Shown piece by piece: positions 1-41,038 of a DNA stretch of 41,038 nucleotides. The stretch comes from a virus. The notes beneath the pieces are model-generated. The model saw only the letters and a program-made list of their open reading frames with translations. It was not told the DNA's origin and ran no database searches. The number at the start of each line of letters is the position of its first letter. Positions within the stretch are counted from its first letter, which is position 1. The stretch lies in IMG/VR virus record IMGVR_UViG_3300036772_000181, positions 1 to 41,038 of that record; one strand, 5' to 3'. A program made the position numbers and the translations under genes.

Positions 1-127
1 CCTGACGCCACCTGTTTAAGATACGGCGCCATGATCGCAAAACGCACGTCGCCGCCGTTCGTGTATGCCTGCAATACAGCATCCTTGAACAGGTCTTCGG
101 TAAAGTCGCGTTTCGTGCCTGCAACCG
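1..127. repeat. Terminal duplication (copy at 40912-41038)
   Basis: The first 127 bases are identical to the last 127. The repeat lies wholly inside the major capsid gene and not at a gene boundary. A length of 127 equals the largest k-mer commonly used by short-read assemblers, so it is probably an assembly overlap marking a circular or circularly permuted molecule and not a biological terminal repeat. Confidence 0.9.
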
Positions 128-638
128 GCGCAATATTATTAACCGGGTCTGGGGCAACGCCACCCGCGCCCATGTTGTTATTGGTCTGAATCCAGCCATT
201 GACGCCGCGCAGTTTGCGGTTGCCGTTGGTGTCTTCAATCGACTGCACGGCGTTACTGATTGCCGCCGCCTCGATATCCTTTTTGATTTCCAGCGCCTTT
301 TTCGCTTTCAGGCGGTTAACTTCGGGGCCGCCTGCATGGTTGACGGCGTTCTGCGTGCCGCTGATTGAAAAGGTATCGGTGAAAATCTGGCAACGGTTGC
401 CCAGGCGTTGCGTGGGCGCCTGCTTGGCAAACGTGGCATCTGCACCTTCTGGCGCGGCGTTGTTCGGGTTCGGCGCGCGCAGCGTGTCACGCTGCCATTC
501 ATGCCATACGGCGTCGGCGTCTACGCGGTCGATCCGGCTGACAAAGGGCGTGTCGGTCGGCGAGGTGCGAAAAATCTTGTCAATCAAATCCTCGCGGTTT
601 CCGACTACCTGCGTGGTCGTATAAACATTTGCGGGCAT
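1..638 (-). CDS. Major capsid protein, N-terminal part (SU10-like)
   Basis: This is the 5' portion of the capsid gene. It starts at ATG 638, behind a strong GGAGAAAGGAAC ribosome site. It runs off the window at base 1 and continues, after removing the 127-bp overlap, from 40911 to 40587. The joined gene is 963 nt (320 residues) with no frame break. The N-terminus (MPANVYTTTQVVGNREDLID, then SPTDTPF) matches the SU10/DUF5309 capsid style: a short N-arm, then a TPF motif, and a HK97-type fold expected. It is the main shell protein and follows the scaffold gene by 15 bp. Confidence 0.88.
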   Translation of the reverse strand, partial: MPANVYTTTQVVGNREDLIDKIFRTSPTDTPFVSRIDRVDADAVWHEWQRDTLRAPNPNNAAPEGADATFAKQAPTQRLGNRCQIFTDTFSISGTQNAVNHAGGPEVNRLKAKKALEIKKDIEAAAISNAVQSIEDTNGNRKLRGVNGWIQTNNNMGAGGVAPDPVNNIAPVAGTKRDFTEDLFKDAVLQAYTNGGDVRFAIMAPYLKQVAS

Positions 639-653
639 GTTCCTTTCTCCAAT

Positions 654-1799
654 TCAGAAAAGCCGCGCCAGATTGTCGAGATTGGGTTTTGCTTCCCATG
701 CCTTGACGGCGCGTTCGCGCTGCTTGGCCTTGACGTTCTGCTGCGGCTGACGGTTGCCGGGTTTTTCGACAACGGGGGGCAGGTTCTGAACGCGCTTGTT
801 TGCCGCGCTCGCCTTGCCTTTCAGGTCGTCGTATTTGCGGGCCTTGCTGGCGTCAATCGCGGCCTTGTGCAACACGCGCACAATCCGCGCGTCGCCAATT
901 TCCTCGATTTCCTGCGGGCTAAATCCTGCGTCGGAAAGCAGGGTATTAATCCGGCTGACTGCTGCCTTGGCCTTTTCCGGGTCGCGCCATGCTGGGATCG
1001 CGTCTAGTACGCTTTCCTTCTGAAGTTCGAGAAACTGGCCTTTCTGGATATGCTGCAACTGTGCCTGTTGGCTGGCGAGGTAGGCGCTGGCCGCCTCTGC
1101 GTCGCGCAGGTGCTGTTGCCGTGTTTCCATCAGGTGTTTTTGTCGAACCCATGCGGCGGGGTCGGTCTGCGCGAGTGCGTCGAGGTCCGGTGATTCACTC
1201 GAAATGATCGCGCGTATGTGCGTCTGCACGTTCTGCAACATCTGGTTTAACTGCGCGCGCTGCTGGTTGACGGCGCCTATCAGGTCGTCGGCCTGCTTCT
1301 GCGTGTTGGCGGCCTTCTGCCAGCGCTCATGCGAACTGATACCCTTGCTGGCGGCTTCGAGCAGTTCGGCATGCGTGAGCGTATGGGTCTTGCCGTTGAC
1401 CTTAAGCGTGGTCTTCTGCTCGCCGCCTTCGTCGTCGCCTTCCTCGCCCTCGCCTTCCTCGCCGTCGTCGCCCTGGTCGCCTTCGCCTGCGTCGCCCTGG
1501 TCGCCGCCGTCGTCGTCGTCGTCGTCTTTGGGTTCCGGCTTCTGTTTGCCGGGTTTCGCGTGCCCGTCGTCGTCGTCTTCGTCGTCGCCGGGCTGGTGCC
1601 CGTCGTCGTCGCCGTCGTCGCCGCTGGCGGCCTGCCGTGCCTGGTAGCGGCCATTGGTGCCGCGTTCTGCCGGTGCCTGCTGCTGGCCTGCCTTGCGGCT
1701 TTCCTTCGTGGTCGGCTTCGTTTCCACGCTGCCGAACGCGTCGCCGAGTTCGCCCAGGTTCTGCGCCCCGTCTTTGGGGTTGGCGTTGTCCTGTCCCAT
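654..1799 (-). CDS. Scaffold-like protein
   Basis: 381 residues. The first third is extremely acidic (long Asp/Glu/Gly runs, about residues 60-130). A short basic/beta segment follows (TLKVNGKTHTLTHAELLEAASKG), then a long helical region rich in Gln/Ala, and a basic C-terminus ending NLDNLARLF. This layout, and its place directly before the capsid gene, are typical of podovirus scaffolding proteins that template the procapsid and then leave. An upstream in-frame TTG (1814) exists, but ATG 1799 sits 9 nt after GGAG and is preferred. A terminator hairpin ends in the ribosome site. Confidence 0.8.
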   Translation of the reverse strand: MGQDNANPKDGAQNLGELGDAFGSVETKPTTKESRKAGQQQAPAERGTNGRYQARQAASGDDGDDDGHQPGDDEDDDDGHAKPGKQKPEPKDDDDDDGGDQGDAGEGDQGDDGEEGEGEEGDDEGGEQKTTLKVNGKTHTLTHAELLEAASKGISSHERWQKAANTQKQADDLIGAVNQQRAQLNQMLQNVQTHIRAIISSESPDLDALAQTDPAAWVRQKHLMETRQQHLRDAEAASAYLASQQAQLQHIQKGQFLELQKESVLDAIPAWRDPEKAKAAVSRINTLLSDAGFSPQEIEEIGDARIVRVLHKAAIDASKARKYDDLKGKASAANKRVQNLPPVVEKPGNRQPQQNVKAKQRERAVKAWEAKPNLDNLARLF

Positions 1800-1814
1800 G
1801 TCGTCACGCTCCAA

Positions 1815-1853
1815 TAAAAAAGCCCGAATCCCCCTGTGCGGGGGGTATCGGGC
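1815..1853 (-). terminator. Intrinsic terminator just upstream of scaffold gene
   Basis: On the minus strand GCCCGATACCCCCC and its near complement form a hairpin with a 4-nt loop. A T-run follows that abuts the GGAG of the scaffold gene. It lies inside the late block, so late RNA must pass it by antitermination or partial read-through. Confidence 0.85.
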
Positions 1854-1861
1854 CGTTACAT

Positions 1862-1894
1862 TGTGCTGCTGGTCTGCTAACAGAGTGCTACGGG
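1862..1894. promoter_or_regulatory. 11-bp phased TGCTA array (3 units)
   Basis: Three 11-bp units carry TGCTG, TGCTAAC and TGCTAC. They overlap the stop codon of the preceding gene and lie between it and the scaffold terminator. Read on the minus strand, TTAGCA-16 bp-TAACGG is a weak promoter match, possibly giving capsid genes an extra promoter. Confidence 0.5.
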
Positions 1895-2265
1895 GTTTTA
1901 AAACTTGCCGTTATGGTGTCGAAAACATAGGTTGCGCCGCTACTCAGGCGCGCGGCGGGGGCGCCCTCATGAATGCGCGCGGCATGCCCGCCCGTCACGC
2001 GCAGCGTCACGCCAGGCGGTGCGCTGCGGTGCCATACGTCAGTGACAAAGACGTTATTGGGTAGCCCTTCCTCAAGTGTGCCTAGCTCCCGATTGAACGC
2101 ATTCCAAGCCGCTCTTTCATCGTTTTGTGCTCGCGCAATTGCAGGCGGGCCATGTCGCCCGTCTGGATATGCTGCGTCAGTACCTGCCGCAATTGCCCGA
2201 GTAATGTCACCATCAGAAAGACCCGTTCCCGTCCTGGCGGCTCTAGACCTGCGTCCTGTTTCCAT
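1888..2265 (-). CDS. Hypothetical protein overlapping upstream gene
   Basis: Open frame of 125 codons from ATG 2265, with AAAAGGAG 11 nt upstream. The first 60 residues share 184 bp, in another frame, with the 102-residue gene at 2082-2390 and have poor codon choice there. The last 65 residues (LPNNVFVTDVWHRS to SFKTP) have good GC3 codons and look like a genuine beta-rich small virion protein. I see no ATG/GTG/TTG closer to this segment with a ribosome site. The gene either really overlaps, uses a rare start, or is reached by frameshifting. Function unknown. Confidence 0.5.
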   Translation of the reverse strand: METGRRSRAARTGTGLSDGDITRAIAAGTDAAYPDGRHGPPAIARAQNDERAAWNAFNRELGTLEEGLPNNVFVTDVWHRSAPPGVTLRVTGGHAARIHEGAPAARLSSGATYVFDTITASFKTP

Positions 2266-2390
2266 CGCGTCATTAACTCCTTTTCGACTGCCTCGAATGC
2301 CTCGACAAACAGCGGATTTTCGAGCACGGCGCGCGCCCGTTCGGCGCGCTCGACTTCATGGGCGCGTTTGGCGCGGTCGTTGGCATCCAT
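2082..2390 (-). CDS. Small helical protein after portal
   Basis: 102 residues, starting 3 nt after the portal stop codon, so translationally coupled. It is predicted helical and highly charged (RAKRAHEVERAERARAVLENPLFVEAFEAVEKELMTRW). Similar small coiled proteins often follow the portal gene in P22-like and related podoviruses, but I cannot assign a function. Codon usage is good throughout, which favours it as the real frame in the 184-bp overlap with the next gene. Confidence 0.72.
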   Translation of the reverse strand: MDANDRAKRAHEVERAERARAVLENPLFVEAFEAVEKELMTRWKQDAGLEPPGRERVFLMVTLLGQLRQVLTQHIQTGDMARLQLREHKTMKERLGMRSIGS

Positions 2391-2392
2391 TG

Positions 2393-5074
2393 CTAACTAC
2401 TCCCGATACCGGGCAGGCCAGGCTGCGGGCCGCCCGGTATGCCCCCGCCAGGGTTGCCGGGGTTCGGCTGCATCGGGATCGCCCCGCCTGCGGGCACGCC
2501 GGGCACGCCGTTAAACTGCGTCATGTCGGGCTTCTGCACACTGGCGCCGCTCAATGCCTGTTCGTTCTGGCCAAACGTCGATATGAACGTTATGCCCTCG
2601 TACAAAGGATGCACGCCGTATTTGAACAGCAGTTCCTCGCGCTGGATTGCGAACTGTGCCGCGTCGTGATCGCGCTGGCGTGAGTCTTCCTTGTCCTGCT
2701 TGGCGGTGTCTACTTTCGCCTGCGTGACAATCTTCGCCTGTTCGGTCTGGTTCTTTGCCCCTTCAATCTGCATGGCCGCCTGCGTCTGCGCCTGGGTGGC
2801 CGCTATGGTCGGGTCTTGCGGCGGGGGCGGGGGCGGTGGCATGCGTTCGGGGTCGGTAAAGAACGTATCCGGGTCTTTGAAGCCGAGCACGCCGCACATT
2901 TTCGCGGCGCTGTTATACATGTTTTTGGGCGTGCAATAGCCCCCCTGCATGGCTTGCACCTGTAGCTGCTGAATCTGCGTCAGGTGGGCAACCGCCGTAT
3001 CCTTATTGCCCGTGCCGAGCCCGACATTGACCTGCATGTCAAAGCGGTTAAACCACTCGCGCGGGTCAACGTTGACCCATTTTCCCGTGAGGCGCACGAC
3101 AGCGGGCTTGTCCTGATACTGCGCGCACAGTTTCAGCATTAACCAGAACAGGTCTTTAACGCCGGTTTCGGCGAAAATCCGTGCCACCAGTTCAACGCGC
3201 ATGTCGGCGCGCTGGGTTATGTTATGCAACCCTGCGGCGGTCTTGTTGAGCGTGTCGGCGTCGCTGCCCTGGGTGTACTTCGTCACCCCTGTGGCGTCCT
3301 GTTTCTGCTCGTCGGCATACTGCAACAATTGAAACGCGGCGGCGGGATCGGCCCCACTGGTCGAGAGCGGCCCCGCCATGCCTGCCTGTTTCATGCGAAC
3401 GACGCCGCCTGGCCGGTTGGTCAGCAGGTCGTCAAGGTTGACCATGTTATCGACGGCGAACGTGCGCGCGTTGGTCTGGAATGACACGTTGTCCAGTGCA
3501 TTGCGCAGTAAATGCGTCTTCATGCGCATCGCAGGCATGGCCAGGTCGGCCTCGCTGCGCCCGAAAAATACATGCGGGATCGGGCACGGGCAGATAGTCG
3601 CCCAGGGCGGGCCGTCGATCGGTTCATTGTCGAGCACAATATCGCCGCCGCGCGTGATCTTGCGCCACTCCGCTACGCCGTCGCCGTCTACGTCAAGCTG
3701 CAAATAGCATTCGGTCAGCCAGACTTCGCGCAGGCTGTCGTCACCCTTGCCCGTGTTGTCGTCAAACGACTGCGGCCCCATGCTGTTCTGTAGCGCATAG
3801 CGGGCGTCGGTATTGGTCGCGCTGGTGCCGCTGCCCCCTTCGGGTATGGCCAGGTCGCTCGTCACGTCGGCGGGGTCAACGTCGGGCCAGTGCTGGGTAA
3901 TGTAGCTCACGTTACGCCTGACGCGGTGCGCGGTGAAACCGTCGCGCGTGGTGCCGCAATCCGGGTGGATTAAAAATTCTTCGCCCGGTACGGCGCAGAT
4001 TTTCACGCGCCCGCCTGCCTTGGTGCGCCTGCATTTGAGGTCGTGCAACTGCGGCAACTGCGCCGGGTTGGGTTTCTTCGGTGCTTTCAGCAGGGGCGGC
4101 TGCGGCGGCGCTGCGGGCGGCTGCGGCGGCCCACCCTGTGGCGCACCCTGCGGGCCGCCAGGCGCGGCGCCTGCACCCGGTGGCGGCATCCCCCCAGGCG
4201 GCCCCCCTGCGCCCGGTGGCGGGCCTGCCTGCGGCGGTGGTGGCGGCGGCGGCGGTGCGGGCGGCTTCTGCACGGGGGGCGGTGGCGGCTGCATGTCGGC
4301 GCCGGTCATCTGCGGCGACTGTTTGGCCTGCATGGTCGCCGACGCCGCGGCGTTGGCCATCTGTTCTGGCCAGCCCGTGCCGACCAGCGTTTTAATCATT
4401 GACTGCTGTTCTGCGTACTGCTGCGAGGCGAGCATATAGGCCGCATTGGCCGCATGCAGCGCGGCGGGATCGGGATACGCCGTGTGCTCTGTCGGCTCTA
4501 TCGTGTCGTCTTCCAGCAGGTCCGTAAACTGTTCCTCTGTCAGACCCCGATAGGATTCTGTGACGACTTCGGGCGCGCTGTCCCACCAGACTTTCATGAC
4601 GCCCACTTTCTGTATCAGGGCGTCTTTAAACCAGGTGTAGAGTTCCTGCCAGCCGGGATTCTGCTGGTAAAAAACATAGTTCAGATATTCCGTGGCCTGT
4701 TCGGCCTGGTCTTCGTCGCCCTCCTTTCGCGGCACGAATTCGACCACTGACGGCCCCGCCGTGAAAATCGAGATTAACGCGGGTAGCATCCATTCGATAG
4801 TGTCGCTAACGTCGGTCGAGACGACGGCGCTACGGTCGGGAACCGCAGGCGGGGCTAAATCGTCTTCGGGTAGCCCCAGGTAATAGACCATGGCGCGGTT
4901 ACGTTCGTCGCCTAGCTGGTCATAACAGAATGTTGCGCTTTCCTGAATATATCTATCGGTGATCTGTCTCACCTCTACGTCGTCCATTGCGTCGGACGTG
5001 CGCGGCTCGTCAAAGACTTCGTGCGTAATATTCACGTCTTCGGCGTCGCTGTCGCCGGGTGCAATCGTCGCCAT
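2393..5074 (-). CDS. Portal protein (P22-type)
   Basis: 893 residues. It forms the dodecameric ring at the capsid vertex through which DNA enters and leaves, and binds terminase and the tail adaptor. The N-terminal wing (RNRAMVYYLGLPEDDLAPP, DTIEWMLPALISIFTAGPSVVEFVPR) and the segment GVTKYTQGSDADTLNKTAAGLHNITQRADMRVELVARIFAETGVKDLF are typical of the P22 portal family. It is longer than the 725-residue P22 protein. Part of the excess is a Pro/Gly-rich insertion at residues 263-337 (poly-Pro runs). The start overlaps the upstream stop (TAATG). The C-terminus is Gln-rich then Gly/Pro-rich. Confidence 0.92.
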   Translation of the reverse strand: MATIAPGDSDAEDVNITHEVFDEPRTSDAMDDVEVRQITDRYIQESATFCYDQLGDERNRAMVYYLGLPEDDLAPPAVPDRSAVVSTDVSDTIEWMLPALISIFTAGPSVVEFVPRKEGDEDQAEQATEYLNYVFYQQNPGWQELYTWFKDALIQKVGVMKVWWDSAPEVVTESYRGLTEEQFTDLLEDDTIEPTEHTAYPDPAALHAANAAYMLASQQYAEQQSMIKTLVGTGWPEQMANAAASATMQAKQSPQMTGADMQPPPPPVQKPPAPPPPPPPPQAGPPPGAGGPPGGMPPPGAGAAPGGPQGAPQGGPPQPPAAPPQPPLLKAPKKPNPAQLPQLHDLKCRRTKAGGRVKICAVPGEEFLIHPDCGTTRDGFTAHRVRRNVSYITQHWPDVDPADVTSDLAIPEGGSGTSATNTDARYALQNSMGPQSFDDNTGKGDDSLREVWLTECYLQLDVDGDGVAEWRKITRGGDIVLDNEPIDGPPWATICPCPIPHVFFGRSEADLAMPAMRMKTHLLRNALDNVSFQTNARTFAVDNMVNLDDLLTNRPGGVVRMKQAGMAGPLSTSGADPAAAFQLLQYADEQKQDATGVTKYTQGSDADTLNKTAAGLHNITQRADMRVELVARIFAETGVKDLFWLMLKLCAQYQDKPAVVRLTGKWVNVDPREWFNRFDMQVNVGLGTGNKDTAVAHLTQIQQLQVQAMQGGYCTPKNMYNSAAKMCGVLGFKDPDTFFTDPERMPPPPPPPQDPTIAATQAQTQAAMQIEGAKNQTEQAKIVTQAKVDTAKQDKEDSRQRDHDAAQFAIQREELLFKYGVHPLYEGITFISTFGQNEQALSGASVQKPDMTQFNGVPGVPAGGAIPMQPNPGNPGGGIPGGPQPGLPGIGSS

Positions 5075-5277
5075 TACGGTTTCCAGCCCATGGAAAGGTT
5101 GGCCTGTTTCATGATCGAGCGGAACAGGCGCGCGTATACGTCGCGGTCGTTATCGCCCATCGCGTCAAAATGCTTGCGCTGGTCGGGCGACATGCAACTG
5201 TCTGCCGCCGCATGCATCAGTTTGAACATGGGTTCGGTCTGGTCGGGCTTGCGGTTGTACGGGTCGGCATTGGTCAA
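5074..5277 (-). CDS. Small hypothetical protein before portal
   Basis: 67 residues from a TTG start at 5277, with GGGGGAA 5 nt upstream. The start overlaps the stop of the preceding 51-codon gene (TTGA) and the end overlaps the portal start (TAATG), so this is tight translational coupling. The predicted protein is helical (SPDQRKHFDAMGDNDRDVYARLFRSIMKQANLSMGWKP). Function unknown. Placement between terminase and portal suggests a head assembly or packaging role. Confidence 0.75.
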   Translation of the reverse strand: MTNADPYNRKPDQTEPMFKLMHAAADSCMSPDQRKHFDAMGDNDRDVYARLFRSIMKQANLSMGWKP

Positions 5278-5429
5278 AACAGTTCCCCCTGTGCGGGCCG
5301 CTCTGCTGCCTTGCGGCGGCGGTTCGCGGCCCAGCGCAATAACACGGCATGAAACGCGGGCTGTCTGCGTCGGCGCGAGGCTTCGCCCAGATAGACGCGG
5401 GCCATGCGGATATGAAACGCGCGGTTCAT
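5274..5429 (-). CDS. Small basic Arg-rich protein
   Basis: 51 residues, ATG 5429. The start overlaps the upstream stop by one base (TGATG) and the end overlaps the next start by two. The sequence is basic (MNRAFHIRMARVYLGEASRR..., then RWAANRRRKAAERP) and probably one or two helices. Coupling on both sides and good codons support it as real. Function unknown. The charge would suit DNA or RNA contact. Confidence 0.65.
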   Translation of the reverse strand: MNRAFHIRMARVYLGEASRRRRQPAFHAVLLRWAANRRRKAAERPAQGELF

Positions 5430-5746
5430 CAATCCCAGCCGTTCGCGCGCCCGTAGTCAGTCACGCGAAAATGCGCGCGCTCATAGGTGCGCCAGTAGTC
5501 GTCGGCGCCAGCGGGGAACCAGTGCGCCGACACGTCGCCGTCGCTGTTGATCGTCCAGCAACCGTCAACGTCGGCGCCGTTGCCGGTGGCGTACGCGTAG
5601 CCATATCCCGAACTGTTATCGTTGCATCGGCGGTCGGTGAGGTGTATCGCCCCGCCGTCGGTGTTGCCCACTATGCCGACCGTGCCCCACGCGTGACAGA
5701 GTGAGGCCAGCGCCATCAACACCAAACCCGCCAGAATCCGTTTCAT
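5429..5746 (-). CDS. Exported small protein (signal peptide)
   Basis: 105 residues. The N-terminus MKRILAGLVLMALASLCHA is a clear Sec signal peptide with an AxA-type cleavage site. The mature part is about 86 residues, rich in Gly/Asp/Tyr/Trp, with two Cys (RRCNDNSS, DGCWTI) that could form a disulfide in the periplasm. GAGGTG precedes the ATG. It lies just after the large terminase gene, an unusual place for an exported protein. Candidates are superinfection exclusion, a lysis helper or an envelope modifier. No family recognised. Confidence 0.72.
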   Translation of the reverse strand: MKRILAGLVLMALASLCHAWGTVGIVGNTDGGAIHLTDRRCNDNSSGYGYAYATGNGADVDGCWTINSDGDVSAHWFPAGADDYWRTYERAHFRVTDYGRANGWD

Positions 5747-5755
5747 CGCTGCACC

Positions 5756-7168
5756 TCATGCAACTGTCAGTTTCGGGTACTTCAAAGCCTGGCCCCAGCC
5801 GTTAAGGCTGTTATTCATGAATGGCACGTCGAGCGCGTAATAGCGGAAAGCGTCCGACCCATGGCTAAACTCGTCGTGTGCCGGGTGCGAGGAAAACACG
5901 CCGTATTTTTCGCTGAATTCCCAGCGGTAATTCGTCAGGCACTCGACCCCGCGCGCGCACTTGTCGGCGTCGAAATAGCACGTCGGCAAAATCGTACGGG
6001 CCGCATGTATGCCGTCTTCTAACGACAGGTTCGGCGTAATCTGGAAATGTATCCCCAGCCCTGCGGCGGTTTCAAAGCGGCTACGCCCGGTGCCTAGCTC
6101 GCGCACGGCGATATCGTGCGGGGCGAAGTGCTGGCCGTAGTTATAGCGGCGGTCGGTCAACACTTTCGCGTAGTGCGGCAAGCCCTCGCCGTTCATTTCG
6201 TAATAGTCAATCAGGCGGCGCTCAGTGCCCACTAGCTGACAGAACCATATGGCCGTCGCGTCGCCTACGCCCAAATCCCAGATGGTATGCACGGGTAGCG
6301 TTGGCTCATGCGGCACGCGGCCAATGCGATTTTCAAAAAACGCCGCTTCCATTTCGCGGCGGTAAATCGCGCCCGGAATCTCTATCACGTCCCAGCGTCC
6401 TGACAGCAACGCGCGGCGCTGCATTTCATCGAGCAGTAACAGCGTCGCCTCATAATCGGCCCCCAGATAGGGATTGTCTTTCAGCAATGCGGGAATGAAC
6501 CGGCGCGAGATTGCGCGCTGTTCGCCACTGCCCAGCGTCACAATCTGGCGCGAGAGGGTCGGGCCGCCGTCGTTACCAATGCCCCAGCGTTCTTTCACCC
6601 ATTTATGGCCGCGCCCGCCTGGGTTGCAGTTCGCGCGCACCACGCATTTAAGGTCTGGGTTAGACGTGCGCAGGCGCGAAAACATGTACACATAGGGGAC
6701 ATTGGTCGGCCATTGCGTCAGTTCCTCGAATGCAATGAACTGGAATTCAAACGACTGCCATCTAAACCGGTCGTCTTCGGTCTGCATGTAGCTGGTGTAA
6801 ATCTCTGCACCCGACGGAAAGCGCCATACGTGGTCGGTTTTATTGAATTCGGCGCCGGGGTAGACATGCGGGTAAATCTCGCGCATGCGGCTTTCCAGTT
6901 CGCGCAGTTCGGGGTACGTCGGGCGAAAAATGATTGCCTTGTAGTCGCTATGCAGAACCGCGTCCTGCCACAAGCCCAGCGCGTCAATCACCAGCGCGTC
7001 GGTCTTGCCCCCGCCAGCGGCGCCGCCGTACAAAACCTCGAATTCGGACGCGGCGAGGTATTCGGCCTGCTTGGGGGTCGGCGACCAGGCGGGCGAATCA
7101 ACCGCCAGCCCGTTGTCGCCGTCGTCGTCGTCGGCCCAGGCGTTAGGGCGCGGCGGTCGGCGCTGCAT
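5756..7168 (-). CDS. terL: Terminase large subunit
   Basis: 470 residues. This is the DNA-packaging motor ATPase and nuclease. Walker A GGAAGGGKT is at residues 48-56 and Walker B FIAFEE at 144-149. The RNase H-like nuclease has acidic residues in WDLG (D298), APHD (D352) and the late motif HDEFSHGSDAFRY (D439). An acidic DDDDGD stretch lies near the N-terminus. The start overlaps the small subunit gene by 26 bp. It works with the small subunit and portal to pump DNA into the procapsid. Confidence 0.95.
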   Translation of the reverse strand: MQRRPPRPNAWADDDDGDNGLAVDSPAWSPTPKQAEYLAASEFEVLYGGAAGGGKTDALVIDALGLWQDAVLHSDYKAIIFRPTYPELRELESRMREIYPHVYPGAEFNKTDHVWRFPSGAEIYTSYMQTEDDRFRWQSFEFQFIAFEELTQWPTNVPYVYMFSRLRTSNPDLKCVVRANCNPGGRGHKWVKERWGIGNDGGPTLSRQIVTLGSGEQRAISRRFIPALLKDNPYLGADYEATLLLLDEMQRRALLSGRWDVIEIPGAIYRREMEAAFFENRIGRVPHEPTLPVHTIWDLGVGDATAIWFCQLVGTERRLIDYYEMNGEGLPHYAKVLTDRRYNYGQHFAPHDIAVRELGTGRSRFETAAGLGIHFQITPNLSLEDGIHAARTILPTCYFDADKCARGVECLTNYRWEFSEKYGVFSSHPAHDEFSHGSDAFRYYALDVPFMNNSLNGWGQALKYPKLTVA

Positions 7169-7679
7169 CCTTCGCCGGTTCCTGTGCCGGTTCCTTTTCC
7201 GGGTCTTTCTTCGGGTACTCGACCGGGCGCGCGTTCAGGTCGCCATACGACGGGCCGCCCACTTCTATGCGCCCTTCGGCTTTCCACAAGTCGGGCTGAC
7301 GGTTGACCAGCCAGTAACGGCACGCGGTCCAGTCCGGGGGTATATGCACTTCCCGTTCTTCGGTCATGTTGCCGCCTACAAACTTGCGCTCGCGCGCCGT
7401 GTAGCCGGTGCAACGCTTGTGCAGTCCCTCGACCACGGCATAGTCACCAATGACCATGCCCTCGTCGAGCGCGCGGCGGAATTCGGGGTAAGCCAGTACC
7501 CAGGATTCAAACATGCTGCGGTCGGTGCCGAGATTGCGCGCTATCTCGCTGCGTGAGAGCCCGAGTAACGCGAGCTTGCGCGCGAAAACGACATAATCCG
7601 GGTCAAAGGTCTGCTGGCCGGTGCGCAGGCGTTCGAAAACCTGTTCAAAACGCAGGCGCTCGTAATTACGGTTTGCCAT
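7143..7679 (-). CDS. terS: Terminase small subunit
   Basis: 178 residues. It should recognise the packaging site and load the large subunit. The central helix-turn-helix-like stretch (FARKLALLGLSRSEIARNLGTDRSMFESWVLAYPEFRRALDEG) is characteristic of phage small terminases. The C-terminus is charged and Pro/Ala-rich, probably the large-subunit contact. GGAG lies 9 nt before the ATG, and the gene overlaps terL. Confidence 0.88.
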   Translation of the reverse strand: MANRNYERLRFEQVFERLRTGQQTFDPDYVVFARKLALLGLSRSEIARNLGTDRSMFESWVLAYPEFRRALDEGMVIGDYAVVEGLHKRCTGYTARERKFVGGNMTEEREVHIPPDWTACRYWLVNRQPDLWKAEGRIEVGGPSYGDLNARPVEYPKKDPEKEPAQEPAKDAAPTAAP

Positions 7680-7734
7680 GGTGAAAAACTCCGCACGAAT
7701 CCGGGTTACACGGGTATCGCGTAGGGCTTTAGTC

Positions 7735-8277
7735 CTATCCGGTAAAGCCCTTGTTAGCGTTCTGTAGCAGGGCCAGCAGGCTCTGTATGCTCTGCGCGTT
7801 GGTGCCGCCCGCCGCGCTGGCGCCCAGGTTGGTCGTGCCCTGTGCCGGGGCGCCGGGCATGCCCATGGCGACCTGTTGCGGCACGAAATTCACGGCCTGG
7901 CCGCTGCCCCCGCGTGCGCCAGCCGGGGCGCGGGCCTGTTCCTGCTGCTGCTGGGGCATTTGCAGGCCGCCAGCGGCGCCGCCGAGTGTCTGCGCCATCT
8001 GCCCCAGGTTGGCCGCACTCAGGCCGCCCGCCTGCTGTACGGCCTGGGTCCAGTTCTGCGCGTCCTGCATGCCTGCCTGCACGCCCATCACGCCAGCCGG
8101 GGCGGCGGCGCCCTGATACTGCGGAATCTGGCCGCCCGGCATGGTGAACTGCGAGGGGGTCGAGCCGTCGGCGGAAAACTGCGAGGCGCCCGCGCCTGCG
8201 GGGCTGTTCGAGAATTTCGACAGCAGGCTTTGCAGACCGGCGCCCGACGTGCCGCTGCTGGCGTCGCTGCCGCTCAT
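7735..8277 (-). CDS. Gly/Ala/Gln-rich hypothetical protein
   Basis: 180 residues of low complexity (Gly, Ala, Gln, Ser, Met) with little charge and no domain I recognise. Composition resembles the Gln-rich ejection proteins coded at 34926-37364, so a minor virion protein is possible. Starts with an ATGA overlap at the end of the preceding gene. Its stop codon lies in the arm of an inverted repeat (GGGCTTT/AAAGCCC, about 7725-7752) without a T-run. Confidence 0.7.
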   Translation of the reverse strand: MSGSDASSGTSGAGLQSLLSKFSNSPAGAGASQFSADGSTPSQFTMPGGQIPQYQGAAAPAGVMGVQAGMQDAQNWTQAVQQAGGLSAANLGQMAQTLGGAAGGLQMPQQQQEQARAPAGARGGSGQAVNFVPQQVAMGMPGAPAQGTTNLGASAAGGTNAQSIQSLLALLQNANKGFTG

Positions 8278-9104
8278 GACGACTGTCCCTGGTCGCCCTG
8301 GCCGTCCTGCGCAACTTCGGGCGCGACTTCGGCAAAGGTCGTGCTGACGGTGCCGGTTTTGCCCCCGCTGGTGGCCGTTACCGTGACGGTTTCCGCTACC
8401 GTGTCGGTCACGTTGACAGTGAGCGGGGCATCGGTGGCCGTCGTGCCGTCCGTCGGGTCGAGCGTGGCCGTCGTGCTGTCACTGGTCACGGCGAGCGTCG
8501 CGGCCATGTTCTGCCCGCGCTGGTCGAGGGCCTGGAACCGCACGACATTGGCCGTCGTGCCGTCGGCGGGCGCCTGGTCGTCGCTGGCCGTGGTCGCGGT
8601 GATCGAGGTCAGAACCGGCGTCACTTCGCCCTGTGCCGCTACGGCGCGCTCGTAAAGCCCCACGCCGATTTCGGGGTTGATCCGCATGGCATAGTCTTCA
8701 ATCGGCCCCATGTCGCCCGCTGCTGCCGCGTCATTAATGACCTGGGTCATGGGCGCGAGGTATTCGGCGTTGACCCCCTGCGGGTAGTTTTTCAGGGCGG
8801 TTATGGGGTCAACCGCTGCCGCGTCGCCGACGGCTTCGCCCTGGCGCTGCGCGGCCTGCCTGACGAACGGGTTAGGCTGGATTTTCGGCAACGTGGGCGC
8901 CACGCGCGAGGCCAGCACGGCGGAATGCCAGGCGTGCGCGCGGGTGTCGGCGGCGCTGACGGGGTAAAGGGGCGGGTTCTGCGGTGCTGCGCCTGCCGCG
9001 TAGCGGGCTTTTTCTTCGGCCATGTAGTCGCCCTCGGTGTCGTGCTGGTCGGGTGCTGTGGCCTGTGGGGCGGCCTGACTGCTGGCCTGTGAGGTGCTGG
9101 GCAT
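8274..9104 (-). CDS. Virion-type protein with C-terminal Ig-like domain
   Basis: 276 residues from ATG 9104 (GGGAG 8 nt upstream; an in-frame TTG at 9119 lies in the terminator T-run). The N-terminal half is Ala/Pro-rich with a helical segment (DPITALKNYPQGVNAEYLAPMTQVINDAAAAGDMGPIEDYAMRINPEIGVGLYERAV). Residues about 162-260 are Thr/Val-rich with alternating strands, in the style of bacterial Ig-like (Big_1/invasin) domains: SITATTASDDQAPADGTT, then TVTVTATSGG. Ig-like domains on phage surfaces often bind carbohydrate weakly. First gene of the late block. Possibly a decoration or head-surface protein. Confidence 0.75.
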   Translation of the reverse strand: MPSTSQASSQAAPQATAPDQHDTEGDYMAEEKARYAAGAAPQNPPLYPVSAADTRAHAWHSAVLASRVAPTLPKIQPNPFVRQAAQRQGEAVGDAAAVDPITALKNYPQGVNAEYLAPMTQVINDAAAAGDMGPIEDYAMRINPEIGVGLYERAVAAQGEVTPVLTSITATTASDDQAPADGTTANVVRFQALDQRGQNMAATLAVTSDSTTATLDPTDGTTATDAPLTVNVTDTVAETVTVTATSGGKTGTVSTTFAEVAPEVAQDGQGDQGQSS

Positions 9105-9117
9105 GTCGGGCACTCCC

Positions 9118-9152
9118 AAAAAAAAACCCGCCAGCGTGAGAGCGCGGGCGGG
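9118..9152 (-). terminator. Intrinsic terminator before first late gene
   Basis: On the minus strand CCCGCC and GGCGGG pair, with an inner GCG/CGC stem, followed by nine T. The T-run abuts the GGGAG of the first late gene. It is placed like lambda tR' downstream of a Q-like gene. Confidence 0.85.
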
Positions 9153-9228
9153 CCGGATAGCCTAAAACGAGAGGTAACTGACTGACTCCAATCCGAGAGC
9201 GCAGAAGCGAGACACTATCGAATTGAGG

Positions 9229-9263
9229 CCGATAATAGGCGTTTTTGTAGACAGGCCGCCAGC
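9229..9263 (-). promoter_or_regulatory. Candidate late promoter element
   Basis: On the minus strand GCTGGCG is followed, after 15 bp, by CGCCTATTATCGG. TATTAT would be a -10 hexamer, and the -35 is poor. The same pair of blocks recurs at 9848-9881. It lies between the Q-like gene and the late terminator, where a late promoter is expected. Confidence 0.4.
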
Positions 9264-9280
9264 ACTAAATTCAGACACAA

Positions 9281-9335
9281 AGTGTCTACACTCTGCTATT
9301 TGTCTGCTAGCTGTCTGCTATCACTGTGATAGCGT
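9281..9335. promoter_or_regulatory. 11-bp phased array, five units
   Basis: Five consecutive 11-bp units carry TGTCTAC, TGCTATT, TGCTAGC, TGCTATC and TGATAGC. They cover the last codons and stop of the Q-like gene. The unit TGTCTACA (9283-9290) is also the inverted complement of TGTAGACA at 9246-9253. Confidence 0.7.
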
Positions 9336-9744
9336 TCTGCCGCAATATGCGGGCGGTCGCGGTCGAGCGGTCGAGGTTGAGTGCGGCGGTGTAGGCGCGG
9401 CGGCGGAACCGGCGCACGCGCCGATAGAAGCCGTCCCGGCTGATTGCCTGCGCCGCTGCGGCCTCTTTCACGCTGCGCGCCGGGTACAGGTAGAAAATCA
9501 GGAAGGCGATTTTGGCCGCGCTGTCGTCCTGCGCGTTAATCGCGGTATTGAGCAGGGAAAGCGTCGGCGAGAGCCCCACGCGCGGCGCGAGCCGTACCTT
9601 GCCGGGCTGCATGCGGGCCAGAATGTTTTTCGGGATTGGCGGGCCTATCAGGCCGTGTTCGCGGTGCCAGTCGGCCCAGCGCAGGCAGAGCGCATGCAGG
9701 TCGCCGTCGGCGAGGTCATCAGGTAAAACGTGGTCGCGGCGCAT
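9307..9744 (-). CDS. Q-like late antiterminator (candidate)
   Basis: 145 residues. The N-terminal part (LHALCLRWADWHREHGLIGPPIPKNILARM) and the C-terminal helical HTH-like part (AAKIAFLIFYLYPARSVKEAAAAQAISRDGFYRRVRRFRRRAYTAAL, like sigma region 4) match the general build of phage Q-type antiterminators. No zinc cysteines are seen. It is the last gene of the ParA operon, with the late terminator just downstream. Expected role: load on RNA polymerase at the late promoter and let it pass the terminators at 9118, 1815 and 40555. The C-terminal codons overlap an 11-bp operator array. It could instead be an ordinary DNA-binding regulator. Confidence 0.6.
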   Translation of the reverse strand: MRRDHVLPDDLADGDLHALCLRWADWHREHGLIGPPIPKNILARMQPGKVRLAPRVGLSPTLSLLNTAINAQDDSAAKIAFLIFYLYPARSVKEAAAAQAISRDGFYRRVRRFRRRAYTAALNLDRSTATARILRQNAITVIADS

Positions 9745-9759
9745 GCGTGCCCCCAGGGG

Positions 9760-9948
9760 TCAATCAGGCACGTCTAACCACTCGTATTGATACCGCATCA
9801 GTTGCAGGCGGTCCCGTGCGGTGCGGGCGCTGCATTTTTCCATCCATCCGATAATAGGCGCGGCGCGGGTACAGCGCCAGCCGTCGGGGGTCAATTCCCA
9901 GACGGCGCCCGCGACAAAGTGCCGGGCCGTGACCCGTAGCAGGCGCAC
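9760..9948 (-). CDS. Small hypothetical protein
   Basis: 62 residues from a GTG at 9948, just after the YkgJ-like gene. The sequence MRLLRVTARHFVAGAVWELTPDGWRCTRAAPIIGWMEKCSARTARDRLQLMRYQYEWLDVPD looks like a compact beta-plus-helix protein, and small phage proteins of this look (HFVAG-W) are common. Function unknown. It contains the second copy of the CCGATAATAGGCG element. Confidence 0.65.
   Translation of the reverse strand: MRLLRVTARHFVAGAVWELTPDGWRCTRAAPIIGWMEKCSARTARDRLQLMRYQYEWLDVPD
9848..9881 (-). promoter_or_regulatory. Second copy of TATTATCGG element
   Basis: On the minus strand GCTGGCG, 14 bp, CGCCTATTATCGG: the same two blocks as at 9229-9263, here within the small gene upstream of the Q-like gene. 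It could be a promoter for the Q-like gene. Confidence 0.35.
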
Positions 9949-9951
9949 TGC

Positions 9952-10584
9952 CTACGCCTGCGGCGGGAAAAACTCGCGTATGTCGGCGACCACCATTTTA
10001 TGCGGGCCGCCTGCGGCATAGACCCCGATTACGTCGAGGTCGGTTGTCTTGTACAGCGGCACGCGGTTATTGCCCAAATCCACGCGGCACAGTTCGGCGT
10101 CGATATCCATATTGAAATGCGAGCGGCACGCGAGCGGGCGCACGTCGTAAATGCTGCACTGGTGCTCTTTCAGGAACGGGCAGGGCTTGTCGAACCCCAG
10201 CGCGATAGACGCGCCGAATTCGTCGCGGCCTTCCATCGCGCGATTGGCAGGTTTTGCAGGCTTGCGGCCAATCCTGCGCCCGATTACGGCGGCTTCGGCC
10301 TGATTGATCGCCACGGCAATATTGCAGCAGTGCGAACAGCCCTTGCGGCACGCGGCCAGTGCGCCAACTTCGCGCGTGAGCGGGTCGAGGCTGTCGAGAA
10401 AAAACCGCGTCTTTACTTCGTCGGGCTGGTTGCGGGCCGTAAAAAGCGGGATCATGCGCCGCTTGATTGCCGGTAAATGGCGCTCGTTGATCGCGGCGAG
10501 CTTTTCGCCCACGTCGCTCTGTGCCACGGCGTTAATGCGCTGCTCGACCAGTGCGGCACGGTCGGCGGGGTGGGTGTCGGTCAT
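9952..10584 (-). CDS. YkgJ-type cysteine-cluster protein
   Basis: 210 residues. It belongs by motif to the YkgJ/CxxCxxCC family of presumed zinc- or iron-binding proteins. Cysteines are at C79, C83, C86 and C87 (ACRKGCSHCC), then CPFLKEHQCSIYDVRPLACRSHF (C135, C143, C153). The family function is not established, and phage copies are frequent in Burkholderia phages. Its 3' neighbour is a 62-residue gene. Its start overlaps the upstream membrane-protein gene (ATGA), so it sits inside the ParA operon. Confidence 0.85.
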   Translation of the reverse strand: MTDTHPADRAALVEQRINAVAQSDVGEKLAAINERHLPAIKRRMIPLFTARNQPDEVKTRFFLDSLDPLTREVGALAACRKGCSHCCNIAVAINQAEAAVIGRRIGRKPAKPANRAMEGRDEFGASIALGFDKPCPFLKEHQCSIYDVRPLACRSHFNMDIDAELCRVDLGNNRVPLYKTTDLDVIGVYAAGGPHKMVVADIREFFPPQA

Positions 10585-11078
10585 GGTTCGCTGTCGGTCA
10601 TGCCCAGCACGCGCCGGGCGGATTCGTTGATATCGGCCTGCGTGGTGTTGGCGCTCGCGCAGAGCGTGCCCACGGCCAGCGCCAGTTTTTCGAGGCGTTC
10701 GGCGCCTAGCGCGTTATCGGTCCAGGGGGCGCCGACCACGGCCCACAAGAACAGCCAGGCAGACTGGGCGCCAAACAGCCACCAGCCCGGCGTCAGGTCG
10801 AGCAGGCTGGCCGCCGCCCACATCACGCCCGGTACAAAGGCGCCGGTTGCGGTCAGGACAAAGCGCCAGCGGGCCAGCACGCGGTCATCGCGCAGGCAGG
10901 CATGCACGTATGCGGCGGCGGCGTCAGCGGGCGCGAGTGGCGCCACAATGCGCGCGGCCTGCATACAGCCGAGCGAGGCCATACGCTGGCCGGTAAACGC
11001 CCGTTCCCACGGGCCGTAAAGCCAGCCCAGCACGCGGTCGAGCCGGTCAACGAATGCCGTCGAGTTTTTCCTGGTCAT
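10581..11078 (-). CDS. Predicted membrane protein
   Basis: 165 residues. The central part holds two hydrophobic segments (VLTATGAFVPGVMWAAASLLDL and WWLFGAQSAWLFLWAVVGAPW), giving two membrane helices with both ends cytoplasmic. The N-terminal half is helical (LDRVLGWLYGPWERAFTGQRMASLGCMQAARI). It overlaps the RHH gene by 32 bp. No family recognised. Two helices and the operon position make a holin-like or superinfection role possible, but nothing proves it. Confidence 0.72.
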   Translation of the reverse strand: MTRKNSTAFVDRLDRVLGWLYGPWERAFTGQRMASLGCMQAARIVAPLAPADAAAAYVHACLRDDRVLARWRFVLTATGAFVPGVMWAAASLLDLTPGWWLFGAQSAWLFLWAVVGAPWTDNALGAERLEKLALAVGTLCASANTTQADINESARRVLGMTDSEP

Positions 11079-11355
11079 GCCTCATTTTCTCCCGTGCGCC
11101 CATCACAAAAAACGTGCTCATTGATACGCCCAGCGCGGCGGCGGCGGCCTTGATATCGGGCACGTCTTCGACCGGGCAGTTAATCATAAGGCGCTCGCGC
11201 AGGCCGGAGTGCTTCTGTTTGGGCTTGCCGTTGCGGGTCAATAGCGGTTCGGCTGCGGCGTGCGTGCGTTTGGCGGTGGCGTTGCTGGCGGCGGTCTTCG
11301 CCCGTCCTGCGCGCAGGATAGCGGCGGTTTCGCTCTGTTTGCGTGCTGCGGTCAT
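11047..11355 (-). CDS. Ribbon-helix-helix partner of ParA
   Basis: 102 residues. A basic, unstructured N-terminal tail (about 45 residues) precedes a short strand and two helices (GLRERLMINCPVEDVPDIKAAAAALGVSMSTFFVMGAREKM), the ribbon-helix-helix plan. The start overlaps the parA stop (ATGA). A ParF-like ATPase followed by a tailed RHH protein is the type Ib partition layout, where the RHH protein binds the centromere, represses the operon and stimulates the ATPase through its tail. It is the most likely protein to bind the 11-bp arrays, one of which covers this operon's promoter. Confidence 0.68.
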   Translation of the reverse strand: MTAARKQSETAAILRAGRAKTAASNATAKRTHAAAEPLLTRNGKPKQKHSGLRERLMINCPVEDVPDIKAAAAALGVSMSTFFVMGAREKMRHDQEKLDGIR

Positions 11356-12014
11356 GGTTCTACCTTTAATAGTTCATTGATAAAGCTGTCTATCTCGACA
11401 ATGCCGGGATTGTTACGCGGCGAGTATTCGCTGATTGCCAGCCCGCGCGCGCTCGCGCGGCCTATGGGCTTACGGCGTACGACTTCGGTTTTAAAGACCG
11501 TGCCGAACAGGGCCGACTCGCTCGCGTAATCCCGACAGGCGCGGTTGTCGCCCGACGTGCCGGGGTCGGCGCAGTTCAGCAGGGCACGACAGGCCAGCGG
11601 TTTCTCGCGCGTGGCGTTGATTTCATGCACGACGTTTTCCAGGTCGTCCAGCGCCCACAATTCATAAATCCCGACGTTCAGCGGCGCTATTACCACGTCG
11701 GCGACCAGCAGGGCCGCGCGTAGCGTCTTCGAATCGCCCCCGCCGCAATCAATCACGGTGTAGTCGTAATTGCGGGCCTGCGCGCGTACCTGGCTGCGCA
11801 TGTCCGAATCTTTCGGGTAGGCGCTGGCCGCAATCGGCGCGAGCTTCGAAACCGTTTCGCGGTTGGTCATGCTCTGCATGCTGGTGCGCTGGTTGTCGCC
11901 GTCAACGTGCCAGACGCGCTTACCGCGTGCGTTGAGCGTGAGCGACGCCTGGACGCTGATCGTCGTCTTTCCGGTGCCCCCTTTGGTGTGGGCTATCACG
12001 TATGTAACCGGCAT
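11352..12014 (-). CDS. parA: ParA-family partition ATPase (type Ib)
   Basis: 220 residues from ATG 12014 (AAGGGG upstream). A deviant Walker A, KGGTGKTT (residues 11-18), is followed by HVDGDNQRT, then YTVIDCGGGD (Walker B-type) and VVIAPLNVG. Its short length without an N-terminal HTH is typical of ParF/type Ib. It should move or tether DNA copies on the nucleoid. First gene of a leftward operon ending in the Q-like gene. Its promoter region carries an 11-bp array. Phages use such systems when the prophage is a plasmid. Confidence 0.9.
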   Translation of the reverse strand: MPVTYVIAHTKGGTGKTTISVQASLTLNARGKRVWHVDGDNQRTSMQSMTNRETVSKLAPIAASAYPKDSDMRSQVRAQARNYDYTVIDCGGGDSKTLRAALLVADVVIAPLNVGIYELWALDDLENVVHEINATREKPLACRALLNCADPGTSGDNRACRDYASESALFGTVFKTEVVRRKPIGRASARGLAISEYSPRNNPGIVEIDSFINELLKVEP

Positions 12015-12039
12015 CTGTGCCCCTTGCTGTTGAAACACA

Positions 12040-12072
12040 ATGCTATCACATTGCTAGCCTTCTGTTACACCA
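12040..12072 (-). promoter_or_regulatory. Leftward promoter/operator of parA operon
   Basis: Three 11-bp units (ATGCTATCACA, TTGCTAGCCTT, CTGTTACACCA). On the minus strand TAACAG-16 bp-TAGCAT forms a promoter two units long, 26 bp before the parA start. It is divergent from the promoter at 12092-12119. Confidence 0.65.
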
Positions 12073-12091
12073 TCGAACGTCGAAATACCTG

Positions 12092-12119
12092 TTGCACTCT
12101 GCTAGCACTATGATAGAAT
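12092..12119 (+). promoter_or_regulatory. Rightward promoter/operator
   Basis: TTGCAC, 16 bp, TAGAAT. The spacer contains GCTAGCAC and the -10 lies in the next 11-bp unit. It stands 35 bp before the gene at 12154. Confidence 0.7.
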
Positions 12120-12153
12120 ATGGTTTCTGGTTCAACACACAGCGAGGCGCGGC

Positions 12154-12372
12154 ATGTACGACGTAAGTTTTCTAAAAGGGCTGGTTAAAAAGGCAGACGC
12201 ACAGAATGCGATTTTTGACGCATGCCGGGCAAACGACAGCCGCGAGCCGCGCAACGTAGGCCGCTTTACGGTCACGTTCAGCCTGCTTTCCAGCGGTGAT
12301 TACGGCGTGGCCGTGCGCGACCTGTCGGGCATGGTCGTCGCACTTGCCAAGGTTGACAAATTCGACTGCTGA
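12154..12372 (+). CDS. Small hypothetical protein
   Basis: 72 residues. It has a helical N-terminus (SFLKGLVKKADAQNAIFDACRAN) followed by beta strands (GRFTVTFSLLSSGDYGVAVRDLSGMVVALAKVDKF). First gene to the right of the divergent parA control region, with GAGGCGCGGC before the ATG. Function unknown. Its position opposite parA resembles that of small early regulators or host-takeover proteins. Confidence 0.72.
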   Translation: MYDVSFLKGLVKKADAQNAIFDACRANDSREPRNVGRFTVTFSLLSSGDYGVAVRDLSGMVVALAKVDKFDC

Positions 12373-12414
12373 CCGATAACCGGGCCGCGTGAGCGGCCCC
12401 TGTGAGGGCTTGCA

Positions 12415-12777
12415 ATGAAACTGTTTTTTAGCGTGGCCGCCGACCTCTACCTGGCGGGCAGAACCGAAGACGGCGAGGATTTTACCGCCGAGCTTTATTA
12501 CATCGTCGCCGAAGACGAACGCGGCAACCGCTGGCGGCATGCGGTCAATTTTCCGGGCGCTGACGCCCAGCGCGACGACGACGGCTGCTGGCACTTCGGC
12601 GACGTGCGCGAGGCCGCGCAGGCACGCGCAGAACGTCTGCTGGCGCGCATCGAGCGCAGCGGCTGCCAGGCCGATAACGCGAACTGGCGCGAAATGCGCC
12701 CGGCGTACGGCTCGCCCGCCTATGTCGAATACGGCCAGTTTGATGACTGGTGCGAGGAACAGACCCAGCCCGCCTGA
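12415..12777 (+). CDS. Hypothetical acidic protein
   Basis: 120 residues, clearly acidic. Alternating strands at the start (FFSVAADLYLAGRTEDGEDFTAELYYIVAEDERGNRWRHAVNFPG) give way to a helical middle (VREAAQARAERLLARIERSG) and an acidic tail ending WCEEQTQPA. This type occurs in Burkholderia-group phages without known function. GAGGGC precedes the ATG. A strong terminator follows 47 bp after the stop, so it closes a two-gene unit with the gene at 12154. Confidence 0.75.
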   Translation: MKLFFSVAADLYLAGRTEDGEDFTAELYYIVAEDERGNRWRHAVNFPGADAQRDDDGCWHFGDVREAAQARAERLLARIERSGCQADNANWREMRPAYGSPAYVEYGQFDDWCEEQTQPA

Positions 12778-12823
12778 CCCGCGCGCGAGTATCACAGAAC
12801 AGGTTGCTACGGGGGTAGTTTCT

Positions 12824-12849
12824 GGCCGCTCTTTCCAGCGGCCTTTTTT
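12824..12849 (+). terminator. Intrinsic terminator
   Basis: GGCCGCT, loop CTTTCC, AGCGGCC, then six T. A textbook terminator closing the two-gene rightward unit. A new promoter begins 25 bp later. Confidence 0.93.
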
Positions 12850-12873
12850 GCGTTCGCGTCCTGATTGTTTCTG

Positions 12874-12901
12874 TTGCAAAGTGCTAGCACTGTGATAACA
12901 T
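12874..12901 (+). promoter_or_regulatory. Rightward promoter/operator
   Basis: TTGCAA, 16 bp containing GTGCTAGCAC, TAACAT. Units are at an 11-bp step. It lies 30 bp before the gene at 12931 and just after a terminator. Confidence 0.72.
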
Positions 12902-12930
12902 AGAGTCACAGTAACCCGACAGAGCACGAC

Positions 12931-13110
12931 ATGACCGAAACCCTGTACACCATCGCCGTTACCGCGTACGGCGAGCCGCAACCGGGCCTGACGTACGGCC
13001 CCGCGTCTTACGAGATTATGGCCGACCTGGCCGACATGCTGAACGAAACCGCGCAGCGTCACGGCGCCGCGCTGGAATACAAAGCCGTACCTTTTGAGGT
13101 AAGTAAATGA
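12931..13110 (+). CDS. Small hypothetical protein
   Basis: 59 residues (MTETLYTIAVTAYGEPQPGL, then ASYEIMADLADMLNETAQRHGAALEYKAVPFEVSK), probably a small beta-alpha-beta fold. Good codon usage. The stop overlaps the lipoprotein start (ATGA). It sits behind its own operator-type promoter. Function unknown. Confidence 0.7.
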   Translation: MTETLYTIAVTAYGEPQPGLTYGPASYEIMADLADMLNETAQRHGAALEYKAVPFEVSK

Positions 13111-13343
13111 AAGCAGTTTTTGCCCTGGCGCTGGTCGCCTCTTTGAGCGGCTGCGCCGCGTTCTGCAATTCGCAGGACTATGGGTGTATCGCCAAACAGC
13201 ACGCCATAGCCGCGCAGGTCGGCGCGGGGGCGCTGGCGGTCGCGGCGGGTGCTGCCGCCTATCAGGCAAGCCGCCCGGTGTACGTCGAGCCGGTGTATGT
13301 GGTGCCCGTGCGCCGCTGCTATTACGGCGGGTACTGCTACTAG
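13107..13343 (+). CDS. Small lipoprotein
   Basis: 78 residues. The N-terminus MKAVFALALVASLSGC ends in a lipobox (LSGC), so a signal peptidase II lipoprotein. The mature part has a hydrophobic Ala/Gly stretch (AQVGAGALAVAAGAAAYQA) and a Tyr/Val/Pro-rich tail (VYVEPVYVVPVRRCYYGGYCY) with a Cys pair. An outer-membrane lipoprotein expressed with membrane mini-proteins could block superinfection. It is not typical of an Rz1 spanin. Confidence 0.78.
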   Translation: MKAVFALALVASLSGCAAFCNSQDYGCIAKQHAIAAQVGAGALAVAAGAAAYQASRPVYVEPVYVVPVRRCYYGGYCY

Positions 13344-13350
13344 GCCGCCG

Positions 13351-13378
13351 TTGCGTTCTGCTAACATCATGCAACAAA
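13351..13378 (+). promoter_or_regulatory. 11-bp phased element
   Basis: TTGCGT, then TGCTAAC, then TGCAACA at 11-bp steps, 12 bp before the gene at 13391. The -10 position (AACAAA) is weak, so it may be operator more than promoter. Confidence 0.45.
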
Positions 13379-13390
13379 CGAGAGGAAAGC

Positions 13391-13684
13391 ATGTTTGATT
13401 CAAAAACCTATCTGTTACGCATTGCCCGCGCGACCACGCAACAGGAAACCGCCGAGGCCGTCATGGCGGCAATTGAAGCGGCGACAACCGAACCAGCAAC
13501 AAAGTCCGATCTGCGCGAGGGTTTCGCCGAACTGCGCAACGTCATTGTCGAGCAGGGCGCGGCCTTGCAGATTGAATTCACCAGGGAAATGCGCGGCCTG
13601 TTCAAACACATTTACGGGGGCGCGCTGGCGGCGGCCCTGCTGATCGTCGGCGGGGGCGTGACGGTCGCGCACTGGCTCAAATGA
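13391..13684 (+). CDS. One-helix membrane protein A
   Basis: 97 residues. A helical, likely coiled-coil region with ATKSDLREGFAELRNVIVEQGAALQIEFTREMRG is followed by one C-terminal membrane helix (YGGALAAALLIVGGGVTVAHWLK). This DUF1640-like plan (ATKxDL motif, coiled coil, tail anchor) recurs in the next two genes. GAGGAAAGC precedes the ATG. The stop overlaps the next start (ATGA). Probably inner-membrane. Role unknown. Confidence 0.78.
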   Translation: MFDSKTYLLRIARATTQQETAEAVMAAIEAATTEPATKSDLREGFAELRNVIVEQGAALQIEFTREMRGLFKHIYGGALAAALLIVGGGVTVAHWLK

Positions 13685-13827
13685 ACATGACCAGCGGCCA
13701 GAACCTGGCAACCAAAGCCGATATTGCCGAGGTAAAAGGCGATTTTCGCGCGCTGCGTATGGAAATAAGGTTCTGGATTGCGGGCGCGGTCGTCGTGCTG
13801 CTGGGTGCCATCAAATGGGCGCACTGA
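13681..13827 (+). CDS. One-helix membrane protein B
   Basis: 48 residues: NLATKADIAEVKGDFRALRMEIRFWIAGAVVVLLGAIKWAH. A compact version of its upstream neighbour, with an ATKADI motif, a short amphipathic helix, and a tail-anchored membrane helix. It starts within the neighbour's stop (ATGA) and overlaps the next gene by 13 bp. Probably a paralogue from tandem duplication. Confidence 0.7.
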   Translation: MNMTSGQNLATKADIAEVKGDFRALRMEIRFWIAGAVVVLLGAIKWAH

Positions 13828-13946
13828 CAAAAACCGATCTGGATAATTTCGGACGGCATATAGCCCGCGCGCTGTATGTCGCGCTGGCCGTCCAGACGGT
13901 CGTTACCGTTGTGGTTGTCGTCACACTTTTAAAGGTTCTGCACTAA
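13815..13946 (+). CDS. One-helix membrane protein C
   Basis: 43 residues: MGALTKTDLDNFGRHIARALYVALAVQTVVTVVVVVTLLKVLH. TKTDL near the start echoes the ATKxDL of the two genes before. The second half is a long Val-rich membrane helix. The stop TAA overlaps the next ATG. Coupled starts and good codons support translation. Third member of a tandem family. Confidence 0.68.
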   Translation: MGALTKTDLDNFGRHIARALYVALAVQTVVTVVVVVTLLKVLH

Positions 13947-14326
13947 TGGACAAACTGCAATACGACACACTGCTGGCGGCGGTCCTGGCAACGCGCGATA
14001 GCGTCAGGGCGCTTGCCCCTAGCGCAGTGGAAATTAGCGAACGGCTGGCCGCTGCCGCACGCAGGGAACAGCACGGCGCGCATAACCTGTCTGCGGCGGC
14101 GGTTGACGCGCTACGCGAGCGTGGCCGTATCGCGCCGACCAGCCGCCCGACCTCCGACGAACAGCTAACCCTGGTCTATGCCGGGTTGCAGGAACTGTTA
14201 AACATGCTGGAAAACGGGCGCCTGGGTGCCACTACGGTTGACGCGCTCGACGGCGTGATAATCGCCGGAATTAACCGGCTCGACGCCATGCTGGCCGCCC
14301 ATCGGGCCATGCACTGCCCCGACTAG
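13946..14326 (+). CDS. Helical hypothetical protein
   Basis: 126 residues, nearly all helix (TLLAAVLATRDSVRALAPSAVEISERLAAAARREQ, LQELLNMLENGRLG, INRLDAMLAAHRAM). No membrane segment or motif. Start overlaps the preceding stop (TAATG). Last gene of the rightward cluster, ending 4 bp into the convergent gene at 14323. Function unknown. Confidence 0.72.
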   Translation: MDKLQYDTLLAAVLATRDSVRALAPSAVEISERLAAAARREQHGAHNLSAAAVDALRERGRIAPTSRPTSDEQLTLVYAGLQELLNMLENGRLGATTVDALDGVIIAGINRLDAMLAAHRAMHCPD

Positions 14327-14724
14327 CGCAGGGCTGCGACAATGCCCGGCATGTCGGCGGGCGTCGCGCCCGGTATGCCTACCATCCATCGCGGCGGCAA
14401 CGGGATAATGTCATTCTGTGGCCGCCAGAGGTGCAACACTTCGGCATTGTTGACGTATTCCGACAGCGGCGGGTGTAGCTGCATCACGGTTTCGTCGTCG
14501 TGAAAAAAGAGCCGCCGAATGTAGGCCATTTCCCCCCATGTCGGCAAGCGGCGTTCGCTCGCTACGCTGACGCTCACATGGTCCCAGCCGCCGCCGTCGC
14601 TCGCTATCACATAGACGCGCACAGGCGAGGGCCGCACGCGCAGATAGAACGCGCCGTTGAGCCGGTCGCCGCGCTGGCCATGCAGTGCAACCCGCCAGCG
14701 GTCGAGGTGATCGAGATAGCGCAT
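14323..14724 (-). CDS. DUF7694-like protein
   Basis: 133 residues. The pattern VRPSPVRVYVIASDGGGWDHVSVSVASERRLPTWGEMAYIRRLFFHDDETVMQLHPPLSEYVNNAEVLHLWRP is that of a family common in phages and annotated as DUF7694, of unknown biochemical role. Length fits. It is the last gene of the leftward block and meets the rightward cluster tail to tail with a 4-bp overlap and no obvious terminator. Confidence 0.75.
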   Translation of the reverse strand: MRYLDHLDRWRVALHGQRGDRLNGAFYLRVRPSPVRVYVIASDGGGWDHVSVSVASERRLPTWGEMAYIRRLFFHDDETVMQLHPPLSEYVNNAEVLHLWRPQNDIIPLPPRWMVGIPGATPADMPGIVAALR

Positions 14725-14752
14725 AGGGCACGGGGCATAGGTGAGGCTTTAC

Positions 14753-14780
14753 GGGGGCCGCCCCATCAAATGCGGCCCCC
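14753..14780. other. Strong hairpin without T-run
   Basis: GGGGGCCGC and GCGGCCCCC form a perfect 9-bp stem with a 10-nt loop, in the 106-bp gap between the genes at 14323-14724 and 14831-14983. No T-run follows on either strand, so it is not a standard intrinsic terminator. It may stabilise or process the RNA. Confidence 0.6.
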
Positions 14781-14830
14781 CTCGCCACGGCAACCCGACG
14801 GGCCGCCGACGTGGGCGCGTATGGACGCGG

Positions 14831-14983
14831 TTACGCTCCCATTTCCTTAAACTCTACCTTGCCCTCGTCTACCGTTTCAATCACCTGGGTTTCGCCCGGT
14901 GCCAGATGCTCGTCGTTAATCGTGTCGCCGTCGATAATCACGCGCACGGTTTTATCGCCCTGATTGGATACCTGTAACAGCAT
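14831..14983 (-). CDS. Small beta-rich protein
   Basis: 50 residues from ATG 14983, with GGAG 8 nt upstream. The sequence MLLQVSNQGDKTVRVIIDGDTINDEHLAPGETQVIETVDEGKVEFKEMGA reads as a small beta sandwich or hairpin domain. Function unknown. A terminator ends directly in its ribosome site, as at the scaffold gene. Confidence 0.72.
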   Translation of the reverse strand: MLLQVSNQGDKTVRVIIDGDTINDEHLAPGETQVIETVDEGKVEFKEMGA

Positions 14984-14995
14984 GGCAATTACTCC

Positions 14996-15040
14996 AAATA
15001 AAAAGCGCCCGCGCGCCCACAATCTGGAAACGCGCAGGCG
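14996..15040 (-). terminator. Intrinsic terminator fused to a start site
   Basis: On the minus strand CGCCTGCGCG and CGCGCGGGCG make a 10-bp stem (one G-T pair) with a 15-nt loop, followed by CTTTTTATTTGGAG. The T-run runs straight into the ribosome site of the next gene. Confidence 0.82.
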
Positions 15041-15112
15041 TGAGAAAGGCAGGCCGTTTGCCGCCGTTCGTGCCTGATACTGTGACGGGGGAACTGGCCC
15101 ACCACGCGGTAA

Positions 15113-15805
15113 CTACGCGGGTTCGCCGGGGTCGTCCGTCGTGCCGGTTTCGCCGGTTTCGCCGGTCACGACGTGCCCGTCTACCGCGCCGGTCGGCATC
15201 TGGCCGCGCTCAATGGCGTCAGAGTCGCTTACGGGCGCAGCCTGCGGGGCATTCGCGTCGCCGGTTTCTTCGGGCGGGAAATAGTGTTGAGCAACATCGC
15301 GCGCCGGATTCGCCCATGCAACCGGGCTTTTGCCTTCGGGGGTCAACGTGCCGTTCTGCGGGTCGCCTGCGCCGGGTATACGCCCGCTTTCGACCACCTC
15401 AACGGCGGGTTTTGCAACCGGGTAGGGATTGGGTTTGATCGAGTCGCGGCTGTCGTCGTCGTACGGTTCGGCGGGCTTGTGCTCGTCGCTGTCGGCGGTG
15501 CGCTGTAGCTCGCCACTCGCGTTGATTGCGTCGCCCGCGAACGTGCCGCCCTGTGCTGCGCGATAGTTCGCGTCGAGCGCGTCGTCGCGGTTGTAACCCT
15601 GGCCGGGGCGGTTGTTCGGGTCGTTCGGGTTGGCCGCGTCGGGGTTGTACTCGCGCACGCCCTGCGGCTGGCCGCCCTGTTCGGTTGCGGCCTGCTGCGC
15701 CGGTTCGTCGTCCTGCGGCTGGTCGGCTTCCAGTTCGGCGTTCTGGTCCTGCATCATTTCATCATCGCCGGTCGTCTGTTCCTGTTTTGCCTTGCGTTTG
15801 GACAT
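15113..15805 (-). CDS. Disordered acidic protein
   Basis: 230 residues from ATG 15805 (GGGAG 8 nt upstream; an in-frame ATG at 15820 has no good site). Rich in Asp, Glu, Pro, Gln, Asn and Gly with almost no hydrophobic core, so largely unfolded. Basic start (MSKRKAKQEQ). Similar low-complexity proteins follow DUF2303 genes in some phages, but the role is unknown. It stands behind an 11-bp array at 15829-15869. Confidence 0.68.
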   Translation of the reverse strand: MSKRKAKQEQTTGDDEMMQDQNAELEADQPQDDEPAQQAATEQGGQPQGVREYNPDAANPNDPNNRPGQGYNRDDALDANYRAAQGGTFAGDAINASGELQRTADSDEHKPAEPYDDDSRDSIKPNPYPVAKPAVEVVESGRIPGAGDPQNGTLTPEGKSPVAWANPARDVAQHYFPPEETGDANAPQAAPVSDSDAIERGQMPTGAVDGHVVTGETGETGTTDDPGEPA

Positions 15806-15828
15806 TTTGCAAACTCCCATTATTCAAT

Positions 15829-15869
15829 GTTGCACGGTGCTAGCACATTGCTAGCCCTATGCTATTATG
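15829..15869. promoter_or_regulatory. 11-bp phased array
   Basis: GTGCTAGCACA, TTGCTAGCCCT and ATGCTATTATG, preceded by TTGCACG. Overlaps the stop of the DUF2303 gene. On the minus strand TAGCAA-16 bp-AACATT is a weak promoter for the gene ending at 15113. Confidence 0.7.
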
Positions 15870-16698
15870 CCGCGCAGGCGCCCATATAGACGGGTAGCGC
15901 GGTCTGCTCGCGTATGCGGGCGGTTATATCGGCGGCGGCGGCCTCGACTACCTTATGAGGCCGCACCAGTTCATAGCCAATCTGTAGCGCGCTGCCGTGT
16001 AGCCTGTAGCGCAGGCGCGCGCCGATTTTGTACGTCGGGCCGCCGATAAAAACCGGAATGCCCAGAAAGAACTGTTCGGGCATTTCAAGCTGCCCATTAC
16101 CGCCGCTGGCCGTGAGCGTTTCGGCGTAGCGTAATTGCGTGGTGCCATTCGACAGGCGTACGGCGCTGGCAAACTCGCATTTCATGGTCGCCTGCAATAC
16201 GCTGGCCAGTTCGAGCAGTACCGCGCCGGGCGGCTCGCTGGGTGATCCGCTAAAAACGTCGTCAACGTTGCTTTCAATGAATTCGGCAAAATCGCGCTGG
16301 GCGCCGCGTTTGCCATTCATGCCTAGCCAGGTCTGCCATTCGGGCGAGGCGAGCGGCGTAAAAATGCCGCGCCAGTCCCCCCAATGGGGGGCCTGTTCCT
16401 GCGTGGTGTCATTGAGCACGGCGACATAGCGCACGCCGCTATTCGGATTCGCCACGGCATAGACGCGCGAGGCGTCGCCCTTGCGTTCGTTAATCCACGC
16501 AATGAATGAATCCGTTTCGTGTAATGAGGTCGTGCCGTTCGCGCGTACCGGCGTCGGTAACTGCGTTTCGAGGTCGTGCAATACCCAGCCTTCGGGCATG
16601 ACGGCATACGGCCTGCCGTCCATATCTATGCGGCGTGCTTCCAGGCTGGCAATGCCGAGCGTGACCAGTTCCTGTATTGCCCCACGGTCGATAGTCAT
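15865..16698 (-). CDS. DUF2303 (YfdQ-like) protein
   Basis: 277 residues. Features of the DUF2303 family: RPYAVMPEGWVLHDLE near the start, the central FAEFIESNVDDVF, and a C-terminal beta-rich part (EQFFLGIPVFIGGPTYKIGARLRYRLHGSALQIGYELVRPHKVVE). The family is common in phage early regions, often beside recombination genes. Its biochemical role is not established. Start overlaps the upstream 113-residue gene (ATGA). Confidence 0.85.
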   Translation of the reverse strand: MTIDRGAIQELVTLGIASLEARRIDMDGRPYAVMPEGWVLHDLETQLPTPVRANGTTSLHETDSFIAWINERKGDASRVYAVANPNSGVRYVAVLNDTTQEQAPHWGDWRGIFTPLASPEWQTWLGMNGKRGAQRDFAEFIESNVDDVFSGSPSEPPGAVLLELASVLQATMKCEFASAVRLSNGTTQLRYAETLTASGGNGQLEMPEQFFLGIPVFIGGPTYKIGARLRYRLHGSALQIGYELVRPHKVVEAAAADITARIREQTALPVYMGACAA

Positions 16699-17036
16699 TG
16701 AACGCCCCCGCTCACGTCGCGCGGGGTTGCGTGCGCGGTCGGCACTTCGCGCAGGTCGAGGCGTTCCTGTTTCGGATTATTGCGGCTTAAATCGCCGTTC
16801 GCCGTCACGAAAAACAGGCTACTGCCGCGCTCGTTGCGCGGTTCCTTAATGCCGATCTTGTCGCTAATCTCGACGGCTTCGGCGCTCTTTGTGGGCTTGA
16901 TTGAGAGCGTATAAACGACTTCGCCGCCGCGCCCGGTTTCCACGCATGCGCGAACCAGTGCGGCCAATGCCTCGCTTAACTCGTCGTGTGATACGCCGCC
17001 GCGCATATCGCGCAGTACGTCTGCAAACAGGCGCAT
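16695..17036 (-). CDS. Hypothetical partner of DUF2303 gene
   Basis: 113 residues. A helical N-terminus (LRDMRGGVSHDELSEALAALVRACVETGRGGEVVYTLSIKP) is followed by a charged region with SLFFVTANGDLSRNNPKQERLDLREV. Proteins of this look usually precede DUF2303 genes in phages, so the two probably act together. Function unknown. First gene after the pentamer array and the operator array at 17100. Confidence 0.78.
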   Translation of the reverse strand: MRLFADVLRDMRGGVSHDELSEALAALVRACVETGRGGEVVYTLSIKPTKSAEAVEISDKIGIKEPRNERGSSLFFVTANGDLSRNNPKQERLDLREVPTAHATPRDVSGGVQ

Positions 17037-17099
17037 ACGGCCCCCAGGTCGGGCAACGCGTGCGATTGTGTGAGAGGTGTTCAGTATGTTACGTTGCGC

Positions 17100-17132
17100 T
17101 CTGCTGGCGCTGTGCTAGCACTGTGAAACCTT
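17100..17132. promoter_or_regulatory. 11-bp phased array abutting pentamer array
   Basis: TCTGCTGGCGC, TGTGCTAGCAC and TGTGAAACCTT at exact 11-bp steps. The third unit is at the same time the first GTGAAACCTTG box of the pentamer array, which links the two repeat systems. Confidence 0.65.
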
Positions 17133-18088
17133 GTCCTGCGCGGTCTGGCACGGTGTTGCCGAGTGCTGCCGCGCCCAGTCGAGCGCTGCCGGGTTCAGTG
17201 CTGTCGTGCGCTGCCCAGCGGGTAAACCTTGCCTCGCGTTGCCCGGCGTCACGTTGCCATGCCATGCCTGGTCTAGCCTAGACGTGCGCCGCTGCGCCCC
17301 GTCCGGTCGGGCCGGGTCATGCGCTGCCTCGCCGAGCCATGCCACGCGTAAAACCTTGTCCTGTCATGCCGTACCGCGTCTTGCAGTGTCAAGCCCAGCC
17401 GCGTCAAGTGTTGCCGCGTCAAGCCGGGCGCCGCCCAGCGCAGTCAAAAACCCTTGTCAGGTGCTGCCATGTCTTGCCGAGTCATGCCGCGCCTAATCGT
17501 GCCATGGCGTGCCATGCGCTGCGGCGGTAAAACCTTGTCCTGTGCTGCGTCGTCAGGTATCGCCAAGTTTCGCACCGTGCAGACTCGCCGCGCCTGGCGC
17601 GGTCAGGCATCGCCCCGCCGTAAAACCCTTGTCGTGTGCTGCGTCGTCGGGAGCCGCCAAGTCGAGCCGGGGCCGGTCGTGTCATGTCCCGCCTTGCGCC
17701 GCGCCGCGTAGTGCTGCCGCGCATCCTGTGAAACCTTGTCGTGCGTTGCCTGGCCGTGCGTGGCCATGCGGTGCCGGGTGCTGTCATGTCAAGCCCAGCC
17801 CAGCCGGGTAAAACCTCGTAAAAACCTTGTCTGGTGCCGCTATGCCGAGCCGAGCGCGGTCGAGTCATGTCTAGTCGAGCGCTACCGGGCTGCGCCAAGC
17901 CTAGCCGGGCGGTGAAACCTTGCGTTGCCTGACCTAATCACGCCGGGCCGCGTCCTGTCGAGCCACGCGCTACCGGGTGCTGCTGCGGTAAAACCTTGTC
18001 CTGTTGCGCCTGGCCGCGCCAAGCCGGGTCCAGTCTGGTCGAGTCTAGCGCCGCCCCGTCAGGCCATGCCGAGCCGAGCCCAGCCATG
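17123..18088. repeat. Interrupted degenerate pentamer array
   Basis: About 966 bp without a credible gene. The plus strand divides into successive 5-base words ending in G and mostly starting with C or T (pattern Y-S-N-N-G). About ten times the run is broken by a GTAAAA or GTGAAA token followed by the words CCTTG and usually TCCTG or TCGTG. Boxes start near 17123, 17222, 17348, 17443, 17527, 17620, 17727, 17808/17818, 17912 and 17988, that is every 76-126 bp. Between boxes 3 and 4 there are exactly 16 words (17364-17443). The array runs from an operator array to within 2 bp of the stop codon at 18090. A 5-base period excludes coding. Role unknown. Confidence 0.85.
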
Positions 18089-18089
18089 C

Positions 18090-18596
18090 TTAACTGACGT
18101 CTTTCAGCGCGAGTGCGGCGGCCATCATGCCGGGCAATTCGCGCCCCATCTGCTTGACCTGCGATTCGATCCGTTTAACGGCCTTGTCGCCTGCCATCTG
18201 TTCAGTGACAGCGAAGACAGACAGAGCGATATTGTGCTTGACCTGGCTTTCGCGGTCCAGTTTTTCGTACGTCGCGCATAAGACCGTGCGCGCTGCCTTG
18301 CGCGAGGTACGGCGGATATGTGCGCGCGCCTTGTCGGCGGTCTGTACAATCTCGCGGTCGTTCAGGCGGCGCAGGCCAATATCAATGATTACGTCGAATA
18401 CGCGGCGTTCATCGCGCAGCAGTTTGCGCCGTGCCGTTTCGAGTGCGCCACGTCCGACGCCCTGCACATCGCGCCCGATAGCCGCTGTCATTTCCGCATA
18501 GCTCAGTTCGCCGCCGACGGGCAACTGTGCCAGCACGCGCGCGAGCAACGCGCTATCACTGTCTGGCCGTGGGGTAAAGTCCGGTTTCGTCGTCAT
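18090..18596 (-). CDS. Hypothetical helical protein
   Basis: 168 residues from ATG 18596, one base after the stop of the preceding gene. The N-terminal third resembles a winged-helix-like segment (DSALLARVLAQLPVGGELSYAEMTAAIGRDVQGVGRGALETARRKLLRDERRVFDVI). The rest is helical and basic (KARAHIRRTSRKAARTVLCATYEKLDRESQVKHNIALSVFAVTEQM). It could bind nucleic acid. The pentamer array would form its 3' untranslated region. Function unknown. Confidence 0.75.
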   Translation of the reverse strand: MTTKPDFTPRPDSDSALLARVLAQLPVGGELSYAEMTAAIGRDVQGVGRGALETARRKLLRDERRVFDVIIDIGLRRLNDREIVQTADKARAHIRRTSRKAARTVLCATYEKLDRESQVKHNIALSVFAVTEQMAGDKAVKRIESQVKQMGRELPGMMAAALALKDVS

Positions 18597-18597
18597 G

Positions 18598-19167
18598 TCA
18601 CGCCTCATAGTCGAGCCAGTCGAGGTGTTCAAGCCGGAAACGACCGTAAAACCCGTTGTTACGCGGCCTGAAACGCCCGATACCGATAAAGTTACCCGCC
18701 TGGCGCAGATGCTGTTCGAAAACCTCGCGCGTCACGGTCTCGTCAAGTATCAGATATTCGACCTTGCCGCCCCACTGGTGTATCACGGGAAAACACTTTT
18801 CGACCCGTGAGCCGCCGCCGCGCCTGCCGTCCGACGGGACAAACAGCCATTCGCCGGGCACGTCGTCCTTTTTGATATTGAGCCGCAAGCCCTCGACTAC
18901 CAATACACCCGCCTCAAAGTGTTTTGTATAGGTCGCCTTACCTTTTCCCGGAATCTGTACAGACAGGTATTTCGCCACTTCGGCGATACAGTTTTTGAAT
19001 GCCATCGGCGGCACATAGACAAAGCCGTCTGCGTCAACGTGCAACCGGTCGCGCCAGGTGCGCGCCTCATAGTCGCGTGCGCTTTCCTTGTTCAGTTTTT
19101 CCGTCGTGTAATGCCGGGACTGGCTATAGGGCGACATGCCCTTGATAGTGGCAATGGCTTTTTTCAC
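18598..19167 (-). CDS. Unknown phage protein, possibly RAMP-like
   Basis: 189 residues, basic. Well-ordered throughout: KGMSPYSQSRHY, DYEARTWRDRLHVDADGFVYVPPMAFKNCIAEVAKYLS, GEWLFVPSDGRRGGGSRVEKCFPVIHQWGGKVEYLILDE, and a Gly/Arg-rich end FIGIGRFRPRNNGFYGRF. The last motif and the MAFKNCIAEVAKY helix recall Cas7/RAMP nucleic-acid binders, but I cannot confirm that. It is the type of protein found near phage recombination genes. Preceded by an 11-bp array at 19190. Confidence 0.75.
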   Translation of the reverse strand: MKKAIATIKGMSPYSQSRHYTTEKLNKESARDYEARTWRDRLHVDADGFVYVPPMAFKNCIAEVAKYLSVQIPGKGKATYTKHFEAGVLVVEGLRLNIKKDDVPGEWLFVPSDGRRGGGSRVEKCFPVIHQWGGKVEYLILDETVTREVFEQHLRQAGNFIGIGRFRPRNNGFYGRFRLEHLDWLDYEA

Positions 19168-19189
19168 GTCGTTGTCTCGTATTCGGCTT

Positions 19190-19231
19190 GTTGCATTATG
19201 CTAGTTCATTGCTAACCCTCTGTGTCATCCT
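19190..19231. promoter_or_regulatory. 11-bp phased array
   Basis: TTGCATTA, TGCTAGTTCAT, TGCTAACCCTC and TGTGTCATCC at 11-bp steps. Overlaps the stop codon of the gene at 19212-19472 and lies upstream of the leftward gene starting at 19167. Confidence 0.6.
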
Positions 19232-19472
19232 TTTTTGGCCGCACGGCATGCCAGAGTGCCCACTGGTTGGCCAGCAGGATACAGTGCCCGTCATCGGCAA
19301 TCTCTGCGGCCTCGTCGGCGGTCGGTGCGCGTATGCCGCCGCCCTCGAATACGCCAAAGCCGCCGCAGTAAATGCACAGTGACAGTGAGCCGTCGTGCGG
19401 CGTGCGCGCACCATCGCGCCCGACTGGTGAATGGCGTTCGTTGCCTTTGCCGCAGTGCGGGCAGGTCATCAT
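19212..19472 (-). CDS. Small zinc-ribbon protein
   Basis: 86 residues from ATG 19472 (or the adjacent ATG 19469). Two Cys pairs, CPHC near the start and CIYC about 28 residues later, make a zinc ribbon. GGFGVFEGGG follows, then a helical C-terminus (ADEAAEIADDGHCILLANQWALWHAV). The start overlaps the glycosidase stop, so it is coupled to it. Function unknown. Such small zinc proteins often bind nucleic acid or a partner protein. Confidence 0.72.
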   Translation of the reverse strand: MMTCPHCGKGNERHSPVGRDGARTPHDGSLSLCIYCGGFGVFEGGGIRAPTADEAAEIADDGHCILLANQWALWHAVRPKKDDTEG

Positions 19473-20395
19473 GCGGGATTCGCCTGGATAAAGTCGTGTA
19501 CGGTCTGGCCGAACGTCTGGATAAGCGAGCCGTCGCCGTTGCATAGCCCCCATGGGCTACCCGCGATCAACTGATAGCAACATGCGGCCTGGACGCCGAA
19601 CATATCGCGGCCTGTGAGCATTTCGCCCAGAAACTGTTTTGCCCAGTCGCTGCGCGTGGCGTCGTCGTCGCCCTCGTTGGCGTTCCATTCGGTGAAAATG
19701 ATCGGCTTTCCAAAACTGGATTTCAGGTGATCCAGCAGGTTAATCGACGGTTTTTCATAGTCCATACTCATCGACATGGGACTGCCGTAACAGCGGTAAT
19801 TGTGCCAGTTCGTCAAGTCCCAGCGTACCGGGGTATGTCCCGTGCTACCGTCGGGCTGCTGGCCGCGCCAGAGCATGTCGGCGCAGGCGATAGAGCAGGC
19901 CGTAAAGGCATTCGAGGCTATCAGTGTGCTAACGCCGCCGACCGTACGAACGCCTGCGGCGCACCCGTTGAGCAGGCCGCGCAATGCCGGGAACTGCGCG
20001 TTGTCGAAGTCTTCGGGCACGCCCCCCTGCACGTCCTGCACGGGTTGCCTGATATTATTTTTGCTATCCAATTCATTGCCGCATTCGAAAATCCGCACGC
20101 CGTACGGCACCAGCGCCTGCGCGCACTCGTAACCCATCTGCCAGCCGACGTTGTGCGCCTGCGCCTCGCTCGCGTGTAGCTGGCCGTCGTCGCCGGTCAT
20201 GTTGAGATTGACGCAACAAATCAGGTCAATGTCGGTGGCCTGCAATGCCTGCGCGAGCCGTTCGAGATAATCGAGGCTTTCCGGGTTGCCCTCATAGGTG
20301 CATCTGTAATACGCCATGCCCAGCATCTGCAACATGGCTATCTGTTCGTCAACCGACTGCAAATAATCGTAATGTCCATTTACGCCGTAAAACAT
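19469..20395 (-). CDS. Clan GH-A glycoside hydrolase-like protein
   Basis: 308 residues from ATG 20395 (in-frame GTGs lie 9 and 12 nt earlier). It reads as a TIM barrel: FYGVNGHYDY opens the first strand; RIFECGNELDS gives the acid/base Asn-Glu (E108) and KPIIFTEWNANEG the nucleophile Glu (E236), the signature pair of clan GH-A with normal spacing. LTNWHNYRCYG fits the intermediate strand. No signal peptide. Closest in feel to GH5/GH39/GH79 enzymes. Its substrate cannot be read from sequence. Coded among small early genes, not virion genes, so its use is puzzling. Confidence 0.78.
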   Translation of the reverse strand: MFYGVNGHYDYLQSVDEQIAMLQMLGMAYYRCTYEGNPESLDYLERLAQALQATDIDLICCVNLNMTGDDGQLHASEAQAHNVGWQMGYECAQALVPYGVRIFECGNELDSKNNIRQPVQDVQGGVPEDFDNAQFPALRGLLNGCAAGVRTVGGVSTLIASNAFTACSIACADMLWRGQQPDGSTGHTPVRWDLTNWHNYRCYGSPMSMSMDYEKPSINLLDHLKSSFGKPIIFTEWNANEGDDDATRSDWAKQFLGEMLTGRDMFGVQAACCYQLIAGSPWGLCNGDGSLIQTFGQTVHDFIQANPA

Positions 20396-20431
20396 GATCT
20401 GCACCACAATGGTTAAGAGTGCGATTGTGTT

Positions 20432-20662
20432 TTAACTGTAGTGGCCGAACCCGTTACGGTCGAGCACGACAGAAATGGCGGCCCATAGCGGGCCTTCGTT
20501 GGCGCCCGTGTCGGGTCTTTGCTGGCGCATCGGATACAGGATATGGTCGCGCCCGTCGTCGTGCTCGTCGGTGTTGGTATGCGCCCAGGCGCGCAGGCAC
20601 CTGACCAGGCCGCACAGTTCGCGCAGGTCGTCGGGGTCGGGCGTATGCGTCGGGTTGCTCAT
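20432..20662 (-). CDS. Small hypothetical protein
   Basis: 76 residues from ATG 20662. MSNPTHTPDPDDLRELCGLVRCLRAWAHTNTDEHDDGRDHILYPMRQQRPDTGANEGPLWAAISVVLDRNGFGHYS. Helical start, then a loop region rich in His/Asp, then a short helix. ATG stands just after the stop of the preceding gene. Function unknown. Confidence 0.65.
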   Translation of the reverse strand: MSNPTHTPDPDDLRELCGLVRCLRAWAHTNTDEHDDGRDHILYPMRQQRPDTGANEGPLWAAISVVLDRNGFGHYS

Positions 20663-20666
20663 GCCT

Positions 20667-20990
20667 TTACGCCTCAGTGTCGGGTCGGTCGTCGCTTCGC
20701 CATACAGGTGCATATGCGGCGCTTTCCTGTTGCAAACGGGTAAGGGTATTGCAAACACAGTCGTATATCAATCCGGCAAAATCGAGCATTTCGCCGTGCT
20801 CGTCACAGTGTGGCGCGAGCGCTTCCAGCACGTCGCGCGCGCCCTGCCACCACGCGTAAGACTGCGCGCGGTACGCGACCGAATCCGGCGCAGGCCGCCT
20901 ACCTGAAACGCTTGTCACGCTGTCCATTGCGGCGTTTAACCGTGTGGTTAGCGTGATCGAAATTTGTAATTCCATCGGGGCAGTATGCAT
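20667..20990 (-). CDS. Small hypothetical protein
   Basis: 107 residues if ATG 20990 is used (GGGA 8 nt upstream). Later ATGs at 20975 and 20927 are possible. The 92-bp overlap with the preceding gene makes the start uncertain. The body is helical (YAWWQGARDVLEALAPHCDEHGEMLDFAGLIYDCVCNTLTRLQQES). Function unknown. Confidence 0.65.
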   Translation of the reverse strand: MHTAPMELQISITLTTRLNAAMDSVTSVSGRRPAPDSVAYRAQSYAWWQGARDVLEALAPHCDEHGEMLDFAGLIYDCVCNTLTRLQQESAAYAPVWRSDDRPDTEA

Positions 20991-21243
20991 GACTCATTTC
21001 CCGGAGTTCGGCGAGGCGTTCGGACGCCTGACGTTGCAGCGCCAGACAGCGCCCGCGTATGTCGTCGCCGGGGTAGCCCATCGCCAGCCCCAGACAGTCG
21101 AGACAGCCGACGTAATAGCTGATTTCGACAGCCCAGGCGAGCGCGGGCGTCAGTATCTGGCGCGGGCCGTAAATATCGGCATGAAAGAACAAATCCCGCA
21201 ACTGGGGCGCGTAACGCCAGAAGTCGAGTTTTTCACGTTTCAT
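20899..21243 (-). CDS. Small hypothetical protein
   Basis: 114 residues. It has a helical core with two Cys (ALAWAVEISYYVGCLDCLGLAMGYPGDDIRGRCLALQRQASERLAELREMSH) and a basic tail (HTVKRRNGQRDKRFR). Start overlaps the upstream stop (ATGA). The 3' end overlaps the next gene. The basic tail could contact nucleic acid. No family recognised. Confidence 0.7.
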   Translation of the reverse strand: MKREKLDFWRYAPQLRDLFFHADIYGPRQILTPALAWAVEISYYVGCLDCLGLAMGYPGDDIRGRCLALQRQASERLAELREMSHAYCPDGITNFDHANHTVKRRNGQRDKRFR

Positions 21244-21557
21244 GCTTCCACCTTTTCGGGAAATAACCTGTGCAACGTGACGCAGGCTAACTGCGCGTCA
21301 GGCCAGCCGTCGGGCCAGCCGTCCTGAATCAGCACGCGGCCAGAGGCGCGCATTTCCTCTGCGGCCAGTTCTGCCGCGTCAATGGCAATGGCGCCCGCCA
21401 GCGTGCGCAGCATGCGCGCTATGAGGTCAACCGGTTCGACGCCAATAGCCAGCGCTACCCGGTCGAGGTCGAACGTCACGTTTTCGCGCACCGTCGATAC
21501 CTTTATGCTATCGCGCAAACCGTTAACATCATGAAAATGTAATCGCTTCGCAGTCAT
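21240..21557 (-). CDS. Hypothetical protein
   Basis: 105 residues. Begins with a strand-rich segment (KRLHFHDVNGLRDSIKVSTVRENVTFDLDRVALAIGVEPVDLIARMLRTLAGAIAIDAAELAAEE), then a short end with WPDGWPD. First gene of a run of tightly overlapping small genes that leads to the glycosidase. GAGGGCGAC precedes the ATG. Function unknown. Confidence 0.7.
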   Translation of the reverse strand: MTAKRLHFHDVNGLRDSIKVSTVRENVTFDLDRVALAIGVEPVDLIARMLRTLAGAIAIDAAELAAEEMRASGRVLIQDGWPDGWPDAQLACVTLHRLFPEKVEA

Positions 21558-21728
21558 GTCGCCCTCACAGAATATTTGTCAGACGCAATTACAGCCCTTT
21601 AGAGCCGCTGCCAAAAAAAGACATATCCCAGCCCCAAATTTCCAAACCAGCCCGACCACGAACCGCCTAGACCCGCTGGCGGGCATTTTTTTGCAGACCG
21701 GGTTTTTAAAATCCTGTTGAGCCTTACA
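21558..21728. other. Intergenic region, weak hairpin
   Basis: 171 bp between the replication gene and the next leftward gene. Contains CCGCC...GGCGGGCATTTTTTT on the plus strand (about 21662-21691), a weak terminator shape facing rightward, and several A/T runs. No 11-bp array and no convincing promoter are seen. Confidence 0.4.
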
Positions 21729-22913
21729 TCAACTTCGAAAACGCGACTTCGCCAGCGCTTCGCGCATGCTCGCCATGCAACCCGCTACCTGCTGCTCGTC
21801 GGCCTTGTGTTTGGCCGTGTACGCGTCATCGAGCGCGAGCCGTCTTAACGCGCTGTCATCCATTTTCACGCCGCCTATCGGGGTTACGCGCGGGTCGTTG
21901 CCGGTTCGCTCGCGCAGCATGCGCAGATGCACTTCAAACCATTTCCACGTTTTAACGGGGTCGCTGTCGTGCTGGTCGTGCGCTTCGGCAATCAGGGCGC
22001 GGGCTTCGGCGACTGTCATGCGCTGGCCGCTTGTAAAGGTGTGTATGACCATCGGCTTATGCGACACGTCGGCGGATTCGCAGAACGTGGTCAGCATTTC
22101 CTCGACGTTTTCGCTTTCCGCTATCGCCTCGACGTGGGCAATAGGTTCTGAATTTTCTTCGTCGTCTTCGCCCGGTTCCCTGCTGTCTTCGCAAACCGCT
22201 AACGCTGGGGGGGTAGGGGGGGTTAAAGAATCTGTTAACTTCTGGTGTTTACTATCGCGTGCATTTTGCACGTCGTGTTCGTGCATTTCGCACGTCATCC
22301 GACAGTTTGTAAGATGACGTGCATTTTGCACGTCGAGACCCTTATTTGAAATAATTTCCGATCCGTACTGTTCGGCGTTGGCTTCTAGCTGTAATTCCTG
22401 CGCTTTCCAGTCGCGTTCGCGGTCGAGATTCACGCGATCAATGTTGACTGTGTAGCCGTTCTGACGCGATTTAACGCGGTATTCGGTTTTGATCCAGCCG
22501 AGCGGGTCAAGCGTGCGACGCACAGCGCGAAACGTCCGTGACGAACATTCGCAGACAGCCAGCCAGAATTCTTCGGGTTCGTCGTTCTGATACCGCGCGT
22601 GGTGTTCGAGCCAGTTTATGAGTTTGGCGCCTGCGGCTAGTTGCGGGTCGTCCATACCAAGCCCCGACAGACGGGCTATCACCTCCTTGTCGTGCCGGTT
22701 GTGCGCGGCGTGGTGACGGCGGCGGTAGGCGTCATATTCGCCGCGCTCTGTGTCGTCCTGGATCGGGCTTAATGCGAGGTCTGCCGCGTCTTCGTCGGCT
22801 TCGTCGTCGGGAATGTGCGCCTGCTGGCGAAACCAGTGCAACTGTTGCGCGGCGGTCATGGCCGCCAGTGCGGCGGGGTCAATCGTGATCTGGAAAGGCG
22901 CGGGGGTGCTCAT
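21729..22913 (-). CDS. Replication initiator (lambda O-like layout)
   Basis: 394 residues from ATG 22913, which overlaps the wHTH gene stop (ATGA). Residues about 116-159 form a winged helix (FWLAVCECSSRTFRAVRRTLDPLGWIKTEYRVKSRQNGYTVNID). An acidic, disordered linker follows. The C-terminal third (EARALIAEAHDQHDSDPVKTWKWFEVHLRMLRERTGNDPR, then MASMREALAKSRF) is helical and could recruit the host helicase. The DNA for residues about 194-219 holds three palindromic iterons, so this gene very likely contains the phage origin it binds. No helicase loader or helicase gene is recognised nearby. Confidence 0.75.
   Translation of the reverse strand: MSTPAPFQITIDPAALAAMTAAQQLHWFRQQAHIPDDEADEDAADLALSPIQDDTERGEYDAYRRRHHAAHNRHDKEVIARLSGLGMDDPQLAAGAKLINWLEHHARYQNDEPEEFWLAVCECSSRTFRAVRRTLDPLGWIKTEYRVKSRQNGYTVNIDRVNLDRERDWKAQELQLEANAEQYGSEIISNKGLDVQNARHLTNCRMTCEMHEHDVQNARDSKHQKLTDSLTPPTPPALAVCEDSREPGEDDEENSEPIAHVEAIAESENVEEMLTTFCESADVSHKPMVIHTFTSGQRMTVAEARALIAEAHDQHDSDPVKTWKWFEVHLRMLRERTGNDPRVTPIGGVKMDDSALRRLALDDAYTAKHKADEQQVAGCMASMREALAKSRFRS
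22258..22334. repeat. Origin candidate: three palindromic iterons
   Basis: CGTGCATTTTGCACG at 22258-22272, CGTGCATTTCGCACG at 22280-22294 and CGTGCATTTTGCACG at 22318-22332, the last extended to GACGTGCATTTTGCACGTC. The palindromes lie inside the initiator gene, as the lambda origin does. AT-richer stretches flank them (about 22231-22255 and 22340-22360). Confidence 0.75.
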
Positions 22914-23170
22914 GCTGCGACCCCCATGCTGGAACAGGCGCACAGGACAAAACAGACGCCAGCCGGGGTCACGCGCAGGGTCGCCAGGCATCCGGCTTTT
23001 TCAAGCTGGCCGAGCGCGCGCGAGAGCGCGTACACAGTCAGGCCAGTGGCCGCTGTCAGGCGGGAATGCGTCACGCAGGGTTCGGGGGCCGCGCGCAGGT
23101 GGGCGAGTACGGCGAGCGCTGCGCGGTCCAGCAGGCAACGGCGGCCTGCGGGTAGGGTGTTCGGTTGCAT
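22910..23170 (-). CDS. Small winged-helix protein
   Basis: 86 residues from ATG 23170. Reads as a winged helix: LLDRAALAVLAHLRAAPEPCVTHSRLTAATGLTVYALSRALGQLEKAGCLATLRVTPAGVCFVL, that is H1, H2, recognition helix (VYALSRALGQLEKAG) and wing. Such a protein at the start of the replication operon, beside a divergent control region, could be the local repressor or an origin factor. Overlaps the initiator gene by 4 bp. Confidence 0.75.
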   Translation of the reverse strand: MQPNTLPAGRRCLLDRAALAVLAHLRAAPEPCVTHSRLTAATGLTVYALSRALGQLEKAGCLATLRVTPAGVCFVLCACSSMGVAA

Positions 23171-23262
23171 TGTCGAATGTCCCAGAGATTGGACGACGAC
23201 AGGCACGTAACAGGGTCAGTCTTTACCGTGTGGAGTGTCGATCTTTATGTCTACACTCATGC

Positions 23263-23291
23263 TTGCAAGCCACGCCCGACATGGGTATGAT
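23263..23291 (+). promoter_or_regulatory. Strong sigma70-type promoter
   Basis: TTGCAA, 17 bp, TATGAT. The best promoter match in the window. It lies within a 10-bp inverted repeat pair, GTCTTTACCG (23219-23228) and CGGTAAAGAC (23318-23327). It reads into a short stretch that ends in a terminator, with no gene between. Confidence 0.75.
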
Positions 23292-23297
23292 CGGGCC

Positions 23298-23412
23298 TTG
23301 CATCCCAATGCATTGTTCGGTAAAGACGGTTTCCACCCTGCCAGGTCTGCCCGTCGTCGTAATGTTTTAAGGAAACAGCCCCCCTAGCGCGACAACGCTT
23401 CGGGGGCTTTTC
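23298..23412 (+). ncRNA. Predicted small RNA, about 115 nt
   Basis: Starts about 7 bp after the TATGAT at 23286-23291 and ends in the T-run of the terminator at 23378-23411. Contains a 5' mini-hairpin TGCAT-CCCA-ATGCA and a TAAGGAAAC stretch before the terminator. No good open frame. It could be a regulatory RNA, or an attenuated leader for the rightward early genes. Confidence 0.55.
23378..23411 (+). terminator. Intrinsic terminator
   Basis: GCCCCC pairs with GGGGGC, with an inner AGCG/CGCT stem and loop CGACAA, followed by TTTTCTGTTT. Confidence 0.88.
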
Positions 23413-23429
23413 TGTTTCTGCTGCATTCC

Positions 23430-23453
23430 CGCTTAAAACAACGCTTAAAACAA
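23430..23453. repeat. Tandem 12-bp repeat
   Basis: CGCTTAAAACAA twice in a row, in the AT-rich part (23430-23620) of the 484-bp control region between leftward replication and rightward recombination genes. Nearby are TTTTGCTTGCAAAA and other short inverted repeats. No gene is seen here. Confidence 0.7.
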
Positions 23454-23624
23454 CGTTTGCGCGAGTTCCGGCTTGCATTTTTGCGTTAACCGTCACATTT
23501 TCGCAAGCGTTCCCGACTTAATGCAGACATAATATTTTGCTTGCAAAAAATGCCGTTTTGCGATTGCCTCAAGCAGAATGCATACGTTTTGATCCGGCGC
23601 GCATAAAAAATCTGCTTTTCTCTG

Positions 23625-23674
23625 TTGCAGAGTGCTAGCAGTGTGCTAATATTCGGTTGTCAGTCTGCTATCAC
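23625..23674 (+). promoter_or_regulatory. Rightward early promoter with four phased units
   Basis: TTGCAG, 16 bp, TAATAT. Units start at 23631, 23642, 23653 and 23664, every 11 bp; the last (TCTGCTATCAC) lies downstream of the expected start site. It drives the gene at 23691 and probably those after it. Confidence 0.78.
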
Positions 23675-23690
23675 CTAACCGGAACCCGCC

Positions 23691-24035
23691 ATGCAATCGC
23701 CTTTCGCCAATTACGACCCGATTACCGCCGATCTGCGCCGCTACTTCGCGCAAAGTGACGCCGCCGACAGCCGCGCCGACGCCGTGAGCGAGCGCGCCGA
23801 CGCGATTGCCACCAGCCCGACGGTTGACCAGTTCGCCGAAGCCTTCTGCGCCATGGGCACCAGCAAGGGCGACATGCAGAAACTGCGTGACGCCTGGCTA
23901 AAAGGGCGCGACACTTTCATGCAGGAAGTGGCCGAACAACTCAACGCCGGTTTCGCAGCGGTCGCCGATCTGGAAATTGAAAGCGAAGACGCACTAGCCT
24001 GCGACGCGCGCGAGGTGCTGCACGACTGGGACTAA
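23691..24035 (+). CDS. Hypothetical early protein
   Basis: 114 residues, acidic, mostly helical (ADLRRYFAQSDAADSRADAVSERADAIATSPTVDQFAEAFCAMG, KLRDAWLKGRDTFMQEVAEQLNAGFAAVADLEIESEDALACDAREVLHDWD). First gene of the rightward recombination block, behind the strongest operator-type promoter. Function unknown. Acidic helical early proteins may be inhibitors of host DNA-binding enzymes. Confidence 0.75.
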   Translation: MQSPFANYDPITADLRRYFAQSDAADSRADAVSERADAIATSPTVDQFAEAFCAMGTSKGDMQKLRDAWLKGRDTFMQEVAEQLNAGFAAVADLEIESEDALACDAREVLHDWD

Positions 24036-24038
24036 ACC

Positions 24039-24431
24039 ATGTCAGTGAGTGGTTACTATTATCTGCACACAGGCGGGGCGCTGATTTACAAACGCGCCCT
24101 GCCTGGCGTCGTTTCCGACTTCGAAAATTCCGACTTCGTGAAATGCTGGTGGCCAGTCGAGCCGTCCGACCGGCGCGGCGGCTGGCGTATCCTGATTGAA
24201 GCAACCGCGCGCGGCGCCGACCTCGACCACGTTGCACAACTCGCGCGCACCTGGCACTGCGACGACGACGACGCCGCCGAATACGCCCGGCGCGAGGGTA
24301 TCGACCTGACGCAGGACGCGGGCGAATACGTCGCCACGCTCGACGGCGCACAGGGCCGGGGCGCGCATGCGCTAACCGCGTTTATTGCCCTGTTCAATGC
24401 GCTGCACCCATCGGGCACCCTGCCTAAATAA
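24039..24431 (+). CDS. Hypothetical protein
   Basis: 130 residues. N-terminal part with YYYLHTGGALIYKRALPGVVSDFENSDFVKCWWPVEPSDRRGGWRILIEATARGAD, a pattern frequent in phages of Gram-negative hosts. The C-terminal part is helical and acidic. Follows the previous gene by 3 bp. Function unknown. Commonly found beside recombination genes. Confidence 0.75.
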   Translation: MSVSGYYYLHTGGALIYKRALPGVVSDFENSDFVKCWWPVEPSDRRGGWRILIEATARGADLDHVAQLARTWHCDDDDAAEYARREGIDLTQDAGEYVATLDGAQGRGAHALTAFIALFNALHPSGTLPK

Positions 24432-24463
24432 TGCTAGCACTCTGTTAGCATACTGCTATATAC
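24431..24463 (+). promoter_or_regulatory. 11-bp phased array with -10-like TATATA
   Basis: ATGCTAGCACT, CTGTTAGCATA, CTGCTATATAC. TAGCAC-16 bp-TATATA follows the common geometry with a poor -35. It begins at the stop of the preceding gene and precedes the exonuclease gene. Confidence 0.7.
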
Positions 24464-24494
24464 TTTGGGCATTCATTCAACCGGAGCCGCCCAT

Positions 24495-25418
24495 ATGTCT
24501 AACGCCCTTACCGTCATCCAGCCCGCCCAGTACAACCGCACGCAGTTCGTCGGCGGTTCCGATATCGCCGCGATTCTGGGCGTCAATCCCTACGCCAGCG
24601 CGCTCGACTGCTGGCTCGACAAAATCGACCCCGACAGCCGCCCCAATAGCGATAACCTCGCCACGCGTCGCGGCAAGCGTATGGAGCCGGTCATTCTGGA
24701 TTGGGCGCGCGAAGATTTCGGGCTTGAGGTCGAGCACAGGAACCGCCGTTTCGTTGATCCTGCCGTGCCGTTTTTCGCGTCGGAAATTGACGCCGAAACA
24801 ACCGTTGACGGCGAGGCGGTCAACGTCGAGGTCAAAACCGTGCATCCGTTCCTGTCGAAAGAATGGGGCGTTGAGGAAAGCGACGGCCTGCCGCTGCACT
24901 ACCTCGCGCAGACGCAATGGGGTCTGTCGGTCACGGGCCGCAATCTGTGCGTGGTGTATGCCGGTGTCGGCGACGAACTGCGCCGCTACTTTGTCGAGCG
25001 CGACGACGGCCTGATTAGCCTTATGCGCCATGAAGCCGAAACCTTCTGGCGCGACTACGTTAAAACGGGCCTGCGCCCCGACATTGACCCGAACCATAGC
25101 CGGGTTTTCGAAACCCTGCGCCGCCTGTTCCCTGGCACCAATGGCGAGGCCATTAACGCCTCGACCACGCATGAAGCCTGGTATAAGACCATGACCGACG
25201 CCGCCGACAAAGCCGCCATGTATGAGGCTGTCGCCAAAGGGGCCAAAGCCCATCTGGTCGCCGAAATGGGCGAGGCCGCGCAACTGGTGTTTGACGACGG
25301 GCAGGCACTCAAACGCGCAAAGCGCAAACGCGTCGGCTTTACCGTTGACGCAACCGAATACTGGGATATCCGCGTGGCGAAGTTTAAAGAAACCGCTGCG
25401 AAAGACGCCGCCAGATAA
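24495..25418 (+). CDS. YqaJ-family exonuclease/recombinase
   Basis: 307 residues from ATG 24495 (GGAG upstream). It degrades one strand of linear DNA to give tails for annealing, the lambda Exo role. FVGGSDIAAILGVNPY is the family opening; RRGKRMEPVILDWARE holds the first acidic residue (E64); FFASEIDAE gives D99; NVEVKTV gives the ExK pair (E112, K114). Pairs with the RecT gene 59 bp downstream. Probably used for phage recombination and concatemer formation. Confidence 0.92.
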   Translation: MSNALTVIQPAQYNRTQFVGGSDIAAILGVNPYASALDCWLDKIDPDSRPNSDNLATRRGKRMEPVILDWAREDFGLEVEHRNRRFVDPAVPFFASEIDAETTVDGEAVNVEVKTVHPFLSKEWGVEESDGLPLHYLAQTQWGLSVTGRNLCVVYAGVGDELRRYFVERDDGLISLMRHEAETFWRDYVKTGLRPDIDPNHSRVFETLRRLFPGTNGEAINASTTHEAWYKTMTDAADKAAMYEAVAKGAKAHLVAEMGEAAQLVFDDGQALKRAKRKRVGFTVDATEYWDIRVAKFKETAAKDAAR

Positions 25419-25421
25419 ACG

Positions 25422-25461
25422 TTACAGAATGCTGGCTATGTGCTAGCATTCTGCTATCAAC
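25422..25461 (+). promoter_or_regulatory. Rightward promoter/operator
   Basis: TTACAG, 16 bp, TAGCAT, with units ATGCTGGCTAT, GTGCTAGCATT and CTGCTATCAAC every 11 bp. It lies between the exonuclease and RecT genes. Confidence 0.72.
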
Positions 25462-25477
25462 TTTTCCGGGATAAATC

Positions 25478-26632
25478 ATGTCACGCACTGAACAACTCAA
25501 ACAGCATATGCAGGCGAAGACGAACGGCGGCAATGGCGCCAGCAACGGCGCCAGCAACGGTAACGCCGTCGCGCTGTCGCCCAATGCGCAGGCCGACGCA
25601 CTTGCCAAGTTCCTGCAATCGCCTGCCGTGCTCGCGCAGATTGCCAAAGCCCTGCCGCGTCATCTGACGGCGGATAGGCTGATCCGCATTGCGACGACCG
25701 AACTGCGCAAAATCCCCAAGCTGGCGCAGTGCTCGCCCCAGTCTTTTCTGGGCGCCGTGATCCAGTGCGCGCAACTGGGGTTAGAGCCGGGTTCGGCGCT
25801 GGGGCATGTCTACATTATCCCGTTTGACAAATGGGTCAAGAAAAACGGCGCCTGGGTTCTGGCCGAAACGGTCGCCACGGTCATTCTGGGCTATCGCGGC
25901 ATGATCGACCTCGCGCGCCGTAGCGGCCAGATTGAGAGCATAGAAGCGTGGCCGGTGTACATCGGCGACCGGTTCGAATGCACGCTGGGGCTCGACCCGA
26001 ATCTGATTCACGCCCCCGACTGGGAGAATGCAGGCCGCACGGTGTCGGATAACCTGCGCTTTGTGTACGCGGTCGCCAAACTCAAAGACGGCGGCAAACA
26101 GTTCGCGGTCATGTCGCGCGCCGAAGTCGAAATGATCCGTGACAGGACATTTGCGAAAAACCGCGTTGACGCCGCGAAGTACGACGGCCCCTGGAAAACC
26201 GACTTCGAGCAGATGGCATTGAAAACCGTTGTGCGCCGCCTGTTCAAGTTCCTGCCGGTGTCGGTCGAAATGGTCATTATGGACGCGCTGCGCGCGCCGA
26301 ACGCCGACGAACTGGCGCTGGCCGATACTGCCGCGCTCATGCTTGAAGACAACCCCAGCCCGGCATTCGAGATGCAGCCGGGCGACAGCACGCGCGAGCG
26401 CGAGCCGGTCGAACAGAACGCCGCCCAGGCCGACGACGAACAGGAAAGCATGCAGACCGATTTTGACGCGCCGGGCCAGTCGTTAGGCCAGCGTATTGAA
26501 TACGCCCTCACGAATGCGAAAACCCGCGACGTGCTCGACATTGCCGCCGACGAAATACGCGAACTGGCGCAACCCGACGAACGCGCGAAACTTGAGGCGC
26601 TTTACCGTGAGCGGCGCGACAGTCTCGAATAA
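25478..26632 (+). CDS. recT: RecT single-strand annealing protein
   Basis: 384 residues. The RecT core is clear: RHLTADRLIRIATTELRKIPKLAQCSPQSFLGAVIQCAQLGLEPGSALGHVYIIPF, then ILGYRGMIDLARRSGQI, then WKTDFEQMALKTVVRRLFKFLPVSVEM. A low-complexity N-terminal segment (NGGNGASNGASNGN) and an acidic C-terminal tail flank it. The tail of about 100 residues ends in a helical domain (GQSLGQRIEYALTNAKTRDVLDIAADEIRELAQPDERAKLEALYRERRDSLE). It anneals the single strands made by the exonuclease. Confidence 0.95.
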   Translation: MSRTEQLKQHMQAKTNGGNGASNGASNGNAVALSPNAQADALAKFLQSPAVLAQIAKALPRHLTADRLIRIATTELRKIPKLAQCSPQSFLGAVIQCAQLGLEPGSALGHVYIIPFDKWVKKNGAWVLAETVATVILGYRGMIDLARRSGQIESIEAWPVYIGDRFECTLGLDPNLIHAPDWENAGRTVSDNLRFVYAVAKLKDGGKQFAVMSRAEVEMIRDRTFAKNRVDAAKYDGPWKTDFEQMALKTVVRRLFKFLPVSVEMVIMDALRAPNADELALADTAALMLEDNPSPAFEMQPGDSTREREPVEQNAAQADDEQESMQTDFDAPGQSLGQRIEYALTNAKTRDVLDIAADEIRELAQPDERAKLEALYRERRDSLE

Positions 26633-26634
26633 CG

Positions 26635-26673
26635 TTGCAGAGTGTCTGCACACTGCTAGAATTGTGCTAACAG
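26635..26673 (+). promoter_or_regulatory. Rightward promoter/operator
   Basis: TTGCAG, 16 bp, TAGAAT, with units AGTGTCTGCAC, ACTGCTAGAAT and TGTGCTAACAG at 11-bp steps. It starts 3 bp after the recT stop. Confidence 0.74.
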
Positions 26674-26699
26674 GCCGCAAGCATTCTGCCTGCGGCCTG
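26671..26699 (+). other. 5' leader hairpin
   Basis: CAGGCCGCA and TGCGGCCTG form a perfect 9-bp stem with an 11-nt loop, then CTGTCTTTGG. It would stand at the very 5' end of the RNA from the promoter at 26635, either protecting the message or acting as a weak attenuator. Confidence 0.6.
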
Positions 26700-26722
26700 C
26701 TGTCTTTGGATACAGGAAAACA

Positions 26723-27331
26723 ATGGATAAGCGAAACCTGTGTGAGATAGCGCGGGATATGTTCGAAGACGACGACAACCGCGACGACAACTATCTGCAC
26801 TTCGTCATGGGTTGCGCCCTCATGCATGAAAGGCTGACTGCACTGATTGTCGAGGCGTCCCAGCGCGAAGACAACATGCACGACCCCGCCTGGCTCGACT
26901 GGATCGAGAAAGATTTAAGGTTTGCGCAGCGCGTCGGCCCCCAGTGGTCAAAGATGCGCGACCCGCTCGCCGCCTATCCGCTGCACGTCGAGCCGCCCGC
27001 GTTACCCGTGCGCGCGCGTAACGTGCTCAGTGATCGCCGCGACGACCAGACCTATGCAATCTTCGGCGAGGGCTGGAACCCGGATAGATTCGCGCACTTG
27101 TGGCGCATGTTTGAGCGTGACATACTACCCGCCAGCGTGCCTTTCGAGGTGCGCGAGCATATGCGCGGGACGTTCCTGTCAGGGATTGGCGCCGCATTCT
27201 GGGATATCGCGCGCGCCTATACCAAAGCCGCCAACGCGAAAAACCCCGAAGCCTTCCGGCGTTATCTCAGGGATTTCCGGCGCTCACTTGAGCGGGTGAC
27301 ACAACCCGCCGACGCTAACAAGATGCATTGA
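26723..27331 (+). CDS. Hypothetical protein
   Basis: 202 residues. Helical acidic N-terminus (RDMFEDDDNRDDNYLHFVMGCALMHERLTALIVEASQ), a Pro-rich middle, and a helical C-terminus (REHMRGTFLSGIGAAFWDIARAYTKAANAKNPEAFRRYLRDFRRSLERV). No family recognised. It has its own promoter and a hairpin leader. The ATG at 26723 follows ACAGGAAAACA. Confidence 0.75.
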   Translation: MDKRNLCEIARDMFEDDDNRDDNYLHFVMGCALMHERLTALIVEASQREDNMHDPAWLDWIEKDLRFAQRVGPQWSKMRDPLAAYPLHVEPPALPVRARNVLSDRRDDQTYAIFGEGWNPDRFAHLWRMFERDILPASVPFEVREHMRGTFLSGIGAAFWDIARAYTKAANAKNPEAFRRYLRDFRRSLERVTQPADANKMH

Positions 27332-27377
27332 GACAGAGCAGGACAATAACGGGCCAACGAGAGAAAGAGGGTACACA

Positions 27378-27587
27378 GTGAGCGACCGAACGCTTGTTGA
27401 TACCTGGAAACCTGACTATGCGCGCGGGTGCCGGGTCTGTGGAATGAAGCCGACAGTGACGGGCCTGCACCATGGGCAGACCGTCTACAAGGGCGGTTTA
27501 TGCGGTGCCTGCCTGTGGGGCGACGCCGACATGGCCGACCCGACCGAATGGGATAATTTCGTTTATGTTCCCCAGGGGGCGCCATGA
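27378..27587 (+). CDS. Small zinc-binding protein
   Basis: 69 residues from GTG 27378, with GAGG 7 nt upstream. A CRVCGMK pair, then LHHGQTVYKGGLCGACLWG: Cys/Cys, His, Cys/Cys typical of a small zinc knuckle. Stop overlaps the next start (ATGA). Function unknown. Confidence 0.72.
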   Translation: MSDRTLVDTWKPDYARGCRVCGMKPTVTGLHHGQTVYKGGLCGACLWGDADMADPTEWDNFVYVPQGAP

Positions 27588-27997
27588 AAAACAACCGGCG
27601 CAATGACCCCCGCATTGACACATCAAACCCCGACCCCACCAGCGGCACGGCCCCGACCATTGTCAGCCAGGCATTCGACTATCACGCACTAGGCGCGCTC
27701 AATAACGAACTGGCGGGCATCCGGGACTGTGCCGGGCCAGCCGACCGGGACGTGATACAGAGCGCGATAGATATGCTGTCTTTCCAGTTCGGCGGCATAC
27801 GCGGGCTGGAATGCCGGTTAAACGGCGACCTCGCCACCATTCCCGATAGCGCCCTGCGCGGCGTCGTCCTGCAACATACGGGCGCCGACCCCGCGCTGTT
27901 CAATGCCGGGCTGGCGCTCGCGCGGGACGTGCGTCTGCTGTGCTTTTTCCGTACGTTGTCCTATGAACAGCCAGAGGGGCCGAGCCATGATAATTGA
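27584..27997 (+). CDS. Hypothetical protein
   Basis: 137 residues. The N-terminus is polar and unfolded (MKNNRRNDPRIDTSNPDPTSG), followed by helical repeats (FDYHALGALNNELAGIRDCAGPADRDVIQSAIDMLSFQFGGIRG and ALFNAGLALARDVRLLCFF). No motif recognised. It overlaps the next gene by 11 bp, within a tightly coupled set of four small genes. Confidence 0.7.
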   Translation: MKNNRRNDPRIDTSNPDPTSGTAPTIVSQAFDYHALGALNNELAGIRDCAGPADRDVIQSAIDMLSFQFGGIRGLECRLNGDLATIPDSALRGVVLQHTGADPALFNAGLALARDVRLLCFFRTLSYEQPEGPSHDN

Positions 27998-28259
27998 CCT
28001 GCCAGGGCGCCCGCCGCGCTACTTCCATATCTGCGCCAACGTGCGCGAAATGCTGGGCAGGTCCGATACCGAACTGCTCGACCTCTACCGCTGCGACCCC
28101 GACCAGATACCCGAAATACGCACCCGCATGGTGATCGCCATGGCACAGGGCCATGCGTTCGTCCCCCTGCATGGCGTCTGCGACAACTTCGACCCCGCCC
28201 AGGGGTGCGGCGGCCATGCCTGCGCCGACCTGCTCAACTTCCAGCCGGGGCGCGTATGA
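27987..28259 (+). CDS. Small Cys/His protein
   Basis: 90 residues from ATG 27987. MIIDLPGRPPRYFHICANVREMLGRSDTELLDLYRCDPDQIPEIRTRMVIAMAQGHAFVPLHGVCDNFDPAQGCGGHACADLLNF. Several Cys and His in the last third could bind a metal. This kind of VPLHG-CDNFDP-GC-GH ending occurs in small phage proteins. Coupled to the next gene by ATGA. Function unknown. Confidence 0.7.
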   Translation: MIIDLPGRPPRYFHICANVREMLGRSDTELLDLYRCDPDQIPEIRTRMVIAMAQGHAFVPLHGVCDNFDPAQGCGGHACADLLNFQPGRV

Positions 28260-28405
28260 ACAGGCCGCGCGACCCCCTCGCCATTCCGACCCAAGCCCAG
28301 CACGCCCGACAGCAGAAAGCGGTACGCCTGCTTATGCTGCTGTGCTGGCTTATCGGGGTGCCGCTGGTCTTTGTGATCCTGTTTTTTGCCCTCCAATATC
28401 GCTAG
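28256..28405 (+). CDS. Small membrane protein
   Basis: 49 residues: MNRPRDPLAIPTQAQHARQQKAVRLLMLLCWLIGVPLVFVILFFALQYR. A polar N-terminus and one strong C-terminal membrane helix. Last of the coupled small genes. The stop overlaps an 11-bp array. Could be a toxin-like or lysis-related mini-protein, but that is a guess. Confidence 0.65.
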   Translation: MNRPRDPLAIPTQAQHARQQKAVRLLMLLCWLIGVPLVFVILFFALQYR

Positions 28406-28431
28406 CAGAGTGATAGCAACGTGAAACATTT
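28399..28431 (+). promoter_or_regulatory. 11-bp phased array
   Basis: TCGCTAGCAGA, GTGATAGCAAC and GTGAAACATTT at exact 11-bp steps. TAGCAG-16 bp-AACATT fits the usual geometry with weak hexamers. The last unit resembles the GTGAAACCTTG box of the pentamer array. Confidence 0.68.
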
Positions 28432-28483
28432 CCTTAGTCGTGAGTATCGCAACCAGCGAAGGAACAACCGGGACCAATCCGCC

Positions 28484-29503
28484 ATGCTAGATATCTTTAC
28501 CCCCGAACAGAAAGCCGTCATTCTCGCCTCGGTCATGCGCGAGGAAAGCGAGGGCCGAAGCCTGCGCGACTGTTGCCGCGCCCAAGGGATAACGGTACAG
28601 ACGTTTATTGACTGGAAAGCGCGCGCGCAGAAACATAGCCAGAACGGCGCGCGGCCTGTGCTGGGTATCCACCCCGAACGCAGGAAAGACCGACAGCCCA
28701 AACCGCCCACGGCGCTAGAGCTAGCACTCAGGAAAGCCCAGATAAGCAGTTATCCGAAAGACGAACCCGAGCACGTCGGGCACGACGAACCGCCGCCGCA
28801 TGTCATCGACTACGCCGGGCTACCCGAAGACAACCCCCACGACCTGCACGCGCTCACGCATGGCGAGCCGGAAAACAAAGACGTACCTGATAGCCCAAAC
28901 CAGAACGAGGTAAGCGAAGTGCCGAGAAAACAATACCCGGATTATTCACAGGGCGGCGGCGTCACGTCGGCCATGTATGCGGCCTGTCCGTTCCTCCCCG
29001 ACCTCGACAGGCAGACCTTTGACGCACTGGGGCCGCGCCCTGACAAAAACGTCGAAAAGACGGCCTATAACAGATGGATCGCCCATCGGAAAACGCTTAT
29101 GACGCCGGAACAGCGAACCGCGTTTGAAGGGTTTTTCGGGGGGTCGCGGCTGGGTATCCCACGCGGGCAGAAAACGAAAGTCGAGGCCGTGCCAGAGGTC
29201 GAGGCCGCACCTGTGCCGGTGGCCGCCGCCCCGAAACGTGCGCCGAAGCCGAAGCAACGCGAGGAACAGCGCGAGATAGCCGCCGCACGCGGGCGCGTGA
29301 CCAATGGTCCTGGCCTGCCGGTATCGCCCGCCATCCAGGAACTGGCCGCGCAGCATGCCGAAGTAACCGGGCAACTTTCACAATATGAGGGGGGCAGTGT
29401 TGGCCGCCCGCGTGCTGACGCTCACGCGGGGGAAATTGAACGGCTGAAACGCGCGCTAATGGCGCTGACGCTCGAAAACCTGCAACTGCGGGGTTTGCTC
29501 TAG
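28484..29503 (+). CDS. HTH protein with C-terminal coiled coil
   Basis: 339 residues from ATG 28484; an upstream GTG at 28421 lies in the operator array. Residues 1-50 hold a helix-turn-helix of transposase/small-terminase type (EEQ...SLRDCCRAQGITVQTFIDWKAR). A long Pro/Glu/Asp-rich middle follows, with a folded stretch (PFLPDLDRQTFDALGPRPDKNVEKTAYNRWIAHRKTLMTPEQRTAFEGFFGG). A leucine-rich coiled coil ends it (EIERLKRALMALTLENLQLRGLL), suggesting a dimer. Could be a regulator or a packaging accessory. Last rightward gene, tail to tail with the late block. Confidence 0.7.
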   Translation: MLDIFTPEQKAVILASVMREESEGRSLRDCCRAQGITVQTFIDWKARAQKHSQNGARPVLGIHPERRKDRQPKPPTALELALRKAQISSYPKDEPEHVGHDEPPPHVIDYAGLPEDNPHDLHALTHGEPENKDVPDSPNQNEVSEVPRKQYPDYSQGGGVTSAMYAACPFLPDLDRQTFDALGPRPDKNVEKTAYNRWIAHRKTLMTPEQRTAFEGFFGGSRLGIPRGQKTKVEAVPEVEAAPVPVAAAPKRAPKPKQREEQREIAAARGRVTNGPGLPVSPAIQELAAQHAEVTGQLSQYEGGSVGRPRADAHAGEIERLKRALMALTLENLQLRGLL

Positions 29504-29512
29504 CCCGCTGCT

Positions 29513-29686
29513 CTAATGCTGGTGCTGTAGCCGCTCTATCAGTGTCGGTTGTGAGGCCGCGTGCGGGGCAATCTCAAGCCCCCCGCCATGGCCGCCTGTG
29601 TCTTCTATATCATTTTCATTGCCGCTGATATAGACGAACGTACAGGCGGCCAGCGCGAGCACGGCCAGCACGATAAGCGCTTTCAT
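29513..29686 (-). CDS. Small lipoprotein at end of late block
   Basis: 57 residues from ATG 29686 in the stop of the fibre gene (ATGA). The N-terminus MKALIVLAVLALAAC is a lipoprotein signal with an LAAC lipobox. The mature part is about 43 residues, Gly/His/Pro-containing. Size and lipidation resemble outer-membrane spanins (Rz1), but no inner-membrane partner is seen, so this remains a candidate only. Confidence 0.7.
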   Translation of the reverse strand: MKALIVLAVLALAACTFVYISGNENDIEDTGGHGGGLEIAPHAASQPTLIERLQHQH

Positions 29687-30789
29687 CTTTTGCGGCCATA
29701 CAGCGACATGGTGCCGCCCTGGAATCCCGCGCCACTGCACGCCAACTTGATTGCGTTGACGGGCTGGCCGTTCAGTGCCACGAGTGCCCCGCTGCCCTTC
29801 ATGGACGTAACCGTACCGGTTGAACCAATGCCCCCCAGGTCGAACGTACAGTAAGGCAGACGGGCGGGCGACGCCCCCGCTGCGGCCAGATTGTAGAACC
29901 GGATAATGCCGTTAATCTGCCCCCAGGGCGCCCCGCTTCCAATTCCGCTCACATTGCCCCACAACTGGATAATGTTCTGGTTGGTCTGGGGATTAACAGC
30001 AACGGTCGAGCCGCTGTTAAACATCTGCACATAGCTATATTGAGTGTTAATGAACGTCGCGCCGTTGTCGTGCGAAAACTGGACAAGCAACTGTGAAAGG
30101 TCGGTATATGCCACCAGCCCCGTTACCACCATTTCATATTCGTCATAGGGGCCAACAAAATTATTAAAAACGTTCTGCGTGGCGCCCCCTGCGATTGACC
30201 CCTGCGTCTGTAGCAAAACAAGGGCACTCGACGCGGCACTGGTGGCCGCCGCTGTGGCGCTGGTGCCCGCATTCGTTTCGCTGGTTTTCGCGGCGTTCTG
30301 GCTGGCGAGCGCGGCGGCGGCGCTGGCCGCGCTGTTGGTTTCGCTGGTTTTGGCCGCTGTCTGGCTCGCCCCTGCTGCGCTCGCGCTGTTGCCGCTGTTG
30401 GTTTCGCTGGTCTTGGCCGCCGTCTGGCTGGCGAGCGCGGCGGCGGCGCTGGCGGCGGCTGCCGTGGCGCTGTTCGCTGCGGCCAGCGCATTGTTACTGG
30501 TGGCCGTCGTCGCGTCACTGGCAACGCCCTGCAACGTCGAGAGCGTATTAAGCCCCGTCTGCGCGCTCGCTGCCGACGCGGCGGCGCTGGTGGCCGAAGC
30601 GGTCGCCGACGCGGCGGAATCGTTGACGGCCTTGGTAATCGCGTCCTGGTCCTGCGGCGTCATGGTGCCGGTCGGGCCGGGGTCGCCCTGCGCCCCCGTT
30701 TCGCCCTGCGGGCCGACCATGTACTGGCCTAACTTCAGTTCGAGTACGGCGGTGCGGTCGGCGTCTAGCTGGAATGTGAGCGCGGCCAT
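29683..30789 (-). CDS. Tail fibre with collagen-like start and Ala-rich repeats
   Basis: 368 residues. N-terminal part LDADRTAVLELKLGQYMVGPQGETGAQGDPGPTGT has Gly-X-Y collagen-like triplets. A long helical repeat follows (ASQTAAKTSETNS appears about five times with variation, as in fibre stalks), then a beta-rich C-terminal head domain (VVTGLVAYTDLSQLLVQFSHDNGATFINTQYSYVQMF to MSLYGRKR). Expected trimer that contacts the host surface. Follows the small gene at 30791. Confidence 0.82.
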   Translation of the reverse strand: MAALTFQLDADRTAVLELKLGQYMVGPQGETGAQGDPGPTGTMTPQDQDAITKAVNDSAASATASATSAAASAASAQTGLNTLSTLQGVASDATTATSNNALAAANSATAAAASAAAALASQTAAKTSETNSGNSASAAGASQTAAKTSETNSAASAAAALASQNAAKTSETNAGTSATAAATSAASSALVLLQTQGSIAGGATQNVFNNFVGPYDEYEMVVTGLVAYTDLSQLLVQFSHDNGATFINTQYSYVQMFNSGSTVAVNPQTNQNIIQLWGNVSGIGSGAPWGQINGIIRFYNLAAAGASPARLPYCTFDLGGIGSTGTVTSMKGSGALVALNGQPVNAIKLACSGAGFQGGTMSLYGRKR

Positions 30790-30790
30790 A

Positions 30791-31108
30791 TCAACCCCCC
30801 AGATTCAGGCTGGATTCAACCAGCCGGAAATAGTCGCAGACGCTGTTATAGGTCTTGCCGTTCGCGTCGGTAATCTGGCATTCAATCCGGGTGCGCCCGG
30901 TCGGCCATTGACTGGTGTCGTCGGCCCATATCCGCCCGACGCCCTGCGTTGCGTCCAGCCATTCAAAATTCAGCGTGCCAAACGGGACGCCGGAATAATC
31001 CGACAGCCCGACCTTGACGCCCTGCCATGCGGCGGTGTTGAGCGGGCACGCATCGAGCAGGAAACGGCCCATCATCTGGAATGCCGAGCCGCGCACAATG
31101 GTAAGCAT
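30791..31108 (-). CDS. Small tail-associated protein
   Basis: 105 residues, beta-rich: MLTIVRGSAFQMMGRFLLDACPLNTAAWQGVKVGLSDYSG, then GVGRIWADDTSQWPTGRTRIECQITDANGKTYNSVCDYFRLVES. The pattern is that of small proteins found with phage tail fibres and often annotated as hypothetical. It is 1 bp before the fibre gene. Probably an adaptor or Ig-like attachment domain. Confidence 0.72.
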   Translation of the reverse strand: MLTIVRGSAFQMMGRFLLDACPLNTAAWQGVKVGLSDYSGVPFGTLNFEWLDATQGVGRIWADDTSQWPTGRTRIECQITDANGKTYNSVCDYFRLVESSLNLGG

Positions 31109-31117
31109 GTCGGCGCC

Positions 31118-31861
31118 TCACAGTTTCATAATGAAATAGATAGCGGTAAAGGCTGGCCGGTTATCGAATGCGGCATTACCCCCCGCGTTATAAAGCGAAA
31201 TACCGGTGCCACTGCCGTAAATGCCTATGCCGGTCAGGCTGGCGGTCGTGTTGTCGCCCACGGCGCTATTACGTTGCACCGAACCCGTGCCGACCTGATT
31301 GCCCGGCTGGTTGGTCCATACGTCCGGGGCGTTATGAATATGCCCGCCGTCGTAAACGCCGTGCGCGTGGCCGGGGTCATAAACGACATGGGTATGCACA
31401 GGCATCTGTGCGGTGCTGATAACCGGAAAACTGTTGCCGCCGTAGGCAATCCCCATCGAGCCGCCCGCGCCGTACGGGAACCGGTCGAGCAGGTTAGGCG
31501 TGCCGTTATAGCCGTCGCACAGAATCCAGCCTGCCGGGACGCTGTTCGGCGCCCCCCACCACATCACCACGGTGCCATGCGGGACGGTCGCCGTCACCAG
31601 CGTGTCAACGTACGATTTCGTCACAGCGTCGGTCGCCGCCACGGGCGCGGGCAGGTTCTTGACGCCAAAGCCGCCCGTGTCGAGCGCGCCCGTCAGCTTG
31701 ACGGTCCCGTCGGCGGCCAGCCAGCCGTCGTGTAACTGCTTGGCAAACGCGAACGCCTGCCGTATGTAGTCGTCAGCCTGATTGCCGAGCGGTTCAGACC
31801 CCTGCGGCGAGTTCTGCGCCGCGTTGGTAAAGATATCGGCCCACGTTGAGGGAACGGGCAT
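31118..31861 (-). CDS. Tail-collar domain fibre protein
   Basis: 247 residues. Residues about 95-150 have the phage tail-collar signature (GTVVMWWGAPNSVPAGWILCDGYNGTPNLLDRFPYGAGG). A His-rich stretch follows (PVHTHVVYDPGHAHGVYDGGHIHN), as in metal-coordinated fibre needles. The C-terminus ends FDNRPAFTAIYFIMKL, typical of this family. Start at 31861 follows the 11-bp array region. Confidence 0.88.
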   Translation of the reverse strand: MPVPSTWADIFTNAAQNSPQGSEPLGNQADDYIRQAFAFAKQLHDGWLAADGTVKLTGALDTGGFGVKNLPAPVAATDAVTKSYVDTLVTATVPHGTVVMWWGAPNSVPAGWILCDGYNGTPNLLDRFPYGAGGSMGIAYGGNSFPVISTAQMPVHTHVVYDPGHAHGVYDGGHIHNAPDVWTNQPGNQVGTGSVQRNSAVGDNTTASLTGIGIYGSGTGISLYNAGGNAAFDNRPAFTAIYFIMKL

Positions 31862-31872
31862 AGGTACGCCTC

Positions 31873-31950
31873 ACTGTGCTAGACTGCTAGCGTTGTGATA
31901 ACTGTCTGCTGTATTAGTGCTAGTGAAATGCTGGTACTGTGCTAACTATG
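31873..31950. promoter_or_regulatory. Largest 11-bp phased array (six exact steps)
   Basis: TGCTA/TGATA/TGCTG units start at 31885, 31896, 31907, 31918, 31929 and 31940, with a further TGCTAG at 31877 out of phase. It lies between two minus-strand late genes. A weak plus-strand promoter (TAGTGA-16 bp-TAACTA) would read into the small ORF at 31959. Confidence 0.75.
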
Positions 31951-31958
31951 GGACCAGA

Positions 31959-32102
31959 ATGCAAAACCCGTTCATTCCGTTTGGCGGCCTGCTGGGCGTC
32001 TGCTTCTACGTGGCGTCGCGCCAGTTTTCCGCGTGGTTATCGGTTCGGCGTGCGATTCGCCGCGCCCGCCGCGCCAAGCAGACCCAGCAGGCCAGGCGTT
32101 GA
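31959..32102 (+). CDS. Possible small membrane protein, antisense to late block
   Basis: 47 residues: MQNPFIPFGGLLGVCFYVASRQF, then SAWLSVRRAIRRARRAKQTQQARR. One membrane helix with a very basic C-terminal tail. ATG follows GGGACCAGA just after the large array. It overlaps the 3' end of the minus-strand gene at 32037-34925 by 66 bp. A lone rightward gene in the late block is unusual. It may be a moron, or a chance frame. Confidence 0.4.
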   Translation: MQNPFIPFGGLLGVCFYVASRQFSAWLSVRRAIRRARRAKQTQQARR

Positions 32103-34925
32103 GGTCGGCCCCGCCAGCGCTGCCGGTGCCATCTGCTGGAATCCGCCCTGCAATGCCTGCCGCGCGAATGCCCGGTCTGCGGCCTTGCCTGCGAGCCCGC
32201 CCACCCAGGGGATTTTCGAAACCAGCCCGTTATCCGACAGCGCGCCGAGCAGGCTGGTCGCGCTGTTGCTGAAATTGACGGCGGCGCTGCTGGGGGTCGT
32301 GTTCATATACGACCCGACGCGGCCTATGGTCTTTAGCTGTTCGATATCGTCGGGACTGAAAAACGCGCCGAGCTTCTGCGGGCCGAATGCGTCCATCTGT
32401 TTGGCAAACGCGGCGGGTTTGAATTCTTCGCCCCCGCCGTAGGCCGCGTCCTGGAGCTTCTGCACGACCTGGCTGCGCAACTGCTGGAACTGGTCGGGCG
32501 CGTGCTGCTGTAGCAGGTTTGACAGCCCCTGCACGTCTTCGGTGTTGCCCCCAATGACGTACTTCTGCATGAAGCGGTCGGCGGCGGTGGCGTCGGTGGC
32601 CGCGTCTTTCAGGGCCGGTATGGCGTCCTGTAGCTGGAACCGCTGCTGCGCGAGTGCCTTGGCCGGGGCGAATACGCCGCCCTGGTCGTCGGCACCCTGC
32701 ACGGCGTTATTGACGGCGGTGCGCAGTTCGCCCAGCGCGGTATTCGCGGTGCGGTCGTTGCCGACGTTCTTATTGATAATCTGCGTGAGCTTGTTGGCGT
32801 CGTCCATATCGAAAATCTGGCGCTGCGTGCCGTCCATCAGGCCGAGCTTTTCAAACTGGTTGCGTACGCCCGACGGTATCGCGGTGCCGAATTCATCGAG
32901 CACGCGCGCATAGTCCTGGGCGAGCCCCTGTGTCGGCACATCGAGCCGCGCGCCTGCGCTCTGCCGCGCCGTCGTATAGGCGTCGGTCACGCCCTGCCGC
33001 ATCTGCTCGTCTATGTTCTGCAACGTGGTCTTGGTGCCGCTGCCTGCCTGGTACGCATCGAGCGCGGTCTGGTTCGAGAGGCCGTCGAGCGCGTTGCCCA
33101 ATTGCCTGTCCTGCTGGTTAAAGCGGGTTGCTAGCTGGGTCTGCGAGGCGCGCATGTTCTGTTCCTTGGCAAACTGCGTCGGGTCGCGCGATATCTGGCC
33201 GGTTGTCGGGTCCATCCCCAGCGCGCGAAAATCCTGTGCCCGCTGTAACTGCGTGGTGTCAACGTTCGGATTGTCGAGCGCGGCGCGCGCCAGTGCGCCC
33301 GTCTGGTCGGCGTCGGGGGTCGGCGCCAGCGCCCGGCGCGCGGTCGGCGGCAAGTCGGACGACCCGCCCGTAATCCGCTGCATGGCCGCGTCGGCCTGCT
33401 GCTGCTGGAATTCAGGGTTGGCCGCCAGCAACGCACGCTGCGCCGCGTCCTGACGGCTGGTAATCATGCTGTCGGCAAGCCCTGCGCCGCCCGCGCCCAC
33501 CAGTGAGCCAAGCAGACCCCCGCCAATCTGCCAGCCCGCATTCATGCCCGCTTCGCGCGGGATGCTGCTACCCGCTGCGCCACCCGCCGCGCTCGCTATC
33601 TGCGTGCCGGTCTTCGCGCTCATCATGTCGCCGACCGTCTGCAACGCCGGGGCGCTGCGCTGCGCGAGCGAGTCGAGCAGTGAGGGCGCAGCCTGCCCTG
33701 CGGCGGTCGTGAACTGCGGTGCGGCGGCCAGCCCCTTTAGCGCGCTGCCTGCGGCGCTGCCGGTGGCCGCGCCGACCATCGCGCTCCCCACGTCCTGGAC
33801 GACCCTTTCTTTTGCGTTTTCCGGCTGCGCCACGCCTGCCCGGTTCATCAGTTCCTGGGTCGCGCTCGACGGCGTTTGAAGGGCCGGTATGCTGGTGCCC
33901 AGAAATTTGTTGACGGCGCCGGTTGCCGCGTTAATGCCGGTGTTGACGGTATCGCCAATGAAGTTAGGCAACGCAGAAACGCCCGTGACGCCCATGCGAC
34001 CGGTCAGCCCTAGCTGGTGCCCCAGGTCGCCCAGAAAACCGCGCTGCGGGTCATCTGGTGCGCCCTGCGTGGTCGTTGCTGTGGTCGGTGCGGTCGGCGA
34101 GGTCGGCATGGTGGCCGCTGCCGGTGCCGGGGCGGTGGCCGCTGCGGCCGCTGCGGGGGTCTTTCCGGCGTCGGAATATTTCGAGCGCACGCCCGCCCAC
34201 ATATCGGGGGCCGGTGTGCTGGCCGCTGGCGCCGTGGCGCCCGCGCTGTCCTGCGGGGCGCCGTAGTCTTTTTTCAGACCCGCCCACGGGTCGGCGCTGG
34301 CCGCTGGCTGGCCGCTGTCGTCACTGCCGCCGCTGCTGGCCGGTGCCGGTGCGCCGTAATCCTTTTTGAACGCCGCCCACGGGTCGCCCTGGGGCGCCGC
34401 CTGCTGCTGCGCGGCCTGCGCACCCTTCGCGGTCGGCGGGGGCGTCGGGCCGTTCGCCGCGCTCGCGTAGGCGCGCTGTGCGGGCGTGAGTTCGCCCGCG
34501 TTCGCCGACGTGCTGCCCGTCATCATGCCTAGCACATTGCTAGCATACTTCTGCAACGTCTGGCCAACGCCCGAAATTTTGCCCGCATAGTTCGGGTCTT
34601 CGGCATAGCCCGACAGGTTCGAGCCGCCGCCATACCTGCGCGCGAGCAATGACCCCATGGCATCGACGCCAGCGGCCATCGACGGGAACTGCTGATAATT
34701 GCCCGACGTGCCCAGCGCGTTGTCGATAGCGGCAACGCCGCCCCCGCCTGTCTGCTTCAGATTGCCGGGGTTGTTCGTGCCGGGTATGACCGATTTTCCA
34801 TAGCCGGTTTCGAGCGCAATCTGTGACAGCATCTGTTGCGGGTTGAGCCGGTAACGCGCGGCGGTGTCGGCAACCAGCGGCCCATACTGCTGCGCGAATG
34901 CGGCAATCTGTTCGGGGGTCGCCAT
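32037..34925 (-). CDS. Large ejection protein with N-terminal lysozyme domain
   Basis: 962 residues. Residues about 1-135 form a glucosaminidase/FlgJ-type muramidase (YRLNPQQMLSQIALETGYGKS, E39 likely catalytic, then NNPGNLKQTGGG), able to open peptidoglycan during entry. Residues 181-250 carry three short repeats (DPWAAFKKDYGAP, DPWAGLKKDYGAP, DMWAGVRSKYSDA) in a Pro/Ala linker. The rest is Ala/Gln-rich helix with a Gly/Ala segment about 380-500 that may insert in membranes. It is the last of three ejection-type genes. Confidence 0.85.
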   Translation of the reverse strand: MATPEQIAAFAQQYGPLVADTAARYRLNPQQMLSQIALETGYGKSVIPGTNNPGNLKQTGGGGVAAIDNALGTSGNYQQFPSMAAGVDAMGSLLARRYGGGSNLSGYAEDPNYAGKISGVGQTLQKYASNVLGMMTGSTSANAGELTPAQRAYASAANGPTPPPTAKGAQAAQQQAAPQGDPWAAFKKDYGAPAPASSGGSDDSGQPAASADPWAGLKKDYGAPQDSAGATAPAASTPAPDMWAGVRSKYSDAGKTPAAAAAATAPAPAAATMPTSPTAPTTATTTQGAPDDPQRGFLGDLGHQLGLTGRMGVTGVSALPNFIGDTVNTGINAATGAVNKFLGTSIPALQTPSSATQELMNRAGVAQPENAKERVVQDVGSAMVGAATGSAAGSALKGLAAAPQFTTAAGQAAPSLLDSLAQRSAPALQTVGDMMSAKTGTQIASAAGGAAGSSIPREAGMNAGWQIGGGLLGSLVGAGGAGLADSMITSRQDAAQRALLAANPEFQQQQADAAMQRITGGSSDLPPTARRALAPTPDADQTGALARAALDNPNVDTTQLQRAQDFRALGMDPTTGQISRDPTQFAKEQNMRASQTQLATRFNQQDRQLGNALDGLSNQTALDAYQAGSGTKTTLQNIDEQMRQGVTDAYTTARQSAGARLDVPTQGLAQDYARVLDEFGTAIPSGVRNQFEKLGLMDGTQRQIFDMDDANKLTQIINKNVGNDRTANTALGELRTAVNNAVQGADDQGGVFAPAKALAQQRFQLQDAIPALKDAATDATAADRFMQKYVIGGNTEDVQGLSNLLQQHAPDQFQQLRSQVVQKLQDAAYGGGEEFKPAAFAKQMDAFGPQKLGAFFSPDDIEQLKTIGRVGSYMNTTPSSAAVNFSNSATSLLGALSDNGLVSKIPWVGGLAGKAADRAFARQALQGGFQQMAPAALAGPTSTPGLLGLLGAAGAANRTPNR

Positions 34926-36398
34926 TTACTGCCCCTTCGGGTCTTTCGGAATCCATTTCTGCATGACCGGATTCGCCCAGACTGACTGTTGCACCTGTTC
35001 CCACTGTTCGGGAATCTGGTAAGTGGGCAGGTTGTGCTGCTGCGCGTAGCTCATGCCCTTCTGGTAGAACTGCTGTTGCAGTTTCTGCTGTTCGGCGACA
35101 GCCTGCGCCATGTCGTAAATAAACGCGTTGGCCTGCGGCGTGTTGCTGTACTGCGCGAACGTGGCCGCCGCGCGTTTGGCGTCGTTCTCGGTCTGCGGGC
35201 CTTTCTGCGACGCGAGTAACTGCTGTAGCCGCGCGCCCGCGACCGATTGAAACATCTGCTGGTTAGCGGCAACCGCGTCGGCGCCGGGAATGCCGAGCCA
35301 GCCCCCCACGGCGGCGGCCTTCGCCTTGGCATCGGCCCCCCAGCCGCCGCCGCCCTGGGGCAGATTGCGCAGGGCGGTAATGTTCGCTAGCTGCCCCTCT
35401 GCGTTCTGGCCTGCTGCGATGGTCGGGTTATAGTCCGAGTCGATAAAGTTTTTCGTGTACATCTGCTGGTTAGCTGTATCGACCGGGCTCAGTCCCGTCT
35501 GCGTGCCGGGGTGCGCGAGCAGATAGCCCTGATTGGTGGCGACTGTCGTATTGTTCGGGCCGATCATGGTAGCGGGCGCAAAGCTGCTGTCTACGCTCTT
35601 GGTCTGCGCGAGATTTTCGAGGCCGCCAGGCAGGATTGACGACCCTAGCTGGCCGCTTGCATCCTTGCCCAGCGTCATCGGTACGCCGTTCTGGAAAGTC
35701 GGCGTATAGGAAACCGGTTGCCCGGTGTTCAAATCCACGACGACGCCGCTGCGTTCGTTGACTTTCAGGTTGGGTTTGAGCAGGTCGCCCAGCCCTTTAA
35801 GGTCGCCCGCGCGAATCAGTGCCAGCGCGGTCGGTTTCAACTGGTCGGGCAAGCCCTGCACCATCTGGATTATCTGCATGGTCTGGCCGTTCGGCTGGCC
35901 GCCCGTGCCACTGCTGCCGCTGGTGCCGGTCGGCGCGCTGGTCGCGCCCGCCAGTGCCGAGCCGGTCGGCGCCTGGAACGGGTTGGCCAGCATGCCGGGC
36001 ACGTTGCCGCCTGCCGCTGGTGCTGCGCCTGCCGTGCCTGCCGCTGCGCCTGCCGCTGCGCCGGGTAGCTGGCCGGTTATCAGATAATTGCCCGCGTCGT
36101 TCAGTGCCTGTTGCTGTGCCAGTGACTGGTTAAACTGCTGCTGTTTCATCTGCGTTTCTACGTCGGCCTGCGCCATCTGCTGGCGCGTATACGCTTCTTT
36201 CGTCGCGGCTTCCTGTGCCGCTAGCTGCGACTGCTGCGTGTTGGCGTAGGCATTCATGCCGAGCAGGCCGCCCTGCCCCAGCGCCTGCGCCGTGCTGACG
36301 CCGCCGCGATTGTTGGCGAGCATGCCCAGCCCTGCGGCGAGCAGTCCCTGGCCGAGCGGCTTGGTGTTGCCACCTTGCAGAAAATCGAGCAATCCCAT
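34926..36398 (-). CDS. Gln/Ala-rich ejection-type protein
   Basis: 490 residues. N-terminal MGLLDFLQGGNTKPLGQGLLAAGLGMLANNRGGVSTAQALGQGGLLGMNAYANTQQSQLAAQ is typical of internal virion proteins. A Gln-rich coiled segment, an Ala/Gly/Pro linker, and a C-terminal helical domain (NAFIYDMAQAVAEQQKLQQQFYQKGMSYAQQHN) follow. The stop abuts the start of the lysozyme-domain gene. Expected to travel with the DNA into the cell. Confidence 0.8.
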   Translation of the reverse strand: MGLLDFLQGGNTKPLGQGLLAAGLGMLANNRGGVSTAQALGQGGLLGMNAYANTQQSQLAAQEAATKEAYTRQQMAQADVETQMKQQQFNQSLAQQQALNDAGNYLITGQLPGAAAGAAAGTAGAAPAAGGNVPGMLANPFQAPTGSALAGATSAPTGTSGSSGTGGQPNGQTMQIIQMVQGLPDQLKPTALALIRAGDLKGLGDLLKPNLKVNERSGVVVDLNTGQPVSYTPTFQNGVPMTLGKDASGQLGSSILPGGLENLAQTKSVDSSFAPATMIGPNNTTVATNQGYLLAHPGTQTGLSPVDTANQQMYTKNFIDSDYNPTIAAGQNAEGQLANITALRNLPQGGGGWGADAKAKAAAVGGWLGIPGADAVAANQQMFQSVAGARLQQLLASQKGPQTENDAKRAAATFAQYSNTPQANAFIYDMAQAVAEQQKLQQQFYQKGMSYAQQHNLPTYQIPEQWEQVQQSVWANPVMQKWIPKDPKGQ

Positions 36399-36407
36399 TT
36401 TCAGCCC

Positions 36408-37364
36408 CTAGAAAAGACTGAGCAGGCCGCCGAGCCCCGCGCCAATGCCACCCAGCGCGCTAGTCCAGCCCGAACCGCTGCCGCTGCTGCCGGTGCTGGT
36501 CGTCACGCCCTGCGCGCCCGCGCCCATCGCGCCACTTAGCGCATTCTGCAATACGCCTAACTGCTGGTAGGGCTGCATGGCGTTGTTATACCAGGACTGG
36601 TATTGCGACGTTAAATCGTTCTGGTTTTGCGTCTGCTGTAGCTGGCCTGCGTTGAGCAATGCCTGGGCGCCGGTGTACTGCCCCTGCGCGAGCGAGGGCG
36701 CGAGCCCTGCCGCCGATATCATGCTCTGATTGTTGGCCTGGTTGGTGGCGAGGCCGTACTGTGCATTGCGGCTGGCGTCGCTCTGCGCGCTGCTGTTCTG
36801 CAATGCAATGTTCTGCTGCGCGAGGTTCTGCGTGTTCGCGTAGTCGTTGCCGTACATGGTCGAGGAAATATTGGCCAGCGTGTTGCCTAGCTGCTGGTTC
36901 TGCTGGTCGGTGTACTGCTGTTGCGCCGAGCCGCCGAACGCGCCCGCGTTGCGGAACTGCGCCATGGTCTGCGCGGCGGTGCCGGTCGCGTAGTTCTGCG
37001 CGGCCTGCCCCTGCGCGGTCTGCACCTGTTGCGCCAGATAGGGATTCTGGCCAATGTAGGGATTGGTGCCGACTGCGGTCGTGGTCGGCGTATAGCTCGC
37101 GTTATTGCTCCCGTTGAGAATGCCCGTCATGGCCGTGTTCGCCGAATCGACGGCACTGCTGCCGGTTGTCGCCTGCTGCTGGATCATCTGCAACGCCTGG
37201 TTCTGCGCGTCGCTCAGTCCTGCAACCGTCTGCCCGGTGTATTGCGGGATCGCCTGCTGTGAGAGGTCGCTACCCTGTTGCAGAATCTGTTGCGCGTAAG
37301 GCTGCGCCCATGACGGCAATTCCTGCGTCGTCGTCTGCGTGCCGCTGCTGCCGCCGCCGCTCAT
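36408..37364 (-). CDS. Gln/Ser/Thr-rich ejection-type protein
   Basis: 318 residues. Starts MSGGGSSGTQTTTQELPSWAQPYAQQILQQGSDLSQQAIPQYTGQTVAGLSDAQNQAL, a form common to tail/ejection proteins of Bcep22-like and other podoviruses. Middle rich in Gln/Asn/Ala helices (AGAFGGSAQQQYTDQQNQQLGNTLANISSTMYGNDYANTQNLAQ). Ends in Gly/Ser and a short hydrophobic tail (GGIGAGLGGLLSLF). Overlaps the preceding gene by 4 bp. Confidence 0.78.
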   Translation of the reverse strand: MSGGGSSGTQTTTQELPSWAQPYAQQILQQGSDLSQQAIPQYTGQTVAGLSDAQNQALQMIQQQATTGSSAVDSANTAMTGILNGSNNASYTPTTTAVGTNPYIGQNPYLAQQVQTAQGQAAQNYATGTAAQTMAQFRNAGAFGGSAQQQYTDQQNQQLGNTLANISSTMYGNDYANTQNLAQQNIALQNSSAQSDASRNAQYGLATNQANNQSMISAAGLAPSLAQGQYTGAQALLNAGQLQQTQNQNDLTSQYQSWYNNAMQPYQQLGVLQNALSGAMGAGAQGVTTSTGSSGSGSGWTSALGGIGAGLGGLLSLF

Positions 37365-37831
37365 GACGCCACCCCCTGCACGGTTTTTTCATAGGTGATT
37401 TCGCGCGGCGTAAAGTCGTAACGCGGCGCGAGCTTGTGCCACCCTGGCCGGTTGGTGCTGAACGTGATCCGCTTCGCGTGCGCGAGCCGGGCAATGTTTT
37501 GCAGGTCACTGTCAAACGCGGCCATCACGTCAAAATCGGCGTCGCGCGCGTACAGAATCCATATGTGCAGACGCGGGCCGTCGAAGTCCTGGATTAGCCG
37601 CAGAATGAAAAAACCGGCTTTTGCGCCGGTTTCGTCGTACACCATGTAAAGCGTCGCGCCATTACTTCGCAACGTCAGATAAACGTCTTCGGGTAGCCAG
37701 CCGTCGGGCCGGTCCATCGTGTCGAGCGCAGGCCGCACGAATGCCCAGGCGTCGCGCAGGTCGCCCGCCTCGACCACGCGGAACAGGGGAACCGCGACGC
37801 GGGCGCGGTTGAGGTCTAGCGTGTCGCTCAT
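37361..37831 (-). CDS. GNAT-like phage protein
   Basis: 156 residues from ATG 37831. VAVPLFRVVEAGDLRDAWAFVRPALDTMDRPDGWLPEDVYLTLRSNGATLYMVYDETGAKAGFFILRLIQDFDGPRLHIWILYARDADFDVMAAFDSDLQNIARLAHAKRITFSTNRPGWHKLAPRYDF is an acetyltransferase-like fold without the full acetyl-CoA loop. Podoviruses often carry this protein between nozzle and ejection genes. Role unproven, possibly structural. Confidence 0.75.
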   Translation of the reverse strand: MSDTLDLNRARVAVPLFRVVEAGDLRDAWAFVRPALDTMDRPDGWLPEDVYLTLRSNGATLYMVYDETGAKAGFFILRLIQDFDGPRLHIWILYARDADFDVMAAFDSDLQNIARLAHAKRITFSTNRPGWHKLAPRYDFTPREITYEKTVQGVAS

Positions 37832-37835
37832 GGTC

Positions 37836-38117
37836 TTATGCTCCAATCGAAACGGGTTTCCACGCTGCCGGGTTGCCACTCCTGACGCAGACCCAGCCAA
37901 ACACGCCCCCCGCTGTGGGCTTCGAATTGCGGATAAAGTCGCCCACGGCATAACTGCCCGTTGTCGGCGCCACGCTCTGCGCGGTCGTACTGGCTGAGAG
38001 TGAGCCATCGGAAAGGGCGTTTAGCTGGTTGATTACGTCGCGCAGGCAGAGCGTCAGGGCGCGTACCAGGTCTTCATTACCCGTGCGCGCAGGTAGCTGG
38101 GGCTGGTTGATTTTCAT
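37836..38117 (-). CDS. Small virion-region protein
   Basis: 93 residues. A helical start (GNEDLVRALTLCLRDVINQLNALSDGSLSAS) is followed by a beta-rich end (GSYAVGDFIRNSKPTAGGVFGWVCVRSGNPAAWKPVSIGA). This short helix-plus-knob plan is common in phage tail modules. Start overlaps the nozzle gene stop (ATGA). Possibly a fibre or needle accessory. Confidence 0.72.
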   Translation of the reverse strand: MKINQPQLPARTGNEDLVRALTLCLRDVINQLNALSDGSLSASTTAQSVAPTTGSYAVGDFIRNSKPTAGGVFGWVCVRSGNPAAWKPVSIGA

Positions 38118-39670
38118 TGGAGCCCGTCCGGTACGGCGGTCGGCACATAGCCCATTACCTCAACGTCGCCTTTAAACACGAATGCGACCGAATGCCAGCG
38201 CGCCGACACGTCAACATCAAACTGCGTGCCGTCGTGCATGGTGTTCTGTGTGGTCGTGTAGTCGCTGCTGCCGAGTGACTGGCGATGAAAACCGCCCATG
38301 ACGGCGCTAGCCGGGTCGGTCCTGCAACGCAGGCGAACGTATTGCAGGTCGGTATAGGTTTCATCGTCGCCGAATTCGCCGGTCTGTAACGCGCTCTGCA
38401 CTGACGGGCCGGTGAGGGTCTGCACGGTGTGATCGGGCGTAATGATCGAGGGCACGCGCGCGGCGTTGACCCAGAACGGCGAGTTGTACGAAACGGCGGG
38501 CAGGTCGTCCCAGGTCGGGTAATACGTGCCCAGGTCGTCCCAGGTCATCTGGCCGACAATGTGCTCAAAGGTCGCCTCAAGTGCATAGGCAACATGCCCC
38601 CACTTGTTGGCGCGATAGTTGTACACAATGCCGCTATCTATCGTCACGCCGTCGGGCGAATCCATCGAGACATAGAACCAGTAAACCAGGCTGTTACGCT
38701 GGTCGTGCATGCTGCGCATGCTGTAGTCCATCGCCGGGTTACGGTCGGCGAAAAACCATTCTTTCAACTGGTCGCCGATAGGCTGCGGGCGCGTGCCGTC
38801 GTACACATAGAAATTATCGTTGCCCAGGAAAACGTGCGCGGTGCCGATGGATACAACGGCTTCCTGGGTCGGTGCGCCAATCTCGTTTGAGACAACGGTA
38901 AACGCCCAGATAAGCGGCGGCCCCTGGTACGTGCCGTAATAGAACGACGTGCCCTTGTAGATAACGATATTGGAGCCCAGCGCACGGCACGCGGTATTCT
39001 CGCCGGGCGTGTCAATCAGGCGGGCGGTCGCGCACTGCGTCGCAATGTCGGGCACCCAGTCGGCCTGGTTATACAGCGCACTGCACCACCAGCCGTCGGG
39101 CCGCTCGCCGTATGTCGCGTCGGTCACGTTGGCAACGAATACAAAGCCCTGGGTGACATCGAGCAGGCTGGCAATGGGGGCGCCCGGTATGTCGCCAAAC
39201 GGCCCCGCCGTTATGCTCTGCTGGATCGGGTCGGCGCCATTAACCGCTAACGTCGCGTTGCCCATCTGGGCAAACCGCCAGACGTTCGCGTCGGTGCCGG
39301 TATAGGGCTTGTCGGCGGCGGTGGCCTTGTCGCTCGCCATGCTGGCCATACAGGCGTCGAGCGGATTGGCCGCGTTGCGCATGTCGGCGGCGGCGGCCTG
39401 GCGCGTTACGTCCGTCCAGGTCGTGCTACCCGCTTCCCATAACTGCGTCGGCGTGCCTGCGAATGCGCGCGACGTGCCCGTGAGTAAAACGACGGTCGCC
39501 GCGCCTGTCACTTCGGCGCCGAGCGCGGGCATCTGCGCCGGGACGGGGTTCGCCGCGCCCTTCATGCCGGTCAGGGTCGGCACCATCATTTCGCATGCCG
39601 TGATCGCGCCGGGCGTGGTCGGGTCAATGTCGGGCGACAGCCCCAGCAGGGCAACGTAAGTGCCAGCCAT
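38114..39670 (-). CDS. Tail nozzle/stabilisation protein (P22 gp10-like)
   Basis: 518 residues from ATG 39670. Beta-propeller-type strands (VVLLTGTSRAFAGTPTQLWEAGSTTWTDVTR, FVFVANVTDATYGERPDGWWCSALYNQADW, GSNIVIYKGTSFYYGTYQGPPLIWAFTVVSNEIGAP, TAHVFLGNDNFYVYDGTRPQPIGDQLKEWFF) match the P22 gp10/SU10 nozzle family, which forms the end of the short tail below the adaptor. It starts 2 bp after the adaptor stop. Confidence 0.85.
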   Translation of the reverse strand: MAGTYVALLGLSPDIDPTTPGAITACEMMVPTLTGMKGAANPVPAQMPALGAEVTGAATVVLLTGTSRAFAGTPTQLWEAGSTTWTDVTRQAAAADMRNAANPLDACMASMASDKATAADKPYTGTDANVWRFAQMGNATLAVNGADPIQQSITAGPFGDIPGAPIASLLDVTQGFVFVANVTDATYGERPDGWWCSALYNQADWVPDIATQCATARLIDTPGENTACRALGSNIVIYKGTSFYYGTYQGPPLIWAFTVVSNEIGAPTQEAVVSIGTAHVFLGNDNFYVYDGTRPQPIGDQLKEWFFADRNPAMDYSMRSMHDQRNSLVYWFYVSMDSPDGVTIDSGIVYNYRANKWGHVAYALEATFEHIVGQMTWDDLGTYYPTWDDLPAVSYNSPFWVNAARVPSIITPDHTVQTLTGPSVQSALQTGEFGDDETYTDLQYVRLRCRTDPASAVMGGFHRQSLGSSDYTTTQNTMHDGTQFDVDVSARWHSVAFVFKGDVEVMGYVPTAVPDGLQ

Positions 39671-39672
39671 GA

Positions 39673-40266
39673 CTAGCTTGCGCGCGCAACGAGTGCCGAG
39701 CCCGACGAACGCGAACGCGCGGCGCCCGTGTTCATCTTGTCGATAATCGCGCCGTACTGGGTGCCCCAAATCTGCACGCGGGCATCATTTTTCAGGTACG
39801 GTTCGGCCTGCATCAATGCGCCGTACAGGTAGGCGTCGGGCGCGTCTTCAATCAGCCAGTTCTGCGGGTCAATGTCTGATAGCGGCGTGAGGCGCTGGTA
39901 ATAGTAGAGCCGGAAAACCGACCCTCGCTCAACGCGCGCCATGACCCAGACGCTGTTTGCGACCATGGTGTAATAGACCTCGCGCGAGTCGCCCAGGTCG
40001 CCTGTGCTCGCCGTCCATCGCGGCGAGTAAGTGAGCGTCGCGCCGTTCAGTTCGAGTTTTTCCGCGTCGAGATAATCGTCAGGCAGGCTGATAACGTTCT
40101 GGTCGGTTGTCCGCATATAAACGGCGGTCATCTGGCGCACGCGCAAATCGCGGTTTAACCCCGCTTCGGCCAGCGCGATAAAGTCGGGTATGCGGTCGGT
40201 CAGGTTGGTCCGCTTGAGCCAGCCCGCAATACTCGTCTGTAGCTCGCCGTAGTTTCTAATGCTCAT
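39673..40266 (-). CDS. Head-tail adaptor (SU10/P22 gp4-like)
   Basis: 197 residues from ATG 40266 (GGAAGGG upstream). Sequence YGELQTSIAGWLKRTNLTDRIPDFIALAEAGLNRDLRVRQMTAVYMRTTDQNVISLPDDYLDAEKLELNGATL, then EDAPDAYLYGALMQAEPYLKNDARVQIWGTQYGAIIDKMN, is the usual adaptor pattern. It binds the bottom of the portal ring and carries the nozzle. Start overlaps the stop of the small gene upstream (ATGA). Confidence 0.88.
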   Translation of the reverse strand: MSIRNYGELQTSIAGWLKRTNLTDRIPDFIALAEAGLNRDLRVRQMTAVYMRTTDQNVISLPDDYLDAEKLELNGATLTYSPRWTASTGDLGDSREVYYTMVANSVWVMARVERGSVFRLYYYQRLTPLSDIDPQNWLIEDAPDAYLYGALMQAEPYLKNDARVQIWGTQYGAIIDKMNTGAARSRSSGSALVARAS

Positions 40267-40550
40267 GCTCTGCCCTTCCATACGCGGAACAGCGAATTGT
40301 CGGGATCGTTCAGAAAGCGTTTGCGTAGCTCGTCGCTGCGCGTGAATTCGTCAAAACTGACGCGCTGTTTCTGGCACCAGTCTTCAATCACGACGCCGGG
40401 AACATGCGCGAGCACGGGCATATCCTTATGCCCAAACTGGCGCGTGTTGTGCAGATACTTGACGGCATCGAGCAGGCCGGGAAACCATTCGGTATGCTCG
40501 ACAATCACGCCTAACTCGTCGTCCCATAGCACGCGGTTCTGTGTGGTCAT
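40263..40550 (-). CDS. Small conserved virion-region protein
   Basis: 95 residues from ATG 40550. MTTQNRVLWDDELGVIVEHTEWFPGLLDAVKYLHNTRQFGHKDMPVLAHVPGVVIEDWCQKQRVSFDEFTRSDELRKRFLNDPDNSLFRVWKGRA. Proteins of this type lie between capsid and adaptor in several podoviruses, function unknown. ATG 40586 touches the capsid stop codon (TAAATG) and reads through the terminator hairpin, giving 12 extra residues. Which start is used is open. Confidence 0.75.
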   Translation of the reverse strand: MTTQNRVLWDDELGVIVEHTEWFPGLLDAVKYLHNTRQFGHKDMPVLAHVPGVVIEDWCQKQRVSFDEFTRSDELRKRFLNDPDNSLFRVWKGRA

Positions 40551-40554
40551 GGCG

Positions 40555-40578
40555 AAAAAAAACCCCCTTGCGGGGGTT
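40555..40578 (-). terminator. Intrinsic terminator after capsid gene
   Basis: On the minus strand AACCCCC, loop GCAA, GGGGGTT, then a run of T just before CGCCATG of the next gene. Probably limits transcription past the strongly expressed capsid gene. Confidence 0.88.
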
Positions 40579-40586
40579 CTTTCCAT

Positions 40587-41038
40587 TTACGCGGCGGGCG
40601 CGGTTGCGTTGAGGTCGCGCACGGCGAACGAACTGCGTTCTTCGCGCGCTTCCAGCGTTAGCTCTGTGACCATTTCATAGCTGGTGTTATCCCCCGTCTT
40701 TGCTAGCTGGTCGGTCTCGAATCCGCGCAGCGTCGCAATCGCCCAGTAATCGGGATCAATGCCGTAGACATTGTTGTCAATGCCGTTTGCCATTACCCGG
40801 TCGGGAACCATTTCAATATTGCCGAAGTCCGAGCCGTAAAACGTATAGGCCGTATTGAGCGTCGCGCGCGAACTGTCAATTTCCTGCTCGCGTACAACGT
40901 TGCCATCAAAGCCTGACGCCACCTGTTTAAGATACGGCGCCATGATCGCAAAACGCACGTCGCCGCCGTTCGTGTATGCCTGCAATACAGCATCCTTGAA
41001 CAGGTCTTCGGTAAAGTCGCGTTTCGTGCCTGCAACCG
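40587..41038 (-). CDS. Major capsid protein, C-terminal part
   Basis: The continuation of the capsid gene from base 1. The last 127 bases repeat the start of the window, so the new part is 40587-40911. Sequence FGNIEMVPDRVMANGIDNNVYGIDPDYWAIATLRGFETDQLAKTGDNTSYEMVTELTLEAREERSSFAVRDLNATAPAA is the conserved C-terminal part of SU10-type capsids (P-domain and A-loop region). Ends immediately before the gene at 40263. Confidence 0.88.
   Translation of the reverse strand, partial: VAGTKRDFTEDLFKDAVLQAYTNGGDVRFAIMAPYLKQVASGFDGNVVREQEIDSSRATLNTAYTFYGSDFGNIEMVPDRVMANGIDNNVYGIDPDYWAIATLRGFETDQLAKTGDNTSYEMVTELTLEAREERSSFAVRDLNATAPAA
40912..41038. repeat. Terminal duplication (copy of 1-127)
   Basis: Exact copy of the first 127 bases. 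See entry at 1-127. Confidence 0.9.

Follow-up and report, generated by a model that had tools for sequence, protein, structure and literature searches.

What is the kilobase of DNA at 17123–18088 of this phage, which reads almost throughout as five-base words that differ in sequence but keep their period? We analyzed the IMG/VR virus record in which it lies over its whole length of 41,038 bp, referred to here as the window. The data almost certainly identify the locus as a VIPR (Viral Interference Programmable Repeat) system, in which vipr, vap, and then an array of ten guide RNAs (vrRNAs) follow one another on the minus strand. This reading rests on features observed here: the period, the contrast between the core and the NN positions of the words, a partner gene with its family and predicted fold, and the linkage of that gene to the array. 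According to the 2026 bioRxiv preprint that described VIPR (PMC13142463), the system combines a RAMP encoded by the phage with an accessory gene, vap, and with vrRNAs that contain 9 to 16 YNNGG repeats.

Period, words and units of the array

Bases five apart agree at a rate of 0.44 in the array, compared to ∼0.25 in the flanks, and lag-5 identity exceeds that of 300 dinucleotide-preserving shuffles (z = +11.3); lags of 10 to 30 in steps of 5 are all raised as well (z = 8 to 12). The 5-base period claimed in the original prediction is thus real, and a 300-bp scan detected no second region with such a period in the whole window. A word parser recovered a single array of 187 to 193 words, while a unit-wise parse of the minus strand gave 10 head-to-tail units with 167 words in total. 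The count of "about 190" words first proposed therefore becomes 167 to 193, depending on the parser used. Phase, which was said to hold for 16 to 24 words, is held within units, though over a range of 13 to 23 words.

The words had initially been read on the plus strand, but the minus strand is the functional one. There the word is N-N-S-R-C, with the full S-R-C core present in 85% of words in the unit-wise parse. Among these 167 words the core trinucleotides were GGC (63), GGT (4), GAC (42), CGC (25), and CAC (12); GGY cores thus make up 67/167 (40%). The sequence CAAGG(G)TTT..AC closes every unit, and the constant tail after each unit is short, about 10 to 14 nt. About ten such boxes were expected; we found 11 minus-strand copies, 6 of them exact GTRAAACCTTG on the plus strand, and one is a duplicate that lacks words (Table 1). 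No structured 3′ tail or pseudoknot was evident in the units of the window array. Rfam gave no match for the window or ten relatives, and hence no known ribozyme such as the hammerhead. A G-quadruplex was rejected by reasoning, as the core of the window array loses GG in most words. The array starts 2 nt past the stop codon of the gene at 18090, and its non-coding status, as originally proposed, is supported.

Table 1. Features of the VIPR locus and related genes in the window
Feature	Position	Strand	Description
vrRNA unit 10	17123..17217	-	17 words + tail
vrRNA unit 9	17222..17345	-	23 words + tail
vrRNA unit 8	17348..17442	-	17 words + tail
vrRNA unit 7	17443..17525	-	14 words + tail
vrRNA unit 6	17527..17616	-	16 words + tail
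vrRNA unit 5	17620..17725	-	19 words + tail
vrRNA unit 4	17728..17807	-	14 words + tail
Duplicated tail	17808..17817	-	GAGGTTTTAC, without words
vrRNA unit 3	17818..17908	-	16 words + tail
vrRNA unit 2	17912..17986	-	13 words + tail; predicted target gene in sister phages L002 and L003
vrRNA unit 1	17988..18087	-	18 words + tail AAGGTTTTAC
Candidate vap (VIPR accessory)	18090..18608	-	172 aa from ATG at 18608; overlaps vipr stop
vipr	18598..19167	-	189-aa predicted RAMP (Cas7-type) protein, phrog_4652
Own homolog of unit 2 target gene	20899..21243	-	protein 62% identical; guide match 14/20, against 18/20 in sister phages
YqaJ exonuclease and RecT annealase genes	24465..26632	+	plus-strand cassette

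We note that a separate element, TGCTAGCA, occurs eight times in the window (at 12100, 12882, 15838, 17113, 23633, 24432, 25441, and 34538), mainly between genes and once directly after the array. Six copies were present in L002 and eight in L003, in the parts of these contigs examined. The set probably represents the operators of a phage regulator.

The genes beside the array

The product of the gene at 18598 matched phrog_4652, an unnamed family, in PHROGs (E = 7e-12), and no family of Pfam or NCBIfam. Its single sequence matched PDB 36pp_D, 'SUSP1 Vipr protein' (E = 3.5e-4), and a profile of 86 relatives matched the same chain over nearly its full length (E = 3.1e-39). An AlphaFold model was predicted with a pLDDT of 96 and a pTM of 0.88. 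Its top Foldseek matches were all Cas7-type RAMPs, namely type VII Cas7, Csm3-like proteins, and Cmr subunits (E about 1e-7, probability 1), and a matching viral model is labeled 'Cas system-associated RAMP superfamily protein'. Within the family, W132, G162, and G175 are invariant, G158, G164, and R167 are nearly so, and the C-terminal motif is G-rich. AlphaFold, Foldseek, and the conserved C-terminal G/R motif agree on a RAMP fold with an RRM-type core and G-loop, and by profile and predicted structure this gene encodes Vipr, a single-domain Cas7-type RAMP. In cultured phages, phrog_4652 homologs are labeled 'hypothetical protein', as with Saal gene 51 and one in Gordonia phage Trine.

By iterated HMM search starting from the gene at 18598, a Vipr homolog was detected in 140/193 array loci, a lower bound because the loci are fragments, compared to 2/98 array-free viral and 0/120 bacterial loci, the array and array-free loci having been fetched by different patterns. 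In array loci with a homolog, the array usually lies 0 to 20 nt from the vipr stop codon on the sense strand. The original prediction had suggested an RNA platform for a multimeric binder; this stands, with the adjacent Vipr as the predicted binder, but not in the TRAP-like or Rho-like form then envisaged. In the TRAP-like version, a ring-shaped RNA-binding protein would wrap intercistronic pentamers and control translation of the next gene. Such a role would suit the fixed triplet with its 2-nt spacer, the usual block size of 10 to 12 words, and the position of the array after a stop codon and ahead of the next SD/ATG in many relatives. We nevertheless regard it as very improbable: the protein linked to the arrays is a RAMP, a TRAP homolog (PF02081) was found in 0/50 array contigs and TRAP was rejected as the partner, and the arrays of cluster J phages are antisense to both flanking genes. 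Nor did we find support for a mere 3′ untranslated element of the gene at 18090.

Across loci, the orientation of the array follows that of the linked vipr in nearly all cases. This argues against a multivalent DNA site, such as a centromere or the seed of a filament, bound by a phage protein with 5-bp spacing, as do the many separate short arrays found per phage and the finding that vrRNAs are expressed and co-purify with Vipr (PMC13142463). Five base pairs do correspond to half a helical turn, a point of geometry only, and we give this explanation almost no credence; the centromere and decoy roles suggested earlier are likewise not supported.

The gene between vipr and the array has homologs in 45 loci, and vipr is also present in 41 of these, on the same strand and mostly adjacent. 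Its product was modeled with a pLDDT of 91, and its Foldseek matches were weak, several of them being winged-helix DNA-binding domains. This gene is likely a VIPR accessory (vap) gene, as judged by its place and its recurrence beside vipr.

Arrays in other phages and selection on their words

Two search patterns, one of the box and four words and a later one of AAACCTTG and six words, recovered the same architecture in dozens of viral contigs unrelated to one another, and the pure GCCNN pattern gave at least 120 matches. Across viral loci totaling 2.29 Mb the word parser reported 383 arrays, against none in bacterial loci (0.9 Mb) and 17 when sequence was reversed; all parsed loci were fetched by related patterns, and the 383 arrays are not an estimate of prevalence. 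Cultured phages of Mycobacterium, Gordonia, and Pseudomonas carry arrays, as does a cyanophage; the M. smegmatis phages Saal and Gorge are examples. No array was found in E. coli, Burkholderiales, or Cyanobacteria genomes, which is weak evidence given the rarity of arrays, and a pattern scan of genome contigs returned chance matches. A mimic of the pattern is the plain (GCCAA)n tandem repeat of Janthinobacterium sp. LM6 (L140 record; G051:C1:1777497-1777574), which lacks NN diversity.

Some of these arrays have been annotated as protein-coding genes, namely Mycobacterium phage Donkeykong gene 48 (L269 1388-1774) and Dallas gene 35 (L268 1474-1665). The array blocks of LittleE (L408 290-600, 1800-2060) and Trine (L270 1450-1600) alternate with tRNA T-arm-like hairpins, GGTTCGAnTCC, for which Rfam gave no match. 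Between the blocks of other phages (L273, L298, L332, L351, and L238) lie phage-specific constant spacers, among them a 47-nt hairpin, TTCTTCTCAACGG, tACCTCA, and GGAACG; such spacers represent phage-specific tails or processing signals.

A comparison of 122 caps gave 1.5 to 2 bits per word for the core trinucleotide close to the cap; NN carried next to no information, apart from an AA gradient approaching the tail. This gradient suggests that the words next to the tail belong to a constant handle and not to the guide. It had also brought A-mutagenesis of the DGR type to mind, which was set aside as a guide role explains the free NN. Related phages differ from one another at rates of 0.07, 0.02, and 0.02 in the three core positions and of 0.34 in NN (174 non-independent pairs). 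In L209 and L220, whose flanks are 86% identical, 0/75 core positions and 30/50 NN positions have changed. The NN pairs of neighboring words are uncorrelated, and slippage was rejected on this basis. Taken together, the low core divergence against that of NN and the uncorrelated neighbors point to selection for spacing and not recent duplication, as first supposed. A degenerate simple tandem repeat without function, which the gain and loss of whole words between close relatives might recall, is thus hardly credible, not least in view of the tight linkage to one gene family; close mycobacteriophages differ both by such gains and losses and by single NN changes.

Compared to L002, the window carries about 3.4 kb of additional DNA between conserved genes, and the VIPR locus lies within it. 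In mycobacteriophages of clusters F and J, too, arrays are where homology begins or ends, as expected of exchangeable cargo. The same pattern could be read as a recombination linker, with arrays that, through an annealase, mark or generate the borders of modules, and the window does encode YqaJ and RecT. We consider this explanation extremely unlikely, since a cargo locus for defense or offense at a mosaic boundary accounts for the pattern, NN divergence near saturation lowers homology, and RecT scored over the cut-off in just 3/50 array contigs, so that RecT/annealase was rejected as the partner. The gap between the tape-measure and minor-tail genes of cluster J phages is a hot spot of exchange. 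It is occupied by a gene for endonuclease VII, by a VIPR locus, or by no more than a leftover array (L405 1489-2466, Minerva; L408 579-1741, LittleE).

Predicted guide function and comparison with known systems

In the published system, rival phages are repressed by vrRNAs whose NN pairs read double-stranded DNA, leaving out one base between pairs (PMC13142463). This mechanism places the message in the NN pairs, which pair with target DNA, and not in the spacing. By analogy with the preprint, the array of the window would be transcribed leftward and its RNA assembled with Vipr into an RNP. The conserved trinucleotide of each pentamer (S-R-C here, GGY in the type species) would anchor one Vipr subunit, such that the single-domain RAMP coats the guide RNA and leaves the variable NN pair exposed. 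The NN pairs would then read double-stranded DNA with one base skipped between pairs (NNxNNx...), and binding would repress transcription of the genes of competing phages.

The skip rule was fixed beforehand from the preprint, and the ten units were scored against the two related phages L002 and L003, including additional stretches of their contigs. In each of these sister phages, unit 2 matches a small gene on its antisense strand, at 9062-9100 in L003, with 18/20 bases over ten words at skip 1, and every skipped base is a codon wobble position. Of the two mismatching words, one falls in a Leu codon (CT. vs TTA) and the other reflects a Thr/Ser change. None of 400 permutations of unit 2 equaled this match, and 18/600 permuted ten-unit sets did so, for a family-wise P of about 0.03. 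The remaining three of the 13 words had no match in the L002/L003 target, the other nine units gave nothing above noise against L002 and L003 sequence, and no exact 10-word target of unit 2 was found in IMG/VR. Over 230 blocks from all loci, the excess of strong matches at skip 1 over skips 0, 2, and 3 and reversed order was weak (≥34 in 8, compared to 2, 2, 3, and 2). The sequence match is suggestive of a guide directed at the gene of the sister phages rather than the phage's own allele (Table 1).

The closest known system is the VIPR of SUSP1 (PMC13142463; PDB 36pp), which likewise has a homologous phage-borne Vipr RAMP, a vap-type neighbor, and head-to-tail guide units with a conserved trinucleotide and NN at a 5-nt period; its units have a constant 3′ end, to which the short constant tail of the window units may correspond. 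It has four units, one upstream and three downstream, whereas those of the window are ten and contiguous. In-phase blocks over all loci have a modal length of 10 to 12 words (598 blocks), which fits the published 9 to 16 repeats; the window units are longer, at 13 to 23. Also unlike SUSP1, the window has short tails with no pseudoknot evident, predicted targets, and an S-R-C core of which 40% is GGY. The grammar, which the original prediction took to be undescribed, has been published as GGY/NN, and the preprint allows for 'a related consensus' in some types; on that basis we class the locus as a VIPR with an atypical core and do not claim a new type.

Vipr shares the RAMP fold and many-copy binding along a guide backbone with type VII Cas7, type III Csm3, and related proteins of CRISPR-Cas systems. 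These systems have a 6-nt repeat, compared to 5 nt in the window, and the VIPR guide is read with gaps. No CRISPR array or other cas genes were seen at the locus and no cas family was found among the window proteins scanned, which places it outside class 1 CRISPR-Cas. TRAP (MtrB) and its (N)AGNN targets have in common with VIPR the repeats of triplet and 2-nt spacer around a multimer, with no homology. VIPR has been proposed as an ancestor of CRISPR, and as the first case of RNA guidance through a gapped code.

Among the nearest Vipr relatives, most arrays use 56 to 97% GGY, and L211 uses 89% GAC; in its array at 5200-6000 nearly all cores read GAC, or GTC on the opposite strand, and the adjoining Vipr is 68% identical to that of the window. 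Our tentative proposal, which may well need revision, is that the core code of VIPR is evolvable, with the window Vipr reading a relaxed S-R-C (GGC, GAC, CGC, and CAC) and that of L211 almost only GAC, and that at least one of the ten guides discriminates a sister-phage allele from its own (18/20 vs 14/20). With a bank of ten guides, an atypical core, and close relatives known, the limits of the code and warfare between sister phages that spares the self become directly testable. Unannotated or misannotated vrRNA arrays are also present in well-studied phages with laboratory hosts, Donkeykong gene 48 being one example. The kind of system is already known; compared to its published form, the code of the window copy is unusually loose, and one of its guides apparently fits two sister phages better than self.
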